Part shown: positions 1 through 64,000 of the stretch, in pieces
Layout: every line of letters begins with the position of its first letter
Position numbering within the stretch: the first letter of the stretch is position 1
From: Acidobacteriota bacterium
GTDB taxonomy: Bacteria; Acidobacteriota; Blastocatellia; Chloracidobacteriales; JADJPF01
Reading direction: 5' to 3'
NCBI GenBank assembly: GCA_016213785.1
Contig: JACQZQ010000128.1
Span: 1-64,000 of the forward strand
Length of the DNA: 64,000 nucleotides
The notes under the pieces: generated by a model
Seen by the model: the letters and a program-made list of their open reading frames with translations, nothing else
What the model was told of the DNA's origin: nothing
Databases searched by the model: none
Program-made: the position numbers and the translations under genes

Positions 1-1
1 T

Positions 2-124
2 GAATCTTCTTTTTCTTTGATTGAACGCATGTTGCCCAAAAGCATTCATGCTGTCACTTCTAAAGGCTTTGAGCTTAAGTGCGCTCTTTTTGTCTTAGCT
101 CTTTCTTTTAACTTTTTTGCTTAG
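2..124 (+). pseudogene. probable transposase C-terminus, cut by window edge
   Basis: An open frame enters from the left edge and stops at TAG 122-124. Its last 40 residues include the stretch IERMLPKSIHAVTSKGFELK followed by a hydrophobic end. This resembles the C-terminal tail of DDE-type transposases, in which an IHAVT-x-KGFELK segment precedes a hydrophobic helix; the match is from memory and the family cannot be assigned. Only the tail is inside the window, so it may belong to an intact insertion sequence to the left or to a remnant. No inverted repeat was confirmed just after the stop. No ATG with a Shine-Dalgarno sequence supports a separate small gene here. Confidence 0.4.
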
Positions 125-410
125 GTCGCAACTTGGACTATTTTAGTTAATTGTTTCTCGTAACGAGTCTGTTTCATCAAGAGTTTGATTAAATTGGTTT
201 AATAACAAAGTAGCCTTTTTAGCCATTTTCTAAACTAGCGTTTACATAATGATATGTAGTGTTAGTTTGTCTATGTCCTATTTTATTTCCACTATAGAGC
301 AAAATAACTATAGTAGGTCAGGAGATCGCTGGGTTAAGTTTGGTTGTCCCTTCTTTTATTTTCCTACTAATTACTTGAATATACAATATTTAATACAAAT
401 AGTAATATAC
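125..410. other. AT-rich non-coding stretch
   Basis: This lies between the transposase-like tail and the terminator at 411. I see no open frame with a ribosome-binding site, no tRNA-like fold and no convincing long inverted repeat. If the upstream frame is an insertion sequence, its right end should fall here. Confidence 0.4.
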
Positions 411-442
411 AAAAAACCGAAGGTCTAGACCTTCGGTTTTTT
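411..442 (-). terminator. bidirectional intrinsic terminator
   Basis: This is a perfect 32-nt palindrome: the half-site AAAAAACCGAAGGTCT is followed directly by its reverse complement. It has a GC-rich core and flanking A and T runs on both strands. It lies about 50 nt past the stop of the minus-strand SBBP gene and can also stop plus-strand transcription arriving from the left edge. Confidence 0.85.
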
Positions 443-495
443 CGTTTTAGTATAAAGAAATTCTTTTTTGTAGCTTAAGACTTTACCTATAGTAT

Positions 496-3400
496 TTATT
501 TTACAGAAGAAACCTTTTTAAGTGCATCTTCAAAAGCATCTAAAGCTTCCTTAAACTTACCTTGAGCTAGAAGAGTTTGTCCTGATTGTAGTAAAGCTGT
601 TGCTTCTTGAACTTTTTGGTTATTGCGGCCAACAATAGTTGTAACATCACTTACTGCTCTTTGTACTCTTATAGCTACACCTTCAACCAGTGCCATTTGT
701 ATTGCTGTTGTGTTAACTCCTTTATTTGCAGCAGTATTAAGGTCTTGTAGAGCGGCTTTAATATCTTTTAGCGTTTGTTCTAGGTTTGCTACTGCTAGTG
801 AGATTCTAGCTTCTTGAAGTTTTTTAAGTGCTCCTTGTAATGCACTTTGAGCATTTTGTGGTGCTGAAGATAAAAGAGTTTGAACTGACTGTATTGAACT
901 ATCAACTTGCTCTGTAGGAGATTTAATAATAGATAGCTCATTTTGAAGTTGAGTAATTTGGGCTTGTGCATTTGTTAGTTGGGTTTGGAGGTTTGCAACT
1001 TGAGTTTGTAAATTTGTAACTTGGGTTTGGAGTTGTGAGACTTGCGTTTGTAGGTTTGTAATAGTTTGATTTGCACTATTTAGCTGATTTTGAAGTTGAG
1101 TGTTTTCTGTTTGAAGCTGATTTACTTGATTTTGCAATTGGCTATTTTGTTGAGTTAGTGTAGCAACTTGGGTTTGGAGTTGTGAGACTTGGGTTTGTAA
1201 GTTTGCAATAGTTTGATTAGCTGTATTTAATTGATTTTGGAGTTGAGTGTTTTCTTGAGTCAAGCTACTTACCATACTTTGCAATTGGCTATTTTGTTGG
1301 GTTAGTGTAAGGACTTGATTTTGAAGTTGTGTATTTTCTTCTGTTAGCATATCAACTTGTTCTTGCAAATCTTGACAATCAACTACATTAGAAATTTTTA
1401 CTACAAATAAATCACCAGGAAAACCAGGCGCACCTGCATAAATAGGTTGAAATACTCCTGGTGTAGTAGGAAGATTACTAGAAGTAGTAGACCCTATTAA
1501 ATAAAGGTTTTTTGCTGTATCTATGGTAAGGTTAGCAAAAATATCCTCTGCGCTACCGCCAAAGTATGTAGAGTAGATTAGCGTGCTAGCAGTTGGGTTA
1601 AATTTCACAAGAAAGCCATCTGTACCACCTGCATTAGTCATTTGAAGAGAATCCATCACAGGAAAATTTGTAGAGCCTGTGCTACCACATAAATAAATGT
1701 TGCCTAAAGAATCTACCTCAAGACCACTTGCTATATCACTACTACTACCACCTAGGTAAGTAGAGAAAATTAAAGAATTACCTGCTGGGTTTAATTTTGA
1801 TAAAAACGCATCAAAATTACCTGCGCGTGTTGCTTGAAATGGGTTTAGGACTGGAAAATTGTTTGAAAAAGTAAATCCAGCAATATAGGCATTTCCACCA
1901 GAGTCTATCTTAATTCGAGAACCTAAATCATCATTATTTCCACCTAAGTAAGTAGAATAGACTAATGCTGTAGCTAAAGGGTTTATTTTTGCTACAATTG
2001 CATCTAAACCTCCTCCATTACTTGGTTGTATAGGATTTACTGTAGGGAAGTTAGAAGAATTTACTGCACCAATTACATAAGCATTACCACTTGAATCTAA
2101 GGCTACTCTAACTGTATCACCAGCCTCAAGACCACTACCTCCAAGATATGTAGAGTAAATAAAGGCACTGCCTAAAGCATTTATTTTTGTTACAAAAAAA
2201 TCACCATTGCCCCCAGAGTTAGTAGTTTGTAAGACTCCTGGAGTTATAGGAAAATTACCAGAAGCAGTACCACCCACAACATAAACATTACTAAGAGAAT
2301 CTACAGCAATACCAGAACCACTATCAGACCCACTACCACCTAGATAAGTAGAGTAGACTAGCGTATTACCCATAGGATTTAACTTAAATAGAAAAGCATC
2401 TGCTCCACCACCGTTACTTGATTGTATTGCATTAACTGTAGGGAAATTATTTGACTGAGTAAATCCTGTTACATAAACACTACCAGTAGAATCTAGTGCA
2501 ATGCCAAAACCTTGATCAATATTGTTGCTGCCACCAACGTACGTAGAATAAACTAAGCTTGTGCCAGTAGGGTTAATTTTTGTCACTATAACATCATTAA
2601 CACCTCCAGCAAAACTAGGTTGCAAGGCATTTACAGTAGGATAGTTACTAGAAGCTGTTACACCTGCAACATAGGCATTGCCTGCTGAGTCTACTACAAT
2701 AGAAGTACCACCTTCAGCACCGCTACCTCCAAGATAACTAGAGTAAGAGAGTATGGGATCAATGATAAGCGGTCTATTTCTATCATAGTTATCGACTTCA
2801 AATCCTATTTCTTTCTCATTTTTGAGTATGTAACGACCTTCAACTGTTTCTTTAATTCCGTCTTTTTCTTGATAGATAATGGGTTTATGCTGACGAATTT
2901 CGCCCTCAAGAGTATGTAGGATTAATTGGCCTTGGTCATTTATTTCTAAGCTATTTGCACCATTAAATCCAAGCCTTATTTCTTTTGGATCTGCATTTGG
3001 AGATAAAACAAAGTCATACTCTAATTGCTCTTGATTACCGTAGTAAACTAAATCTATACCTGGATAAACACTTTGGTATTTAACCTTTGTATAGTTTATC
3101 AGGCCAGTGTTCCATTTCTTTGGGTCATTGCCGATAAAGTAATTGCTTTTTGTAGGGAGTGGATCAATTCCAATTACTTTAGGCAAAGAGTTACTGCCAA
3201 GCATTTCCATTTCTAGAACAGCGCTTTTAGATTTTTCTTTAGATTTTAAGGCTAGAGTGGCTTTATTTGCTGTGAGAAATAGACTATAGCCACTTCCATG
3301 AGAAATAAATTTGACTTGTTTATCAGTTTGTCCATTGTTTGACTCAAACCTTAATGGCAATTTACCGTAAGCTTCTTCTATTAAAGTTTGAGTTGATTGA

Positions 3401-3627
3401 GTAGGTTTAAATGTTTGAGTTGGGTTGTTTTTTGATAAGGGTTGTTTTTTAAGAGGGGTTGCTTGAATTTCTTCTTTGTTTAGGGTTTTTAAGCAAACTA
3501 GTCCTACTATTAATAGTAGAAAACTCCCAAGAGTTAACATTATTTGTTTGTTTTTCAAAGTGTTTTTTTGCACAGTAGTATTTTTAGATAGTTTGGGGTA
3601 GAAACTATCAAGGTTGCCTTTCTTCAA
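496..3627 (-). CDS. SBBP-repeat (DUF7948-type) surface protein with long coiled coil
   Basis: A 1043-residue predicted surface protein with no enzymatic motif. An N-terminal membrane anchor or uncleaved signal lies at residues 30-47. A DUF7948-like domain (about 85-290) contains the NYFIGNDPKKW and YPGIDLVYYG motifs typical of that family. Seven SBBP propeller blades of about 60 residues follow (about 290-745), each opening with a (V/I)(Y/F)STYxGG-like motif. Next comes a Gln/Leu heptad coiled coil (about 748-905, repeated LQ-x-Q-x steps), then a helical tail ending in a TPR-like helix pair. The start used is TTG at 3627. ATG 3540 would place the hydrophobic segment at the very N-terminus, and neither start has a clear Shine-Dalgarno sequence. 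Transcription ends at the palindrome at 411-442. SBBP proteins are common in Acidobacteriota and other environmental bacteria, with unknown function. The propeller-plus-coiled-coil build suggests a stalked binding head, which is inference. Confidence 0.85.
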   Translation of the reverse strand: MKKGNLDSFYPKLSKNTTVQKNTLKNKQIMLTLGSFLLLIVGLVCLKTLNKEEIQATPLKKQPLSKNNPTQTFKPTQSTQTLIEEAYGKLPLRFESNNGQTDKQVKFISHGSGYSLFLTANKATLALKSKEKSKSAVLEMEMLGSNSLPKVIGIDPLPTKSNYFIGNDPKKWNTGLINYTKVKYQSVYPGIDLVYYGNQEQLEYDFVLSPNADPKEIRLGFNGANSLEINDQGQLILHTLEGEIRQHKPIIYQEKDGIKETVEGRYILKNEKEIGFEVDNYDRNRPLIIDPILSYSSYLGGSGAEGGTSIVVDSAGNAYVAGVTASSNYPTVNALQPSFAGGVNDVIVTKINPTGTSLVYSTYVGGSNNIDQGFGIALDSTGSVYVTGFTQSNNFPTVNAIQSSNGGGADAFLFKLNPMGNTLVYSTYLGGSGSDSGSGIAVDSLSNVYVVGGTASGNFPITPGVLQTTNSGGNGDFFVTKINALGSAFIYSTYLGGSGLEAGDTVRVALDSSGNAYVIGAVNSSNFPTVNPIQPSNGGGLDAIVAKINPLATALVYSTYLGGNNDDLGSRIKIDSGGNAYIAGFTFSNNFPVLNPFQATRAGNFDAFLSKLNPAGNSLIFSTYLGGSSSDIASGLEVDSLGNIYLCGSTGSTNFPVMDSLQMTNAGGTDGFLVKFNPTASTLIYSTYFGGSAEDIFANLTIDTAKNLYLIGSTTSSNLPTTPGVFQPIYAGAPGFPGDLFVVKISNVVDCQDLQEQVDMLTEENTQLQNQVLTLTQQNSQLQSMVSSLTQENTQLQNQLNTANQTIANLQTQVSQLQTQVATLTQQNSQLQNQVNQLQTENTQLQNQLNSANQTITNLQTQVSQLQTQVTNLQTQVANLQTQLTNAQAQITQLQNELSIIKSPTEQVDSSIQSVQTLLSSAPQNAQSALQGALKKLQEARISLAVANLEQTLKDIKAALQDLNTAANKGVNTTAIQMALVEGVAIRVQRAVSDVTTIVGRNNQKVQEATALLQSGQTLLAQGKFKEALDAFEDALKKVSSVK
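925..1330 (-). repeat. imperfect internal repeats encoding the coiled coil
   Basis: Within the SBBP gene, blocks of about 150 bp recur imperfectly. For example, GTTTGGAGTTGTGAGACTTG occurs near 1025 and, nearly identically, near 1173, together with many copies of a short Gln/Leu codon motif. They encode the ANQTI-x-NLQTQVSQLQTQV heptads. The pattern suggests growth of the coiled coil by unequal recombination or slippage. Confidence 0.6.
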
Positions 3628-4119
3628 CCGGTAAAAATAAGAAAGTTTGGAAGTAATATCTTCTAGTTAAGTCCAAGAGTTTTTTATTAGTTACTGCTAA
3701 ACCATTAACAAAAAACTCTTCAAAGTGTTAGGGTAATATCACTCAATTACACTAGAAATCTAGAAACCTAGGTTAAAAGTTAAATTGTCTCTTTTACTCC
3801 ATTTATAAAAACACTTTGGTGAAGAAGAGAAACTTGTGATATAGCGGTTTAGAAACTATATAATCAAACTTCGTGCCATATGGATAAGTATTTATGCTAT
3901 TTATCTATCTTATTGTAAATAAATGGGTAAGCAAAAAGTCTTAAAGAAAAAGTAGGATTTTAAGTGTAACAAGTAATGCTACAACTAAGAAACCGCCTTA
4001 AATAAGTTATCTAGTTGATTAAAAATCAGATACTAGTTAGTAAAGCTAAAGAACATAGATAGAGTAAAATTCTTAGTTGTAACTAGTTTGTTACAGTAGT
4101 AGGACTTTAATAATTTATT
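3628..4119. other. intergenic stretch without gene
   Basis: AT-rich spacer between two minus-strand genes. The only structure seen is an 11-bp inverted repeat with a 24-nt loop (AAGAGTTTTTT at 3675-3685 and AAAAAACTCTT at 3710-3720) lacking a following T-run. It lies close to the start of the SBBP gene, in its likely promoter or leader. Confidence 0.4.
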
Positions 4120-5919
4120 TTAATTTTTAGTTTTTCTTAAAATTCTATGTAGAGTTACACGATGGATGCCTAAACGGTTTGCTGCTTCTGTAAGGTTATT
4201 ATTTGCTTCTTTTACTGTTTGCTCAATTAAAAGTCTTTCTTGCTTAGATAGTAAGCGGTTAAGTTCTTCCCTACGATATTGTAGGTCTTGAAAGCTAGTT
4301 GGAGGGTTTTGTAGAGTTATATAAAGTGGATCTCGTTTTAGATTAATTAGTTTTAAGCTGATTTCAAGTATTTCTTGAGGTAAGTCTTTTATTTCTATTA
4401 AGTTATTTTTATTAAGCACAACCATACGATGAACCATATTTTCAAGCTCGCGTACATTTCCAGGAAAGTCATACTCTTTTAGCCACTCATTTGCTTCAGG
4501 AGCAATATATATAGTTCTTTTATAAATAGCAGAAAATTTTTCTAAAAAGTAGTTTGTAAGTATGACAATATCGCTTTTACGTTCACGAAGTGGGGGAACT
4601 TCCAAGGGAACAACATTAAGGCGATAGTATAGAGCTTTTTGAAATTCTCCTAGCTCTATCATTTTTTTAAGATCTCTACTTGTTGCGGCTACTATTCTAA
4701 CATCTACTTTAGTAGTCTCTTTGGCTCCTAAGCGACGAAACTCGTTTGACTGAAGGAAACGAAGCATTTTTGCTTGAAGTGAAAAGGCTAGATCTCCTAT
4801 TTCATCAAGAAATATTGTTCCCCCATCACTTTGTTGAATATGCCCTGCGTAGCGGGTAAAAGCGCCTGTAAAAGCACCTCGTTCATAGCCAAAAAGCTCT
4901 GACTCTAATAAGTTTTCAGGAATGGCAGCACAGTTTATTGCAATAAAAGGAAATTGTCGTCTTGAGCTTTGAAAATGGAGTGCACGAGCTAAAAGTTCTT
5001 TTCCGCAACCACTTTCGCCTTGAATAAGTACACTTGCGTTTGTGTCTGCTACCTGGTTAATTATTTCAAGTAAGGACAACATTTTTTTGTCTTGCCCAAT
5101 AATTTCTTTTGATGCTTTATTTGAATCCAAAATAACTTTACTGCCTTGTTCAAAGACTATTGGGAGCATTCGAGAGTGATGGAAATAGGAAATAGTAAAA
5201 CTAGCTATAGTCTCTAGTAAGGCTAAATCTCCTTTATTAAAAGCTGATGGGACTTCATCATTAGCTAAATAAAAAGCGCCTATTACACGCTCGTCATATT
5301 TAAGTGGTAGCACGATAATTGATTTTAGTTGATATTTTCTTACGCTTTCTTCTTTAGAGTATGTTGGGTTTAGTGAAACGTTTTCTAAAAGCAATGGGCT
5401 TTGGCTTTCAAACACTTCTCTAAGTAAAGTACGGCTAAAGCTATATTCTTCAACTATTAGGTTAGTAGTTTGAAAATTATAAGCAGCAATAATATTAGCC
5501 TCTGTTGATTCAGGTAAATAAGAGACTATTAAGCCTTTCTCGGCATTTATAAGCTTAATTAAGTTTTCCAGTAGAGTTTGGCAAAACTGCTTTAATGATA
5601 AGGGTTTTGTCTGAAAAAGTTCTGTCAATATTTTAATTAGGCGGTTATCGCTTAATTTTTCATTTAATTCATCTATTTGAAAGTTAATTTTAGCAACAAA
5701 ATCTTCCTTAAGGATTTTTATAAGCAAATTAAGGTGCTCTCTAAGCTCTTTTAATTGAGTATTTAGCCGTTGCAGTCTACGGTCTGCTGAACTACCTTGA
5801 ATATTTTTAATTAGCTCTATTATTGATAAAATTTGTTCTTGACAAGCTTTTTCCTCTTGTTTAAGAAACTCAAACAAAGTTGTTGTAAGGCTTTTTATTT
5901 GATTAGTTTGTTTTGTCAT
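4120..5919 (-). CDS. sigma-54 enhancer-binding protein with GAF sensor, Fis-type HTH
   Basis: A 599-residue activator of sigma-54 RNA polymerase. A helical N-terminus (about 1-95) precedes a GAF-like sensory domain (about 110-250). The AAA+ domain carries Walker A GESGCGKE (301-308, Cys where Thr is common), the sigma-54-contacting GAFTGA loop (348-353) and Walker B GTIFLDEIGDL (367-377). A Fis-type helix-turn-helix forms the C-terminus. There is no phosphoacceptor receiver domain, so control should come through the GAF ligand or a partner protein. The gene starts only 11 nt after the kinase-STAND-WD40 gene, so the two are probably co-transcribed. That makes the kinase a plausible upstream signal, which is inference. 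I did not recognise a clear -24/-12 sigma-54 promoter in the window, so its targets are unknown. Confidence 0.93.
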   Translation of the reverse strand: MTKQTNQIKSLTTTLFEFLKQEEKACQEQILSIIELIKNIQGSSADRRLQRLNTQLKELREHLNLLIKILKEDFVAKINFQIDELNEKLSDNRLIKILTELFQTKPLSLKQFCQTLLENLIKLINAEKGLIVSYLPESTEANIIAAYNFQTTNLIVEEYSFSRTLLREVFESQSPLLLENVSLNPTYSKEESVRKYQLKSIIVLPLKYDERVIGAFYLANDEVPSAFNKGDLALLETIASFTISYFHHSRMLPIVFEQGSKVILDSNKASKEIIGQDKKMLSLLEIINQVADTNASVLIQGESGCGKELLARALHFQSSRRQFPFIAINCAAIPENLLESELFGYERGAFTGAFTRYAGHIQQSDGGTIFLDEIGDLAFSLQAKMLRFLQSNEFRRLGAKETTKVDVRIVAATSRDLKKMIELGEFQKALYYRLNVVPLEVPPLRERKSDIVILTNYFLEKFSAIYKRTIYIAPEANEWLKEYDFPGNVRELENMVHRMVVLNKNNLIEIKDLPQEILEISLKLINLKRDPLYITLQNPPTSFQDLQYRREELNRLLSKQERLLIEQTVKEANNNLTEAANRLGIHRVTLHRILRKTKN

Positions 5920-5930
5920 ATGAGTTTTAC

Positions 5931-8900
5931 TTAATCCTGATCAAGCTTATACCCCCATAAAGTCTGGTAACATTTGTGAATACGTACAGAGTTATCTTGT
6001 TTACCAGAAGCTAATGTTTTTCCATCAGGTGAAAAGGCTAGTGAAAGAATAGGCGCATTATGAGAATCAATATAGGAGATAAATTTTTGAGTTTTTGCAT
6101 TCCAAAGAGAAATTTTTTTATCATCACTAGCTGAGACAATTTTTTTACCATCAGGTGAAAAAATACTTGCTTTAATTCTAGCAGAATGTTTTCCAAGCAA
6201 GGCAATTTGCTTAAGTGGCTTACTTTGCCAAAGTCTTAATGTTCCATCTTCTTGACCAGTAATTAAGTTTTTACCATCAGAAGAAAAATCAACTGTTAAA
6301 AAAAAGTTTTTACTTAAGTGTAGCTTTTGAATTTCTTGCCAATTATTGGTATCTAATAAAGATATAGTTTCATCATTAGGTGAGACATAGACTAAATTAA
6401 GCCCATCAGGAGAAAATCTAGCTCCATAGTTTTCAGAAAACTTGGCAATAACTTTTCCATCAATAGTTGAGTGAACATTTCTTGAAGTTGCTATCCATAA
6501 TCCATTAGGAGAAATAGCTAAGCAATGGCTAGGAGCAGGAGCTTGTCTATAAACCCATTTTTCTTTGCCTTGAACTAAGTCCCAAAATATTAAAGTCCCA
6601 TAAAAATCAATTGAGGCAATTGATTTACTATCAGGTGAAAAGGCTAAGGCTGTTACTCTCGAAGTATGACTTAATAAAACTATTTCTTTTAAGCTTTTTT
6701 CAATATTCCAAATTATTATAGAGCGATCATCACTAGCCGAAGCTAATAATTTTCCATTAGGTGAAAAAGTTACTGCACCAACAGGAGCGCTATGTTCATT
6801 AAAATTAGCGATTTTTTGTTTTTCTTCTATATCCCAAAGAATAATTGCCCCATCTCCATGACTTGAGACTAAGTAGCGCCCATCAGGTGAAAAGACTGCA
6901 TCCCAAACTATAGAAGTATGCTCTAAGCGGCTTATTTTTGTTTGTGTTATCGCGTCCCATAAAATTATTTGTTCAGCACCCGTTACAATCAATTTATTAT
7001 TAGGCGAAAAACTAGCTACACGTCCATTATCTTGATGAGCAGCAAATCTATTAAGCACTTTTCTATTTGTAAAATCTAGAAAACTGACAATCCCATTACC
7101 ATCAACTACTACGATTTTTGTATTATCTGGAGAAATCGTTACCCCATAACCATTTATAAAAGTAAAACTTTTTGCTAGTTGCTCTCCAGTTTCAAGCTGC
7201 CAAATAGCACCTGTTGAATCTATAAGCTCTTTACCTGTTTTAGAAAAAAGAAACTTACGGCTACTAACTGTAATATTCATAACTTGAGTATTTTTCCAGT
7301 TATTAACTTCCCATTTTGTTACTAAATCGCCTTCTGAAGAACAAAGTAGCCACTCGTTATCAGGTGAAAAACTAACTCCTGCAATATTTTTTGGGTTATC
7401 TAAAAGTGCAATTTGCTTAAAACTAGTAGAGTCCCAAACAATAACTTTATGGTCAACACCTCCTGTTACAAACATTTTTCCATCAGAGGAAAAAGCAACA
7501 GTTTTGACTGAGCCTAAATGTTGAGTTAAAGTAGTTAAGCGTTTACGTAGTAGAAAGTCCCATACGATAATTTTAGAGTCTTCACTCACAGAAACTAAAA
7601 GTTTACCATCAGGAGAAAATACAACCTCTAAGACTGCGGCCTTGTGTCCATCGCTAAGAGAAAAACTTTCCCATTCTTCTTTTACTGAAAAAATAGCTGT
7701 AAGTAAGCTAATAATTAGACCTAATGTAAATGTTAAGGTACTAGCTTTGGCTGTAGCTAAAAGTAAGCTTTTTTTAAGTAAATTTTTTTCTGTTTCACCA
7801 CGTTTAAGATCTGAATAACGAAAGATTAACCAAAGATTATTTATAGGGATAGAGGTGTCTTTATCTACAGAATAGCTTGATAAATACTGACGAAAAAGCC
7901 TATTAGCACGTCCAACTTGACTAATTACTTTACCAGTAATTTGATTAATTTTTCCTATTAAGTATTCATGCATTAGTTCATAACGAAAAGGCTCTTCATC
8001 TTGAATTTCACGAACAAGGCGAGAGTTTACAAATAGGGTTAATAACTCTTTTGTTTTCTCTTTGCTTTGATGTATTTTTTTAGAAATCTCTTCAATAGAT
8101 AGGCTTAGACGGGTGCTTTCATCAGAGATTAGACTGTGTAAAAATAGTTGAGCGTCCTTTTTATCTCCAAAAGTTTTAACTATATCTTCTAGAAAACTAT
8201 ATATTAAAGACTCTTTTCCACCTAAGCGTTTATACTCACGTAGGGTAAGAATTTGTTTATTTTGTAATTGTTCTCCAACTATTTGAAGGTCTGAAGGAAG
8301 AATATTTCCATTAAAAGCTAGATCTTTCGCTATATAATCAATTAACTTTTTTTCAACATTTAATTCTATTTGTTTTATAGATTTTTCAATTATTTCTTTA
8401 GCCTGTTTTTCATTAAAGCTTTGTAAATTATATAACCTTGAACTCTTTAATGGATCAGGGATTTTACTATCAAACTCAGAGTTAATTAGATAAAGAAAAT
8501 CACTTCTTATTAAAAAAAGATACTTAATATTTAGGTTATGGTTATAAGTATTTGATACAAAAGAAATAAAACTTTCACGTTCTGTTTTTTGGGGAAAATT
8601 TATAAAAAACTCTTCAAATTGATCACAAATTATTACAATGGTTGAGTTAAGTTCTTTACTAACTCTTTCTAAATAATTTATTGGCGACTCGTTAGAAAGA
8701 ATTTTTATTTGAGTATGTTTTTGAGAATCTTCTAAAATTATTGTTACTGGATTTTTATAAGAACGACAATATAGGGGCAAATAGCCTGTTTCCCATAATT
8801 TAGGTAATACTCCAGCTTTAATTAAAGAAGTTTTTCCACATCCAGAATCACCAAAAATCACACCAAATCTAAAGTCACTGTGATTAAGTTTGTCAAATAT

Positions 8901-9863
8901 AGCAAGGGTTTCTAGTTCTCTTCCATAAAAATAGTCTTTGTCTATTTCCTGAAATGGCATTAAGCCACGAAAGGCAATTTGCTTAGGTAGGGTTGAGTCT
9001 AAAACTCTATAGGGTGAATAATATTTTAGCTTAAGTTGTTCTTTAAGTTTTTTTAAGTCTAAAATTATATTTTCAGCAGATTTATACCGATTTTCTTTGT
9101 TTTTTTCTAAAGTTTTTCTAATAATTCTTTCAAGCTCTAAAGGTATATCACTGCGAAAATTTGCAAGAAAAGTAGGTTCTTTTTCAAGAATTGAATGAAA
9201 TATTTCTGTTAGATTTTCTCCATCAAAAGGACAAACTCCTGTAAGCATTTCATAAATTACAACTCCTAGTGAAAAAATATCTGTTTGTTCATCTAATTCT
9301 TTTCCTAAAACTTGTTCAGGAGACATATAATTTGCTGTACCTAAAACATTATTTTTTTCTGTTCCATCAAGCTTACTAGCTTTATTTATAAGCCTTGCAA
9401 GCCCAAAGTCTAATATTTTTACATTTCCTTCTTTTGTAATAATTATATTGGAACTTTTAATATCACAATGAATTAAATTAAAGGCATGAATAGCTTTTAA
9501 GGCTTGGGCTATTTGAGTAGCAAAATCAAGAATAGTAGCAATATCTAGATTCTTAGGAATTTTTTGGCTAAGAGTTTCTCCTTCTATATATTCCATCACA
9601 ATATAAGAAAAGCTAGAGGAGTGAGGGAAACTAGCATATTTACCTAATTCATAAATAGCAGCAATGTTTGGATGATTAAATTTTGCAGCAACTTGAGCTT
9701 CAGCAAGAATATAATCATTATTATCAGAATCAGTTAAGGTTTTATTTAATTTAAGAACAGCATTTCTTTTTAGTTTTAAGTCTTCTGCTAAATAGACTTC
9801 TGCTATTTGACTAATGCTTAAAGGTTTAAGGATTTTATAATGAGATATTATTTGATTTAGCAT
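5931..9863 (-). CDS. Ser/Thr kinase - STAND ATPase - WD40 repeat protein
   Basis: A 1310-residue signalling protein. Kinase domain (about 8-272): the glycine loop is degenerate (LKPLSISQIAEVYLA where a GxGxxG motif is expected). The VAIK-type lysine is kept (VLKLNK), the catalytic loop reads HCDIKSSN (132-139) instead of HRD, and DFG (152-154) and the SPE-type motif are intact. A STAND-type P-loop NTPase follows, with Walker A GDSGCGKTS (338-346) and Walker B IVIICDQFEEFF. One transmembrane segment lies near 710-730. The C-terminal half is WD40 repeats with many FSPDGK-type repeat starts. The likely topology is kinase and ATPase in the cytosol with the propeller across the membrane; this is inference. 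It sits between the metallophosphoesterase gene (52 nt upstream) and the sigma-54 activator gene (11 nt downstream). WD40-STAND-kinase fusions occur in several bacterial phyla with unknown signals. Kinase activity is uncertain because of the loop. Confidence 0.9.
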   Translation of the reverse strand: MLNQIISHYKILKPLSISQIAEVYLAEDLKLKRNAVLKLNKTLTDSDNNDYILAEAQVAAKFNHPNIAAIYELGKYASFPHSSSFSYIVMEYIEGETLSQKIPKNLDIATILDFATQIAQALKAIHAFNLIHCDIKSSNIIITKEGNVKILDFGLARLINKASKLDGTEKNNVLGTANYMSPEQVLGKELDEQTDIFSLGVVIYEMLTGVCPFDGENLTEIFHSILEKEPTFLANFRSDIPLELERIIRKTLEKNKENRYKSAENIILDLKKLKEQLKLKYYSPYRVLDSTLPKQIAFRGLMPFQEIDKDYFYGRELETLAIFDKLNHSDFRFGVIFGDSGCGKTSLIKAGVLPKLWETGYLPLYCRSYKNPVTIILEDSQKHTQIKILSNESPINYLERVSKELNSTIVIICDQFEEFFINFPQKTERESFISFVSNTYNHNLNIKYLFLIRSDFLYLINSEFDSKIPDPLKSSRLYNLQSFNEKQAKEIIEKSIKQIELNVEKKLIDYIAKDLAFNGNILPSDLQIVGEQLQNKQILTLREYKRLGGKESLIYSFLEDIVKTFGDKKDAQLFLHSLISDESTRLSLSIEEISKKIHQSKEKTKELLTLFVNSRLVREIQDEEPFRYELMHEYLIGKINQITGKVISQVGRANRLFRQYLSSYSVDKDTSIPINNLWLIFRYSDLKRGETEKNLLKKSLLLATAKASTLTFTLGLIISLLTAIFSVKEEWESFSLSDGHKAAVLEVVFSPDGKLLVSVSEDSKIIVWDFLLRKRLTTLTQHLGSVKTVAFSSDGKMFVTGGVDHKVIVWDSTSFKQIALLDNPKNIAGVSFSPDNEWLLCSSEGDLVTKWEVNNWKNTQVMNITVSSRKFLFSKTGKELIDSTGAIWQLETGEQLAKSFTFINGYGVTISPDNTKIVVVDGNGIVSFLDFTNRKVLNRFAAHQDNGRVASFSPNNKLIVTGAEQIILWDAITQTKISRLEHTSIVWDAVFSPDGRYLVSSHGDGAIILWDIEEKQKIANFNEHSAPVGAVTFSPNGKLLASASDDRSIIIWNIEKSLKEIVLLSHTSRVTALAFSPDSKSIASIDFYGTLIFWDLVQGKEKWVYRQAPAPSHCLAISPNGLWIATSRNVHSTIDGKVIAKFSENYGARFSPDGLNLVYVSPNDETISLLDTNNWQEIQKLHLSKNFFLTVDFSSDGKNLITGQEDGTLRLWQSKPLKQIALLGKHSARIKASIFSPDGKKIVSASDDKKISLWNAKTQKFISYIDSHNAPILSLAFSPDGKTLASGKQDNSVRIHKCYQTLWGYKLDQD

Positions 9864-9915
9864 TAAGTTAAGCCTAAGTAAATTATTTAGTGGCTATAAT
9901 GTAATTTATTTGGAG

Positions 9916-10860
9916 CTAGGAATTAGCCGGATAAATTTCTATTATAGTCAGTTCTGGTCTAGAACAAAACCTTACTCTAGGGGTATTTCCTCCTTCCATT
10001 CCAATACCTCGATTAACATAAAGCCAAGTGTCTTTAACTTTGTAGAGTCCTGACTCATACTTTTTATCAAATTTAGAGTAAGTAATTAGCGCCCCATAAA
10101 AAGGCATAGCAATTTGCCCCCCATGAGTATGACCAGCACAATATAAATCTATTTTTCCCGCAAGATCTTCTATTTCATCAGGATAGTGATATAAAAGTAT
10201 AGAAAAATCTTCATTAGGGATTTTTTCAATAAGTTTTGAGACTTGATTTGCTTGCCCTACAGCAACACCTGTAATCCAAAAAGAATTGTTGTTTATGGTA
10301 AGTTTTTCACTGATAGATCTAAGTTCTTTAACTCCTGTTTCACCAAATAAATTTAGGTTATACCAAAACCAACTATCCCAATTACCTTTTACAACATAGG
10401 TTGGAGCTATTTTAGAGAGTTTAGAAAAAAAATCTCTAGCTACTTCTAAAGCTTCTGTAGAATTAATTGTATCTCCTGTAAAAACAATGATATCTGGTTT
10501 TTCTATTTCAATGCGGCTTATAAGTTTGTTTTCTAAACGTGGTGTTGGATCGCTATGGAGGTCAGAAAAATGAGCTATTTTTAGTGGTTTTGAGCCATTA
10601 GAAAATTTCTTTGTAGTTAACTTAACGTAAGAGACATTTAACAGATAAGGTTCTACAAACCCATAAATAAAGCAAATAATCCCTAAAAAAGCAGCTATTA
10701 AACTTATTCGACGTAAATACCTTCCCCATTTACTATTAGTTAACTGAATATAGCCTAATTTATTTAAAAGTAGGCGAATAAGAGTTGCAAAAGCTAAAAC
10801 ATAAACACTTGCAACAAGACTTAGAAAAATAATTATTCGTAAATCAGCAGCTTTTGACAT
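9916..10860 (-). CDS. membrane-anchored calcineurin-like metallophosphoesterase
   Basis: A 314-residue protein with two N-terminal transmembrane segments (about 9-31 and 48-72) followed by a metallophosphoesterase domain. Visible motifs are HFSDLHSD (the D-x-H metal site), FTGDT, KGNWD, LYHYPDE and CAGHTHGGQ. The overall form matches the YkuE/YaeI-like branch, whose members act on lipid-linked or nucleotide phosphoesters; the substrate here is unknown. The normally conserved GNH(D/E) motif reads GNWD, so the histidine that usually assists catalysis is a tryptophan. Other metal ligands look intact. It is first in the minus-strand run leading to the kinase-STAND-WD40 and sigma-54 activator genes, and is divergent from the NHL gene. 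Confidence 0.85.
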   Translation of the reverse strand: MSKAADLRIIIFLSLVASVYVLAFATLIRLLLNKLGYIQLTNSKWGRYLRRISLIAAFLGIICFIYGFVEPYLLNVSYVKLTTKKFSNGSKPLKIAHFSDLHSDPTPRLENKLISRIEIEKPDIIVFTGDTINSTEALEVARDFFSKLSKIAPTYVVKGNWDSWFWYNLNLFGETGVKELRSISEKLTINNNSFWITGVAVGQANQVSKLIEKIPNEDFSILLYHYPDEIEDLAGKIDLYCAGHTHGGQIAMPFYGALITYSKFDKKYESGLYKVKDTWLYVNRGIGMEGGNTPRVRFCSRPELTIIEIYPANS

Positions 10861-11041
10861 ATTTAGCTTATCTCTCCAAAATTAAGGTTTTTATTTTAAG
10901 GAAATTTTTAGACTAACTTGACACTAGCTTGTAAGACAAGTCTAAGAAATTATTTTCTGATAAACTAAATAAAATATTTTTAGCTCATATTTGTTTAATT
11001 TTCCACATAGTAAATTTACGAATATTTTGAAGGAGTGTTTT

Positions 11042-12010
11042 GTGAAATATCAAGTAGTAACGGTTGCTGGTGGTCTAGATGCAGGTTTTATTGATGGGAT
11101 GGGAGAGGTAGCCAAATTTAACCGCCCTAATGGAATTGCTATTAGCCGTCAAGGATCGGTTTTTATTGCTGATTTTGGAAATAATGCTATTCGTCGCGTT
11201 AGTGTTATTGGTGAAGTAAGTACGATTGCTGGAGGAAAAAGCATTAGTACCTTTCAAGATGGTTTAGCTCCACTAGCAGCATTTCTTAACCCTCGCGGAC
11301 TTACATTTGATACAGATGGAAATTTATACATCGCTGATTTTGGAAATAATTTAATTAGGCAAATTGATGGAAATTTAGAAGTTACAACACTTGCTGGGTC
11401 TGGAGCTAAAAAGCATTCCGAAGGCGAAGCCCGTACAGCTTCATTTGAGGAAATTAGAGATGTAGCATATTTTTCTGGCTATATTTTTGCAGTCGACCGT
11501 TATAAGGTACGTCGAATTAGCCGAACTGGAAGCGTAGTTACTTGGGCAGGAGGTGCTGAATCTGGTCTTTGGGATGGGACAGGAGCACAAGCTCGTTTTG
11601 GAACTCTTAGCGCTATTACAACTGATGTAGCTGGAAATATTTATGTAGTAGACGCTGATAATAGCGCCATACGCTATATTACACAGCTTCAAAGAGTTGG
11701 AACCCTTGCAGGCGCAGATATTACACCACCTGAAGGTAGTAATACTTTTTTGCAACAACCTGTAGGAATTGCAGTTGATTTAGAAGGAAATTGCTGGGTA
11801 ACAGATGTAGGCGACTATACGGTAAAAAAAATTACCCCAAAAGGAGTTATTACTCAAATAGCAGGATCGCTTAAACAAGGACATTTAGATGGGAATGCTC
11901 TTTTGGCTGAGTTCCAGCATCCATCGGGAATTGGGGTTGCAAGTGATGGTAGAGTTTATATAACAGATATTGCAGCACATTCTTTAAGATGTTTAATTCC
12001 TTACCCTTAG
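11042..12010 (+). CDS. NHL-repeat beta-propeller protein
   Basis: A 322-residue protein made almost entirely of NHL blades. Repeated elements include FNRPNGIAI, FIADFGNNAIRRV, VSTIAGG, LYIADFGNNLIRQI, GYIFAVDRYKVRRI and VYITDIAAHSLRCL, giving about six blades. The start chosen is GTG 11042, because AGGAG at 11031-11035 lies 6 nt upstream; an in-frame TTG at 10991 has no Shine-Dalgarno sequence. From this start there is no signal peptide, so it may be cytosolic. Such propellers usually act as binding scaffolds; no catalytic residues are evident. It is transcribed divergently from the metallophosphoesterase gene across a 181-bp AT-rich spacer. Confidence 0.85.
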   Translation: MKYQVVTVAGGLDAGFIDGMGEVAKFNRPNGIAISRQGSVFIADFGNNAIRRVSVIGEVSTIAGGKSISTFQDGLAPLAAFLNPRGLTFDTDGNLYIADFGNNLIRQIDGNLEVTTLAGSGAKKHSEGEARTASFEEIRDVAYFSGYIFAVDRYKVRRISRTGSVVTWAGGAESGLWDGTGAQARFGTLSAITTDVAGNIYVVDADNSAIRYITQLQRVGTLAGADITPPEGSNTFLQQPVGIAVDLEGNCWVTDVGDYTVKKITPKGVITQIAGSLKQGHLDGNALLAEFQHPSGIGVASDGRVYITDIAAHSLRCLIPYP

Positions 12011-12433
12011 AGAAATTTTTATTTTTTTCGGAAAAATTTTTATTTTTTCTCACCAATCTAAAAAATTTTTCCGCGTTATCTAGTGAGAGGTTTTTATAAA
12101 GACTTTTATTGGGCTAGATCTTAAAACAACCCGGCAATTTTAACATCTAGCTCAGTACCCTCAATTACATTATTCCTCTTAATCCCACTAAATAGCATCC
12201 TAGTAAAAATACCTTCTTTAGGCTCGCCATAAGAGTTTTGTTTATTCAAGTTAATCTTTTTTTCACATCTACTTAGCATTTAACGCTTTTGTTACTCGAC
12301 CTTTTTAATCGATACTAATATAATAGTTATGTTTTTTACTTCAAAACCATAATTAAGCAAAAAAATTTCCAGGGTTTAAAAATAATCAAAATGTGTTCTA
12401 CCTTTTTTTTGATTGAGAGGAGGAGAAATTACT
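12011..12433. other. long AT-rich leader region before receptor 1
   Basis: No supported gene. Just after the NHL stop lies an A/T inverted repeat (CGGAAAAATTTTT at 12029-12041 with AAAAATTTTTCCG at 12061-12073) that may end NHL transcription. A second, stronger hairpin lies at 12113-12151. The last 20 nt carry the ribosome-binding site of the receptor gene (AGGAGG, 12418-12423). Confidence 0.5.
12113..12151. repeat. 14-bp inverted repeat, possible RNA hairpin
   Basis: GCTAGAT-C-TTAAAA (12113-12126) pairs with TTTTAA-C-ATCTAGC (12138-12151), with one C/C mismatch and an 11-nt loop CAACCCGGCAA. There is no T-run afterwards, so it is not a standard terminator. It could be a leader structure of the receptor mRNA, an operator or a relic. 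Confidence 0.45.
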
Positions 12434-15400
12434 ATGTTCTCAGCTAACCTATGGGCAAATAATACCCTAGCGCGCTTAGCTGTATCTATCCTCTTGTTAG
12501 TTGCGACTTTTTGCTCTTTACAAGGAATTGTTTTGGCACAGTCTTCAGCAACAGGAGGCCAGATCACCGGACAGGTACTTGATTCAACAGGTGCCGCTTT
12601 AGGCGGTGCAGAAGTAACTGTTCGTAACCTAAACACAAACTATACCCGTGAGGCAGTAACTAATGACGGAGGGATTTACGTAGTACCGTTACTACCATCA
12701 GGCCCTTATGAAGTCACAGTTAAGTTAAATGGTTTTGCTCCTGCGTCCCAAGATATTTTGGTGACTTTAGGAAGTTCAGTAAATGCCAGTTTTAATTTAA
12801 CAGTTGCAGAAACTAGCGAGGTAATTGAGGTTAATGGGGCTAATTCATCAGACTTAAACCTTGAGCCAGGCCGTACTTCTGCACAAGAAGTTATTAATGA
12901 CTTACAAATTCGTGATTTACCTGCTAATGGTCGTCGCTTTCAAGACTTTTTACTTTTAACTCCTGCGGTTTCTGTTGAACCTACCCGTAATGGATTATCT
13001 ATATCAGGCCAACGTGGTATTAATATCAATATTAATATTGATGGTGCAGACTATAACCAACCATTCTTTGGTGGTATTCGTGGCGGTGAACGTTCTGGTT
13101 TTGCTCCTACAGTAAGCCAAGAAGCAATCCAAGAATTCCAAGTTGCCCGTAATACTTTTTCCGCAGAATTTGGTCGTTCTACTGGTGGTGTAGTTAATGT
13201 AATTACAAAATCAGGAACAAATGAATTTCATGGCTCTGCATTTTACTTAATCCGTGATGAAACTCTTACAGCACAAGATGCTTTTGACCGTCAAGGTCTA
13301 GCTCGTCAACAACAAATTGGTGGTTCTTTTGGTGGCCCAATAGTAAAGAATAAAACTTTCTTCTTTACTGCTCTTGACTTCCAAAAAGTAAACCAACCCG
13401 TAAGAGTACTATTTTCAAGTCTTGATGCTCAAAATGTCCGTAATAGTGCAGCAGCACAAGCTTTAATAGGCATTGCTCCAGAAGAACAATTTTCTACTAC
13501 TAATGACTCTCAAGTTATTTTAGGACGTGTTGATCATCAACTTCTACGTAATAACAACCTTTCTGCTCGCTTTAACTTTAGCAATAACAAAGCTAATAAT
13601 GCTACTACTGTAGGTGATTTACTACAAGCTACTACTACCAGCGCACTTTCTAACAATGGAACTGAAAGAGATCGTACCTACACATTAGTAACACAATTAA
13701 CCTCTATAATTTCTAGCAAATTACTTAATGAGCTTCGTTTTCAATTTGCTCGTGAAGAACGTCCACGTAAAAACAATGCTGCTGGCCCAGAAGTTACAGT
13801 TCGTAATAATGGTGCTACCATTGGTACTTATGGCCGTCGCGCATTTCTTCCTGTTGAGCAATTTGATGATCGTTACCAAGTTACAAACAATCTATCTTTA
13901 GTTGCTGGTCAACATACTTTTAAGTTTGGTTTTGACTTTAACCGTGCTTTTGTAGACCAAATTTTTAGAAGTGATGCAGGCGGAGTTTATCGTTTTGATA
14001 GCTTAAGTGATTTTATTGCTCGTAGACCAGCCCAATATCGTCAATTTGCTGGTAGTGGTGTATTTCAAGCAGCTGTAAAAGAATTAGCTCTTTATGTTCA
14101 AGATGAATGGCGACCTGTTGCAGGTTTTACTATTAATGCAGGTTTTCGTTATGAAATGACACTTAATCCAGATTTACTTCCTGCTACTAGTCCACAATTT
14201 CGTGCTAACCAAGTAAGTGACATTCCTGATGATAAAGAACAATACGGCCCACGTATAGGTCTTGCTTGGGATATTGGTAATAAAGGTAAAACTGTTGTTC
14301 GTTTAGGTAGCGGTCTTTTCTATGCTCGTACCCCATTACTACTCTTTAATCAAGCTATAACTAATAATGGTGGTAATTTAGATTTAGGCTTTAACGTTAC
14401 ACTAAATGGATTTGCTGCAATTGATGCTGCTTTTAAGAGAGGTGGTATTAATCTTGCAACAGCAAACTTAGGTACTTTACCTGTATTTAGCGATGATCAA
14501 TTCCGTCAATTATTTGCTGGCCCAAATGGTGCACTACAAGTATCTTTCTTTGATTCTGAGTTTCAAAATCCTCGCTCAGTTCAATTTAATGTTGGTGTAG
14601 ACCACCAAATTGCTCCAGGGATTGTTAGTGGTGTAGAGTTTTCTTATATTAACACTACTAGACTAGAAAGATTATTAGATGTTAACTTAGCAAATCCTGT
14701 TTTAGATCAAACTGGAAGACGTATTTTTTCAACGCCTCGTTTAGATCCTAGATTTTCTGTAGTTCGTTCTCAACAATCTTCTTCACGTTCTCTTTATCGT
14801 GCGGTAACATTTTCACTTAATATTCGTAAACCTAAGTTTGTATTTGATACTTATTACACTCTATCAACAAACTATGGTGATGATGAGAATGAAAGAAACT
14901 TTGCTGCTGTACAATACTCAGACCCATTTAATCTATCTAATGAGTATAATTTCTCTAGCTTAGATCAACGTCATCAAGTAACTATGAATGGTCTTTATAA
15001 CCTACCCTATGGTTTTGAGATTTCTGCAACAACTAGATTTACTTCTGCTGCTCCATTCAGTGCCATTGTAGGACAAGATTTAAACAGAGATGGAAACGTA
15101 AATGAACGACCTATTATCAATGGAAAAGAAATTAAACGTAATTCCTTCCGTAATTTTAGCTTCTCTGATATTAGCTTAAGATTACAAAAAGGCTTTAAGG
15201 TTCCTAATGAACGAGGTAGAGTAATACTCTCAATAGAAATGTTTAATTTACTTAACTTTGACAATGTTCAAATTACTAATAATAGAACATTTGGCCCAGG
15301 AACTATTTTCCAAAATGGAAGACTAGTCTCTGTACCACCACCAATAACATTCCGCCAAACTCGTGACAATAATGGTAACTACTTTAAGAATAATTCTGCT

Positions 15401-15445
15401 GGTTCACCATTCCAAGTCCAAGTTGGTGCTAGATATACTTTCTAA
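12434..15445 (+). CDS. Oar-like TonB-dependent receptor 1
   Basis: A 1003-residue outer-membrane protein. A signal peptide ends near VLAQ. A carboxypeptidase-regulatory-like beta-sandwich follows (about residues 33-125: GQITGQVLDSTGAALGGAEV). Next is a plug-like region (RDLPANGRRFQDFLLLTPAV, then SAEFGRSTGGVVNVITKSGT), then a large beta-barrel ending in VGARYTF with the usual terminal aromatic residue. The start is ATG 12434, preceded by AGGAGG at 12418-12423; an in-frame TTG 21 nt upstream would swallow that site. Acidobacteriota encode many such Oar/SusC-like receptors, mostly with unknown substrates. No ExbB, ExbD or TonB gene is nearby. The terminator at 15484 follows. An M4 protease gene lies 1 kb downstream, so peptide uptake is a possible but unproven role. 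Confidence 0.92.
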   Translation: MFSANLWANNTLARLAVSILLLVATFCSLQGIVLAQSSATGGQITGQVLDSTGAALGGAEVTVRNLNTNYTREAVTNDGGIYVVPLLPSGPYEVTVKLNGFAPASQDILVTLGSSVNASFNLTVAETSEVIEVNGANSSDLNLEPGRTSAQEVINDLQIRDLPANGRRFQDFLLLTPAVSVEPTRNGLSISGQRGINININIDGADYNQPFFGGIRGGERSGFAPTVSQEAIQEFQVARNTFSAEFGRSTGGVVNVITKSGTNEFHGSAFYLIRDETLTAQDAFDRQGLARQQQIGGSFGGPIVKNKTFFFTALDFQKVNQPVRVLFSSLDAQNVRNSAAAQALIGIAPEEQFSTTNDSQVILGRVDHQLLRNNNLSARFNFSNNKANNATTVGDLLQATTTSALSNNGTERDRTYTLVTQLTSIISSKLLNELRFQFAREERPRKNNAAGPEVTVRNNGATIGTYGRRAFLPVEQFDDRYQVTNNLSLVAGQHTFKFGFDFNRAFVDQIFRSDAGGVYRFDSLSDFIARRPAQYRQFAGSGVFQAAVKELALYVQDEWRPVAGFTINAGFRYEMTLNPDLLPATSPQFRANQVSDIPDDKEQYGPRIGLAWDIGNKGKTVVRLGSGLFYARTPLLLFNQAITNNGGNLDLGFNVTLNGFAAIDAAFKRGGINLATANLGTLPVFSDDQFRQLFAGPNGALQVSFFDSEFQNPRSVQFNVGVDHQIAPGIVSGVEFSYINTTRLERLLDVNLANPVLDQTGRRIFSTPRLDPRFSVVRSQQSSSRSLYRAVTFSLNIRKPKFVFDTYYTLSTNYGDDENERNFAAVQYSDPFNLSNEYNFSSLDQRHQVTMNGLYNLPYGFEISATTRFTSAAPFSAIVGQDLNRDGNVNERPIINGKEIKRNSFRNFSFSDISLRLQKGFKVPNERGRVILSIEMFNLLNFDNVQITNNRTFGPGTIFQNGRLVSVPPPITFRQTRDNNGNYFKNNSAGSPFQVQVGARYTF

Positions 15446-15483
15446 GTTTATAAGTAAATTAGTAAATAATTTTGCTTTATTCT

Positions 15484-15513
15484 AAGCCCAAGAAATATTT
15501 CTTGGGCTTTTTA
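15484..15513 (+). terminator. intrinsic terminator after receptor 1
   Basis: A perfect 26-nt palindrome (AAGCCCAAGAAAT and its complement, 15484-15509) is followed by a T-rich tail, 38 nt past the stop codon. Confidence 0.85.
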
Positions 15514-15581
15514 TTTTAAGCGATTATAATTTTCTTAATCCCTAGAAAACTTTCTGATAAATTAAGCTAGAAATTATAACA

Positions 15582-16178
15582 ATGCCTACAAAACAACTTA
15601 CAGAAAAAATTTTTCATTGTTCATTTTGGCTACTTTGGCTAAGAATATCCTTTGTTAACACAGCCTTAGCAATTCTTATTTGTACTACAATTGCACAACT
15701 AGCTAATGGCTATCCTATTTTTAATTATGAACATCTGCTCTTAATAATTGGGTTAATTGCAGCTATAGCAATTTTAGCTATCCCATTTGTACTAGCACAT
15801 ATTTACTATTTTCCTATTGTAATTACACCTACTGGAATAACAGGCTATACCTATATTTATCCTAATAAAAAAGTTCATCTTAATTGGTCAGAAATATCTC
15901 TGCTAGAAAAACGTAATCGTATGGGAATACCTTGTTTTAGGCTTTATTCAGAAACTAAAGAAATAGCTATACTTATGCCGACAGACTTAAAAAACAAAAA
16001 AGAATTTCTAGATATTTTTACTCGACACGGAATAAAGAATAAAAAGCCTTCCCAAGTAGAAACGCAAATACAACCAAACAAAACCCCAAGGCTTACTACA
16101 AACTTATCTGAACCAATTCGCGAAGGTGGCTATATTATAGTTAGTACTGAACATAATAGATCAGGTAAAAAATTTTAA
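15582..16178 (+). CDS. small membrane protein with PH-like domain, unknown function
   Basis: 198 residues. Two adjacent transmembrane helices (about 22-43 and 50-75) are followed by a soluble beta-rich domain (about 82-150). This contains ITPTGITGYTYIYPNKKVHLNW and a segment ending in DIFTRHGI, and resembles bacterial PH-like domains of STM3941/YcxB-type membrane proteins. The C-terminal 45 residues look disordered and polar. The ATG start lacks a strong Shine-Dalgarno sequence. It lies between the receptor 1 terminator and the M4 protease gene and is probably transcribed alone. No function can be assigned. Confidence 0.65.
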   Translation: MPTKQLTEKIFHCSFWLLWLRISFVNTALAILICTTIAQLANGYPIFNYEHLLLIIGLIAAIAILAIPFVLAHIYYFPIVITPTGITGYTYIYPNKKVHLNWSEISLLEKRNRMGIPCFRLYSETKEIAILMPTDLKNKKEFLDIFTRHGIKNKKPSQVETQIQPNKTPRLTTNLSEPIREGGYIIVSTEHNRSGKKF

Positions 16179-16461
16179 CTTTCTTAAAATACTTATTCTT
16201 TTTATTATTTCTCTTACTTCCCTTAATTAATAAAACTTAATATTATCCTAAATAATTTAGTAGCTTAGCATTTAGGAAAAATTTATAAGTTTTTGCATAT
16301 TTTCTTTTTATCAACGCAACAAATTTTCTGCAATCCCCGATAAGATGAATGGCGATTCATTCAGAAAAGCTCACTATTCATTTATTATTCAAAGCAATCT
16401 TAAAAAAGTAAAAGTTAATAACACAAAGCTATATTAACTTATTAATTTAAAGGAGATTTTC

Positions 16462-19218
16462 ATGGCCGTAAATAATGTAAATAATATGATCGTTGGCGAT
16501 CCTATTCGCGACACAAACAACAATGACCAACAAATAGTTGGAGACCCCATTGCTCAAATAAGAACCCCTGCTAACCCACTTGGTGGAGCTAGCTCAAGAG
16601 AAGTAGCATTAAATACCCCTGAAGCACAAAAAGCTATTCAGACCAGTTTAAATTATTTAGGTTCAATGGGCGCTGCTAGAGCAAGTGTAGCAGCAAGTAA
16701 TCCTGGCAGAGAAATGACTCCAAGATCAGTTGTTCAAGATGAATTAGGAATGATGCACGTTCGTATGGATCGTACTTATAACGGCTTAAAAGTTTATGGT
16801 GAGCAAGTAGTAACACACTTAGGTGCTGATGGTAACGTTAGATCCGTAAGCGGTGATCAAGATAGATTATTTACTATTGCTGCTTTAGATACTCGCCCTC
16901 GTTTAACTAACGATGATGCAATTAGAGCAGCTAGCCAACAATTTCAAGGGCCAGCAACTTCTACTCCTAGTGCTGAACTTTTAGTTTATAAAGCAAGTGA
17001 TGGAAATTATCACACTGCATATCAAGTTAAAATGGATAACCTAGCAGGCGATCCACCATCTAAGATGAATTATTTTGTTGATGCTAAATCAGGTCAAATA
17101 ATTGATCAATTTAACGCTTTACCAGTTCTTTGCCCACACTGTGTCCAAACAGCACAAGCACAAGCTGGAATTACTAGCGGTTCACAAAATGCCACAGGCG
17201 CAGCTAATGGTAATCAAGGTATTGTCCCACAACATATACAAAATAGCCAAAGCTCTGCTCTTAGTAATAATACTGGCATTGTTCCACCTTGGATGAGCAA
17301 TAGCAATAATCTAAGTAATCGCCCTAGCAGTCCAACAGCTTCTCGTGGTCGTGTAATGCCTGATGGCTCACTGGCTTCTCGCCCTCAAGCTGCTGGTTCA
17401 TTACTAGCAGGTAAAGGTACTACGGCTCCTCGTTCATTAACTGCAACTGGTTCTGCTACTCCAAATGCACCTATTAATGATAATCAAGCTACTACCTCAA
17501 GAATTACTATTAATGACGACCTAGATATTACTGGTGTTAAAGTAAATGTTGATATTGCTCATACTTATCGCGGTGATTTAATTGTTAAACTTCGCTCACC
17601 TGAAGGTAAAGAAGTAATACTTAAGAACCGTGAAGGCGGTTCTGCTGATAATCTAGTATTTTCTGCTAATCCAGCAGATTTTAATGGCTTAAAGAGCAAA
17701 GGCGATTGGTCGCTTATTGTTGAGGATAAAGCTAATCAAGATACTGGTACATTAAAATCTTGGAATCTATCAGTAGATGGTAATCCTAGAACAACTCCTA
17801 GTGTAATTACAAAAACTGCTACACCAAATACACCTATAGCTGATTTTGGAAGTACAACTTCTACTATTGATTTTACAGAAGACGGACAGGCTGAGTCAGT
17901 TAAACTCAATTTAGATATTGATCACACTTATCGCGGCGACCTAGTAGTAGAATTAACTTCTCCTTCTGGTAAGAAAGCTGTTATTAGCAATAAAGCTGGT
18001 GGTTCTGCTGATAACCTTAAGCTTTCTAACCTAGATCTCTCTTCTATGTTCCCTGGAGAATCAATAAAAGGTTCTTGGAAAATGACTGTTCAAGATACTG
18101 CTGCTCAAGATACTGGTAGATTTAATTCTTGGGGTTTAACTATTTCTAAGAAGAATACAACTCCAACTCCAACTCCAACTCCTACTCCTACACCTACTCC
18201 TACACCTACTCCTACACCTACTCCAACTCCTACACCTACTCCAACTCCTACAGGCGATGGAGCAGGATCTTCTCTTTACAGTGGTCAAGTACCAATGACT
18301 ACTACTAGAAATGCTGATGGTACATTTTCAATGAGAGATGCCTCTCGCGGTGGTTCACGAACAGCAGATGCTAACAATCGCACATCTGGTACAGGAGCAA
18401 CAGATTTTCGTGATAACAATAATACTTGGGGCGAGTCTGGAGATCCTGCTCGTGCTAAAGCTGGTATTGATGCACATTATGGCTCTCGTATGACTTGGGA
18501 TATGTATAAAAATATTTTAGGCCGTAATTCTATTGATGGAAATGGTGAAGCTTTAATTTCTAATGTACATATTAGAAGTAATTACAATAATGCTTATTGG
18601 GATGGTTCAACAATGAACTATGGTGATGGCGATGGCACAAACTTTAGCCCACTTACAACCCTTGATATTGCAGGTCATGAAATTTCACATGGATTAACAG
18701 AACGTACTGCTGGTTTAATTTATAATGGTGAGTCTGGCGGATTAAACGAAGCAATGTCTGACATTCTTGGTACTGGTGTTGAGTGGTATGCAGCTCAGCA
18801 AGGTGGAAGACAATGGAATTGGAAAGTAGGCGAAGATGCATTTACCCCTGCTAATGGAACAGGCGATGCTCTACGCTATATGGATGACCCAACAAGAGAT
18901 AACTACAGTATTGATAATTATCGTGATTATCCAAGACAAACAGAAGTACACGGTTCATCCGGTATTGCCAACAATGCATTCTATCTTTTAGTACAAGGTG
19001 GTACAAATCGTACCTCAGGTATTTCAGTAGCTAATGGCATTGGTATGGAAAAAGGCTTAAAAGTTTTCTACCGTGCATTAAGTATGTATATGACTCCTAG
19101 CACAACCTTTGCTCAAGCACGCCAAGCTACAATTAATGCTGCTACTGACCTCTATGGTGCAAACTCTGTAGAAGTCCAAAAAGTAAAAGAATCTTGGACA
19201 GCAGTAGGCGTTAACTAA
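16462..19218 (+). CDS. M4 (thermolysin-type) metallopeptidase with two internal P-domains
   Basis: A 918-residue zinc endopeptidase. Order: unusual N-terminus with the peptide IVGDPI twice (10-15, 25-30); FTP propeptide-like domain (about 90-135); PepSY-like region (about 145-215); Ser/Asn/Gln-rich linker with CPHC (224-227); proprotein-convertase P-domain 1 (about 330-440) and P-domain 2 (about 452-562), both with HTYRGDL; a Thr-Pro repeat linker (about 566-600); then the M4 catalytic domain. Zinc ligands H739 and H743 lie in GHEISH, E763 in GGLNEAMSD, and the catalytic histidine is H830 in EVHGSSG. The start, ATG 16462, follows AAGGAG. No hydrophobic signal peptide is present, which is odd for a secreted family. 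P-domains in this class usually follow the catalytic domain; here they precede it. The terminator at 19253 follows. Confidence 0.93.
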   Translation: MAVNNVNNMIVGDPIRDTNNNDQQIVGDPIAQIRTPANPLGGASSREVALNTPEAQKAIQTSLNYLGSMGAARASVAASNPGREMTPRSVVQDELGMMHVRMDRTYNGLKVYGEQVVTHLGADGNVRSVSGDQDRLFTIAALDTRPRLTNDDAIRAASQQFQGPATSTPSAELLVYKASDGNYHTAYQVKMDNLAGDPPSKMNYFVDAKSGQIIDQFNALPVLCPHCVQTAQAQAGITSGSQNATGAANGNQGIVPQHIQNSQSSALSNNTGIVPPWMSNSNNLSNRPSSPTASRGRVMPDGSLASRPQAAGSLLAGKGTTAPRSLTATGSATPNAPINDNQATTSRITINDDLDITGVKVNVDIAHTYRGDLIVKLRSPEGKEVILKNREGGSADNLVFSANPADFNGLKSKGDWSLIVEDKANQDTGTLKSWNLSVDGNPRTTPSVITKTATPNTPIADFGSTTSTIDFTEDGQAESVKLNLDIDHTYRGDLVVELTSPSGKKAVISNKAGGSADNLKLSNLDLSSMFPGESIKGSWKMTVQDTAAQDTGRFNSWGLTISKKNTTPTPTPTPTPTPTPTPTPTPTPTPTPTPTPTGDGAGSSLYSGQVPMTTTRNADGTFSMRDASRGGSRTADANNRTSGTGATDFRDNNNTWGESGDPARAKAGIDAHYGSRMTWDMYKNILGRNSIDGNGEALISNVHIRSNYNNAYWDGSTMNYGDGDGTNFSPLTTLDIAGHEISHGLTERTAGLIYNGESGGLNEAMSDILGTGVEWYAAQQGGRQWNWKVGEDAFTPANGTGDALRYMDDPTRDNYSIDNYRDYPRQTEVHGSSGIANNAFYLLVQGGTNRTSGISVANGIGMEKGLKVFYRALSMYMTPSTTFAQARQATINAATDLYGANSVEVQKVKESWTAVGVN
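18159..18252 (+). repeat. Thr-Pro codon repeat (hexanucleotide tandem repeat)
   Basis: An uninterrupted run of ACN-CCN codons encodes the Thr-Pro linker between the second P-domain and the M4 catalytic domain. Units alternate between ACTCCA, ACTCCT and ACACCT. Such repeats are prone to slippage, in whole codon pairs, so linker length may vary between strains. Confidence 0.9.
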
Positions 19219-19252
19219 GCTAAAGAATAGGTTTCTTTCTACACCCTCTCAG

Positions 19253-19279
19253 AACCCTGTGGAAACACAGGGTTTTTTT
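19253..19279 (+). terminator. intrinsic terminator after M4 protease
   Basis: A 9-bp stem AACCCTGTG/CACAGGGTT with a GAAA loop is followed by seven T residues, 35 nt past the protease stop. Confidence 0.92.
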
Positions 19280-19406
19280 AATCTTTTTATAAACAAAAAA
19301 CTTCTTTAAGACTCCTTAAGACTTCTTTTTATAAAATAGTCTAACCTTCTTTAGCTTATCTCTATAATATAGTTACACACAAACCCAATCTAGGAGATTT
19401 TATTAT

Positions 19407-19928
19407 ATGAAGAACAAAGAAAGTAAATTATCTACTTTTTGGATAGCTCTTAGCGTGGCTATATTTATTACCACAGAAATTTTAATTGGAAGTTTTCTTG
19501 AAAAATATGTATCAGGTTTTATGTCAATATCCTTACGATTTCTATTAATGGGTTTAATAAATCTAGCTGCTTATTTTTTAGGCGGCTTTTTTATTGGTAT
19601 GATATCTAAAAAACGAATCTGGGAACCCCCTATAGCAGCCTCTCTTTGTATATTATTAATGTATATTATTACCTTTTTTATTCCTATGACATTTTATCAG
19701 TATGGCTTTACTAAAATGTTAGGTGCCTCTTTAATAGCATTTATAACAACTTTGATTGGCTCATCAATGGGAGAAAATTTTGTTAGCAAGCTACGAAATT
19801 CTACTAATTCTGTTAAAAATACTTATGAGTTTAGTGAAGTAAAATCTCAATATTATCTAGGAGATAATAAAGAAAAAAATAATACTTGGTCTTATGAAAA
19901 CAAAAAAGATAATAATTTTATATCTTAA
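19407..19928 (+). CDS. four-helix membrane protein, unknown function
   Basis: 173 residues with four predicted transmembrane helices at about 10-32, 38-64, 70-95 and 102-122. Helices two and three are rich in Gly and small residues (FLGGFFIGM). A polar C-terminal tail of about 45 residues follows. The ATG is preceded by AGGAG about 9 nt upstream. I recognise no family. It is separated from the protease by a terminator and converges with the PAS-kinase gene, so it is probably monocistronic. Confidence 0.65.
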   Translation: MKNKESKLSTFWIALSVAIFITTEILIGSFLEKYVSGFMSISLRFLLMGLINLAAYFLGGFFIGMISKKRIWEPPIAASLCILLMYIITFFIPMTFYQYGFTKMLGASLIAFITTLIGSSMGENFVSKLRNSTNSVKNTYEFSEVKSQYYLGDNKEKNNTWSYENKKDNNFIS

Positions 19929-19953
19929 GTTATTTTACTATTTAACAATATAG

Positions 19954-21741
19954 CTAAAGTACAACTGTATCAGTAGTTGATGAACCATAACGAAATTTGC
20001 CTATAAAATGATAATTTAATTCTTTATCTGGCAAACTACGTAAGAGTTTTTGTAGTTCTTGTGCTAATTCTTCAGCAGTAGGCCGACATTGAGGTTCTTT
20101 GCTCAAAAGCCTACGAATAATATCATCTATAACTGGGGGAACCTCAGGATCAAGAATTTTTAAGGGTTCAGGCGTTTTACTTAAATGAAGAATTGCTAAA
20201 TTAAAAATTCCACCTGCCCCAGTCATATCAAATGGTGGGCTTCCTGATATCATTTGGTAAAACATTACCCCTAGACTATAAATATCTGAACGGCCATCAT
20301 AAGGCATATTACTAAATCTTTCTGGAGACATATAAATAGGTGTGCCTAAGACAATTCCTTGTATAGTAAGGTTTTGTAAATCTATCATACCAGAGGATTT
20401 ATCTAAGAATTTTGCTATGCCAAAGTCTACAACTTTAACCATTTCACCATCATGAGTTTTATGAAGAAAAATATTATCTGGTTTAATATCACGGTGTACT
20501 ATTCCTGCACGATGAGCCTCAGCTAAAACTTGGCAAGTAGGGACTAGGATTTCTAAACAGCGTTTTATTGAAAGAGTTCTGACCATATCTAGTTCTGTTG
20601 CTAGAGAATGACCTTCTAAAAGTTCCATAACTAAATAAACTATTCCTTCAGAAGAAACCCCTGAATCTAAGATAGAAACAGCATTAGGATGGTTAACGCG
20701 ACAAGTAGAAATGCCTTCTAAGCGAAAGCGATTAAGATTTTCTTCGCTCTCATTTGAGGCAGTAGGACGAAAAATTTTTACAGCTACTGGTCTATTTAAG
20801 GCTAGATGTGTAGCCTTATAAACTACGCCATAACCACCTTTACCTATTTTATTTTCTAGGCGATATTTTCCATCTAAAATTATATTAGGCAGCACTTCGA
20901 CTAATGCAGAAAAAAGCACATCTGCATTTTTGTAAGAATCTAGTAAAAGTTCTTGTTTACGGGCAAGTTTTTCTTCTTGAGCTTTACGTAGTTCATTTTC
21001 TAACCGCTTACGCTCAGTAATATCACGAATAATTACTGTATGTAAAATTTGTGTAGCTACTTTAACTTGTGAAATAGAGGCTTCTAGGGGAAATTCTTCT
21101 CCATTAATACGCTGACCTATAACTTCGCCTAGATGTCCCATTCGACGGTTGCTAACACCTGTTTTTTCAAAATTATATATATGTTTTTTATGAGCCTCAT
21201 GAAAACGATTAGGTATTAACAAATCTAAAGATTTACCTATTACATATTCTTTCTTATATCCAAAAATATCTTCTGCTGCTTTGTTAAAAAGTATAATATT
21301 TTGATTTTGATCTATAGTAATTATGCCATCCATTGCTGAAGCGATAATGTTAGCTATTTGTGCTTCATTATCTTTAGCATACTGTTCTAAATGTAAGTAT
21401 TCAGTAACATCTTGTAAGCACCAAATTTCAAAAGTATCTTTTTTATATGATGTTATTTCAACAAAACATTTGGTTAAATCCTTTTTTAGAAGTGGTAAAA
21501 CCTGAGGTGCATTTTTTAAGGCAAACTCTTTATTAGGGCAAATCTTTATCCAATCACTTAAAGTAGAAAGCTCTTGGCTTTTATAGCCTAGCAACCTAGT
21601 AACATTACTATTAATATATAATGATTCATATTGTTTATAAATTATAGGAATAGGTAAAAGAGCTAAAAGCTCTTTTATTTGTGAAGGATTTAGTCCTTTA
21701 AGCAAGTTTATAAACGAGGCTTGATCTGAAATATCTGACAT
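19954..21741 (-). CDS. PAS-domain Ser/Thr protein kinase
   Basis: 595 residues. Two PAS-like domains occupy the N-terminal half. The first (about 25-115) is divergent; the second (about 125-245) is typical, with ASAMDGIITID, FGYKKEYVIGKSLDLLIP and VIIRDITERKRLE. A short helical linker leads into the kinase (about 290-560). Its motifs are complete: IGKGGYGVVYKA, the VAVK lysine, HRDIKPDN, DFGIAKF and GTPIYMSPERF. No transmembrane helix is seen, so it is a cytosolic PAS-gated kinase; the PAS cofactor is unknown. PAS fused to a eukaryotic-like kinase is uncommon compared with PAS-histidine kinases but recurs in Acidobacteriota-like genomes (family knowledge). It is divergent from the JmjC-like gene and no partner phosphatase is adjacent. 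Confidence 0.93.
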   Translation of the reverse strand: MSDISDQASFINLLKGLNPSQIKELLALLPIPIIYKQYESLYINSNVTRLLGYKSQELSTLSDWIKICPNKEFALKNAPQVLPLLKKDLTKCFVEITSYKKDTFEIWCLQDVTEYLHLEQYAKDNEAQIANIIASAMDGIITIDQNQNIILFNKAAEDIFGYKKEYVIGKSLDLLIPNRFHEAHKKHIYNFEKTGVSNRRMGHLGEVIGQRINGEEFPLEASISQVKVATQILHTVIIRDITERKRLENELRKAQEEKLARKQELLLDSYKNADVLFSALVEVLPNIILDGKYRLENKIGKGGYGVVYKATHLALNRPVAVKIFRPTASNESEENLNRFRLEGISTCRVNHPNAVSILDSGVSSEGIVYLVMELLEGHSLATELDMVRTLSIKRCLEILVPTCQVLAEAHRAGIVHRDIKPDNIFLHKTHDGEMVKVVDFGIAKFLDKSSGMIDLQNLTIQGIVLGTPIYMSPERFSNMPYDGRSDIYSLGVMFYQMISGSPPFDMTGAGGIFNLAILHLSKTPEPLKILDPEVPPVIDDIIRRLLSKEPQCRPTAEELAQELQKLLRSLPDKELNYHFIGKFRYGSSTTDTVVL

Positions 21742-21933
21742 AGAGTTATCTATCCTTCAATTTTAGAAATTTTTAGAAACTTATTCTAAAAATATTAAGC
21801 TATTTCTATCTCACTCATTATTCTAAAGTGTAATAAAATGCAAGAACTAAAAATTAAAAAGATTTTGGCTTTTTCTAATTTTGCATACCACATTATCACA
21901 ACAAACTTAATTTAGATATCATGAGGATCAACT

Positions 21934-22935
21934 ATGAATAGTGCTCTTAAAACTTCACTACCTGCTAATTGGAAGCAATGGGTAGCAGAGAATATTTTAT
22001 TAGGCATATCTGATCAAGTCATAGCTGAAAGACTTTCTATAGAAGGTTTTTCTAAAGCTGCTATTAATCGAGAACTAAAACAAGTACACAACCATCCTTA
22101 TATTAAATCTGCTTATTATTTATCAGAGAAAAAAAGAAAATATGAGGCATTAATGGATTTACAAGACTCTTTAGCTAGTCAAGCTTCTTTTTATGGAAAA
22201 ATTTTTTTTGAGAAAGATCTCTCTCAAAGAGAATTTTTAGATTTTTACTATTCTCAAAATCGCCCAGTAGTTCTTAACGATATGATGAAAAATTGGAAAG
22301 CTATGTCTTTATGGACACCAGAATATTTTAAGACAAATTATGGTAATGAAATAGTAGAAATACAAGTAGATCGTAACTCTGATCCAATTTATGAACAAAA
22401 CTCTGATTATCATAAGAAAAAAATTAGTTTTTCTGATTATGTGGATATGGTTTTAGAAGAAAGTCCAACAAATGATTTTTATATGACAGCTAATAACCAT
22501 GTAATAGAAAACCCTAATATGAAAAACTTACTAAATGATATTGAAATGTTTCCTGAGTATTTAAGACCAGATTATAAAGCAAGTGAAGTTTTTTTCTGGT
22601 TTGGGCCAGCAGCAACTATAACACCTCTTCATCATGATCGGCAAAATATTTTTATGGCACAAGTTTTAGGGCGAAAACTAGTTAAGCTAATTCCACCTAC
22701 TCAAACACATTTAGTTTACAATCAATTAACAGTTTTTAGTGAAGTTGATTGTGAAAACCCTAATTTTGATCTATTTCCTCTTTTTCAAAGAGCTAATGTA
22801 ATTACAGGTATTCTAAATCCTGGACAAGTGTTATTTCTTCCTGCTGGATGGTGGCACTATGTTAAAGCACTAGACATTAGTCTTACAGTAACTTTTACTA
22901 ATTTTATTTATGATAATCCTATTTTTTCTTGGTAA
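21934..22935 (+). CDS. JmjC/cupin-8-like Fe(II)/2-oxoglutarate oxygenase
   Basis: 333 residues. A helical N-terminal part of about 75 residues precedes a cupin-8/JmjC-like domain. It opens with RPVVLNDMMKNWKA and carries the iron facial triad as H233 and D235 (PLHHDRQN) plus H308 (GWWHYV). The candidate 2-oxoglutarate-binding Lys lies in the GRKLVKLIPP strand. Members hydroxylate proteins or small molecules; the substrate cannot be told. The ATG is preceded by GAGGATC. The hairpin at 22947-22980 follows the stop. The N-terminal helices (SDQVIAERLSIEGFS) look like a small helix-turn-helix or adaptor domain, but this is uncertain. Confidence 0.88.
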   Translation: MNSALKTSLPANWKQWVAENILLGISDQVIAERLSIEGFSKAAINRELKQVHNHPYIKSAYYLSEKKRKYEALMDLQDSLASQASFYGKIFFEKDLSQREFLDFYYSQNRPVVLNDMMKNWKAMSLWTPEYFKTNYGNEIVEIQVDRNSDPIYEQNSDYHKKKISFSDYVDMVLEESPTNDFYMTANNHVIENPNMKNLLNDIEMFPEYLRPDYKASEVFFWFGPAATITPLHHDRQNIFMAQVLGRKLVKLIPPTQTHLVYNQLTVFSEVDCENPNFDLFPLFQRANVITGILNPGQVLFLPAGWWHYVKALDISLTVTFTNFIYDNPIFSW

Positions 22936-22946
22936 GAAAAACAAAA

Positions 22947-22980
22947 ACTCCCATTGTATATAAAATTTAACAATGGGAGT
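22947..22980 (-). terminator. intergenic terminator hairpin between convergent genes
   Basis: An 11-bp perfect stem (ACTCCCATTGT and ACAATGGGAGT) with a 12-nt loop. On the minus strand it is followed by TTTTTGTTTTTC, so it best terminates the LuxR-type gene. On the plus strand it lies 12 nt after the JmjC-like stop but lacks a T-run. Confidence 0.8.
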
Positions 22981-23033
22981 ACAACTTAACTAGGGATAAA
23001 CTTGTAGGAGGCTAACAATTACTAATCTAACCC

Positions 23034-23282
23034 TTATTGAAGGGTATACTCAGGCTTCACTAAGCCAATAGCTATAGCATAACGTACTAAGTGAGCAATA
23101 GAACTAACATGTAATTTCTTTTTAATATTCTCACGATGAGCATCAGCCGTTTTATAACTTATTCCTAATTTTTGCCCTATTTCTTTGCTAGTAGCGCCTT
23201 CGGCGATTAATTTTAAGACTTCGCTTTCACGAGCGGTTAAAAGATTGCTTTCAAATTTTACTGGACTCATTTGTGGCATCAT
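23034..23282 (-). CDS. single-domain LuxR/GerE-type DNA-binding protein
   Basis: 82 residues, almost entirely a GerE/LuxR helix-turn-helix (LTARESEVLKLIAEG, then SKEIGQKLGISYKTADAHRE, then KKLHVSSIAHLVRYAI). No receiver or autoinducer domain is present, and there is no room upstream for one. The first of two adjacent ATG codons is used because AGGAGA lies 9 nt before it. Stand-alone LuxR domains of this type resemble GerE and act as constitutively competent regulators; the target is unknown. The gene lies 280 bp downstream of the OmpR-type regulator in the same direction and probably has its own promoter. Confidence 0.88.
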   Translation of the reverse strand: MMPQMSPVKFESNLLTARESEVLKLIAEGATSKEIGQKLGISYKTADAHRENIKKKLHVSSIAHLVRYAIAIGLVKPEYTLQ

Positions 23283-23542
23283 GTTTAATAATCTCCTTAA
23301 AACTCAAAAATTGTTTATTAGGTTGAAACTGTTTGTATCAAGTGCAAAACTAGAATAACACTGTAGGCGTTAATAACTAATAAACAAGACATTAAAGTTT
23401 CATTAACAGTTCTTCATTAAATGCTTAAGAATTATTCTTAGTATCTAAAGAATAACTCTATTATTTTGTTTGGATTACAATTTAGTATAAAAATAGTAGG
23501 CTTATAAATAGAGGCAAAAAATGTTTATTTTTTTTATTTTTT

Positions 23543-23575
23543 ATTGAATATCTATTGAATATCTATTGAATATCT
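23543..23575. repeat. three tandem 11-bp repeats over a gene end
   Basis: The unit ATTGAATATCT occurs three times in a row (23543-23553, 23554-23564, 23565-23575). The stop codon of the OmpR-type regulator and its last residues lie inside the array. The extra copies are downstream of the stop, so copy-number change would not alter the protein. Confidence 0.9.
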
Positions 23576-24255
23576 TCACTAGGATCACAGAGGCGGTATC
23601 CAACCCAAGGTTCAGTAATTATATAGCGAGGTTGAGACGGGTCTATTTCAATTTTTCGTCTAAGGTGGTTTACAGCTACACGTAAATTTTCATTATCTGC
23701 TTTATAATCTGCACCCCAAACACGGGCTAAAAGTGTTTCATGACGAACTACTTGCCCAACATTAGCAGCTAGGGTTTTTAGCAAGCTATATTCAGTAGGA
23801 GAAAGTTTTAGTCGTTTTCCATCTAAGGTAACAATATGTCGATCAAAATCTAGGTCTAGTTTTCCTACTAAAACATGTCCTACATCAGAAGTAGAATCAT
23901 TAATTCTACGCATAATAGCACGAATACGTGCAAGCAATTCATTTATACCAAAAGGCTTATTAACAAAATCATCTGCTCCACTATCTAAAGCTTTGACTTT
24001 ATCACGTTCTGCTTCTCTAGCAGAAAGAACAAGAATTGGAACTTTTGAAAAGCTACGAATACGTCGGCAAACTTCAAAGCCATCTATCCCAGGCATTGAA
24101 AGGTCTAATATAATTAGGTCTGGCATCTCTTCATTTATTGAATCTAGGCCAGCTTGACCGCCTAAAGCAATTTCTACTCTATGACCATAGGCACTTAAAG
24201 AAGTCCTTAGAGTTCTTAATATTTGCATTTCATCATCTATAACAAGAATATTCAT
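23563..24255 (-). CDS. OmpR/KdpE-type response regulator
   Basis: 230 residues. The receiver domain has the acidic pair D7/D8, phosphoacceptor D51 in LDLSMPGIDGF and the conserved Lys in FVNKPFG. A winged-helix OmpR domain follows (LSPTEYSLLKTLA, LRVAVNHLRRKIE, ending in VGYRL). The YIITEPWVGYRL ending is KdpE-like. The gene is 35 nt downstream of the soluble histidine kinase, forming a two-gene operon. No K+ transport genes (kdpFABC) lie nearby, so the name KdpE should not be applied. Confidence 0.93.
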   Translation of the reverse strand: MNILVIDDEMQILRTLRTSLSAYGHRVEIALGGQAGLDSINEEMPDLIILDLSMPGIDGFEVCRRIRSFSKVPILVLSAREAERDKVKALDSGADDFVNKPFGINELLARIRAIMRRINDSTSDVGHVLVGKLDLDFDRHIVTLDGKRLKLSPTEYSLLKTLAANVGQVVRHETLLARVWGADYKADNENLRVAVNHLRRKIEIDPSQPRYIITEPWVGYRLCDPSEDIQ

Positions 24256-24290
24256 ATTATCTAATTATCTAAATTATTAACTATTATTAG

Positions 24291-24986
24291 CTAGATAGAA
24301 ATAGGTAATAATATATCAATTTTTGTTCCTTGTCCAACTTTACTTTTTAATTCAATGGTTCCTTTATGACAATCAACTAATCCTTTACATATAGCTAAAC
24401 TCATACCTACGCTAGGTAGTTGATCAAGTTGTTGAGTAGGGCGATAGAATTTGCTAAATATTTCTTCTTGCTTATCGTCTTTAATCCCACAGCCTTTATC
24501 AATAATAGAGATTTTTACTTTATCTTCTATTTGACAAGCACTAACTAAAATTTCACTTCCAGCAGGTGAAAACTTTACACAATTCTCAAGTAAAAAACAT
24601 AAGCATTCTTCTATAAGCTCACTATCTAGGGATACTAAAGGAAAATTTGCTGGTATATTTATAGATAGTTTATTTTTCTTTAATATTTCTTTTAGTTTAT
24701 ATCTAACAGATTTTACAATAGATAACAAATTATTTTGTGTATAGTTTACTTGAATTTTTCCTGCTTCAATACGCGCCATCCATAATAATTTTCCTATTAC
24801 TTTATTTAACCTTTCAGACTCATCATTAATTATATCAATTAATTCTTTCTTTGATTCTTCATCTATATTTACTTGAGTTTGTTTAAGGACACTAGCAGCC
24901 CCTTTAATCGAGGTAAGGGGAGAGCGTAAATAATGAGCAAATCTATCTAACATCAACTCAAAATCATCATCTTTTTTATCACTCAA
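24291..24986 (-). CDS. soluble histidine kinase core, KdpD-like H-box
   Basis: 231 residues containing only the catalytic core. HisKA carries H18 in the H-box (AHYLRSPLTSIKG, Tyr where Glu or Asp usually follows the His). The HATPase part has the N-box LLENCVKFSP, G1 box DKGCGIKD and a degenerate G2 region (SVGMSLAICKGLV, then GQGTKIDI). No transmembrane segment or sensor domain is present, so it must sense through a partner or an internal signal. The start codon directly precedes the core, and upstream sequence (24987-25469) holds no missing sensor. It is the cognate kinase of the regulator 35 nt downstream. Confidence 0.9.
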   Translation of the reverse strand: MSDKKDDDFELMLDRFAHYLRSPLTSIKGAASVLKQTQVNIDEESKKELIDIINDESERLNKVIGKLLWMARIEAGKIQVNYTQNNLLSIVKSVRYKLKEILKKNKLSINIPANFPLVSLDSELIEECLCFLLENCVKFSPAGSEILVSACQIEDKVKISIIDKGCGIKDDKQEEIFSKFYRPTQQLDQLPSVGMSLAICKGLVDCHKGTIELKSKVGQGTKIDILLPISI

Positions 24987-25469
24987 GCTATTTATTTAAT
25001 CTCCTTAGAACAAGTTAAAGAAATTTTTACAACCACGCTAGAAATTACTTAAGCGCCATTATTTTTTATAAAGTATAAAGAGGTAAAGTAGTTTGATAAG
25101 AATATTAGTTTGATAAGAATACTAATTTTTACTAGTTCAGGCAATAAAACCTTGCATTTTGATAATTCCTTATGTTTTTAATAGGTTTTAATAGGTTTTA
25201 ATGGCTTTGATAGTCTTGATAAAGCTTAAAGACCTGTTTTATAAGAATTAATTTTTCTAATGAAATTAATCTAGTATTAAAAGGGCATAAAAATTTCATT
25301 AAAGTTTTACATATAAAATTAAGTTTTTGCTAGTATGTTGCCTTCAAGAAAACAAATTACTAAGAACGATTTGGTAAATTGGTTCGTACTCCTTTCTATA
25401 CTTCAAAATGCGATAACGCTTTTATAACCAAAGCCCAAATCCTTAACTTTAACTATAGGATAGGTTTTA
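24987..25469. other. divergent intergenic region with short direct repeats
   Basis: No gene. It separates the two-component operon (minus) from the PilZ gene (plus). Short near-perfect direct repeats are visible: AGTTTGATAAGAATA twice around 25091-25125, and TAATAGGTTT tandemly at about 25179-25200. An inverted repeat AATGAAATT/AATTTCATT (25259-25267 and 25292-25300) lies nearer the PilZ gene. Confidence 0.5.
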
Positions 25470-25844
25470 ATGATCGAAACAACAAAGCAGAATAGAAGAA
25501 AAGAATTACGCCATAAAAAAGAATTGCCTTTAAGAATTCAAGGCGACGATTCTTTAGGCAAATTTTTTGTAGAAATAACCCTTACAAATAATATTAGCCT
25601 CTCTGGTGCTTGCATATCACTTAACCATGAATTAAAAATCGGCCAACAATTACAAATCTTTACTTGTGGAAACTTAATACCAAATCAAACTAGTGGAAAA
25701 GTCTGTTGGCTACGTCGCCAAAGAGATTCTTGGTTAGTAGGGTTACATTTTGAACGTTCTAATAAATTTTGGAAAAATGTTGGGGATATTTTTAATCAAC
25801 TCCTGTCGAACCAAAACCACCTACACCCCTTCTACTACTGCTAA
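25470..25844 (+). CDS. PilZ-domain c-di-GMP-binding protein
   Basis: A 124-residue single PilZ domain. The two signature c-di-GMP motifs are present: the arginine switch (R9-R10-x3-R14 in NRRKELR) and N-x-S-x-x-G (N41, S43, G46 in NISLSGA), followed by VCWLRRQ and WLVGLHF strands. No output domain is attached, so it probably works by protein-protein contact. The reading frame runs past FERSNKFW into about 20 residues that overlap the convergent dUTPase gene by 53 bp. No GGDEF or EAL enzyme lies in the window, but a c-di-GMP riboswitch is present at 55960-56060. Confidence 0.88.
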   Translation: MIETTKQNRRKELRHKKELPLRIQGDDSLGKFFVEITLTNNISLSGACISLNHELKIGQQLQIFTCGNLIPNQTSGKVCWLRRQRDSWLVGLHFERSNKFWKNVGDIFNQLLSNQNHLHPFYYC

Positions 25845-26250
25845 TAAGCTCAACTTCTAAAATTTCATAGTCTCCTAATTTTAACAAAACTATCTGAGCT
25901 ATGCGCTCGCCAAGCTTTACTAAGAAAGGGCGAGCGCTAAAATTTTTTATTTCTACTAAAATCTCTCCTCTATAATCGCTATCAATCCATCCTGCTCCAA
26001 CCTCTAAATTATGTTTTATAGAAAGACCTGAGCGGCTAGCAATTCTACCAACCATTCCAACAGGTATTTCCATTGCTAAACCTGTTGAAACAACGGCTCT
26101 TCCTACTTCAACTAGTCCATCTTGTTTTAGCTCTGTGGCAGGGATTGTAATCTCCTGAGCAGCATAAAGATCTAGCCCAGCACTACCTGAAGTCATTCTT
26201 ATTGGTAATTTTGCAGTATCTTTAAGGCGTTTTATTTTTAACTCTTGCAT
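25792..26250 (-). CDS. dut: deoxyuridine 5'-triphosphate nucleotidohydrolase (dUTPase)
   Basis: A 152-residue trimeric-type dUTPase converting dUTP to dUMP and pyrophosphate. All five family motifs are visible in order: AGLDLYAA, GRIASRSGL, GWIDSDYRGEI, RIAQIVLL and RGVGGFGSTG. Length is normal. Its 3' end overlaps the convergent PilZ gene by 53 bp, and its 5' end is 34 bp from the divergent methyltransferase gene, so its promoter must be very compact. Confidence 0.97.
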   Translation of the reverse strand: MQELKIKRLKDTAKLPIRMTSGSAGLDLYAAQEITIPATELKQDGLVEVGRAVVSTGLAMEIPVGMVGRIASRSGLSIKHNLEVGAGWIDSDYRGEILVEIKNFSARPFLVKLGERIAQIVLLKLGDYEILEVELISSSRRGVGGFGSTGVD

Positions 26251-26284
26251 GACTTTTTTGTCCTTTTGATGATAATATGTTTTT

Positions 26285-27070
26285 ATGCTTTCAGAATTTA
26301 ATTCCTGTGCAAAAGAATATAATAAATTTCGTCCTGATTATCCAGAAGCCCTTTTTGAGCTATTAATAGAGTTTTTTAGCCTATCAAAAAATAGCCTTAT
26401 AGCAGATGTGGGTTGTGGTACAGCTAAATCTAGTAGCTTTTTTGCTAAACATGGAATACCTGTAATTGGTATAGATACTAGTTTAGAAATGCTTGCTATT
26501 GCTAAAAATATGGCTGAAGAACTAAATTTACCAATGACCTTTCTTGAGTCAAGTGCTGAAGAAATTGCTTTAGAAAATAATTCGGTATCATTTGTTAACT
26601 GTGCTCAAGCTTTTCACTGGTTTAATAGCCAAAAAGCCTTAAAAGAATTTTCTCGTATACTTAAACCTAATGGAGGGCTTGCCATCTATTGGAATAACCG
26701 AGATTATGAAAAAGCTTCTTATCTACTTAAAGTAGAAGACTTAATATCAAAATATAATCCAAAACACCAACTAGCTTATAGAGCACATAATTGGACAAAA
26801 ATACTAGAAGAATCTCAACTCTTTACTAATATTACACTTCATACTTTTTCACATTCTGTTGAACTTTCTATTGAAAGTTTTATTGGGCTTACTCAATCAT
26901 TTTCCTATGTCCGTAATGTAGTTAAAGAAGAAACAAAAATTTCTTTTGAAAATGAACTAAGAGAAATATTAGAAGCCGTATCTAATAATGGCTTAATTCT
27001 TTTACCTTATGAAGTAAAACTATGGTGTGCCAATAAATATACTATAAATTCAGAAAAATCTGAGGTTTAA
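26285..27070 (+). CDS. class I SAM-dependent methyltransferase
   Basis: 261 residues. The Rossmann-fold motif I reads ADVGCGTAKSSSFFA, followed by VIGIDTSLEMLAIA (motif II acidic residue) and SFVNCAQAFHWF, then EFSRILKPNGGLAIYW, typical of the Methyltransf_11 group. The opening FNSCAKEYNKFRPDYPEAL matches small-molecule methyltransferases of the YcgJ/TAM-like kind. The substrate is unknown. It is transcribed divergently from dut with only 34 bp between starts and converges on the zinc-finger/HExxH gene. Confidence 0.9.
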   Translation: MLSEFNSCAKEYNKFRPDYPEALFELLIEFFSLSKNSLIADVGCGTAKSSSFFAKHGIPVIGIDTSLEMLAIAKNMAEELNLPMTFLESSAEEIALENNSVSFVNCAQAFHWFNSQKALKEFSRILKPNGGLAIYWNNRDYEKASYLLKVEDLISKYNPKHQLAYRAHNWTKILEESQLFTNITLHTFSHSVELSIESFIGLTQSFSYVRNVVKEETKISFENELREILEAVSNNGLILLPYEVKLWCANKYTINSEKSEV

Positions 27071-27102
27071 GTTATATTTCATAAGACAAGCCTAAAAAAA
27101 TA

Positions 27103-28257
27103 CTACTTTTTCCAACCTACTTCAACTGCTGTTTTTTCTCCAACACGACTTAATTCTAGACTATCAACATCTTTTTCTTTTGTACCCTCTATAGGTATTG
27201 CTAGAGCCATAATTTCAGCAAATTCTTGTGGGTAGCGTTTTTCTGGCGCAAAATAGCCATCAGGAAAAATTGTTAAGTGATTATCATCGTATTTATCACT
27301 TGCTCCTACTGTATGTAGGACTTCATGAGCAATTAAACAAGTGGTTCGGCCAGCCGATTGTTTTCCTATAGGTAAAAAAACTACTCCAAAACGACCTCTA
27401 GTAGTTCCTACAGAATGTTGTTTTTCATAACCTAAACCTGCATCTGCTGGATAGATATAGAGATAGAGTTTTACATCAAATTGGTTTTGAGCCACTCCTG
27501 TCTGAGTAAGTTTATCATTAAAATAATTTATAAAAGCAGAAGTCTGTTTATATTTTGTCCAAAAGCTGTCTTTTTCTGTTGGTAGACTTGGAGGGGGGGA
27601 TTCACTAAATATAGGCCCAAGTAACTCAAACCGAAATGGTTTAATATCACTTTTATAAACTCTTTTTGCTTCATTTTCAAACCATTTTTCAAGAGATTGT
27701 TGGAGTAATTCTTTACCAAAAGGTGATAGCGCTCGTTCAGTATTATTTTTAGTCCCATTAACTACTTGTACTAAAGCAACATTATAGGTTCTATCCCAAT
27801 CAAGTTTACGTTGATCTTGGTAATAAACTCGTCCTGCTATAGCAATTACGATAAGTAAAACACTAAAAGAAAAAGCCTGACGGTAGCGTGTCCAGTTTCT
27901 ACGAATCTGCTTTTTAGGAGCACAGTTAATACAAAGAGTTTTGTTTTCTTTATCACATCGCATACATATTGCAACACTACATTTAAGACAAAAGGCCGTA
28001 GTAGCTTGGTCAATATGAGTAGAGCAAAACCTAATGTTTGGCTGATTAATTTGTGTGCTTGCGCCTAACTCGCTTAGTTCATTAGATAATTCTTTTAACT
28101 CTTGAACTGTTTCAGATTCAGAAATAATTACAGGAGTTTTAGAAAGCAAAATTTGAGCGTTAGAAGAATCTATTTCAAATTTTTCTATTATGTATTTTCT
28201 TATAAAATATTCACTTTTTCTATCTTTAATACTTAATATGAGGAGTTGGTACGGCAT
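27103..28257 (-). CDS. membrane protein with L12-like domain, B-box-like zinc finger and HExxH site
   Basis: 384 residues from ATG 28257 (an in-frame TTG lies 6 nt upstream; neither has a good Shine-Dalgarno sequence). Residues about 13-70 resemble the C-terminal domain of ribosomal protein L7/L12. A Cys/His cluster follows (CSTH, CLKC, CMRC, CINC; about 77-113), like a B-box zinc finger. A transmembrane helix lies at about 128-146. The C-terminal domain carries HEVLHTVGASDKYDD (HEVLH at about 311-315), a zinc-metalloprotease-type site with a possible downstream Asp ligand. The protease domain would face the periplasm, with the zinc finger and L12-like part in the cytosol (inference). It lies 29 nt downstream of the DUF5522-like gene. 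I do not recognise the whole architecture. Confidence 0.75.
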   Translation of the reverse strand: MPYQLLILSIKDRKSEYFIRKYIIEKFEIDSSNAQILLSKTPVIISESETVQELKELSNELSELGASTQINQPNIRFCSTHIDQATTAFCLKCSVAICMRCDKENKTLCINCAPKKQIRRNWTRYRQAFSFSVLLIVIAIAGRVYYQDQRKLDWDRTYNVALVQVVNGTKNNTERALSPFGKELLQQSLEKWFENEAKRVYKSDIKPFRFELLGPIFSESPPPSLPTEKDSFWTKYKQTSAFINYFNDKLTQTGVAQNQFDVKLYLYIYPADAGLGYEKQHSVGTTRGRFGVVFLPIGKQSAGRTTCLIAHEVLHTVGASDKYDDNHLTIFPDGYFAPEKRYPQEFAEIMALAIPIEGTKEKDVDSLELSRVGEKTAVEVGWKK

Positions 28258-28267
28258 AAACAATTAA

Positions 28268-28295
28268 AAGTTTTAAGTTTTAAGTTTTAAGTTTT
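28268..28295. repeat. four tandem 7-bp repeats over a gene end
   Basis: The unit AAGTTTT occurs four times in a row between the DUF5522-like and zinc-finger genes. The stop codon of the former lies within the array. The repeat fills nearly the whole 29-bp spacer and so sits where the next gene's ribosome-binding site should be. Confidence 0.85.
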
Positions 28296-28580
28296 TTTGG
28301 ATGACTTTTTATTAAATCCATAAGGGCAATGGCGGCAACCTGACTCACAACAATAGCCCCGCTTAAATAGGTATTTAGCGTTTAAGACCATATAAGGCCC
28401 TTCCCAATAAAAATCCTCGCCCTCTACTAGTTGTGGAGGCTGACTCTTTGATTGGCTAATATTTGATTCAGGTTTTGGAGTAGTTTTTTGTATGGTTTTT
28501 GAATCAGCACTTTCTATGATCTCATCACCTGGACTAACTATTTTCCTCAGCTTTTCATAGAAATTATCAAAAACAGCCAC
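28287..28580 (-). CDS. DUF5522-like small cysteine-motif protein
   Basis: 97 residues. The C-terminal 45 hold the DUF5522-type signature: YMVLNAKYLFKRGYCC followed by CRHCPYGF, giving a CC-x3-C-x2-CPYG cysteine cluster likely to bind zinc or another metal. The N-terminal half is low-complexity and Ser/Lys/Pro-rich. Function is unknown. It precedes the zinc-finger/HExxH gene in the same direction. Confidence 0.8.
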   Translation of the reverse strand: MAVFDNFYEKLRKIVSPGDEIIESADSKTIQKTTPKPESNISQSKSQPPQLVEGEDFYWEGPYMVLNAKYLFKRGYCCESGCRHCPYGFNKKSSKKT

Positions 28581-28957
28581 AGTTACGCTCCAATATAGTG
28601 TTAGAAATAAATTATAAAATCTAATGGATAGTTTAGCCTATCTAAGAATAGATAACTAGTTATCCAAGAAAATAATTTTTACAGAAAGTTTATACTAAAT
28701 TTATAACGGTAAAGTACTGTCACTTTAGATATCTAGGTTAGTCAAGTAAACTTGATTCGAATCTTTATTCTAATCCCTCGCATGAGCGTTGCGATAAAAT
28801 TTTGTCTATTCTAATATATGTTTGCTACCCTACAGTAGCTTTATTGAATTATTAAAGCTACGTTAATAAAGCTCGCATAAGTCAATACAAAATATTTTCG
28901 AAAAATAAAATTCATAAAACAATTTTCAATTAAAAATCTTGAAAAGGAAAAGTCTAT
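28581..28957 (+). other. long leader region of isoamylase gene
   Basis: No gene. The stretch carries overlapping hairpins at 28824-28873 (separate entry) and a small palindrome TCAAG-TAAA-CTTGA near 28742. The last 20 nt provide the isoamylase ribosome-binding site (AAAAGGAAAA). Confidence 0.5.
28824..28873 (+). promoter_or_regulatory. mutually exclusive hairpins in isoamylase leader
   Basis: The segment GTAGCTTTATT (835-845 within 28 kb) can pair three ways: with GCTAC at 28824-28828, with TAAAGCTAC at 28853-28861, or with AATAAAGCT at 28865-28873. Competing pairings of one strand are typical of attenuators and riboswitch expression platforms. No T-run follows and no known aptamer was recognised, so the role is speculative. 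Confidence 0.3.
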
Positions 28958-31363
28958 ATGAAAATCTACTCTTTTACTTTAAGTAAAAAGTATCTATCGA
29001 TTTTGCTAGTTATTATACTAGTTTCAGCTTTTAATCTGCTAATAAAAGACGTTGGTGCATTTACTGAGCAGTATGAGCAATTAAAAAGAGGGAATACTAC
29101 AGAGTACAATGTTACTGCTAACCCTTCTCAGTTAGGTGCTTATTATGATGCAACTAAAGCAAACATAACTTTTAATGTTTATTCTTCTCGGGCTACTCGT
29201 ATAGAAGTTTATCTTTATAGCACTGCTACTGGTTTACAAGAAAAGGCAAAATATGTTTTAACTAAAAACTCAGCAAACAATATTTGGTCTAAAACTGCTT
29301 CTGTAGCAACTTTACAAAACACTTATGGTTTAACAGGGACAATTTATTATGGTTATCGTGCCTGGGGGCCAAACTGGCCTTACAATTCTACTTGGACAAA
29401 AGGGTCTTCTGTAGGCTTTGTCACAGATGTAGATGCTAGTGGAAACCGCTTTAACCCCAACAAGTTACTACTTGATCCCTATAGTTTAGAAATAAGCCAT
29501 GACCCTGTTACTACAACACAAACTGATGGCACAATTTATGCGTCTGGCCCACTATATAGAAACATAGATACTGGGACAAAAGCACCAAAGAGTATGGTGT
29601 TAGCTCCTGAAACCTTAGCTAACACTGTAGGCACTGGTGTTAAACCCACACGACCACTTAAAGATGAAATTATTTATGAAGTCCATGTAAAAGGCTTGAC
29701 CAAACAAGATAACACTATTGCTTCTGCTTTTCGTGGTACTTACAAAGGGGCTGCAATGAAGGCTGGCTATTTAGCTAGTTTGGGCATTACAGCAGTTGAA
29801 TTTTTACCTGTTCATGAATCTCCTAATGATAGTAATGATATAGATCCAAACAGCAATTTAGATGGAGACAATTATTGGGGTTATGCAACTCTTAATTTTT
29901 TTGCTCCTGATCGTCGATATTCTTATGATAAAACCCCTGGTGGCCCAACACGTGAATTTAAGGACATGGTAAAGACTTTTCATGATTATGGTATTAAGGT
30001 CTATGTTGACGTAGTTTATAACCATACAGGCGAAGGCTATGCTTATAGCTCCACAGATAAAAATACTTATAACCTTATCTGTTGGCGAGGATTAGATAAC
30101 CCTACTTATAATTCATTGACTATTGATTTTCAGTCTTCTTGGGATAACACTGGAGTTGGCGGTAACTTTAATACTCTAAACCCAATAGCACAAAATTTAA
30201 TCGTAGATTCTTTACTTTATTGGCGTGATAGTATAGGCGTAGATGGATTTCGTTTTGATCTAGCAACTGTTCTAGGCAATACTTGTGAACATGGTTGTTT
30301 TAATTTTGACAAGTTAAATCCAGCAACAGCATTAAATCGGATTGCTCGTGATCTTTCTCCTCGTGCAGCCAATGGTGGCTCAGGAGTTGATCTTATGGCT
30401 GAGCCTTTTGGGATAGGCGGTAATAGCTATCAAGTAGGAGGTTTTCCATCTGGCTGGTCAGAGTGGAATGGAATTTATCGTGATACTATCCGAAAATCAC
30501 AAAACAAGCTTGATGTTGAGCCTATAACTACAGGCCAACTAGCTACACGTTTTTCAGGCTCTTCTGATCTTTATGGAGATGATGGCCGTAAACCTTGGAA
30601 TTCCGTTAATTATTTAGTTGTTCATGATGGTTTTACCTTAAAAGATGTTTATAGCTACAATGTTCAAAATAATAACCAACCTTGGCCTTATGGCCCATCA
30701 GATGGGGGTGCAAGCATTAATGATAGTTGGGATCAAGCAGGCATTGCAGCAGATCAACGTCGAGCAGCACGTACAGGTTTTGGATTATTAATGCTAAATG
30801 CTGGAACACCTATCTTTAATGGAGGAGATGAGTTTTTACGTACCTTAAAAGGTAATAATAATGCTTATAACTTAGATTCTCCAGGAAATTGGCTCAATTA
30901 TGCTTTAACTGCTGATCAAAGCAACTTCTACAATTTTGCACAAAAAATGATAGCTTTCCGTAAAGCTCACCCTGCACTGCGACCTATTAACTTCTATTCT
31001 GGTGTTGATAATAACTCTAATGTTATGGAGCAATTACGTTGGTTCAAACCTGATGGTGGAGTTGCAGATGCTGCATATTTTGATAATCCTAATAACCATT
31101 CTCTTGCTTATAGACTGGATGGCACAGAATTTGGCGATCCTGCAAGTTCAATCTACATTGCTTATAATGGTTGGAAGGATTTAGTAAATTTCCGTCTACC
31201 TTGGCCGGGCAATGGTAAAAACTGGTATCGTGTAATGGATAGCTCTAGTTGGAATGAAGTAAATGGAAATGCTGTTAATCCAGGTAGTGAAATATTTATT
31301 GGTGGCGAAAACACTATTTATGGTTTACACGGTAGAGGGCTATTAGTATTAATTGCCAAATAA
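28958..31363 (+). CDS. secreted isoamylase (glycogen debranching, GH13)
   Basis: 801 residues. The enzyme hydrolyses alpha-1,6 branch points of glycogen and amylopectin. An N-terminal signal peptide (hydrophobic 12-30) precedes a CBM48-type domain (NITFNVYSSRATRIEVYLYS) and the GH13 barrel. Conserved regions: I, VDVVYNHTGEG; II, GFRFDLA with nucleophile D434; III, MAEPFG with acid/base E482; IV, VHDG with D557. Long stretches such as YYGYRAWGPNWPY and RFNPNKLLLDPY match the well-known secreted Pseudomonas isoamylase closely, as remembered, rather than cytosolic GlgX. The ATG follows AAGGAAAA. It lies 250 bp upstream of Oar-like receptor 2 on the same strand, suggesting joint use of extracellular alpha-glucan (inference). 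Confidence 0.95.
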   Translation: MKIYSFTLSKKYLSILLVIILVSAFNLLIKDVGAFTEQYEQLKRGNTTEYNVTANPSQLGAYYDATKANITFNVYSSRATRIEVYLYSTATGLQEKAKYVLTKNSANNIWSKTASVATLQNTYGLTGTIYYGYRAWGPNWPYNSTWTKGSSVGFVTDVDASGNRFNPNKLLLDPYSLEISHDPVTTTQTDGTIYASGPLYRNIDTGTKAPKSMVLAPETLANTVGTGVKPTRPLKDEIIYEVHVKGLTKQDNTIASAFRGTYKGAAMKAGYLASLGITAVEFLPVHESPNDSNDIDPNSNLDGDNYWGYATLNFFAPDRRYSYDKTPGGPTREFKDMVKTFHDYGIKVYVDVVYNHTGEGYAYSSTDKNTYNLICWRGLDNPTYNSLTIDFQSSWDNTGVGGNFNTLNPIAQNLIVDSLLYWRDSIGVDGFRFDLATVLGNTCEHGCFNFDKLNPATALNRIARDLSPRAANGGSGVDLMAEPFGIGGNSYQVGGFPSGWSEWNGIYRDTIRKSQNKLDVEPITTGQLATRFSGSSDLYGDDGRKPWNSVNYLVVHDGFTLKDVYSYNVQNNNQPWPYGPSDGGASINDSWDQAGIAADQRRAARTGFGLLMLNAGTPIFNGGDEFLRTLKGNNNAYNLDSPGNWLNYALTADQSNFYNFAQKMIAFRKAHPALRPINFYSGVDNNSNVMEQLRWFKPDGGVADAAYFDNPNNHSLAYRLDGTEFGDPASSIYIAYNGWKDLVNFRLPWPGNGKNWYRVMDSSSWNEVNGNAVNPGSEIFIGGENTIYGLHGRGLLVLIAK

Positions 31364-31398
31364 GTTTAAAATTTTCGGTAAGCTAATTTATAGAAGTA

Positions 31399-31441
31399 AA
31401 AGCATTTCTAAGAATCTACTAAAGAGCCTTAGAAATGCTTT
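31399..31441 (+). terminator. hairpin after isoamylase gene
   Basis: A 14-bp perfect stem (AAAGCATTTCTAAG and CTTAGAAATGCTTT) with a 15-nt loop, 36 nt past the isoamylase stop. There is no T-run after it, so it may stabilise the mRNA end rather than terminate; partial read-through to receptor 2 is possible. Confidence 0.5.
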
Positions 31442-31613
31442 ACCTAACTTTTAATAAACCACTTTAATAAACCACTTAGTAGCTACTGATAAGCCCTTTT
31501 TGGCTATTGACTAAAACAACCATCCATATATAGTTAACCTATCCGAAGAAATTCTAATTAGCTCTAATTAAATTACTAAGTTAATAAATTAATAATGCCT
31601 AGAGGTATTCTTT

Positions 31614-34613
31614 ATGAAATGGAAATCTGCTTATAGGTTAAGCGTTTGGTTATTTTTTTATTCTTTTTTAATAGCTAATGTAATGGGTCAAGGAGCTACG
31701 TCTTCGGCATTCTCGAGTACTATAAAAGATAGCTCTGGGGCAATAATTGCAGGGGCAAAAGTCCAAATAAAAAGTACTGAAACAGGACTAGAAAGAGAAA
31801 ACCTTTCTAATGAATCAGGAACAGTTTTTATTAATTTACTCCCTCCAGGAGAATATGAACTTAAAATAGAAGTAGACGGTTTTACTCCACAAATAAGAAA
31901 AGTCCTATTAACTCTAGGTCAAACTCTTAGTTTAGACATAGAACTTATTGCAGGTGGAAACCAAGAGATCATAGAAGTTAACGCAACAGCGCCTATTCTA
32001 GACCTTAATAAAACAGAAGTAAGTACTACTATTGATAGACAAAAAATAGAAAACCTTCCAATAAATCGACGTAATTTCCTAGATTTTTCTCTTACTACTC
32101 CAGGCGTAAATATTGACCGCCTTCCAATTCAAGGCCCAGCCGCAGCTAGTGGGCTTTCTTTTAATGGTCAAACTCCTCGCCAAAACAATATTACAATTGA
32201 TGGTCTTGATAATAATGACTTAGGTTCTTCTTCTGTACGCTCAACTTTTAGTCAAGATGCTGTACAAGAGTTTCAAGTACTCTCTAATAGCTTTTCTGCT
32301 GAATATGGGCGAGCTATTGGAGGTATAGTTAATATTGTTACTCGTAGCGGAACAAATGATTTTCATGGTTCAGCTTTTCTATTTAATCGTAATCAAGACT
32401 TAAATGCTCGTAATGCTTTTGCTCGTACTAACCCACAATTTTCACAATATCAATATGGTTTTACTTTAGGTGGCCCAATAGTAAAAAATAAACATTTCTT
32501 TTTTACCTCTTATGAGCGACTAGATGTTACTGCTACAAACTTTGTTACTATTAGCGATCAAGCTATAAGCTCTCTTAAACGCTTAGGTTTTCCTACTGAC
32601 AATGGTGATGTTGCTTTTGAGCAAATTAATAATAGCTTGTTAATTTCTACAAAAAGCCAGTTAAATAGTAAAAATACTCTTTCTTTGCGTTACAATTTTT
32701 CTAGAGGCAAGGATGAAAATTTACAGCCCTTTGGAGGTTTGGTTGCTCGTAGTACTGGCGGTATAGGGATTTTGCGGGACGATGCTCTTGCAATTTCTAA
32801 CATATCAGTACTTACGCCTAAAATAGTAATGGAAACAAGATTTTTATATGCTAGACGTTCCCAAGCAATTGATAGTCTTGATCCTAACCAAGGGCCACTG
32901 CTTAATATTTTTTCTGATGAAGGTTTGATATTTGCTGGGCGTAACACTTTTCTGCCACAACCCAGACTACAAAATATTTACCAAGTTTTTAATAGCTTAT
33001 CTTTATCTACAAATAGGCAAAATATTAAATTTGGAGTGGATCTTAATTTTAGTGATTCACCTGAAGATAGAACGGCTTTGCCAATAATTTATGGAGGGCT
33101 AGCAGTTTTTCAAGCTATAGATTTTGCTCAAGCTACAGGTATTCCTGGGCTTCCCTCTATTAGTGCACTTCAAAATTTTGACCCTACCTTGCGTACCCCT
33201 CTACAAAAAGCTTTTTTAACTACAGCTTTTGGAACTATCCCTGGTTTTGGGGCAGTAGGTGATTTACCACTTCCAGCTGCATTTATTCAAGGTTTTGGCG
33301 ATCCTTCTGGTAATATTACCTCAAATTATCTCTCATTTTTTGCTCAAGATGACATTAAAATAAAACAAAATTTTACCCTAAAATTAGGTGGACGCTATGA
33401 TAGAGAGGGTTTAGACGATCCATTTCCTAGTACTAGTGGTAATCATTTTAGCCCACGAATTGCTTTTACCTGGTCTCCACTAAAAAATAATAAATTAGCT
33501 ATTCATGGCGCATATGGCTTATTTTATGGGGTAACACAAAGAGGCGTTATTCTTGCAACTAGAGTTATTGATGGGGTTAAAACAAAAACAGCTTTACTTA
33601 TCTTGGGTAGCCCTACTAGACCAGGGCAAGCAGCCATTAATCAAGCTTTAATCAAATCTTTTGCTCAACCTGGACATCGTTTTCCTGAAACAGGACAATT
33701 CCCTTCTGAACTCAGTAACACAGGCTTTCCTGTAAGAATATTTTTGCCAGACCCAAATTTTAAGAATCCTTATTCACACCAAGCTAGCTTTGGGTTTGAT
33801 TATTCTATTACTAACAATATGGCATTAACTATTAACTATCAGTTAGTAAGAGGCTTACATATACTTTTAAGTAGAAATATTAATCCCATTATACGCCCTG
33901 ACTTAGGTGATCCTGCTGGAAGAGTAGATCCTAATCGAGGAGATGTATTTAGTTTTGAAGGTAGTGGAGATAGTTACTATCATGGGGTTAGTTTTGTGCT
34001 TAATCGTAGATTTGCTAATCGCTTTGGAGGACTTGTAAGCTACACATTCTCTAAGGCTTTAGATAATTTTGTAGATTTTCAAGCTGATAGAGAAGAATTG
34101 CAAGACTCACTAAATTTACGTAATGAAAGAAGTTACTCATCTAATGATGTCCCACATCGTTTTGTAGCTAGTGGGACTTTAGATATTGGTTATAGTAAAA
34201 ATATTTTTCTTAAGGATTTTCTTTTATCTGCAATTATTACAATAAACTCAGGTCGTCCATTTAATTTACTTGCAGGCGTAGATGTAAACCGTAATGGTGA
34301 TAACCCTCCAGGCGATCGTCCTGCTCAAGTTGGGCGTAATTTAGGGATCTCACCAAAGATTGCTACTTTTGATATGAGATTAACACGTTCAATTCGCTTA
34401 AAGGATAAATATCAATTTAATCTAACTCTTGAAGCGTTTAATCTCTTTAATCGGGTAAATATCCTAAGCTTAAATAGAATTTATTTGCCTAATTCGGACG
34501 GAAGTTTTAATCTTCCACCAAAAGAAGATGGTAGATTTATTGCTACTCCAGACCGTTTTCGCGATGCAACTTCATCTAGACAATTACAACTAGGTGTAAG
34601 ATTTAGTTTTTAA
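31614..34613 (+). CDS. Oar-like TonB-dependent receptor 2
   Basis: 999 residues. A signal peptide (hydrophobic about 10-24) precedes a carboxypeptidase-regulatory-like domain (about 28-120: DSSGAIIAGAKVQIKSTETG). The plug follows (IENLPINRRNFLDFSLTTPGV; ITIDGLDNNDLG; SAEYGRAIGGIVNIVTRSGT), then a beta-barrel ending in QLGVRFSF with a terminal Phe. It shares the layout and many motifs of receptor 1 at 12434 but is well diverged. The ATG is preceded by AGAGG. It follows the secreted isoamylase gene, making an alpha-glucan product a candidate ligand (inference). No SusD-like lipoprotein and no TonB/ExbBD genes are nearby. Confidence 0.92.
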   Translation: MKWKSAYRLSVWLFFYSFLIANVMGQGATSSAFSSTIKDSSGAIIAGAKVQIKSTETGLERENLSNESGTVFINLLPPGEYELKIEVDGFTPQIRKVLLTLGQTLSLDIELIAGGNQEIIEVNATAPILDLNKTEVSTTIDRQKIENLPINRRNFLDFSLTTPGVNIDRLPIQGPAAASGLSFNGQTPRQNNITIDGLDNNDLGSSSVRSTFSQDAVQEFQVLSNSFSAEYGRAIGGIVNIVTRSGTNDFHGSAFLFNRNQDLNARNAFARTNPQFSQYQYGFTLGGPIVKNKHFFFTSYERLDVTATNFVTISDQAISSLKRLGFPTDNGDVAFEQINNSLLISTKSQLNSKNTLSLRYNFSRGKDENLQPFGGLVARSTGGIGILRDDALAISNISVLTPKIVMETRFLYARRSQAIDSLDPNQGPLLNIFSDEGLIFAGRNTFLPQPRLQNIYQVFNSLSLSTNRQNIKFGVDLNFSDSPEDRTALPIIYGGLAVFQAIDFAQATGIPGLPSISALQNFDPTLRTPLQKAFLTTAFGTIPGFGAVGDLPLPAAFIQGFGDPSGNITSNYLSFFAQDDIKIKQNFTLKLGGRYDREGLDDPFPSTSGNHFSPRIAFTWSPLKNNKLAIHGAYGLFYGVTQRGVILATRVIDGVKTKTALLILGSPTRPGQAAINQALIKSFAQPGHRFPETGQFPSELSNTGFPVRIFLPDPNFKNPYSHQASFGFDYSITNNMALTINYQLVRGLHILLSRNINPIIRPDLGDPAGRVDPNRGDVFSFEGSGDSYYHGVSFVLNRRFANRFGGLVSYTFSKALDNFVDFQADREELQDSLNLRNERSYSSNDVPHRFVASGTLDIGYSKNIFLKDFLLSAIITINSGRPFNLLAGVDVNRNGDNPPGDRPAQVGRNLGISPKIATFDMRLTRSIRLKDKYQFNLTLEAFNLFNRVNILSLNRIYLPNSDGSFNLPPKEDGRFIATPDRFRDATSSRQLQLGVRFSF

Positions 34614-34685
34614 CTGGAAACTATAAAACTAAAAACACGTATCTTCTAGCAAAAAAATTATTTAGTCAAATTAATGGAAGACTTT

Positions 34686-35261
34686 ATGCAACAAGAAATT
34701 AATCGTCTTAAAGTAAAAACAGAAAAAATGGCTACACGCTGCCAAGTTTGTCATCAATCAGACTTTTTTGACCCAAAAACAGAAACCTGTTTAAGATGTG
34801 AGCAAGTTGAAAAGGCACTAACAACACAACCTCAAATAATTAGATCTCTTTGGTCGCCTAGATTTGCTTTACTAAACGATAACCCAAATCAACGTAATAG
34901 AAGTAATAGTTGTAAAGAAGGGCTAAGCACTATACTAGCAATTCTATATGCATCTACTGTACTACGTTTTACAATTAATCTGTTTGGAGAAACATTGTTT
35001 GGATTTTTATTAGCAATGTTTATATCTATAGGTATTCCTATAATTGTTTTATTTTTATTATATTTTAGAAAACAAGGTTTTATTTTATTAAAACAACTTT
35101 TTGATAGTTTAGAAAAACAACTTAATGCCTATAGAAATCCAGAAACACAAACAATAACTACTTTGTTTGACAAATATCCCGAAGAAAACAAGGCTTATAG
35201 AGAATCACCTTATAATGAACCTACAATAACTACTTTGTTTGGTGATAATAAAAAGAAATAA
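34686..35261 (+). CDS. zinc-ribbon membrane protein, unknown function
   Basis: 191 residues from ATG 34686, which has GGAAG just upstream; ATG 34674 lies 12 nt earlier without such a site. An N-terminal zinc ribbon (CQVCHQSDFFDPKTETCLRC) is followed by two transmembrane helices (about 82-105 and 112-130) and a polar tail containing the sequence TITTLF twice. The zinc ribbon is strikingly like that of the membrane protein at 58759-59748, marking a lineage-specific family. It lies 72 bp after receptor 2 on the same strand and may be co-transcribed. Function is unknown. Confidence 0.75.
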   Translation: MQQEINRLKVKTEKMATRCQVCHQSDFFDPKTETCLRCEQVEKALTTQPQIIRSLWSPRFALLNDNPNQRNRSNSCKEGLSTILAILYASTVLRFTINLFGETLFGFLLAMFISIGIPIIVLFLLYFRKQGFILLKQLFDSLEKQLNAYRNPETQTITTLFDKYPEENKAYRESPYNEPTITTLFGDNKKK

Positions 35262-35269
35262 TTAATAGT

Positions 35270-35578
35270 CTATTGCACTTTTAGAAATAATTCATCATTT
35301 TCAATCTTGACTTCAAAGCAAGACACTTTAGCTCTTGGATTAGTAATACAACTACCGCTATTTATATCAAATGTCCAGCTATGCCAAGGACAAACTATCA
35401 TAGTTCCCATAAAAACCCCCTCATTTAGTGGGGCACCCTTATGAGGACAAATATTATCAATGGCTGAAAACTTCCCATTTTGATTAAACACAACTACTGG
35501 GCGACCATTAAGTTCAATGACTTTACTTTTTCCTGATGTAATATCACTAGCTCTTGCAACTCTAACAAACTCTGACAT
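35270..35578 (-). CDS. Rieske [2Fe-2S] ferredoxin-like protein
   Basis: 102 residues, a complete single Rieske domain. The cluster ligands are C-x-H in CPHKGAPL and C-x2-H in CPWHSW, with the usual 17-19 residue spacing between them. It resembles NirD and the BphF-type ferredoxins of ring-hydroxylating dioxygenases, a soluble electron carrier of moderate potential. No oxygenase or nitrite reductase partner is present nearby. It lies 41 nt after the biotin-carrier gene in the same direction and may be the last gene of that operon. Confidence 0.93.
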   Translation of the reverse strand: MSEFVRVARASDITSGKSKVIELNGRPVVVFNQNGKFSAIDNICPHKGAPLNEGVFMGTMIVCPWHSWTFDINSGSCITNPRAKVSCFEVKIENDELFLKVQ

Positions 35579-35619
35579 TTATAAATCTCCAAAATATGCC
35601 CTACAAAATCACTAAGTAT

Positions 35620-36111
35620 TTACTCTATTATAGCTAATACTTCTCCTGCAACAACTGTTTGGCCTGCTTTAACTTTAATTGTGGTGACATGCCCATTTTT
35701 AGGCGAACCTAGCTCGTTTTGCATTTTCATAGCCTCTACAACAACTACACCTTCACCTGATTTAACTTCATCTCCAACATTTTTAAGCACTTGTACAACT
35801 CGCCCTGGCATAGGAGCAGATATAGCTTGTGTTCCTGAAGTGGCACTGTCTGTTTTGCGTCCACGTTGTCTGCGGTCAACAACTTTAGTAGTAAATACCT
35901 TATCAGCTACTTTAACTGTATTATTTAAAGGATTTGTTTCAACTGATAGTTCATAAACATTATTGTTAAAAAGTAAAGTGTAAACATTACTAGTAGGAGA
36001 CATTAAAGTTAACTCATAGCTATTTCCATCAATAGTAGCTTTTACTATACTATCATTTTCTTCCCAATCAATACTAAGAGTTTTATCAGCAATTTCGATT
36101 TCTAGTTTCAT
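35620..36111 (-). CDS. biotin carboxyl carrier (biotinyl-domain) protein
   Basis: 163 residues from ATG 36111, which begins 5 nt after the biotin carboxylase stop; a longer frame starting at 36156 would overlap that gene and is less likely. The C-terminal 70 residues form a biotinyl domain with EAMKM, whose Lys is the biotin attachment site, flanked by APMPGRV and GHVTTIKVKAGQ. The N-terminal part resembles the linker domain of acyl-CoA carboxylase alpha subunits (propionyl- or methylcrotonyl-CoA type) rather than AccB. With the upstream gene it reconstitutes a split alpha subunit. Confidence 0.92.
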   Translation of the reverse strand: MKLEIEIADKTLSIDWEENDSIVKATIDGNSYELTLMSPTSNVYTLLFNNNVYELSVETNPLNNTVKVADKVFTTKVVDRRQRGRKTDSATSGTQAISAPMPGRVVQVLKNVGDEVKSGEGVVVVEAMKMQNELGSPKNGHVTTIKVKAGQTVVAGEVLAIIE

Positions 36112-36116
36112 TTTTT

Positions 36117-37622
36117 CTAAAAACCTCGCCCTTTTGCACGTACATTTAATTTCCAAGCAGACTGTTTTTGAGTAGTGTTACTTTCAGTAGTAACTTTTTT
36201 AGAGTTAATATTATGATGAATTGCTGTTACTAATGCTGCTAAATGTTCTAGCTCTTTATTTTCAGTTGAATCTGATTTATTAGGGTGCCAATTTCGTTCA
36301 ATATAACCTGTATCTAAATCACCTTTAATAAATTCTTCTTGCTTAAGAATTTCCTTAAAAAATGGAATTGTTGTTTTAATACCATCAATAGCATATTCAT
36401 CTAAGACACGACCGAGTCTAGCTATGGCTTCAGGCCTTGTTGCTGCCCATACGCTTAATTTAGAAAGCAGTGGATCATAATAAATTGGGACTTCAAAACC
36501 TTCATAAACACCACTGTCTTCTCTTACTCCTGGGCCACTAGGAGGAGCGAGTCTAGTAATACGGCCTGGATTAGGCATAAAGTTTTTTTCTGCATCTTCA
36601 GCATAAATACGGCACTCAATAGCAGCACCACGTAAGTGAATATCTGATTGTGTAAAGCTTAATGGTTGACCAGCAGCAATTTTTATTTGTTCTTTAACTA
36701 AGTCAATTCCTGTAACTAGTTCTGTAACAGGGTGTTCTACTTGAAGACGTGTGTTCATCTCTAGGAAATAGAAATTATGTTCTTGATCGGCTAAAAACTC
36801 TATTGTGCCAGCATTATAGTACTCGGCTTGTTTAGCAATTCTAATAGCAGCTTCACCCATTTGACGGCGTAGTTCAGCGCTATTAATTGGAGAAGGGCAT
36901 TCTTCTACAACTTTTTGATTACGACGTTGAATTGAGCATTCTCTTTCGCCTAAGTAAACATAGTTACCTTGGCGATCTGCTAAAAGCTGTATCTCAATAT
37001 GTCTAGGGCGAACAATATATTTTTCTAGATAGACAGTAGCATCCTTAAAAGCGGCTGAAGCTTCAGACCGAGCAATATTATAAGCACCTGCTAAATCTTC
37101 TTCTTTACGAACAAGCCTCATACCTTTACCACCACCACCGGCAGCAGCTTTTAACATAACAGGATAACCTATTTCTTTTGCAACTTTTAAGGCTTCTTCT
37201 AGTGATTCTAAAGGTTTTTCTGTACCAGGAACAACAGGGGCATTAGCTGATTTTGCTAATTGGCGAGCACGAATTTTATCTCCCATCATTTCCATTGCTT
37301 GGGCTGAAGGGCCGATAAATACAATACCTGCTTGCTCAACAGCCTGAACAAACTTAGCATTTTCTGATAAAAACCCATACCCAGGATGAACAGCATCTGC
37401 TTTAGATTCTTTAAGCACATTTACTATTTTTTCCGCAGAAAGATAGCTTTCTATTGAAGGGGAAGCGCCTATATAATAGGCTTGATCAGCTAAACGAACG
37501 TGTAAAGCACTACGATCAGCATCAGAGTAAACAACTATTGGGGAGATACCCATTTCACGGCAAGCCCGAATTATTCTAACAGCTATCTCTCCTCGATTTG
37601 CAATAAGAATTTTCTTAAACAT
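36117..37622 (-). CDS. accC: biotin carboxylase subunit of acyl-CoA carboxylase
   Basis: 501 residues. It performs the ATP-dependent carboxylation of biotin. The carboxylase N-terminal domain (KKILIANRGEIAVRIIRACR) and ATP-grasp domain are complete: the glycine-rich loop AAAGGGGKGMRL, catalytic EMNTRLQVEHPVTE and the RRNQKVVEE segment. The C-terminal part extends about 50 residues beyond E. coli AccC and is polar. The biotin carrier is encoded immediately downstream with probable translational coupling. No carboxyltransferase gene lies within the window, so the acyl-CoA substrate (acetyl, propionyl or methylcrotonyl) is not determined. The symbol accC is used in the broad sense. Confidence 0.93.
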   Translation of the reverse strand: MFKKILIANRGEIAVRIIRACREMGISPIVVYSDADRSALHVRLADQAYYIGASPSIESYLSAEKIVNVLKESKADAVHPGYGFLSENAKFVQAVEQAGIVFIGPSAQAMEMMGDKIRARQLAKSANAPVVPGTEKPLESLEEALKVAKEIGYPVMLKAAAGGGGKGMRLVRKEEDLAGAYNIARSEASAAFKDATVYLEKYIVRPRHIEIQLLADRQGNYVYLGERECSIQRRNQKVVEECPSPINSAELRRQMGEAAIRIAKQAEYYNAGTIEFLADQEHNFYFLEMNTRLQVEHPVTELVTGIDLVKEQIKIAAGQPLSFTQSDIHLRGAAIECRIYAEDAEKNFMPNPGRITRLAPPSGPGVREDSGVYEGFEVPIYYDPLLSKLSVWAATRPEAIARLGRVLDEYAIDGIKTTIPFFKEILKQEEFIKGDLDTGYIERNWHPNKSDSTENKELEHLAALVTAIHHNINSKKVTTESNTTQKQSAWKLNVRAKGRGF

Positions 37623-37730
37623 AGATTTTTCTGGAATATAGAATTAGACTTTAAACTTATTTAGGTGATAATAAGTAATAAATTGATATTAGAATGAAAA
37701 ATTCGCTAAATAATGTTCTAGCAAGAAGGC

Positions 37731-38447
37731 TTATTCTTCAGAAGATTCTTCTAAAATATCAGTTTTAGCTGATTGTAAAATTGTCCCATCTCGCATTACA
37801 AGATCATCACTTGTGCCCAACTTGCCATCAGCACCTGGAGAAACTAATTGATATTGGTTAAAGAAAGGCAAAGGCTGATTTCCTACTTGCGAATCAACTG
37901 CAAGTTCAGCAGTAGCAGCATATTTTAATTTATTTTCCCAAAAATCTATTAGTTCAAGGTTTTCTTTAGAAACTGATTTTAATTCTTCTAAGCTTACAGG
38001 ATAAGCGCCATGCTGAATTTTATATTCAAGAAGAGCACTAGCTAAATGATACATTTTTGCACGAGTAGCAGCGCGTTGCTTTTCTTCTTGAGTACGAAGA
38101 TATTTAGGAATTCCAATAGCTACGTAAGTAGACACGGCTAAAAGAATTGTTATAGATAAAATTAAAGCACTAGTAGCAGTACGATAAGCGCCAAAATGTT
38201 TTGGATCAGAAAGGATTTTTTTTCTAGAATCAAAGGCTAAATAAATAGCAAGTAAGGTAAAAACAAGTAAAAATTTCCAGATAAAGGCAAAAACACTAAT
38301 GATGGCTAATACTAATGCACTTACTGAACGCCCAACTTGGGGTACAAAGTAATCAGGTTCAATAAGAGGTGGGCCAATTACACGAGCACCACAACTACAA
38401 CTTAAACCATCTGATGCCATCTGACCACCGCAACAAGGACAAACCAT
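37731..38447 (-). CDS. zinc-ribbon membrane protein fused to GspG-like pseudopilin domain
   Basis: 238 residues. The N-terminus has a CPCCGG and CSCG zinc ribbon (3-21), then hydrophobic segments at about 40-67 and 90-110 in a DUF4190-like arrangement. The C-terminal half (about 112-225) resembles the soluble domain of the major type II secretion pseudopilin GspG: an amphipathic helix with IPKYLRTQEEKQRAAT, YKIQHGAYPVSLEEL, DFWENKLKY and the calcium-loop-like GADGKLGTSDDL. There is no type III prepilin peptidase site at the N-terminus, so it would not be processed as a normal pseudopilin. It lies 26 nt downstream of the phosphatidyltransferase gene. Role unknown. Confidence 0.78.
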   Translation of the reverse strand: MVCPCCGGQMASDGLSCSCGARVIGPPLIEPDYFVPQVGRSVSALVLAIISVFAFIWKFLLVFTLLAIYLAFDSRKKILSDPKHFGAYRTATSALILSITILLAVSTYVAIGIPKYLRTQEEKQRAATRAKMYHLASALLEYKIQHGAYPVSLEELKSVSKENLELIDFWENKLKYAATAELAVDSQVGNQPLPFFNQYQLVSPGADGKLGTSDDLVMRDGTILQSAKTDILEESSEE

Positions 38448-38473
38448 AAATACTCCTCGCTCTAGTTCTAGTT

Positions 38474-39202
38474 CTAAGCTCTAGATGCTGCTACATCACT
38501 TAAGTTTGATTTGGACTCTTCAGACTTTGTTGCTTCTGCCAAGCTAGCTGCTTGAGCTTGGGCTTTTGCTTTTGCCTCAATAGCCTCACGCTCAAGTTCT
38601 CTCCAAGTATGATAGACCCTATGTACTACTGTCCAATGAGAAAGAACAGCTAAAACCCAAATTACAGCGTGCATTTTATGAAGGAAAAAATTATTTTGAG
38701 GGCCAATTTCTGTTAAAGAACCTATTATTAATAAAACTACTCGTTCAGGTCTTTCTAAAAAACCTACTTTACATTTTGGTATTAGGCTTTCTGCCCTAGC
38801 CCTAGTATAACTAACTAATACTGATCCTACTAATGCAATACCAGTAAGTGTTACATATAGAGTACTATGATCAACAGTATCCCGAGAATAATAAATAATT
38901 ATTCCAAGTAAAACTATTATGTCAGAGTAACGATCCATTACTGAATCAAAGAATGCGCCAAATTTTGTTACTCGGTTAGTATAGCGAGCAATTTTGCCAT
39001 CAAGAATGTCAAAAATATTAGCAAAAAGCAGCACTAAACCGCCAACAAAGAAATACCCAAAGCCGAAAATAATACCTGCGGCAACATTAATAAGTAAGCC
39101 TGCAAAAGTAAGATGATTGGGGTTGGGGCGTAGACTTGCAATTGCACGCACAATAGCGTCTGCTACGCGTGTACCAACATTACCAATCTGTTCGCCGAGC
39201 AT
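38474..39202 (-). CDS. CDP-alcohol phosphatidyltransferase
   Basis: 242 residues, about five to six transmembrane helices. The family signature D-x2-DG-x2-AR-x8-G-x3-D-x3-D is complete in DILDGKIARYTN followed by FGAFFDSVMDRYSD. The enzyme joins a CDP-diacylglycerol (or CDP-alcohol) to an alcohol in phospholipid synthesis at the inner membrane. The alcohol (glycerol phosphate, inositol phosphate or other) cannot be told from the motif. An Ala/Glu/Lys-rich tail of about 35 residues extends the C-terminus. It is followed closely by the zinc-ribbon/GspG-like gene. Confidence 0.93.
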   Translation of the reverse strand: MLGEQIGNVGTRVADAIVRAIASLRPNPNHLTFAGLLINVAAGIIFGFGYFFVGGLVLLFANIFDILDGKIARYTNRVTKFGAFFDSVMDRYSDIIVLLGIIIYYSRDTVDHSTLYVTLTGIALVGSVLVSYTRARAESLIPKCKVGFLERPERVVLLIIGSLTEIGPQNNFFLHKMHAVIWVLAVLSHWTVVHRVYHTWRELEREAIEAKAKAQAQAASLAEATKSEESKSNLSDVAASRA

Positions 39203-39310
39203 AAGTTTTGATAAGACCTTTCAGGAAAAACGGTGGATGATAAACTTCGATCTTAGTTGAGTTAAATTTTGTTTGTCAAGAATTGCCCGCTCAAGTCTTT
39301 CTCTAAGATT

Positions 39311-39811
39311 TTAATTTAATAACCCTTGTAATCTTCTTAAACCTTTTAAGGCTAATTTATACTTAGGGTTATAGTCTAGAGCGCGTTGATATTGAACTAT
39401 TGCTAATAAATATTTGCCTTGTTTTTCTAAAATTCTTCCATAATTAAAATGTGGATAAAAATAACATTCATAACGAGGTGCAACCATAGCTTTTTTTAAC
39501 CAAGCAATAGCTCCAATATCATCGCCTTTTTCAATAAGATAAGCTCCAATATCATTATAAGGGTTGCCAAAAGTGCTATCTACTTCAATGGCGCGACGGC
39601 ACTCTTCAATAGCATCATCTAAACGACTTTGAAAACTATATACCCAACCTAAAAAAGTATGAGCTTCGGCGGTAGGAAAAATATTAATAGATTCTCTATA
39701 AAGATTAATTGCCTCTTCTAAATTGCCTAATTGTTGTGCTTGAAAAGCTTTTTTAAAGTAAATTAGTGCAGTTTCTTTTAATGTACTCTCTGACACTAAA
39801 CTTTCCTCCAA
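39311..39811 (-). CDS. TPR-repeat protein
   Basis: 166 residues made of about four tetratricopeptide repeats (LGNLEEAINLYRESI, QSRLDDAIEECRRAIEVD, KGDDIGAIAWLKKAM, QGKYLLAIVQYQRALDYNP). No signal peptide. It starts 6 nt after the stop of the Ser/Thr kinase gene and is surely co-transcribed with it, so it may be a kinase adaptor or substrate (inference). Confidence 0.9.
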   Translation of the reverse strand: MEESLVSESTLKETALIYFKKAFQAQQLGNLEEAINLYRESINIFPTAEAHTFLGWVYSFQSRLDDAIEECRRAIEVDSTFGNPYNDIGAYLIEKGDDIGAIAWLKKAMVAPRYECYFYPHFNYGRILEKQGKYLLAIVQYQRALDYNPKYKLALKGLRRLQGLLN

Positions 39812-39817
39812 ATAAAA

Positions 39818-42223
39818 TTATTGTTTATCTTCGCCTTGTTTAGCACGAATAGCTTGTTTAATTAAACCTGAACTAGGCAAAATACCGCTTTCACGCTTCC
39901 CTAACTCTAAAATTAGCGCGTCACGTTCATTAAGGGGGCGATCTGCTACATAAGCACCTTCTTGAGCTTTTTTAGCTTCTTCCTCAGCTTTTTTCTGTTT
40001 ATAATCCTCTATTTCTTCCTTTGTAACTCCTTGGAGTGCGATTGCATCATCTTCTTTTATTTGAATTACATGCTCCATAGTGATTCTAAAATTAACATCT
40101 TCTCGCTTAACCTGGTGTTTTATAGGGATAAGAAATAATGATTGCTTAAAATTAATAAAAACTGAAACCCTTTGATTTTTATAATCAGCATTAATATCAA
40201 TGCTTTTATCTGGTATATAAAGGCTTCTGTCTTTTAACCTTTCCTGTACACCATTTCTAAGCATATTAACATTTATTCTATTAGTAACTAGTACGCTATA
40301 AAGATCGCTACTAACACAAGCACGCACATAATATTGGTTAATTACATTAATTATTATATAAAAACCAAGTATTACTCCTGCTACTTTAGCAGCCTTAGAG
40401 AAAAACGCTTTATCTTCGTTTCTAGAAGAAACAGTTTTACTAGAAGTAGATTTTTTAGTTTGTGATTCTTGAATTTCTATTTCGGTTAAAATACGTCGAA
40501 ATCTAGGTATAGTGGTTATTTCATACCATTGACCATTACCACGACAAATTTTATCAGTATGTGTCAAACGTTTTTCCCAAAGCCAAGCATCTATGGTTTC
40601 CTCATTAAGGTCTTCGTAGATTTGGCCGTCAACCTCTACCTTCCATAAATTAGCGCTTAGATCAAGTGATGTAGCATTTTTTGGAATTATACTTGTGTTA
40701 GAGGCTGATGCAGAATTAATGCTAGTTCCTGTTGAGTTAGCTATAGCCACTGGAGTTTGTACAGGACTGGTTGTAGAACTTTGAGAGTTTTGAGCAGAAT
40801 AAGCTTGAGTTTTATCTGTTTCATATAAAGCCATTGTTGAGTCTTCAGATAAATGTCCTGTATTTGGCTTAGCTTTTACAGTTGCCTCTTCTAGTAATTG
40901 GCCTGTGTTTGTAGATGGTTTAGCTTTTTCTGATACATAGGAAAGCATCTTATAACTATCTGTCTCTAAAAGGGGGTCTATAATGGTTTGATCAGAAGAA
41001 AAGCTAAGAGTATTTACTGCTGGAGTATTTTGAGATTTAGCTTGATCTATAGGCTCACCTACTATTGTTTCTACTTTTATATTTGCTCCAAGATTACGTA
41101 ATTTTTCAGCTATTTTATTTGCTTCATCTTGGGTACGAGTTTTCTTAACACTAACTCCTTTAGCTGAGATAAGTTGTTCGGCTTGGCTAGCTGCAATATT
41201 AAAATCTTGTTGTAACCCTTGTAAAAGACGTAGGCGAGTTGCATCACTTGTATCAAGTAGTCCGTTAAAAACTACTTTCCATTGATTTGCAGTAGGGTTA
41301 AGTGCTGCATCAAGTTGCTCTATTAGCTCATTAACATTTCGTTGGCGTTTATCAGGGCGCTTTTCTAAAGTTTGCATTATCACTCTTGATAAAGGCTCTG
41401 GAGTATTTGGATAAACCCCTATTAATGGTTTAGGGGCTTGAGTAACGTGTAAAATAATTAATGCTGGAGGGCTAGAAGCCTTAAAAGGTACTTCTCCTGA
41501 GAGCATTTGATAAAACATTATTCCTAAAGAATAAATATCTGTACGATGATCTACTTTTTCACCGCTACATTGTTCAGGAGACATATAAGTTGGAGTACCT
41601 AATAGCGCTCCTGTCTCTGTTAAATTGGTATGTTGTTGGTTATCTCTAAGCTTAGCAATACCAAAATCAAGCACTCTAGCAAAGTCTTGACCATCAATGG
41701 TTTCTATCATTATATTATCAGGCTTTATATCTCGGTGAACTACTCCTGCTTTATGAGCAGCTAAAATGCCTGAACAGATTTGTTTAGATAAATTTAAAAA
41801 TTTATCTAGTGGTAATTTTCCTCCTAAACGATCAACAAAACGACGTAGCGAAACACCTTCTACATATTCCATTACAAGATATGACGTGCCATCTTCAGTT
41901 TGTCCAAAATCTATTACTGAAATTGCATTAGGGTGATTAATTCTACTAGTAGCTTGGGCTTCACGACGAAAGCGATCATAAGCAGCAGGATTTGCTTCTA
42001 CTAAGCTTTGAAGCAAAACTTTAACAGCAAATTTTTTATTAACGGATGTATGTTGAGCAAGATAAACTGCTCCCATTCCACCACGACCAATACATTTCTC
42101 TAGCCTGTATTTGCCATCTATTACAGTGCCTAGTAAGTTGTCTGGAATATGTTTACCTCCATCAAATGGACAGGGAACATTATTTTCAGAAAAATTATTT
42201 TTACATTTTATGCACTGTTTCAT
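39818..42223 (-). CDS. Ser/Thr kinase with zinc ribbon, L12-like and GYF-like domains
   Basis: 801 residues from ATG 42223, which has GGAG 6 nt upstream; an in-frame TTG 24 nt earlier is rejected. Order: zinc ribbon CIKC and CPFDGG (about 4-22); kinase (about 39-305) with IGRGGMGAVYLA, the VAIK-type Lys in FAVKVLL, HRDIKPDN, DFGIAKL and GTPTYMSPEQ all intact; an L7/L12 C-terminal-like domain (about 316-386); Ser/Thr-rich linker; GYF-2-like domain (about 525-580, GQIYEDLNEETIDAWL); transmembrane helix (about 618-638); C-terminal extracytoplasmic region of about 150 residues of unknown fold. It is a membrane-anchored sensor kinase whose ligand is unknown. The TPR gene follows at 6 nt. Confidence 0.92.
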   Translation of the reverse strand: MKQCIKCKNNFSENNVPCPFDGGKHIPDNLLGTVIDGKYRLEKCIGRGGMGAVYLAQHTSVNKKFAVKVLLQSLVEANPAAYDRFRREAQATSRINHPNAISVIDFGQTEDGTSYLVMEYVEGVSLRRFVDRLGGKLPLDKFLNLSKQICSGILAAHKAGVVHRDIKPDNIMIETIDGQDFARVLDFGIAKLRDNQQHTNLTETGALLGTPTYMSPEQCSGEKVDHRTDIYSLGIMFYQMLSGEVPFKASSPPALIILHVTQAPKPLIGVYPNTPEPLSRVIMQTLEKRPDKRQRNVNELIEQLDAALNPTANQWKVVFNGLLDTSDATRLRLLQGLQQDFNIAASQAEQLISAKGVSVKKTRTQDEANKIAEKLRNLGANIKVETIVGEPIDQAKSQNTPAVNTLSFSSDQTIIDPLLETDSYKMLSYVSEKAKPSTNTGQLLEEATVKAKPNTGHLSEDSTMALYETDKTQAYSAQNSQSSTTSPVQTPVAIANSTGTSINSASASNTSIIPKNATSLDLSANLWKVEVDGQIYEDLNEETIDAWLWEKRLTHTDKICRGNGQWYEITTIPRFRRILTEIEIQESQTKKSTSSKTVSSRNEDKAFFSKAAKVAGVILGFYIIINVINQYYVRACVSSDLYSVLVTNRINVNMLRNGVQERLKDRSLYIPDKSIDINADYKNQRVSVFINFKQSLFLIPIKHQVKREDVNFRITMEHVIQIKEDDAIALQGVTKEEIEDYKQKKAEEEAKKAQEGAYVADRPLNERDALILELGKRESGILPSSGLIKQAIRAKQGEDKQ

Positions 42224-42471
42224 AGCAAACTCCATTAAGCAAAACAATTAGTAAGCTAATTCAGCTATAACAAAAACCAAACTAATTTTTTATAAAAAAT
42301 TTACTTATAGATATTTTACAGAAAAATATAATAAAGCCAACTAATAACTGAGCAACTATAATAAATTATACTTACAATATGGATTAAGGTATTTTACACT
42401 TGACTATTTACTTACTATTTTATAATTAAAAACCTTAATATTTTATATATTTTAACTTGTAGCCTAATAAT

Positions 42472-43059
42472 TCACTTAGGTAAGTTTAACAGAGGACTAA
42501 TTATTTCTAGAAAGTGGAGAACTATTCTAGCAGTAGCTCCCCAAATCGGTTCTGGGCCTATGTGATAATAATAAACATCTACTAGATTGTTTTTGTAAAT
42601 TGTATATTGTTTTATTTCTCTTAACTCTGGTTTAAGAAACATAGACAAAGGGACTTCTACTAGGTAATCTATTTCCTCTTTATTTACTATAAAATTATAT
42701 GGGTAAGGAATGGAGCAAACAAAAGGAGTTATACGATATTGGGTAGCTGTCATCATATCATCAAGTTCACCTAATAAAATAACATCCTTAGATTTTAAGC
42801 CTATTTCTTCTTCTGCTTCTCTTAAGGCAGTTTCTAAAAGAGATTGGTCTGTAGGATCTTGACGACCGCCTGGAAAAGAAATTTGTCCTGCATGTTGTCT
42901 TAAATTGTTATTTCGTTTAGTAAAGAGTAAGTGAGCTTGTTTTTCTTTAAAAAACATTGGGACTAAGACGGCTGCGGGTTTTAGTTCCCAATCAGCAATT
43001 AGCCCCTTGTTACGCCCTTTTAATAGATTTTCTAAACCTGTAATTTCAAGATCTAACAT
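42472..43059 (-). CDS. Nudix hydrolase, CoA pyrophosphatase-like
   Basis: 195 residues. The CoA-diphosphatase signature precedes and overlaps the Nudix box: LRQHAGQISFPGGRQD, then a box ending in LREAEEEIGL with the metal-binding glutamates. Length and the QHAGQISFPGG motif match the NudL/YeaB group, which cleaves CoA and its derivatives at the pyrophosphate. It starts 14 nt after the peptidoglycan-binding protein gene in the same direction. Confidence 0.92.
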   Translation of the reverse strand: MLDLEITGLENLLKGRNKGLIADWELKPAAVLVPMFFKEKQAHLLFTKRNNNLRQHAGQISFPGGRQDPTDQSLLETALREAEEEIGLKSKDVILLGELDDMMTATQYRITPFVCSIPYPYNFIVNKEEIDYLVEVPLSMFLKPELREIKQYTIYKNNLVDVYYYHIGPEPIWGATARIVLHFLEIISPLLNLPK

Positions 43060-43073
43060 GCTTACTAATTTAC

Positions 43074-43619
43074 TTAATTAAAATTTGGCATCTGTGGTGG
43101 AGTACTAGAGCTAGAGGTGGAGCTTTCATCTGCTTTGTTATCTAGAGTTGGGTTGGGTTGGGTAACACGTCTTTGTCTAGTTAAACCAAGTTTTTGCAGT
43201 GATTCAGCAGTTGGATAGCCAGTAGTCCTAAAGTTATTATCTTGTTGATATTTAGTCATAGCTTCAACTGTAGTGCGGTCATATTGTCCAGAGGGTTCAT
43301 TTTGTAAATAGCCCTCGCGTTTAAGAGCGGTTTGTATTTCACGAACTCTATCTGGTGGAATAGCAACACCTGGGGCACGACTAACGGCTTTTTCTGAACC
43401 TCTTCTACCTCGTTTTTTCCCACCTCTAGCAACAACTTTTCTGGACTTGTTACTTCTAGCAACAGCTTTTCGACTTCCTTTGCTTGATTTAGCTACTCTT
43501 GCACTTTTTTTTGTTGAAACTGCTTTAGCTCTGCGGCCTTTTGCTAAAACATTTTCTGGCATTATTGTAGTAAGTGTAAAGCTAGCAAGGAAAAAAATAA
43601 TTAGGAGTTTTTTAACCAT
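43074..43619 (-). CDS. secreted basic peptidoglycan-binding protein
   Basis: 181 residues. A signal peptide (about 3-26) precedes a Lys/Arg/Ser-rich stretch (about 27-82) and a PG_binding_1 domain (about 88-155: REIQTALKREGYLQ, TVEAMTKYQQDNNF, ESLQKLGL). The C-terminus is Ser/Thr-rich. The ATG follows AAGGAGAG. It has no catalytic domain; the basic linker may contact anionic cell-wall or membrane polymers (inference). It is followed by the Nudix gene. Confidence 0.88.
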   Translation of the reverse strand: MVKKLLIIFFLASFTLTTIMPENVLAKGRRAKAVSTKKSARVAKSSKGSRKAVARSNKSRKVVARGGKKRGRRGSEKAVSRAPGVAIPPDRVREIQTALKREGYLQNEPSGQYDRTTVEAMTKYQQDNNFRTTGYPTAESLQKLGLTRQRRVTQPNPTLDNKADESSTSSSSTPPQMPNFN

Positions 43620-43705
43620 AATAATAACTCTCCTTAATAATTTCTGGGGTTATAAAAAGTAATAAATAATAGCACAAGAAAATTTTTCTTCTACTAAAAG
43701 CTACA

Positions 43706-43734
43706 CCAGAAAGCTTTAGAGTTAAGCTTTCTGG
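43706..43734 (-). terminator. intrinsic terminator-like hairpin
   Basis: An 11-bp perfect stem (CCAGAAAGCTT and AAGCTTTCTGG) with a 7-nt loop, 25 nt past the stop of the minus-strand TIG gene. The T-run on the minus strand is weak (GCTTTTAG), so termination may be partial. Confidence 0.7.
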
Positions 43735-43758
43735 CTTCAAGAATTTATCTTTAAGCTT

Positions 43759-45414
43759 TTATTGGGCTATAGTAAAGAGAAACGTTCTTGAAGTTCCTCC
43801 GTTTGGATTACGCAAACGAACAAAATGATAGCCTGGTGTTATATGAGGAAATTTCTTAACCTTAATTAGAGTAGAACTAATAGATAATTTTAAGTTTAAA
43901 GCAACTCCATCCATTTCTACTATAGTTCCTTGGGTAAAACCTTGACCCCTAATTTCTACAGGAAGTTTAGTTTTATCCGCCTTAGCAGTTGAAGGAGTGA
44001 TTAAATCTATTCTTGGAGCAGGAACAATCTTAAAATCTCTAGTAGTTTCATCTATAACTGTAGCCTCTGGCTGAATAACTTCTAGACGTATTCTAGCCCT
44101 CTCTGTAACTAAATCTGCTGATGCTAACCAATTAAATTGATTGGTAGTAGCCGTTAACCTACTGGCTAAAACTATTGGGAAACTACTTCCTCCATCTGTA
44201 GAAAGTAGTAAGCGTTGAAAAGGTGTACCATTACTATCAATAGTCCATTTAATGGTTGTTGGAGCACCACCAGCACTAACAATATTTTCTACTGAAGTAA
44301 TTTTTGCTACTGGAGGAGGGACAGCCCCTTCATAAGTAAATGCATCTGCTAGTTCTGCTATTTGTCCATCAGGATTAATAACTAAAACATTAACTGGGCC
44401 TGGATTACGTAGCGGAGTAGTAACCATTAAGAAATTTATATCTATAAAAGTGGTAGGTAGTTCTTTATTACCTAAAAAGACTTTAGCACCGCGTTGGAAA
44501 TTATTTCCTGAAATCTTAAGAGAAGTTCCTCCTGTTGTAGGGCCTCTATCGGGTGAAGCAAAATTTACTGTAGGGCCTTGAGGAGGCGGTGTAATGTATT
44601 CAAAAGCTCTTGGAAATAAAGTAGTCATTCCATCAGAGTTAGTAATTCTTATATCTATTAACCCTATGTCATGGGGAGGAGTCATAAGAGAAAGTGTAAG
44701 CTCGTTTACCAACTCTGCTTTAGTATCAATATCATCAAAAAATACTTTAACGCCTGGGCGGTAATTTTGCCCTCCCAAAGTTACTTTAGTACCACCTGTA
44801 GAAGATCCTCGCGGAGGATTAACAAAATTTAGGATAGGTGGTTTAGGCTCAAAAAGTTTTATGTTATATACATTTGTATAAACATCATCTCCACGAGCAG
44901 TTGCATCACCATCACAAGCAACCCCAATTAAATGAAAAGTGATATTTCCAGCATCTTGAGATGGAGCAGTCCACTTAAATTGCCACATAGCTACATCTAT
45001 ACGACCAGTAAAGTTTCCTGCTATAGTTGGAACTAAGTAGTCTCTACTACCTGACCCTACTTGCATACTTCGTACAACAGCAAAAGTCTCATCTGAAGAA
45101 ACTAAGTTACCAACGCTAACACCTTTGCTATCAAGTATGGTTAGTTCAAAACCCCAACGACTAGATTCTGTATCTGCAAGAAATACAGTTAGATCATATG
45201 TCATTCCTGCAACATATTCACGAGGAAGCCCTGTTATAGCAACTTGACCTTTACCACTATTAGTAGGAAAAGAATTATGACAACTACTACAAGATTGCTC
45301 CCCTGGTGCACCTGTACTTCCTAATGGAGGATTACCACTATTAGCACTTGTTTTTTCTAATAAGCCAAAAATTATAAAGAAAAGTAATATTAATACTGCT
45401 TTCCATCGTCTCAT
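43759..45414 (-). CDS. choice-of-anchor-V/Reeler-like protein with TIG domains and CxxCH motif
   Basis: 551 residues. A signal peptide (about 5-25) is followed by GEQSCSSCHNSF, a CxxCH haem-attachment motif (C42, C45, H46) at the start of a Reeler-like domain of the choice-of-anchor V type (about 35-195, with LDSKGVSVG and MWQFKWTAPS). Two IPT/TIG domains follow (about 200-285 and 288-375: PPRGSSTGGTKVTLGGQNY, SPDRGPTTGGTSLKISGNNF), and a third TIG-like domain ends the protein. It is extracellular or periplasmic. Whether the CxxCH binds haem is unproven; in this family it is usual and its role is unknown. It lies 17 nt after the next gene upstream and is probably co-transcribed. Confidence 0.85.
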   Translation of the reverse strand: MRRWKAVLILLFFIIFGLLEKTSANSGNPPLGSTGAPGEQSCSSCHNSFPTNSGKGQVAITGLPREYVAGMTYDLTVFLADTESSRWGFELTILDSKGVSVGNLVSSDETFAVVRSMQVGSGSRDYLVPTIAGNFTGRIDVAMWQFKWTAPSQDAGNITFHLIGVACDGDATARGDDVYTNVYNIKLFEPKPPILNFVNPPRGSSTGGTKVTLGGQNYRPGVKVFFDDIDTKAELVNELTLSLMTPPHDIGLIDIRITNSDGMTTLFPRAFEYITPPPQGPTVNFASPDRGPTTGGTSLKISGNNFQRGAKVFLGNKELPTTFIDINFLMVTTPLRNPGPVNVLVINPDGQIAELADAFTYEGAVPPPVAKITSVENIVSAGGAPTTIKWTIDSNGTPFQRLLLSTDGGSSFPIVLASRLTATTNQFNWLASADLVTERARIRLEVIQPEATVIDETTRDFKIVPAPRIDLITPSTAKADKTKLPVEIRGQGFTQGTIVEMDGVALNLKLSISSTLIKVKKFPHITPGYHFVRLRNPNGGTSRTFLFTIAQ

Positions 45415-45431
45415 TTGTGTAGTACCTCGAA

Positions 45432-46235
45432 CTATTTTTTATTCCCTATAGGAGCATTAGCAAGCAAGGCAGGAATTATTTCAAAAATAAATGCTTGATC
45501 AGTGGAAGGAATATCCTTAATTAATTCAACAGATTGAATGTCTTTTAAGTTAGCATCTGCAAGCAGTAAAAATATACTAGAGCGATTTACTCCACCACGA
45601 GTAAAAATAGCAAATTTGCCTTTAAGCTCATCTCTACTTACACCTATTACATCATCACCACCTAAAAAATTGGTAGCATGAGGATCATCAGTAAATATAC
45701 CTTCATAGCTAACTAGTTCTTGTTTATTATCTTCAAAGAGGAAAAGCATTACTGTTCCATCAGCATCTTGTAGAGAGGCAAAAGCAGGTCTATCTTCTGG
45801 TATCTGAACAACTTTTGGGTTTAATACAATTGCAGTTCTAAAATATCTTAATTCTAGTTTACCGCTACGAGTATCTAAACGAGTTCCTAAAATAACATCA
45901 TAAAAACCTGTTAATCCAGGTATTTCACAATCTCTAAAAAAAGCTATTCCATAACGCAGAGCCTTAAGCTTAAATCGATCGGCTTCTTTTTCTGTAGAAG
46001 GGAAAAAATTTGTTGGTAATAGCTGGAAATTTGCTTGCCTTTGTAGTTTTGCTAAAGATTCTTTAGGCAAAATAAAAGGATCATCTGAGGCTAATGGCTC
46101 AATTGTATTTTGATTAAAACCTTTAGCTAAATTGTAAGTAAAAAAGCCTGATGGACTATTATTTGAAGGGGTTTGTGCTTGTATTTGTCCAGCAAAAAAA
46201 ATTACAAAGATCAATAAAATTACTGCCCTTAACAT
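45432..46235 (-). CDS. secreted protein of unknown function
   Basis: 267 residues from ATG 46235, with GAGAGG just upstream; an in-frame TTG 12 nt earlier would overlap that site. A clear signal peptide ends near IQAQ. The mature part is predicted beta-rich, with LRYFRTAIVLNPK, GTVMLFLFEDNKQEL and GKFAIFTRGGVNRSSIFLL. No family is recognised. It precedes the choice-of-anchor-V/TIG gene by 17 nt, so both are probably exported parts of one process. Confidence 0.7.
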   Translation of the reverse strand: MLRAVILLIFVIFFAGQIQAQTPSNNSPSGFFTYNLAKGFNQNTIEPLASDDPFILPKESLAKLQRQANFQLLPTNFFPSTEKEADRFKLKALRYGIAFFRDCEIPGLTGFYDVILGTRLDTRSGKLELRYFRTAIVLNPKVVQIPEDRPAFASLQDADGTVMLFLFEDNKQELVSYEGIFTDDPHATNFLGGDDVIGVSRDELKGKFAIFTRGGVNRSSIFLLLADANLKDIQSVELIKDIPSTDQAFIFEIIPALLANAPIGNKK

Positions 46236-46408
46236 TATGCCTCTCAAATTAGGTTATTTAATATTTAAAATTACTTTTAATATTTAATTTTAATAAGATT
46301 TTAATAAGAAACTCTAATTGGCAATATAACCCAAGCTAAATAGATTATCAAGCAATGTTATAGCATCAAAAATTAGTAGGATTTATAGACTGAAAATTAA
46401 TGTAGTAG

Positions 46409-48700
46409 TTAAGAAAATTTCTTTAGCCTTAAACTATTACTTACCACAGAAATACTAGAAAGCGACATTGCAGCACTAGCAAACATTGGTGAAAGCATTA
46501 AACCTGTTAAAGGATAAAATAATCCTGCTGCTAGAGGGATACCTATCACATTATAAATAAATGCCCAAAATAGATTTTGCTTGATTATTCTTATCGTAGA
46601 GCGTGATAACCTAATAGCTAGTACTATAGTGTTTAAGTCTGCGTTAAGCAAAGTGAGATCAGAGGCTTCCATAGCAACATCTGTTCCTGTTCCTAAAGCT
46701 ATCCCAACATCTGCTTGAGCAAGTGCAGGAGCATCATTAATACCATCTCCAACCATTGCAACAAGTTTCTTTTGGTTTTGTAATTCTTTGATTCTATTTA
46801 TTTTATCTTCAGGTAAAAGTTCAGCAAAAACCCTCTTTATTTGAAGTTGGCTAGCTATAGATAATGCAGCTTTTTTATTATCACCCGTAAGCATTACTAA
46901 TTCTAAACCTAAATTCTTTAACTCTTCTAATGCTTGTTTGGCTTCAGGTTTTAGCTTATCTGCTAAAGCTAAAATCCCTGCTAATTTTTTGTCAATAGCC
47001 ACAAACATAAGAGTTTTGCCTTCTTGAGTTAATTTATTTTCTTCTTCTAAAAAATAAGCTGTAGAAATATTATTAGCCTCCATAAGCCTTTGATTTCCAA
47101 TAAACAATGTTTTTCCTGAGACTTGGCTAATAATTCCTTGTCCAACAATAGCAGAAAATTTTTCTGGATAAGTTGTTTCTAAATTTTTAGATTTTGCTGC
47201 TTGAACAATTGCTTGTGCTAAAGGGTGTTCGCTACCAGATTCAGCACTAGCAATAAGTTTAAGAACTTCTGTTTCTCTAAAATCATCAGCTAGAATAAGA
47301 TCTGTTAAATAAGGCTTACCTAAAGTTAAAGTCCCTGTTTTATCAAATACTATGGTTTGTAGCTTATGAGCTTGTTCTAGGGTTTCTCCATTTTTAATTA
47401 AAATCCCTTTTTCTGCTCCTCTACCCGTTCCAACAATTATTGCTGTTGGTGTAGCAAGCCCTAAAGCACAGGGACAAGCAATAATTAATACTGCAACAAA
47501 ATTATTAAGTGCAATAACTAGCCTTGATTCATCTGCTGAAACAGCAAACCAAACAAGGAAAGTTATTACAGCAATGGCTAAAACTATTGGAGTAAAAACC
47601 CCACTAACTATATCGGCAAGCCTTGCAATAGGAGCTTTTGATCCTTGAGCTTGCTCTACTAGCCTAACAATTTGTTGCAGAGTTGTGTCTTTACCAACCT
47701 TAGTAGCATAAAACTTAAACATCCCTGTTTTATTTATAGTCCCAGCAAATACATTATCATTAATTTGCTTTTCTACAGGCAGGCTTTCTCCTGTTAACAT
47801 TGACTCATCAACAGATGAAGAGCCTTGGTAAAGTTTGCCATCAACAGGAATTTTTTCTCCTGGTCGTACTAAAAGCAAATCACCTACTAAAACTTCCTCT
47901 ATAGAAATAATACTTTCTTTTTCTGCTCTAATTAAAGTAGCTGTTTTAGGCTGCAACCCTATCAATCTACGAATTGCCGTTCCTGTACGTTGTTTTGCTT
48001 GTGATTCTAATAATCTGCCTAGCAAAATTAATGTAATAATAACACTAGCCGCTTCAAAATAAACAGGACTATGAGACTCTGCTAAATGACTATTATCACT
48101 AGACATAGCCCAAGTAGGAAATACTGTTATTAGTACTGAATATAGATAAGCTGATGAGGTTCCAAGAGCAATTAAAGAGTTCATATCTGCCGAAAAATTT
48201 TTTAATGCAGATAGAGCACCTCTAAAAAACTGCTCCCCACAATAAATAATTACTGGGGTAGTTAATAAAAGCTGTAAATAGTTCACTCCAGAAAAGTTAA
48301 GCCAAGCAACTTTTCCATGTGACATAGCAATAATAAATACTGGTAAGGATAATAACAAGGCGATAAAAAACTTTTTCTTAAGCTTTTTATATTCATTGTC
48401 TTGTTCTTTTTCTAATAGATCACTGGAACTTTCTGCTTTATTCTCTGCTACTAAAACACGATAACCTAAACTCTCTATAGTTTCAGTAAGTGTTTGTCTA
48501 TCAGTAATTGTGGGAATAAACTCAACTCTAGCACTAGCAGTAGCAAAATTAACATTTACACTTGATACTCCAGGAGATTTGCTTAATTTACGTTCAATCA
48601 GTCTTGCACAAGCCGCACAAGTCATTCCACCAATGGGTAAATCTAGTTGAATATCTTTAAGTGGTTCTTTGTTACTAGTTGAAACTGTTTCTATTGACAT
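46409..48700 (-). CDS. copA: copper-type P1B ATPase
   Basis: 763 residues. It is a heavy-metal export ATPase of the inner membrane. One N-terminal HMA domain has GMTCAAC (C28, C31). Eight transmembrane helices include the CPC metal site (IIACPCALG). The P-domain phosphorylation motif DKTGTLT, TGE actuator loop (MLTGES), HP motif (SEHPLA) and hinge [10 protein letters not shown] are all present. CPC together with the GMTCAAC domain indicates Cu(I). No copper chaperone or CueR gene is adjacent. The ATG lies upstream of the fabH remnant's end in the same direction. Confidence 0.96.
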
Positions 48701-48803
48701 ATTTCTTACTTAAAAGCTTATGTTGAAGTCTTTTTCCACTTTGTTTTCTTGAAAAACACTTAGAAGAAACTCCTCTAAAGCCAGCTAGAAATATAGCAGG
48801 AAA

Positions 48804-49226
48804 TTAACACACCTGGCAAAGTGCTGCTCCCCAAGTAAAACCTGCCCCAAAAGCCAAAATCATCACATATTGACCAACTATAAGCTTATTTTCCTCTCTA
48901 GCTTGGCAAAGAGCTAAAAAAGCAGATGCCTCACTAGTATTTCCTAATTTATCAAGATTTATAACTATTTTTTCTTCAGAAAATGATAGGCGTTTTGCTA
49001 AGGCTTTTAATAAGTTAGCATTAGCTTGATGAGGAATAATTAAACTAATTTCATCTAATGATAAATTATTTCTTTTTAATATCTCGCTAGCTCCATCACC
49101 TAGTTTTCTTACTGCATGCATTATTACTACTCGACCATTCATTGAACCATAATGTAAACCCTTTTCTAAATCCTCCATATTTAACCATTCTGTAACATTA
49201 GCTGTTCCAGGAGCTTTTACAAAAAA
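48804..49226 (-). pseudogene. 5'-truncated fabH (ketoacyl-ACP synthase III) remnant
   Basis: The open frame runs from just after an in-frame TAG (49227-49229) to 48804, about 140 codons. It matches only the C-terminal half of FabH: GLHYGSMNGRVVIMHAVRKLG, the catalytic-His motif IPHQANANLL, the catalytic-Asn motif GNTSEASAF and the FGAGFTWGAAL ending. The N-terminal half with the active-site Cys is missing, and the 140 bp upstream encode nothing like it in any frame. An ATG at 49178 could start a 124-residue product, but it has no Shine-Dalgarno sequence. This is a decayed or partial gene; an intact copy should exist elsewhere if fatty-acid synthesis needs it. Confidence 0.82.
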
Positions 49227-49369
49227 CTATTGTGGAAAAGCACAACTTATTAACTAGGGATTGCCTCATAAGAGCTAAAGGCTTAAAACAGATGTCAGAT
49301 AATAATTTTTGTGTTACTTTTAACTAAACCTCTCAAACTCATTAATTTTAGAAAATAATACTTAAAATT

Positions 49370-50140
49370 ATGGCTATTTTAATTGCAGAAGATAACGTTG
49401 CCCAACGTCATTATTTAAGAGAATTGCTTGAAAGAGAATTTTCTTCACACGGCCCAATTATTGAAGCTGGTGATGGGGAAACTACTGTTACATTGGCACT
49501 TAAACATCACCCAGCTTTATGTATTTTAGATATTCAAATGCCAGGACTTTCTGGAGTAAAAGCCGCTCGCTCTATTTGGCGAAGTTTTCCAGCAGCACGA
49601 ATTATTTTTTGGACACAATTTCCTCATGAAATTTATATAAATGAGATTCGTAAAATAGTTAAATCCGTTCAACCTCCTCCTGCTTATGGGTTTATCCATA
49701 AAAATAACCCTGATACTCGCTTTTTACGGTTTATTGCTGCTGTTTTAGAAGATGGGGCAGATATGATTGATCCAGCTTTTAAGGATTCATTCAAACAGCC
49801 CTTACTTACAGAGTTTGAGGCTGAAGCGCTTTACTACTTAGCTCTAGGGCTTTCTAATTGGGCAGTTGCACGTAAATGTAGCCTTTCACAACGTGGTGTA
49901 GAGAGTCGTTTAGCTACACTTTATGAAAAGCTTTTTGTAACAATTTCTGAAGGTACACCAAACGAAGCTTATGATAAATTTGCTTATAACATCCGCACAA
50001 GAGCCTTTTTTGAAGCCTTAAGAAGGGGATTAATTAATAGCGATGAGTTGGAAAAAGCCTCAAAAGACTTAGAAGCTTGGATTGAACGCGACCGCAAGCG
50101 TTTTGCCGAAGAGCAAAAACATTTAAGTACTAAGCCATAA
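49370..50140 (+). CDS. response regulator with LuxR-like HTH
   Basis: 256 residues. The receiver domain has AEDN, phosphoacceptor Asp in LDIQMPGLSG and a Lys in FIHKNNP. A C-terminal helix-turn-helix follows (EALYYLALGLSNWAVARKCSLS, then GVESRLATLYEKL), divergent from NarL but of the same build. A Lys/Glu-rich tail ends the protein. The next gene, 30 nt downstream, encodes a HisKA_3 histidine kinase, and the two form an evident NarL-type two-component pair. Confidence 0.9.
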   Translation: MAILIAEDNVAQRHYLRELLEREFSSHGPIIEAGDGETTVTLALKHHPALCILDIQMPGLSGVKAARSIWRSFPAARIIFWTQFPHEIYINEIRKIVKSVQPPPAYGFIHKNNPDTRFLRFIAAVLEDGADMIDPAFKDSFKQPLLTEFEAEALYYLALGLSNWAVARKCSLSQRGVESRLATLYEKLFVTISEGTPNEAYDKFAYNIRTRAFFEALRRGLINSDELEKASKDLEAWIERDRKRFAEEQKHLSTKP

Positions 50141-50170
50141 ATCTTAAGCAGTTTTGATCTTGTGGTTTAT

Positions 50171-53100
50171 ATGATAAAAAATTTTAACCTATTATTTTTC
50201 TTAACTATCCTTCTTTTCTTATTATTTATTTTTAGCAATTTTGTTTATGGACAAGAATTTTATCCATCACCATCGTTAAATTTGCATAAGTGGGGGTCGG
50301 TTACTCTTTTTCACGGCCTTCCATCTAACCATGTTCGTGCAATTGCACAAGATAATGATGGAACGCTTTGGTTTGGAACTGATAGCGGTTTGGCTAAAAA
50401 TGATGGTCGTCGTACTCAAAAAGTACTAGCTAGCTTACCTAGTGAAAGAGTTTCTGTATTAAAACTAGAATTTAGTGGAGAACTCTGGATTGGAACAGAT
50501 GCAGGAGCAACAAGGCTAGTTAATAATGAGTTTCTGCCTATTAATGAGACTGTAGGCTATAGTATTAGCTCAATAATCAATCCTAGGCCAGGAGAATTAA
50601 TTCTTAGTAGCTTACAAGGAGTAATTTTTTTCTACACCCTAGCAGACCATAAAATTATTTCTTTTGAAACCTTTGGCCCAAATGATAGCGCTCTTTTAAC
50701 CACTTTTTCTAACACTGCTATTCCCCTACCAATAACTAGAGTGATCTCAAACGGTGATGCTCTTTTGCTTGCAACACGTGGTAGAGGACTGCTTGAAATA
50801 AAAAATAAACAGGTAAAAGAAATATACTTAAGACCTCGTTCATTTTTTGTTGAAGCAGTGGCTAAAGATAAGACAGGAAATATACTAATTGGCGCACAAA
50901 CTTCTAAAGAAGATAGTGGAGTTTTCCAAAGCACTAATCTTAACCAGGTACAAAAAATAGGTAGTCCAACGGGAAATATCACTTCCATTTGTGTTTCCCC
51001 TAAAGGAGATTTTTGGGTTAGTTCAAGTGAACGAGGGGCTTTTCATTATAAAGATGGTCTAGAAATTGAGCGTTTTACCTTTGAAAACAGCGGGGGAGGG
51101 CTACAATCTAATCAGGTTTATACAATTTTTATTGATCAAGAAGAAGTAATATGGTTTGGAACAGATCGTGGAGTTTGCCGCTATGATCCAAATAGTCCAC
51201 ATGCAGAAAAAATTTCTGATCAAGCAGAAAATAATTTTATTCGTGTATTTTTTCAGTCTACAACTAATCAACTTTGGGCTGGTTCAAATCGAGGACTTTT
51301 TACTAGAGAAACAAAAGCTATAGGATGGCAACAAATTAGTGAAATTGCTAATAGTTCAATTTATTCAATTTATGAAACCAATAATCAATTAATAATAGGC
51401 ACATCTGGCGGGCTTTATGCTAGCTCGCTTGATAAACAAGAAATCTATAAAGATTTTATGCGAATAGATAAAGACCCTGCTGATACAAGCTCAAAAGACA
51501 TAATTAGGGCAATTTGTTTTTTTAAGGAAAAATTCTATTTAGCTAGTCAAGGAAGAGGTCTAGAAATATTGGAAAATGGTCAAAGAAAACCTGTTTGGTC
51601 AGTAGAAAAAATAGATTCTAGCTTAAAAGATATAATCTCTTTATATGTTGATGATAAACGAATGTGGATAGGAACTACTAAAGGTGGAGTTTGGTACTAT
51701 GATGGTGAAAATCTAAAATCGGATAAGTCTTTTGAAATACTAAAAAATAGTCCTATTCGCGCTATTTTAGGTAGTCATAAAGATTTACTTTGGTTAGGTA
51801 CAGATAAGGGGCTTTACCAGTATAAAAATAATGAGCTATCTTTAATTCTCAAGGACATAGAGGTTTGGTCACTAGTTGCTAGTGGAAATAATAGTATTTG
51901 GTGTGCTACAGATGGTAAAGGTATATTTAAGATAAACTTAAATGATTGGGTAGGAATAACTCTTAGTCGTTTAGGAAATGAACATGGATTGCCTTCAGAT
52001 AAAGTTTTTACATTATTTTCTAAAAACCCCTCTGAGGAAGAAAGCTTATGGATTGGAACTAACCGAGGCATTGCTGAATATAGAGCAGGAAAAAAACCCG
52101 CTATTTTAAGATTTACTCGGATTTTAGGAAGTCAAATTTATCAGCTTACAGATCTAGAACGAGGTCTTGACCTAGCTTACCCGCAAAACAGCCTTGTAAT
52201 AGATGTTACAGCCCTTAGTAGCCGTACATTCCCAGAACAGTTCCAATATTTATTTTTATTATTTGATGATAAAAACAAAATAATTAAGCAGCGTTTAGCA
52301 AAAGATACCCAGTTTCTAACAGAAAATTTACGTCCTGGAATCTATCGTATTGAGGTGCGAGCCTATACTGGTTCTTTAAGCGTCTCTAAGCCTATTATTT
52401 TATTTTTTACAGTTGCAAGTGCACCTTTTCCTTGGACAACTCTAGCTTTATCAATACTTCTAGCTTTATCACTTTTTGCGCTTTGGTGGGGCTATCACCA
52501 AAATGCAAAATTATTTGGGACTAATAAAGCTTTGGCTACAGCTAATGAGCAATTAGCTGAAACTCGCTTGCAGCTTGCAAGTGAAACAGAAAATGAGCGT
52601 AAGCGAATTGCTAGAGATCTTCATGACCAGACTCTTTCTGACCTACGACAATTAATAATGATGGCCGATCAATTACCTGCTGAGTCAAATGGTGATAAAA
52701 GATTGCAGTCAAATACATTTCGTAGAGAAATAGAGTCTATTTCTACAGAAATTCGTCGAATTTGTGAAGACCTAAGCCCTTCAGTATTAACCAATGTAGG
52801 TTTAACAGCAGCCCTAGAATGGTCATTAACTGAAGCTATAGCACATTTACCTAAAGAAGAAAAATTTGATTATGAATTTATTTGTGATGATGAGCTAGAG
52901 GAAAAAATAAACTTTGACTCAGCAATTCAAATTCAAATTTATAGAATTGTTCAAGAAGCAATTAGTAATATTTGTAAACATGCTAAGGCTAAAAAAGTAT
53001 TCTTAAATGTTGATATTTCTGAAGATAATATATTTACTGTTTTAATATCTGATGATGGCTGTGGTTTTACTGTAGGAAAAAAAACTGGGCGTGGATTAAG

Positions 53101-53227
53101 TAATATAAGATCTCGTGCTAGTTTGATTGAAGCGGAAGTTTTTTGGCAAACAAACCCTTTAGGCGGAACACTTTTTAAGCTTCAAAAACATAATTTAGAA
53201 TCAAATAACTCTGAAACCCATAACTAA
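50171..53227 (+). CDS. two-component-propeller histidine kinase (HisKA_3)
   Basis: 1018 residues from ATG 50171 (a GTG lies 9 nt upstream; no strong Shine-Dalgarno sequence for either). A signal or anchor helix (about 3-24) leads to two seven-bladed-type propellers built from Reg_prop repeats with LWFGTDSGL, IWFGTDRGVC, MWIGTTKGGVW and LWIGTNRGIA. A Y_Y_Y-type domain follows (about 655-750), then a transmembrane helix (about 757-778), a coiled linker, HisKA_3 with the phospho-His in ARDLHDQTLSDLR, and HATPase with SNICKHAKAKK and DDGCGF. The sensor half is periplasmic. Related proteins sense carbohydrates in Bacteroidetes hybrid systems; the ligand here is unknown. Its partner regulator is just upstream. 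Confidence 0.93.
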   Translation: MIKNFNLLFFLTILLFLLFIFSNFVYGQEFYPSPSLNLHKWGSVTLFHGLPSNHVRAIAQDNDGTLWFGTDSGLAKNDGRRTQKVLASLPSERVSVLKLEFSGELWIGTDAGATRLVNNEFLPINETVGYSISSIINPRPGELILSSLQGVIFFYTLADHKIISFETFGPNDSALLTTFSNTAIPLPITRVISNGDALLLATRGRGLLEIKNKQVKEIYLRPRSFFVEAVAKDKTGNILIGAQTSKEDSGVFQSTNLNQVQKIGSPTGNITSICVSPKGDFWVSSSERGAFHYKDGLEIERFTFENSGGGLQSNQVYTIFIDQEEVIWFGTDRGVCRYDPNSPHAEKISDQAENNFIRVFFQSTTNQLWAGSNRGLFTRETKAIGWQQISEIANSSIYSIYETNNQLIIGTSGGLYASSLDKQEIYKDFMRIDKDPADTSSKDIIRAICFFKEKFYLASQGRGLEILENGQRKPVWSVEKIDSSLKDIISLYVDDKRMWIGTTKGGVWYYDGENLKSDKSFEILKNSPIRAILGSHKDLLWLGTDKGLYQYKNNELSLILKDIEVWSLVASGNNSIWCATDGKGIFKINLNDWVGITLSRLGNEHGLPSDKVFTLFSKNPSEEESLWIGTNRGIAEYRAGKKPAILRFTRILGSQIYQLTDLERGLDLAYPQNSLVIDVTALSSRTFPEQFQYLFLLFDDKNKIIKQRLAKDTQFLTENLRPGIYRIEVRAYTGSLSVSKPIILFFTVASAPFPWTTLALSILLALSLFALWWGYHQNAKLFGTNKALATANEQLAETRLQLASETENERKRIARDLHDQTLSDLRQLIMMADQLPAESNGDKRLQSNTFRREIESISTEIRRICEDLSPSVLTNVGLTAALEWSLTEAIAHLPKEEKFDYEFICDDELEEKINFDSAIQIQIYRIVQEAISNICKHAKAKKVFLNVDISEDNIFTVLISDDGCGFTVGKKTGRGLSNIRSRASLIEAEVFWQTNPLGGTLFKLQKHNLESNNSETHN

Positions 53228-53250
53228 TAAAGCTTTTTATTTTAGATTTT

Positions 53251-54555
53251 TTAGAGTCGTTTAATCATTACTACTATTAATACCAATAGAACTAATACTA
53301 GGAAAATTAAAATTCCTACTAAAATTCTTTCTATCGTAGTTTTGGTTTTGTTCTCGGGTTGATTAGGAGTTTGTAAATAGTTTGAAGCAGAAGGTCTTAT
53401 CTGAGATGATTGTTTAGAACCATTAATTGACATAGATTGGGCAAAATTAGATGAAGCAGGTGAAGTTGAAGCTAAAGGTTTAGCTGATTTTAAGCCCTGA
53501 TCGTCTGGTTTGATGTTTTCAGCTTTATTATTTGGTTTAGAAACACCTTTTTGGTAGCTAGGATCTTTTGAGTCTTCTAAGTCTTCTGAGTCTTCTGAGT
53601 CTTCTAAAAAAGAAAATTGTTCACTATCTTCGTCTAAAGGTTCATTGCTTATTTTCCCATCAGGATATTTTTCTACTAGGGGTTGAAGGTCTTTAATAAA
53701 TTCTTCTGCATTTTGATAACGTCTATTTGGATCATAATCAATAGCTTTTCTTACTACTTTATCAAAGGCTTTAGGAACAAAAGGATATTTTTTTGAAAGC
53801 TCAGGAATAATTCTTTTTGTCTTAAAAAGATAAACTTCTTTTGGATCAAGGCTATTAAAAGGCAATTCACCTGTTAGCATTTCATAAACTATAATACCTA
53901 AGGAGTAAATATCTGCTGCTGGCCCAATAGAGTCTTCCATTAATTGTTCTGGTGCCATATATTGAGGTGTTCCAAATACTTCTCCAATAACAGTCAACCC
54001 AGACTCATTAAAACCTATATCAGACTCAAGTAGTTTAACAACTCCAAAATCAACTAATTTTATTGTAAGTTGATCTTCAGATTTATTTATTAAAATATTG
54101 GCTGGTTTTATATCTCTATGTAGGATGCTATGTTTATGAGCCATTTCTAGGGCAGAGGCAAGAGGTTTGACAATTTCTAGACAATGTTTTGGTGTAAGAG
54201 GGAGAATTTTTTCTAAGTAGTCATCTAGAGGTTCACCTAAAACATATTCCATTACAATAAAAAGTAAGTTATCTGGCGTTGCACCAAACTCATAGACTTT
54301 AACAATGTTTGGATGTGATAGCATCCACCCTACTTTAGCCTCTCGTTCAAATCGTTTTAGAAAAGTTGGATTAGTTGTTAAATTTTGGGAAAGTATTTTA
54401 ATAGCGACAGTTTCATTAGTATTTAGGTCTTTAGCTTGAAAAACTGCACCCATACCACCAGCAGCTATTTTTTTTTCTAGTTGGTAGTTATTGTTTAAGA
54501 CTTTGCCTATTAAGCTATTAAATAAAGCATCTTCGCTATTTGCGACTTTATCCAT
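53251..54555 (-). CDS. tail-anchored Ser/Thr protein kinase
   Basis: 434 residues. The kinase domain (about 22-290) has all key motifs: IAAGGMGAVFQA, VAIKIL, HRDIKPAN, DFGVVKL and GTPQYMAPEQ. An acidic Ser/Asp/Glu repeat (about 307-330) and a Ser/Asn/Lys-rich linker lead to a single C-terminal transmembrane helix (about 408-430, ILVGILIFLVLVLL) with only KRL after it. It is therefore a tail-anchored cytosolic kinase with no extracytoplasmic sensor, unlike PknB-type kinases. The gene converges with the propeller kinase gene. Confidence 0.93.
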   Translation of the reverse strand: MDKVANSEDALFNSLIGKVLNNNYQLEKKIAAGGMGAVFQAKDLNTNETVAIKILSQNLTTNPTFLKRFEREAKVGWMLSHPNIVKVYEFGATPDNLLFIVMEYVLGEPLDDYLEKILPLTPKHCLEIVKPLASALEMAHKHSILHRDIKPANILINKSEDQLTIKLVDFGVVKLLESDIGFNESGLTVIGEVFGTPQYMAPEQLMEDSIGPAADIYSLGIIVYEMLTGELPFNSLDPKEVYLFKTKRIIPELSKKYPFVPKAFDKVVRKAIDYDPNRRYQNAEEFIKDLQPLVEKYPDGKISNEPLDEDSEQFSFLEDSEDSEDLEDSKDPSYQKGVSKPNNKAENIKPDDQGLKSAKPLASTSPASSNFAQSMSINGSKQSSQIRPSASNYLQTPNQPENKTKTTIERILVGILIFLVLVLLVLIVVMIKRL

Positions 54556-54871
54556 GAGTAAAAATTATGTTAATAGAAATTTCAGATTTTTGATTTTAGA
54601 TTAAGTGAATCTTAAAATTAAAGGTTTATTGTGAAAAATAATAGTTATTGCAAACACATATATTAATTATTCTTAAAAATTATCTTGATAAGTATGAAAC
54701 AAGACAAAAATTGTCTAAAGTTTAAGAACCTAAAAAGGTTTGATGTATTAGGGCTAAAGAAATTACTTAATTAATTACCTTTAAAACGAAAAACACGCGC
54801 TGTGAGGCAAGCGCGTGTTTTTAAAGAGCGAGCCTCGCTTGTGCTCGGCGCGAGACACGCGGGGCATACCG
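54556..54871. other. intergenic region with terminator and GC-rich patch
   Basis: No gene. The stretch 54556-54788 is ordinary AT-rich sequence and includes the promoter side of the kinase gene. It is followed by a terminator (54789-54822) and an abruptly GC-rich patch to 54866 (GAGCGAGCCTCGC and CTCGGCGCGAG), quite unlike the surroundings. Confidence 0.6.
54789..54822 (-). terminator. strong bidirectional terminator
   Basis: A 13-bp perfect stem (AAAAACACGCGCT and AGCGCGTGTTTTT) with an 8-nt loop. On the minus strand it ends in TTTTTCGTTTT. It lies 50 nt past the stop of the riboswitch-controlled gene. Confidence 0.9.
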
Positions 54872-55819
54872 TTATTGAGCAGGCTTAGCCAAAGTTGCAT
54901 TAGCCTCATTACGAATAGTTTCTATAGATTGGGCTAAGTAGGATTTTATATTTGGAAAAGCTTTGCTCAGCATTTCAATATCATAATCTATTGCCTTACG
55001 TAGTGGGATATACTTTTCTTCTTCTGTCATCACACAGGCTTTAGCATAGGTATCAACAATTTGTTCACTTAATGAAGCAAATTTTGTTGTATTAATAAAA
55101 CTATTTATAGGACTACGTTCTCCATTGCGATAGAGTTGGACTTGGGCTTTAGCTAATAAAAAGTAGGTATAAGGTTGATTAGGGTTAAGTTCTGTAGCAG
55201 AAGTTAAAGCCCTAGCGGAATCTAAAGAACAACCATTTAATAAAGCAAAAATCCCTAATGATTGATAAACATCAGCTAAAAGATTATTTTTATATGGGTT
55301 CCAATCTGTGTCTAAATAACCTGAAGGCATTTTATTTGCTTTTAATAAATCAAGTGCTTGGCGTGCAAACCCTTCACCCTCTATAAAATACTTAGTGTCC
55401 CCTCTTAAAGCTTGATTACTAGCAATAGTAGCTAGTTGAGTTAAAACTAGCATATGTTCAGGATAAGTTGTTAAGGCTTTTCTACCAAGCACAAAAGCTT
55501 GGTCATAGTCATTAAGACGAATAGCAGCAGTAACTAAATTTTGATAAAGAGGAAAGCACATTTGGCTATTTGGGGCTTTTTCAATAAAAGCTAGTCCTTG
55601 TTCAATCATTGTTTTTGAACAACTTTGAGCAACAATTTGTTGATATTCTTGGTATTCATCTTTTGTTACTGCTACTGGTAGGGTGGGATCAACAGCGGCA
55701 ATTGTTTGATTGGTACAATTTTTCTTATCTTCGTTTTGGGCTAATGTATTGGTTGGTAAAGAAAGAAAAGATAGTGCTAGCAATAAAATTATAAAATATG
55801 TTTTAAGGTTCTTTTGCAT
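54872..55819 (-). CDS. secreted TPR-like protein under c-di-GMP riboswitch
   Basis: 315 residues from ATG 55819, which is preceded by the strong site GGGGAGG; a longer frame starting at 55864 is rejected. A signal peptide ends near TLAQ. The mature protein is helical, with TPR-like repeats (NDYDQAFVLGRKALTTYP, LFALLNGCSLDSARALTSATELNPNQPYTYFLLAKAQVQ). It is a soluble periplasmic or surface protein. No catalytic motif is visible. The 5' leader carries a GEMM-I type c-di-GMP aptamer about 140 nt upstream of the start, so expression should follow c-di-GMP level (inference). It ends at the terminator at 54789-54822. Confidence 0.85.
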   Translation of the reverse strand: MQKNLKTYFIILLLALSFLSLPTNTLAQNEDKKNCTNQTIAAVDPTLPVAVTKDEYQEYQQIVAQSCSKTMIEQGLAFIEKAPNSQMCFPLYQNLVTAAIRLNDYDQAFVLGRKALTTYPEHMLVLTQLATIASNQALRGDTKYFIEGEGFARQALDLLKANKMPSGYLDTDWNPYKNNLLADVYQSLGIFALLNGCSLDSARALTSATELNPNQPYTYFLLAKAQVQLYRNGERSPINSFINTTKFASLSEQIVDTYAKACVMTEEEKYIPLRKAIDYDIEMLSKAFPNIKSYLAQSIETIRNEANATLAKPAQ

Positions 55820-55959
55820 AAGACCTCCCCGAATATCAAAAACAAACGATTTTGTGTAAAACAATCAAATGTTTGATACAAATTTGGTTAAACGTTATTT
55901 GTGGATTGGCCTATGATAAGAAAATGTGCAGATAAACTTGACAGCTTATAGCATTGGCT

Positions 55960-56060
55960 TCCACTTCGGCATTTCTCCAACCATATTCACTTACTTAAAT
56001 AAACTTAGGTTGAGAACTTTGCGCCCTGCGCTTTCACCACAGGTTGCTCTTATCGGTGGA
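55960..56060 (-). promoter_or_regulatory. c-di-GMP-I (GEMM) riboswitch aptamer
   Basis: Read on the minus strand, the segment shows the GEMM-I consensus in order. P1 5' strand TCCAC (56060-56056) comes first, then CGATAAGAGCAACC. P2 is closed by CCTGTG/CGCAGG with a GAAA in the loop, followed by the conserved GGCGCAAAG. P3 is TTCTCAACC/GGTTgGAGAA, enclosing CCTAAG at one side and TATGG at the other. The conserved ATGCCGAAG and the P1 3' strand GTGGA (55964-55960) close the fold. The pattern matches GEMM-I aptamers as remembered from Geobacter-type sequences. It lies in the leader of the TPR-like gene at 54872. The expression platform (55820-55959) shows no obvious terminator, so control may be at translation. 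Confidence 0.82.
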
Positions 56061-56283
56061 CTACCTTTTATGTAGTCAATTAAATTTTGTTATTAATTGT
56101 AAAGTAAAATTTTTGTTAATTTTGTTAACTAAGCTACTTGGCATTCTAAATATCCTATCAACAAAAAGCAAGTTTTTTTTTCATTAAAATTAAAGATTTT
56201 TCCTGCTATCCCAACTATTTACTTCTGTTTATAATAAACTGTCCTTACAATGCGAATTACTACCTATTACTTAAAAATATCTT
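56061..56283. other. divergent promoter region of riboswitch gene and hyuB
   Basis: AT-rich spacer between the riboswitch (minus) and hyuB (plus). No gene, repeat or confident promoter was found. Together with the leader at 55820-55959 it makes up the 464-bp gap between the two coding regions. Confidence 0.4.
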
Positions 56284-57867
56284 ATGAATTTCTCTAATAT
56301 AATTGATCCTATAAAGCTAGAAATATTTAAATCTCTCTATCGTTGCGTAGCAGAAGAAATGGGGTTAGTATTAAAACGTACCGCATTTTCACCTAATATT
56401 AAAGAACGGCGTGACTATTCTTGTGCAGTATTTGGAAAAAATGCAGAACTGATCGCTCAAGGGGATCATATGCCGGTACACTTAGGTTCTATGCCTATGT
56501 CTGTTATAGCAGCTATTAAAGAACAAAAAATGTTAAAAGGTGATGTAGTTATATTAAATGATCCTTTTAAGGGAGGAACTCATCTTCCTGATTTAACAAT
56601 GATTGCACCTGTGTATATTGGTAAAAACACTAAACCTAGTTTCTATGTTGCTAATCGTGCTCACCATGCTGATATTGGGGGTTCAACTCCAGGATCTATG
56701 GGACAAGCAAATGAAATCTATCAAGAAGGCTTACGTATCCCTCCTATTAAGTTAATAAAAGAAAACCAACTTGATAAAGATATTAAAAGTTTATTTTTAA
56801 GCAATGTACGTTTAGCAGAAGAAAGAGAGGGGGATTTAACGGCTCAAATAGGTGCTATTTCTACAGGAATTAACCGTCTACAAGAAATTATAGCTCGTTA
56901 TGGTGAAAAACAATCCCTAGCTTATGCAAACCACCTTATAGCCTATTCTGCACGGATGATGAAAGACCGACTTATAGATTTACCCAATGGAACATACTAT
57001 GCCGAAGATTATCTAGATGATGATGGGAATACAGATAAACCAATAAAAATAGCTGTAACTATTACAATTAAAGATGATGTAGCACATATTGATTTTAGTG
57101 GAACAGATAAACAATGTAGTGGGCCAATTAATGCTGTTTTAGCTATAACGGTTTCAGCGGTTTTTTATGTTTTTCGCTGTTTACTTAAAGATTCTACACC
57201 AGCTAATGCTGGTATTTTAGAGCCAATAACTATAACAGCACCCTTAGCAACAATAGTTAATGCTGTTTTTCCATCGGCGGTTGCAGCAGGTAATGTTGAA
57301 ACATCACAAAGGATTGTGGATGTACTCTTAAAAGCCTTATCCCAAGCTTTGCCTAATGAAATTCCAGCCGCTAGTCAAGGAACTATGAATAATTTGACTA
57401 TTGGAGGAATAAACACTCTCACAAATCAAGAATTTGCTTATTATGAAACTATTGCTGGAGGAATGGGAGCGCGTCCAATGGCTCCAGGCTTAAGCGGAGT
57501 CCATACCCATATGACAAACTCGCTTAATACCCCTATAGAGGCTTTAGAATATGCTTATCCTTTACGAGTAAGACGTTATAAACTACGAGCTAATTCTGGA
57601 GGTAAAGGACAATTTCAAGGTGGAGATGGTATTATTAGAGAGATTGAACTTCTAAGCCCAGCACAAGTTACACTGCTTTCAGATCGCCGTAAATTTGCAC
57701 CTTATGGTTTAAGTGGCGCAGAAGCAGCTTTACCTGGAAAAGCCTATATAATTACAAATAAAGGTACCGAAAACTTATCTAGTAAACAATCTATTAAGCT
57801 TAATAAGGGTGAGAAGATTGTTATAGAAACTCCTGGAGGCGGGGGTTATGGTTTAGTAAAAGACTAA
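56284..57867 (+). CDS. hyuB: hydantoinase B / 5-oxoprolinase-type subunit
   Basis: 527 residues matching the HyuB family along its length: LEIFKSLYRCVAEEMGLVLKRTA, DPFKGGTHLPDLTM, NRAHHADIGGSTPG, GMGARPMAPGLSGVHTHMTN and VETPGGGGYG near the end. HyuB works with HyuA in ATP-dependent opening of hydantoin or 5-oxoproline rings, or as the beta part of acetone-carboxylase-like enzymes. No hyuA is adjacent, so the partner must lie elsewhere, or the function differs. The ATG lacks a strong Shine-Dalgarno sequence. A signal-peptide protein gene follows at 21 nt. Confidence 0.92.
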   Translation: MNFSNIIDPIKLEIFKSLYRCVAEEMGLVLKRTAFSPNIKERRDYSCAVFGKNAELIAQGDHMPVHLGSMPMSVIAAIKEQKMLKGDVVILNDPFKGGTHLPDLTMIAPVYIGKNTKPSFYVANRAHHADIGGSTPGSMGQANEIYQEGLRIPPIKLIKENQLDKDIKSLFLSNVRLAEEREGDLTAQIGAISTGINRLQEIIARYGEKQSLAYANHLIAYSARMMKDRLIDLPNGTYYAEDYLDDDGNTDKPIKIAVTITIKDDVAHIDFSGTDKQCSGPINAVLAITVSAVFYVFRCLLKDSTPANAGILEPITITAPLATIVNAVFPSAVAAGNVETSQRIVDVLLKALSQALPNEIPAASQGTMNNLTIGGINTLTNQEFAYYETIAGGMGARPMAPGLSGVHTHMTNSLNTPIEALEYAYPLRVRRYKLRANSGGKGQFQGGDGIIREIELLSPAQVTLLSDRRKFAPYGLSGAEAALPGKAYIITNKGTENLSSKQSIKLNKGEKIVIETPGGGGYGLVKD

Positions 57868-57888
57868 ATAAAACTATAGGAGAAAATT

Positions 57889-58734
57889 ATGAAATTTGTA
57901 CAAATTTTTTTATTACTTTTTGTTATTTTATTTTCTCTAGAAACTATTTTTGCTGCTAATGAAAAACAAAAATTAAATTTTAAAGATTTAGAATTAGAAC
58001 TCTCAACAACAAAACAAGAATTTCTTTTACTTGAACCTATTCAATTAACTGTAAAACTAAAAAATAAGCGTGGAGAAGCAATAATGCCTAATTCCTCGCC
58101 TGAGCTTAAACAAGAAGATGTGCAATTAAGAGTTTCTTTTGAGGATAAAAAAATAAAACTCCCTGAACTATCTAACTCTATTGCATCATTAATGTCTTAT
58201 GAAAAAATCCTTACATCAGAAAGAAAGCTCCAGTATCAAATAATTCCTCGTGGAGAAGTTTTTTTATCTTCTGGTGAATATTCTTTAACGCTGGTTTTTT
58301 ATAAAGGAAAAGAGCGACTAATGTCTAATTCTTTGGCAATTAACGTAGTTAAGCCTCTTGGAATGGATAAAGAAGTTTTTGATAGCCTAAAGAGTCTTCC
58401 TAATTTTATATCTCTTCTAGATACTCCAGGAGTATCTGAAGAAGCTAATTTAACAGATAAACTAGAAAAACTTGTTAGAGATTTTCCTCAGAGTGTCTAT
58501 ACTTCCTATATTATTTTTAATCTAGCTGAAATAGATTTTTCCTTAGGCAATTATAATCAAGCAATTAATAAACTAGTTAGTTTATCAAATAATGAAGAGT
58601 TTCCATTTTTTGAAATAGTCTTACAACGCTTAGAAGAAATCTACACTAACAATAATGATAGTTTTATGGCTGATTATTACAGGAAAAAACTTAATAAAAG
58701 AGATCTAAGAAATACAATAATTATGTCATTTTAA
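57889..58734 (+). CDS. secreted protein with C-terminal TPR-like helices, unknown function
   Basis: 281 residues. A signal peptide (about 3-21) is followed by a beta-sandwich-like region (about 30-155: FLLLEPIQLTVKLKNKRGE, SSGEYSLTLVFY). A helical C-terminus has a TPR-like pair (IIFNLAEIDFSLGNYNQAINKLVSL). The ATG is preceded by AGGAGA. It lies 21 nt downstream of hyuB in the same direction. The family is not recognised. Confidence 0.7.
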   Translation: MKFVQIFLLLFVILFSLETIFAANEKQKLNFKDLELELSTTKQEFLLLEPIQLTVKLKNKRGEAIMPNSSPELKQEDVQLRVSFEDKKIKLPELSNSIASLMSYEKILTSERKLQYQIIPRGEVFLSSGEYSLTLVFYKGKERLMSNSLAINVVKPLGMDKEVFDSLKSLPNFISLLDTPGVSEEANLTDKLEKLVRDFPQSVYTSYIIFNLAEIDFSLGNYNQAINKLVSLSNNEEFPFFEIVLQRLEEIYTNNNDSFMADYYRKKLNKRDLRNTIIMSF

Positions 58735-58758
58735 GTCTAGAAAATAGACCTAAAAACT

Positions 58759-59748
58759 TTATTGTTCAGGCATTGGATACATAGCTTTCTTTGGAGTATC
58801 TCCAATAAATAATACTTCATCTGAGCGTATTCTTAAATGAAAATAAAGTAGAAGTTTAGTAGTAAAAAATATTGGTAATATTGTCAACACTACAATAGCA
58901 GAAATTATTTCACTAATAAGACTAGCTATGGTTTGAGGCAAAATTAATTTTAATGAAAATAAAAGTATTAAATTTATTATAATTTGCACACCAGTAAGAC
59001 CTCCAATCCAAATTAGTCCAAAAAGCAGAGGGATACCAATATTTATTCTTGCTAAAGCCTTGCTGCGGTCAAGAGCATTGCCAAAATATTTTTCTTCTAT
59101 AATTGCAACTTCAGGAACAAATAAGCCTCTAGGAAAAGTATAAATACCACCAACAAGGCATAGGAAGAAACCCAGAGATTGATATAGTTGCCCCATAATA
59201 CTTGTAAGTGCATATTTCCAGCCTCTTTCAAAAATAAATTTATATGAACTAAAGATAGAAGCATTTTCCCCACGATAGCGGTCTAGGATAGATTTTGTTA
59301 TAGCACCTGACATAATCGGCCAAAGAACTATTGAGGCAATCAAAGTAGCAAAAACCGATATGAGTGTAAAAATGGCTATAGTTATAGGAGAAAATAAAGT
59401 AGCAGCAAAAACAAGAGCTAAGCTAGGTAATATACTAATTAGCATAATAGGAGTTTGCCCTAGTAAACAAACCTTTAAGAAAAGCCCAAAATTGCGTGAG
59501 TAAAGTGTAATGGCTTCTGGCAAGATACGAAAAAGATCGCTTACTGGGACGTTTTTATCAAAAGGGCGTGCAGTTTGTTGAAATTGTTGATAACGAGCAG
59601 CATCTTCTTGTGGAAGCGCTTGAGCAACAATTAAAGCCTGACAGCGCATACAAGTAGCAGTAAATGGATCAAATCGGTCTGCTTGATGACAAACTTCACA
59701 ACGAGATTGAGCGGTTTGTTCTAAAACTTGAAATTTTCTTTCATCCAT
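58759..59748 (-). CDS. zinc-ribbon polytopic membrane protein
   Basis: 329 residues. An N-terminal zinc ribbon (CEVCHQADRFDPFTATCMRC, residues about 16-36) is followed by about six transmembrane helices from residue 95 on. The membrane part resembles the DUF975/glycerophosphoryl-diesterase-membrane-domain type (helices flanking DRSKALARINIG). The ribbon closely matches that of the protein at 34686-35261. The ATG is preceded by GGGGA. It lies 48 nt downstream of fabI in the same direction. Function unknown. Confidence 0.8.
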   Translation of the reverse strand: MDERKFQVLEQTAQSRCEVCHQADRFDPFTATCMRCQALIVAQALPQEDAARYQQFQQTARPFDKNVPVSDLFRILPEAITLYSRNFGLFLKVCLLGQTPIMLISILPSLALVFAATLFSPITIAIFTLISVFATLIASIVLWPIMSGAITKSILDRYRGENASIFSSYKFIFERGWKYALTSIMGQLYQSLGFFLCLVGGIYTFPRGLFVPEVAIIEEKYFGNALDRSKALARINIGIPLLFGLIWIGGLTGVQIIINLILLFSLKLILPQTIASLISEIISAIVVLTILPIFFTTKLLLYFHLRIRSDEVLFIGDTPKKAMYPMPEQ

Positions 59749-59796
59749 AATAATCCCCTAAAATTTAATCTGCTACTTGTAGCAAAAATCCTAACT

Positions 59797-60564
59797 CTAC
59801 ATTCCCATTATGCTATAACCCCCATCTACATAGAGAGTTTGGCCTGTTATACCTCTAGAGAGGTTGCTTAGCAGAAATAACCCTGCATCAGCAACTTCAC
59901 TTAACTCAGTATTTTTCTTAAGTGGAGCTTTCTGACGATGGAATTCTAGCATATGAGAAAAGCCAGAAATGCCCGCAGCGGCTAAAGTTTTTATTGGGCC
60001 AGCAGAAAGAGCATTAATTCTAATTTTTTCTGCTCCAAGGTCATAAGAAAGATAGCGTACACTTGCTTCAAGTGCAGCTTTAGCAACTCCCATAACATTA
60101 TAATGAGGAACAACTTTTTCTCCTCCTAAGTAAGAAAGAGCTAAAATTGAGCCTCCACTCTCTTTCATTAAAGGACGTGCCGCCCTAGAAAGTGCTGTTA
60201 AAGAGTATGAACTAATATCTTGGGCAATACGATAACCTTCGCGAGAGGTAACAATATAATCACTTTCAAGCTCATGTTTAAGTGCAAAAGCAACAGCATG
60301 AACTAAAAAATCTATTTGCCCCCATTCTTTTTGGAGTTTATTAAAAGCCTCATCAATTTGTTCATCACTAGTTACATCTAATTGAAGTAGTAAAGGGTTT
60401 TCTAGTTTTGTTGCTAGTTCTTGGACATTTTCTCCAAAACGTTCATTTTGATAAGTTAGTGCTAGCTGTGCACCTTCTTGAGCAACACGTTGAGCAATTG
60501 CCCAAGCAATCGAACGCCTATTAGCCACACCTACAATTAAACCTTTTTTTCCTTGCATTAACAC
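59797..60564 (-). CDS. fabI: enoyl-[acyl-carrier-protein] reductase (NADH)
   Basis: 255 residues. It reduces trans-2-enoyl-ACP in the last step of each fatty-acid elongation cycle. Features of FabI: GVANRRSIAWAIAQ nucleotide-binding opening, LSYLGGEKVVPHYNVMG with the catalytic Tyr, AKAAL with the catalytic Lys, and SAGPIKTLAAAGI and GQTLYVDGGYSIMG near the end. The start used is GTG 60564, which has GAGG 10 nt upstream; ATG 60558 is an alternative two codons in. It is an essential-type gene. Confidence 0.95.
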   Translation of the reverse strand: MLMQGKKGLIVGVANRRSIAWAIAQRVAQEGAQLALTYQNERFGENVQELATKLENPLLLQLDVTSDEQIDEAFNKLQKEWGQIDFLVHAVAFALKHELESDYIVTSREGYRIAQDISSYSLTALSRAARPLMKESGGSILALSYLGGEKVVPHYNVMGVAKAALEASVRYLSYDLGAEKIRINALSAGPIKTLAAAGISGFSHMLEFHRQKAPLKKNTELSEVADAGLFLLSNLSRGITGQTLYVDGGYSIMGM

Positions 60565-61088
60565 AATAGTTTTTCCTCTATAAAATAAAAATATTTGGTT
60601 TATCTAAATATTTTCTAAATAGAAAACCAGATTTAATTAAAAAAGTTATTAGACCATTTACTATATAGCCAGATCAAGCTTACATAGCTTAGTTGTTTTT
60701 GACTAAAAACCCAAAACTTAATTAGGTATTTTGCTAATAAATAGAGCATCCGTTTAGTTTATTAAAATTGACATTATCAGACTAATATTTTTAGATTTTA
60801 ACTTTATACCATTAATAATCTAGAAAAAAATATAGATATCTGAGTATGAAACTTTTTTGTGCAAAATGCTATAAATTAGTTAATAACATAAAGTTAAATA
60901 ACTTTATAACATCTTTTCCACAAATTTTTCCACAGACTTTGTGGAAAAAAAGAGAGGATTTTAATTCTTTTATTTTCTAGCTTCTGTTAATATTCAGCTA
61001 CCTTTAAAAACAGATACAAACAAACCAAAAATATTCAAAATTTTGCACCCATCCTAAATCAAGTACTTTATTTTTGAAGGAGAAGCTA
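60565..61088. other. AT-rich divergent intergenic region with DnaA-box-like sites
   Basis: No gene. Most of it is 75-80% A+T by eye. At 60914-60948 three 9-mers fit the relaxed DnaA box TTWTNCACA (separate entry). The right end holds the AAGGAG site of the small gene at 61089. Confidence 0.5.
60914..60948. promoter_or_regulatory. three DnaA-box-like 9-mers
   Basis: TTTTCCACA occurs at 60914-60922 and 60926-60934, and its reverse complement TGTGGAAAA at 60940-60948. They fit the relaxed box TTWTNCACA but not the strict TTATCCACA. The outer pair also forms an inverted repeat. They might bind DnaA, form a hairpin, or be chance in AT-rich DNA. Confidence 0.3.
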
Positions 61089-61421
61089 ATGCTACCTAAA
61101 GATCTAACTCCAGCAGTAATTGAGAAGCTAAAAAAAACGGCTGAAACTTATCCAGCTGGCTCAGTACCAGAAAATTTTGACCCTCTAAAATTTTCCTTTC
61201 GTTCAAATACGGGTTTTGTTGTAAATATAACTTTAGATAAGCGTAGTAAAAGTCCTTATTGGCTATTAAGTATGTCTTTCCCTTCTCGTCCACCTACAGA
61301 CGAAGAAGCAAAAGATACTGTAGCAGCATTTTTTGGGGTAGAAGGCACAGAAAAAGCAGGAAAAATTCTAATGCCCGAAGGTGGTAATCCTAATATAGTT
61401 TACTATAGACTTAGCGCTTAA
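61089..61421 (+). CDS. small conserved-looking protein, unknown function
   Basis: 110 residues from ATG 61089, preceded by AAGGAG 6 nt upstream; an in-frame TTG at 61074 would lie before that site and is rejected. No signal peptide or transmembrane segment. It contains FSFRSNTGFVVNITLDKR and YWLLSMSFPSRPPTDEE; the composition suggests a compact alpha/beta domain. It is followed by a strong bidirectional terminator. I recognise no family. Confidence 0.72.
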   Translation: MLPKDLTPAVIEKLKKTAETYPAGSVPENFDPLKFSFRSNTGFVVNITLDKRSKSPYWLLSMSFPSRPPTDEEAKDTVAAFFGVEGTEKAGKILMPEGGNPNIVYYRLSA

Positions 61422-61442
61422 TAAAAAATTATCTATCAAAAT

Positions 61443-61472
61443 AAAAAGGCAGAAAACTTTTTCTGCCTTTTT
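61443..61472. terminator. bidirectional intrinsic terminator
   Basis: A 13-bp perfect stem (AAAAAGGCAGAAA and TTTCTGCCTTTTT) with a 4-nt loop and T-runs on both strands. It sits between the convergent small gene (21 nt after its stop) and the MFS gene. Confidence 0.93.
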
Positions 61473-61504
61473 AATTAAAGCAAGCATTACAACTTCTAGA
61501 AAAC

Positions 61505-62794
61505 CTATTGAGCAACTAAAACAACTTCTTTATCAAATTTTCTCCACCAAATTACTACTAACAACCAAAGTACACCAACTACCACAGCAGCTAAAGCATT
61601 ATAAAAAGTAGCTTGTTGTGGGGAAACTCGCCAAACATCAATAACCCGCCCACTAAGACTAACCGAAATAGCCATTGATAAAGTAAAAAGAGCATTATCT
61701 ATAGCAAATAACCTACCTCTTATATGATCTTCAGTAAGTTTTTGTAATAGTGTTGTACTAAGCACCCAAAGAAGGCTTCCACAAGCAGTAACAAAAATTA
61801 TACTTAATGAAACAAGCCCTAAATTAGGTGAGATTGACCAAAACCAAAAAAATAACCCTCTTAAAGAAAAAGCCGCCAAAATAATATAAACAGCACTTAA
61901 AATGCTAGTTCTAAAAAGCCAACCTGTAAAAATAGCACCTAAAAGTGCTCCCATACCATGAACACCATAAAGAATGCCCACAGAAATAGCTCCATCTTGA
62001 CCTATAGGGAAAACGCTTTGACCATAAATTACTGATAATAACCAAACCCCTCCAGCGGTTGTACTAATACCGGCTTTAACTAATAATACAGCTAGTACTC
62101 GAGGGTTTTTACGTAGGTAAGGAAAAATTTCTGAAAAACCACTACCAATATTATCAATTTTTCCACCTTCAGTAGTTGTATGTATATCTCTTTCTACTTT
62201 TAGCCTTAAAATTAAGCCAGCAGAAACTAAAAACGATGCTGCATCAACTACAAAAGCAACTTGATTACCATATAAACCAGAAATCACCCCACCTAATGCA
62301 CCTCCTATAGCCAAAATAGTTGACCAAGTAACCCCAGAGAGTGCATTAGCATGAATTAGTTCTTCGCCTTTTGCTACATTAGGTATTATTGCGGCTCTAG
62401 CTGGTTCAAAAAATGCAGTAACAGAAAATTGCAGGGTTGAAAGTACATAGAGTAGCCAAAGTTGATTAGGGTGACGAATAGTAAGAAGCCCTAGAACTAC
62501 AACAAAACGTATTAAGTCACAAGCAATCATTACTTTGCGTCGATCAAAACGATCTGCAACCATTCCTGCAAATGGACTAAGCAAAAACATTGGTAGCATT
62601 TGCAAAATAACTAGCCAGCCTGTATCTTGAGCTTGCCCAGAAAAAGTTTTAATAATTTGTACTAGTGCAACAAAATTAAGCCAATCACCTAGCTCACTAA
62701 CAATTTGTGAAAGCCAAACTTTTCTAAAACTAGCATTATATCTAAGTAATTTCCAGTATCCGCTAGATGCTGATGCTGATGTATTTTCTTTCAT
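61505..62794 (-). CDS. MFS transporter (MFS_3/EntS-like exporter)
   Basis: 429 residues, about 12 transmembrane helices. The group signature is seen in FRKVWLSQIVSELGDWLNFVAL at the start and in MVADRFDRRKVM, the MFS loop motif between helices two and three. The family contains siderophore- and drug-exporting proteins such as EntS; the substrate here is unknown. The gene directly follows the DinB-like gene (8-nt gap) and the two are probably one operon, ending at the terminator at 61443. Confidence 0.9.
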   Translation of the reverse strand: MKENTSASASSGYWKLLRYNASFRKVWLSQIVSELGDWLNFVALVQIIKTFSGQAQDTGWLVILQMLPMFLLSPFAGMVADRFDRRKVMIACDLIRFVVVLGLLTIRHPNQLWLLYVLSTLQFSVTAFFEPARAAIIPNVAKGEELIHANALSGVTWSTILAIGGALGGVISGLYGNQVAFVVDAASFLVSAGLILRLKVERDIHTTTEGGKIDNIGSGFSEIFPYLRKNPRVLAVLLVKAGISTTAGGVWLLSVIYGQSVFPIGQDGAISVGILYGVHGMGALLGAIFTGWLFRTSILSAVYIILAAFSLRGLFFWFWSISPNLGLVSLSIIFVTACGSLLWVLSTTLLQKLTEDHIRGRLFAIDNALFTLSMAISVSLSGRVIDVWRVSPQQATFYNALAAVVVGVLWLLVVIWWRKFDKEVVLVAQ

Positions 62795-62802
62795 TATAAA
62801 AA

Positions 62803-63249
62803 TTATTCTCCAAACTGCCTTAAATGGTGATCAAGGTGTAAATAAGCCCATCGTAACCATTCTGTTTCGGTCATTTCTCCAAATATAGGGTGTTGTTTCC
62901 AGGCTAAATCCCTTTTTATTGCTCTATCTATAAATATTTTTAATTCTTTTAGGTCTTTTTCAAATTCTTTTGGAGGAGTTCCACCTTTTTGTTGGTCTAG
63001 CTCTGGTCTTGTTTGAACCCCTTTAACCCAAGGAATAGGAACATAAAGAGCAAGCCATTTAACTAAAGTACGACCAAATATATTAGATTTTAATGCTACA
63101 TCTTTTTCACCTATAACGGCTTTAAAAGAATCATTTAAGTGACAAATCATTTGATGAGGAGTCATTTTTCCCCAACGTCTTATACTATTATGTTTAAGTT
63201 TTTCTAGTCTTAATAATATTTCTTCTGTATTTGTGCTCAATATTTTCAT
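62803..63249 (-). CDS. DinB/DUF1569-like protein
   Basis: 148 residues from ATG 63249, preceded by AGGAGG 5 nt upstream; a longer frame from 63318 has no such site. It has the DinB-type four-helix pattern with candidate metal-ligand histidines in TPHQMICHLNDS and LHLDHHLRQFG, typical of DUF1569. Members are metal-dependent transferases or thiol-linked enzymes; the function here is unknown. It is co-transcribed with the MFS gene. Confidence 0.85.
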   Translation of the reverse strand: MKILSTNTEEILLRLEKLKHNSIRRWGKMTPHQMICHLNDSFKAVIGEKDVALKSNIFGRTLVKWLALYVPIPWVKGVQTRPELDQQKGGTPPKEFEKDLKELKIFIDRAIKRDLAWKQHPIFGEMTETEWLRWAYLHLDHHLRQFGE

Positions 63250-63359
63250 AACAGCCTCCTGTAGCCCAATAAACGGCAAATTAAGCCCATTAGATTTTAT
63301 TTTTTCCAGTAAAAGCAAGCCATTTAGGCTGACTTAAAGCTATCTGAGGCTATCAAAAG

Positions 63360-63393
63360 CTTAGCGCTAAGATCTTGATGCACTTAAATCAAG
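63360..63393. repeat. palindrome and small hairpin in divergent spacer
   Basis: The perfect 12-bp palindrome CTTAGCGCTAAG (63360-63371) is followed by CTTGAT/ATCAAG (63374-63379 and 63388-63393). They lie between the divergent DinB-like and phosphodiesterase genes, a plausible operator site, unproven. Confidence 0.4.
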
Positions 63394-63542
63394 CGGGTTA
63401 TAGTTAATGTTTTATCTTCTTTTAATATTCAACTTATTATCATATTCAGTGTTTAATTTAACATTGTAATATTTTTGACCCTATTTTTATTATTGAATTA
63501 AATTGATTAAATTAATTAAAGTTTGTTTTTTTGGAGTAGGAA

Positions 63543-64000
63543 TTGAGTAAGAAAATTTTAGTTATTGGCTTAGATGGCATGACGTTTAATTTTATTGACC
63601 CTTTAATTGATAAAGGGAGGCTACCAACTCTAGCCCAAATTATGAAAGAAGGCATACGTAGCCCTCTAGAAACGATTTTTCCTCCTATTACTTCAGCCGC
63701 TTGGACATCTTTTATTACAGGAAAAAATCCTGGTAAACATGGAATTTTTGAATTTATCCAGCGCCGCCAAGGTCAAGCTCGTGAAACTGCTGCAAATGCA
63801 AGTCAACGTAGTGGAAAAGCCCTTTGGGATATTTTTTCAGAAGAAAATCGCCCTGCAATTTCTACTAACTTTCCAATCACTTACCCACCTACACCACTTA
63901 ATGGAGTAATGATTTCCGACTTTATGACTCCAAGAGGCAGACGTGATATTACTCAACCTTCTTCGGTACTTGCAGAACTAGAAGCTAAATTTGGCGCTTA
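63543..64000 (+). CDS. type I phosphodiesterase/nucleotide pyrophosphatase-like protein, 5' part
   Basis: 152 codons to the window edge, so incomplete. The start is TTG 63543, with GGAG at 63533-63536, 6 nt upstream. The N-terminus is an alkaline-phosphatase-fold opening: KKILVIGLDGMTFNFIDPL (first metal Asp), LPTLAQIMKEG and PPITSAAWTSFITGKNPGKHGIF, where the Thr/Ser nucleophile is expected near PPITSAAW. It resembles bacterial alkaline-phosphatase-family proteins of type I phosphodiesterase kind, often membrane-linked. Substrate unknown. No signal peptide. Confidence 0.88.
   Translation, partial: MSKKILVIGLDGMTFNFIDPLIDKGRLPTLAQIMKEGIRSPLETIFPPITSAAWTSFITGKNPGKHGIFEFIQRRQGQARETAANASQRSGKALWDIFSEENRPAISTNFPITYPPTPLNGVMISDFMTPRGRRDITQPSSVLAELEAKFGA

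Follow-up and report, generated by a model that had tools for sequence, protein, structure and literature searches.

In a 64,000-nucleotide stretch of an Acidobacteriota genome, referred to here as the window, the leader of the gene at 54872-55819 (minus strand) had been predicted from the letters alone to contain a class I c-di-GMP riboswitch. The locus raises the question of which second messenger this RNA would recognise, and with what consequence for the gene that follows it. The reading we favour, and consider on the whole fairly probable, is that the exported TPR protein is encoded by a transcript of its own whose 5' leader holds a GEMM-Ib (A20) riboswitch, and that this riboswitch would respond to cGAMP, made by a GacA-like Hypr GGDEF enzyme, with an OFF output.

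A GEMM-I aptamer before the gene of an exported TPR protein

When the whole window was scanned against all Rfam families, a single match reached the gathering level, namely RF01051 (class I c-di-GMP/GEMM-I), which lies on the minus strand at 55965-56058, covers the complete model (positions 1-87) and scores 42.7 bits against a gathering value of 35 (E 5.3e-5). This interval is the aptamer core with P2 and P3; with the full P1, in which UCCACCG at 56060-56054 pairs with CCG.AA.GUGGA, whose 3' end is at 55960, the element occupies exactly 55960-56060 on the minus strand. The leader therefore carries a genuine GEMM-I aptamer, as the original prediction had it: the four motifs named there are present in order, and the covariance-model search proposed as a check returned this significant, full-length match. 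The claim that P1 and P3 could form together likewise stands. In an alignment of four orthologous leaders, from this genome (G000) and the relatives G001, G002 and G003, P1, P2 and P3 comprise 30 pairs with 94.9% of cells paired, a figure that drops to 35-43% in a control in which the partner is slid by 1 to 3 columns, while five pairs (nine cells) have changed on both sides. P1 is complementary in all four leaders, yet almost invariant and hence without covariation; P3 in the leader is weak and A-U-rich. Just 5' of the aptamer, sequence and alignment reveal a small hairpin, GACUAC/GUAGUC (56059-56077, minus strand), in G000 and G001 only.

The regulated gene encodes P0001, a protein of 315 aa that was correctly anticipated to be exported and helical: a hydrophobic segment of signal-peptide type can be read at its N-terminus, both TPR_17 and TPR_14 of Pfam score above their cut-offs, and its AlphaFold model (pLDDT 81.8) is all helical. 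Its matches in the PDB, among them MamA and PilF, are generic TPR proteins and name no function. Downstream of the gene, the hairpin AAAAACACGCGC...GCGCGTGTTTTT (54789-54825, minus strand), read from the sequence though not listed by the consensus scan, is GC-rich, is followed by a T run and separates P0001 from a kinase at 53251-54555. Because this likely terminator follows the gene, P0001 is probably the only gene controlled. Elsewhere in the window (49370-53227) a response regulator (49370-50140) precedes a 1021-aa two-component sensor (50162-53227) with a beta-propeller-like N-terminal part.

Candidate expression platform of the leader

Outside the aptamer the leaders of G000 and G001 have diverged, with conservation mainly in three islands, GUGGAAGCCAAUGC, AGGCCAAUCCACAAA and GGAGGUCUUAUG. 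The elements conserved in this way, all on the minus strand, are GUGGAAGCC (55956-55964), which is the P1 3' strand with an extension and a candidate anti-anti-SD; GGCCAAUCCAC (55901-55911), a candidate anti-SD; and the Shine-Dalgarno sequence GGGGAGGU (55823-55830), which stands 3 nt before the ATG and is conserved as GGAGGTCTTATG in G001. The middle island can pair either with the first (-12.6 kcal/mol, in G000 and G001 alike) or with the Shine-Dalgarno sequence (-10.1 and -15.7 kcal/mol), and the observed value was reached by 8 and 4 of 300 dinucleotide shuffles, a modest support that comes from two close relatives. A search for intrinsic terminators detected none on the minus strand of the leader, and the platform looks translational. 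In minimum-energy folds of the full leader the two states are not clearly separated, and the anti-SD of G000 and G001 is not common to G002 and G003.

Since GUGGAAGCC, GGCCAAUCCAC and the Shine-Dalgarno sequence are conserved islands able to pair alternately, we infer, with moderate to weak confidence, a translational OFF switch. Without ligand the GUGGAAGCC:GGCCAAUCCAC helix would keep the Shine-Dalgarno sequence accessible. Because GUGGA is also the 3' strand of P1, a P1 stabilised by bound ligand would release the anti-SD: with GUGGA engaged there, the downstream GGCCAAUCCAC would be free to cover the Shine-Dalgarno sequence and lower translation. The converse arrangement, in which the P1 5' strand (UCCACCGA) of the unbound RNA masks the Shine-Dalgarno sequence and ligand-driven formation of P1 exposes it, would make an ON switch; it is doubtful, if tenable. 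The free minimum-energy folds of both G000 and G001 indeed pair the initial part of the Shine-Dalgarno sequence with the P1 5' strand, the duplex being worth -9.8 and -9.5 kcal/mol, and in a Geobacter GEMM-Ib riboswitch ligand binding induces expression (PMC6456294), but the local anti-SD, itself a conserved island, pairs with the Shine-Dalgarno sequence equally well or better at the energies given above, which speaks against the ON arrangement.

Position 20 and the choice of messenger

The ligand-specificity nucleotide of these aptamers, position 20 in Vc2, corresponds in the RF01051 alignment to model position 11, the last nucleotide of J1/2 before P2, where the consensus is G and the leader has A (56048, minus strand), the cGAMP type. 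The G at Vc2 position 20 that marks GEMM-Ia is accordingly absent, and the A20 of GEMM-Ib is present. J1/2 as a whole reads G-A-U-A-A-G-A and matches the published identities of the cGAMP aptamer, in which G8, A9, A11, A12 and A14 of J1/2, together with C75, are ligand contacts. Likewise, the C at 55969 (minus strand) is equivalent in the alignment to C92 of Vc2 and C75 of pilM, and would be expected to form the Watson-Crick partner of a ligand G (role from PMC9262584). In a Geobacter GEMM-Ib riboswitch an A20G exchange turns selectivity from cGAMP to c-di-GMP (PMC6456294), and in Desulfobacca G or A at this position predicted a preference for c-di-GMP or c-AMP-GMP, respectively, with which in-line probing agreed (PMC9481103). 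Among the 70 GEMM-I matches examined across the class, position 20 is G in 57, A in 12 and C in one. The A at 56048, as in cGAMP riboswitches, therefore suggests cGAMP over c-di-GMP, and the c-di-GMP originally proposed as ligand is probably wrong.

The only other GEMM-I match in this genome (6.4 Mb, 132 contigs), at C93:24790-24878 with 63.8 bits, also has A20 and lies upstream of a gene identified by sequence as that of PilM; Geobacter metallireducens has a cGAMP riboswitch at pilM as well (PMC9262584). A20 copies at pilM occur in G000, G001, G002, G017 and G266 within a shared string, TGCTCAGAGCAAA (TGCTCAAAGCAAA in G001), and a further copy, in G157, has A20 in the same string. A permissive search upstream of pilM in G003-G006 found no GEMM-I. 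Across several families of the phylum, A20-type riboswitches with TGCTCAGAGCAAA (L001 1501-1589 and five further loci) stand mostly before pilM, while the pilM leaders of one family, f4, mostly have G20. The same family has tandem G20 elements, two or three in a row, before genes for large exported proteins at five loci, and in the genus g13 and its relatives (at seven loci and others) a G20 element lies some 650-740 nt upstream of an ispE-like gene, where a shorter ORF may intervene and be the real target.

As to synthesis, five intact GGDEF domains were read in the genome, two of which have Ser in place of Asp at the Hypr position. The GAF-GGDEF protein L007 (C52:49415-49888) combines this Ser with GGDEF (NDNNGHLCGS and RYGGDEF). 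In the PDB it matches 6d9m best (Gmet_1914, a Geobacter Hypr cGAMP synthase), at 7e-42, the next being at 2e-28. The signature of Hypr enzymes combines Ser348 with GGDE[F/Y], and the natural ones are reported to pair Ser exclusively with GGDEF, as in L007 (PMC6456294). On these residues L007 would be a Hypr enzyme, which like GacA and its kin (GSU1658, Gmet_1914) couples an N-terminal sensor region to the GGDEF domain, although its cross-dimer residue is Pro, unlike the Tyr304 of Geobacter. Within the class sample, 11 further genomes encode close relatives of the L007 domain (53-92% identity). Cabther_A1065 bears a name that we take to come from Chloracidobacterium; it is a Hypr enzyme producing more c-di-GMP (PMC6456294). 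In a further GGDEF protein, whose N-terminal region is FHA-like (L005 1501-1983; G000:C91:153148-153630), the Hypr Ser occurs with GGEEF, and such domains also occur in G001, G002, G003, G076, G096 and G097; the Ser/GGEEF pair has been reported as absent in nature and predicted to be unable to bind substrate (PMC6456294).

The preferred ligand is thus likely to be 3',3'-cGAMP, putatively synthesised by the GacA-like Hypr GGDEF of the same genome, and the messenger for the leader riboswitch is more likely cGAMP than c-di-GMP. Because canonical cyclases (L003, L004 and L006) and PilZ proteins are also encoded, c-di-GMP is probably present in the cell too. The PilZ protein noted near 25470 is real (domain at 25491-25757, 44.9 bits), but as a pointer to the ligand it was rejected, since PilZ does not discriminate between the dinucleotides. 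It is unlikely that the riboswitch senses c-di-GMP with A20 tolerated, or answers to both dinucleotides. Such sensing would fit the membership in RF01051, the PilZ proteins and canonical GGDEFs, the G20 of the G003 orthologue and the fairly good binding of c-di-GMP that A20 variants may retain: binding by a Desulfobacca A20 aptamer was reduced only slightly (PMC9481103), and the position-20 nucleotide is described as a selectivity factor, not a hard filter (PMC9262584). Against it stand A20 as the published discriminator, its presence in both GEMM-I elements of the genome where 57 of the 70 class matches have G20, and the GacA-like enzyme.

Conservation, and comparison with known systems

A search among 98 relatives found GEMM-I together with a P0001 homologue in G000, G001, G002 and G003; across these four related genomes the aptamer has been kept together with its target gene. 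The homologues are 80% identical in G001, about 35% in G002, where there are two tandem paralogues, and about 38% in G003, and the named matches are the Blastocatellia MAGs nzgw73, SKYG65 and new MAG-250. Since a permissive search detected no GEMM-I at nine loci of more distant homologues or of a G003 paralogue, the link looks restricted to one family. A decayed aptamer devoid of regulatory function is very improbable, for despite a score below that of the pilM copy and the weak P3, the core, P1 and gene linkage are kept, with compensatory changes, across orthologues at 35% protein identity.

In G003 (SKYG65) the orthologous riboswitch (G003:C15:198352-198443) has G20 (AAGGGC), and this genome nevertheless encodes a GacA-like enzyme, such that the enzyme does not cleanly account for A20 versus G20. 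On the strength of this one G20 genome we tentatively raise the possibility that the ligand has been exchanged at a single orthologous site controlling one gene family, all within one bacterial family, with cGAMP (A20) as the messenger in three genomes and c-di-GMP (G20) in SKYG65; this, if true, would amount to a second-messenger circuit rewired in nature through a single nucleotide.

If the cGAMP reading is right, cGAMP riboswitch control, described for Geobacter and Desulfobacca, reaches the Acidobacteriota, with a candidate synthase alongside, pilM as a conserved target and, as a new one, an exported protein whose gene would join a pathway known mainly from Geobacter. Because Rfam labels A20 members c-di-GMP-I, annotation pipelines would assign them the wrong messenger.

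Compared, from published positions, with the Geobacter GEMM-Ib (c-AMP-GMP-I) riboswitches of pilM, Gmet_0970 and pgcA, the leader aptamer shares the three stems, the G-A-x-A-A-x-A pattern of J1/2, A20 and the C at the ligand-pairing site, and its genome likewise has a sister copy before pilM and a gene for a GacA-like synthase. It differs in the apparently translational platform, in which no intrinsic terminator was seen, in the exported TPR target and in the acidobacterial host; P2 opens with a G-C pair, which is what c-di-GMP aptamers have, whereas the crystallised cGAMP aptamer has C15-G40 there. The c-di-GMP-I aptamers Vc2 and Cd1 (RF01051) resemble it in overall architecture, and Vc2 has also been described as a translational OFF switch, but at position 20 they have G where the leader aptamer has A.
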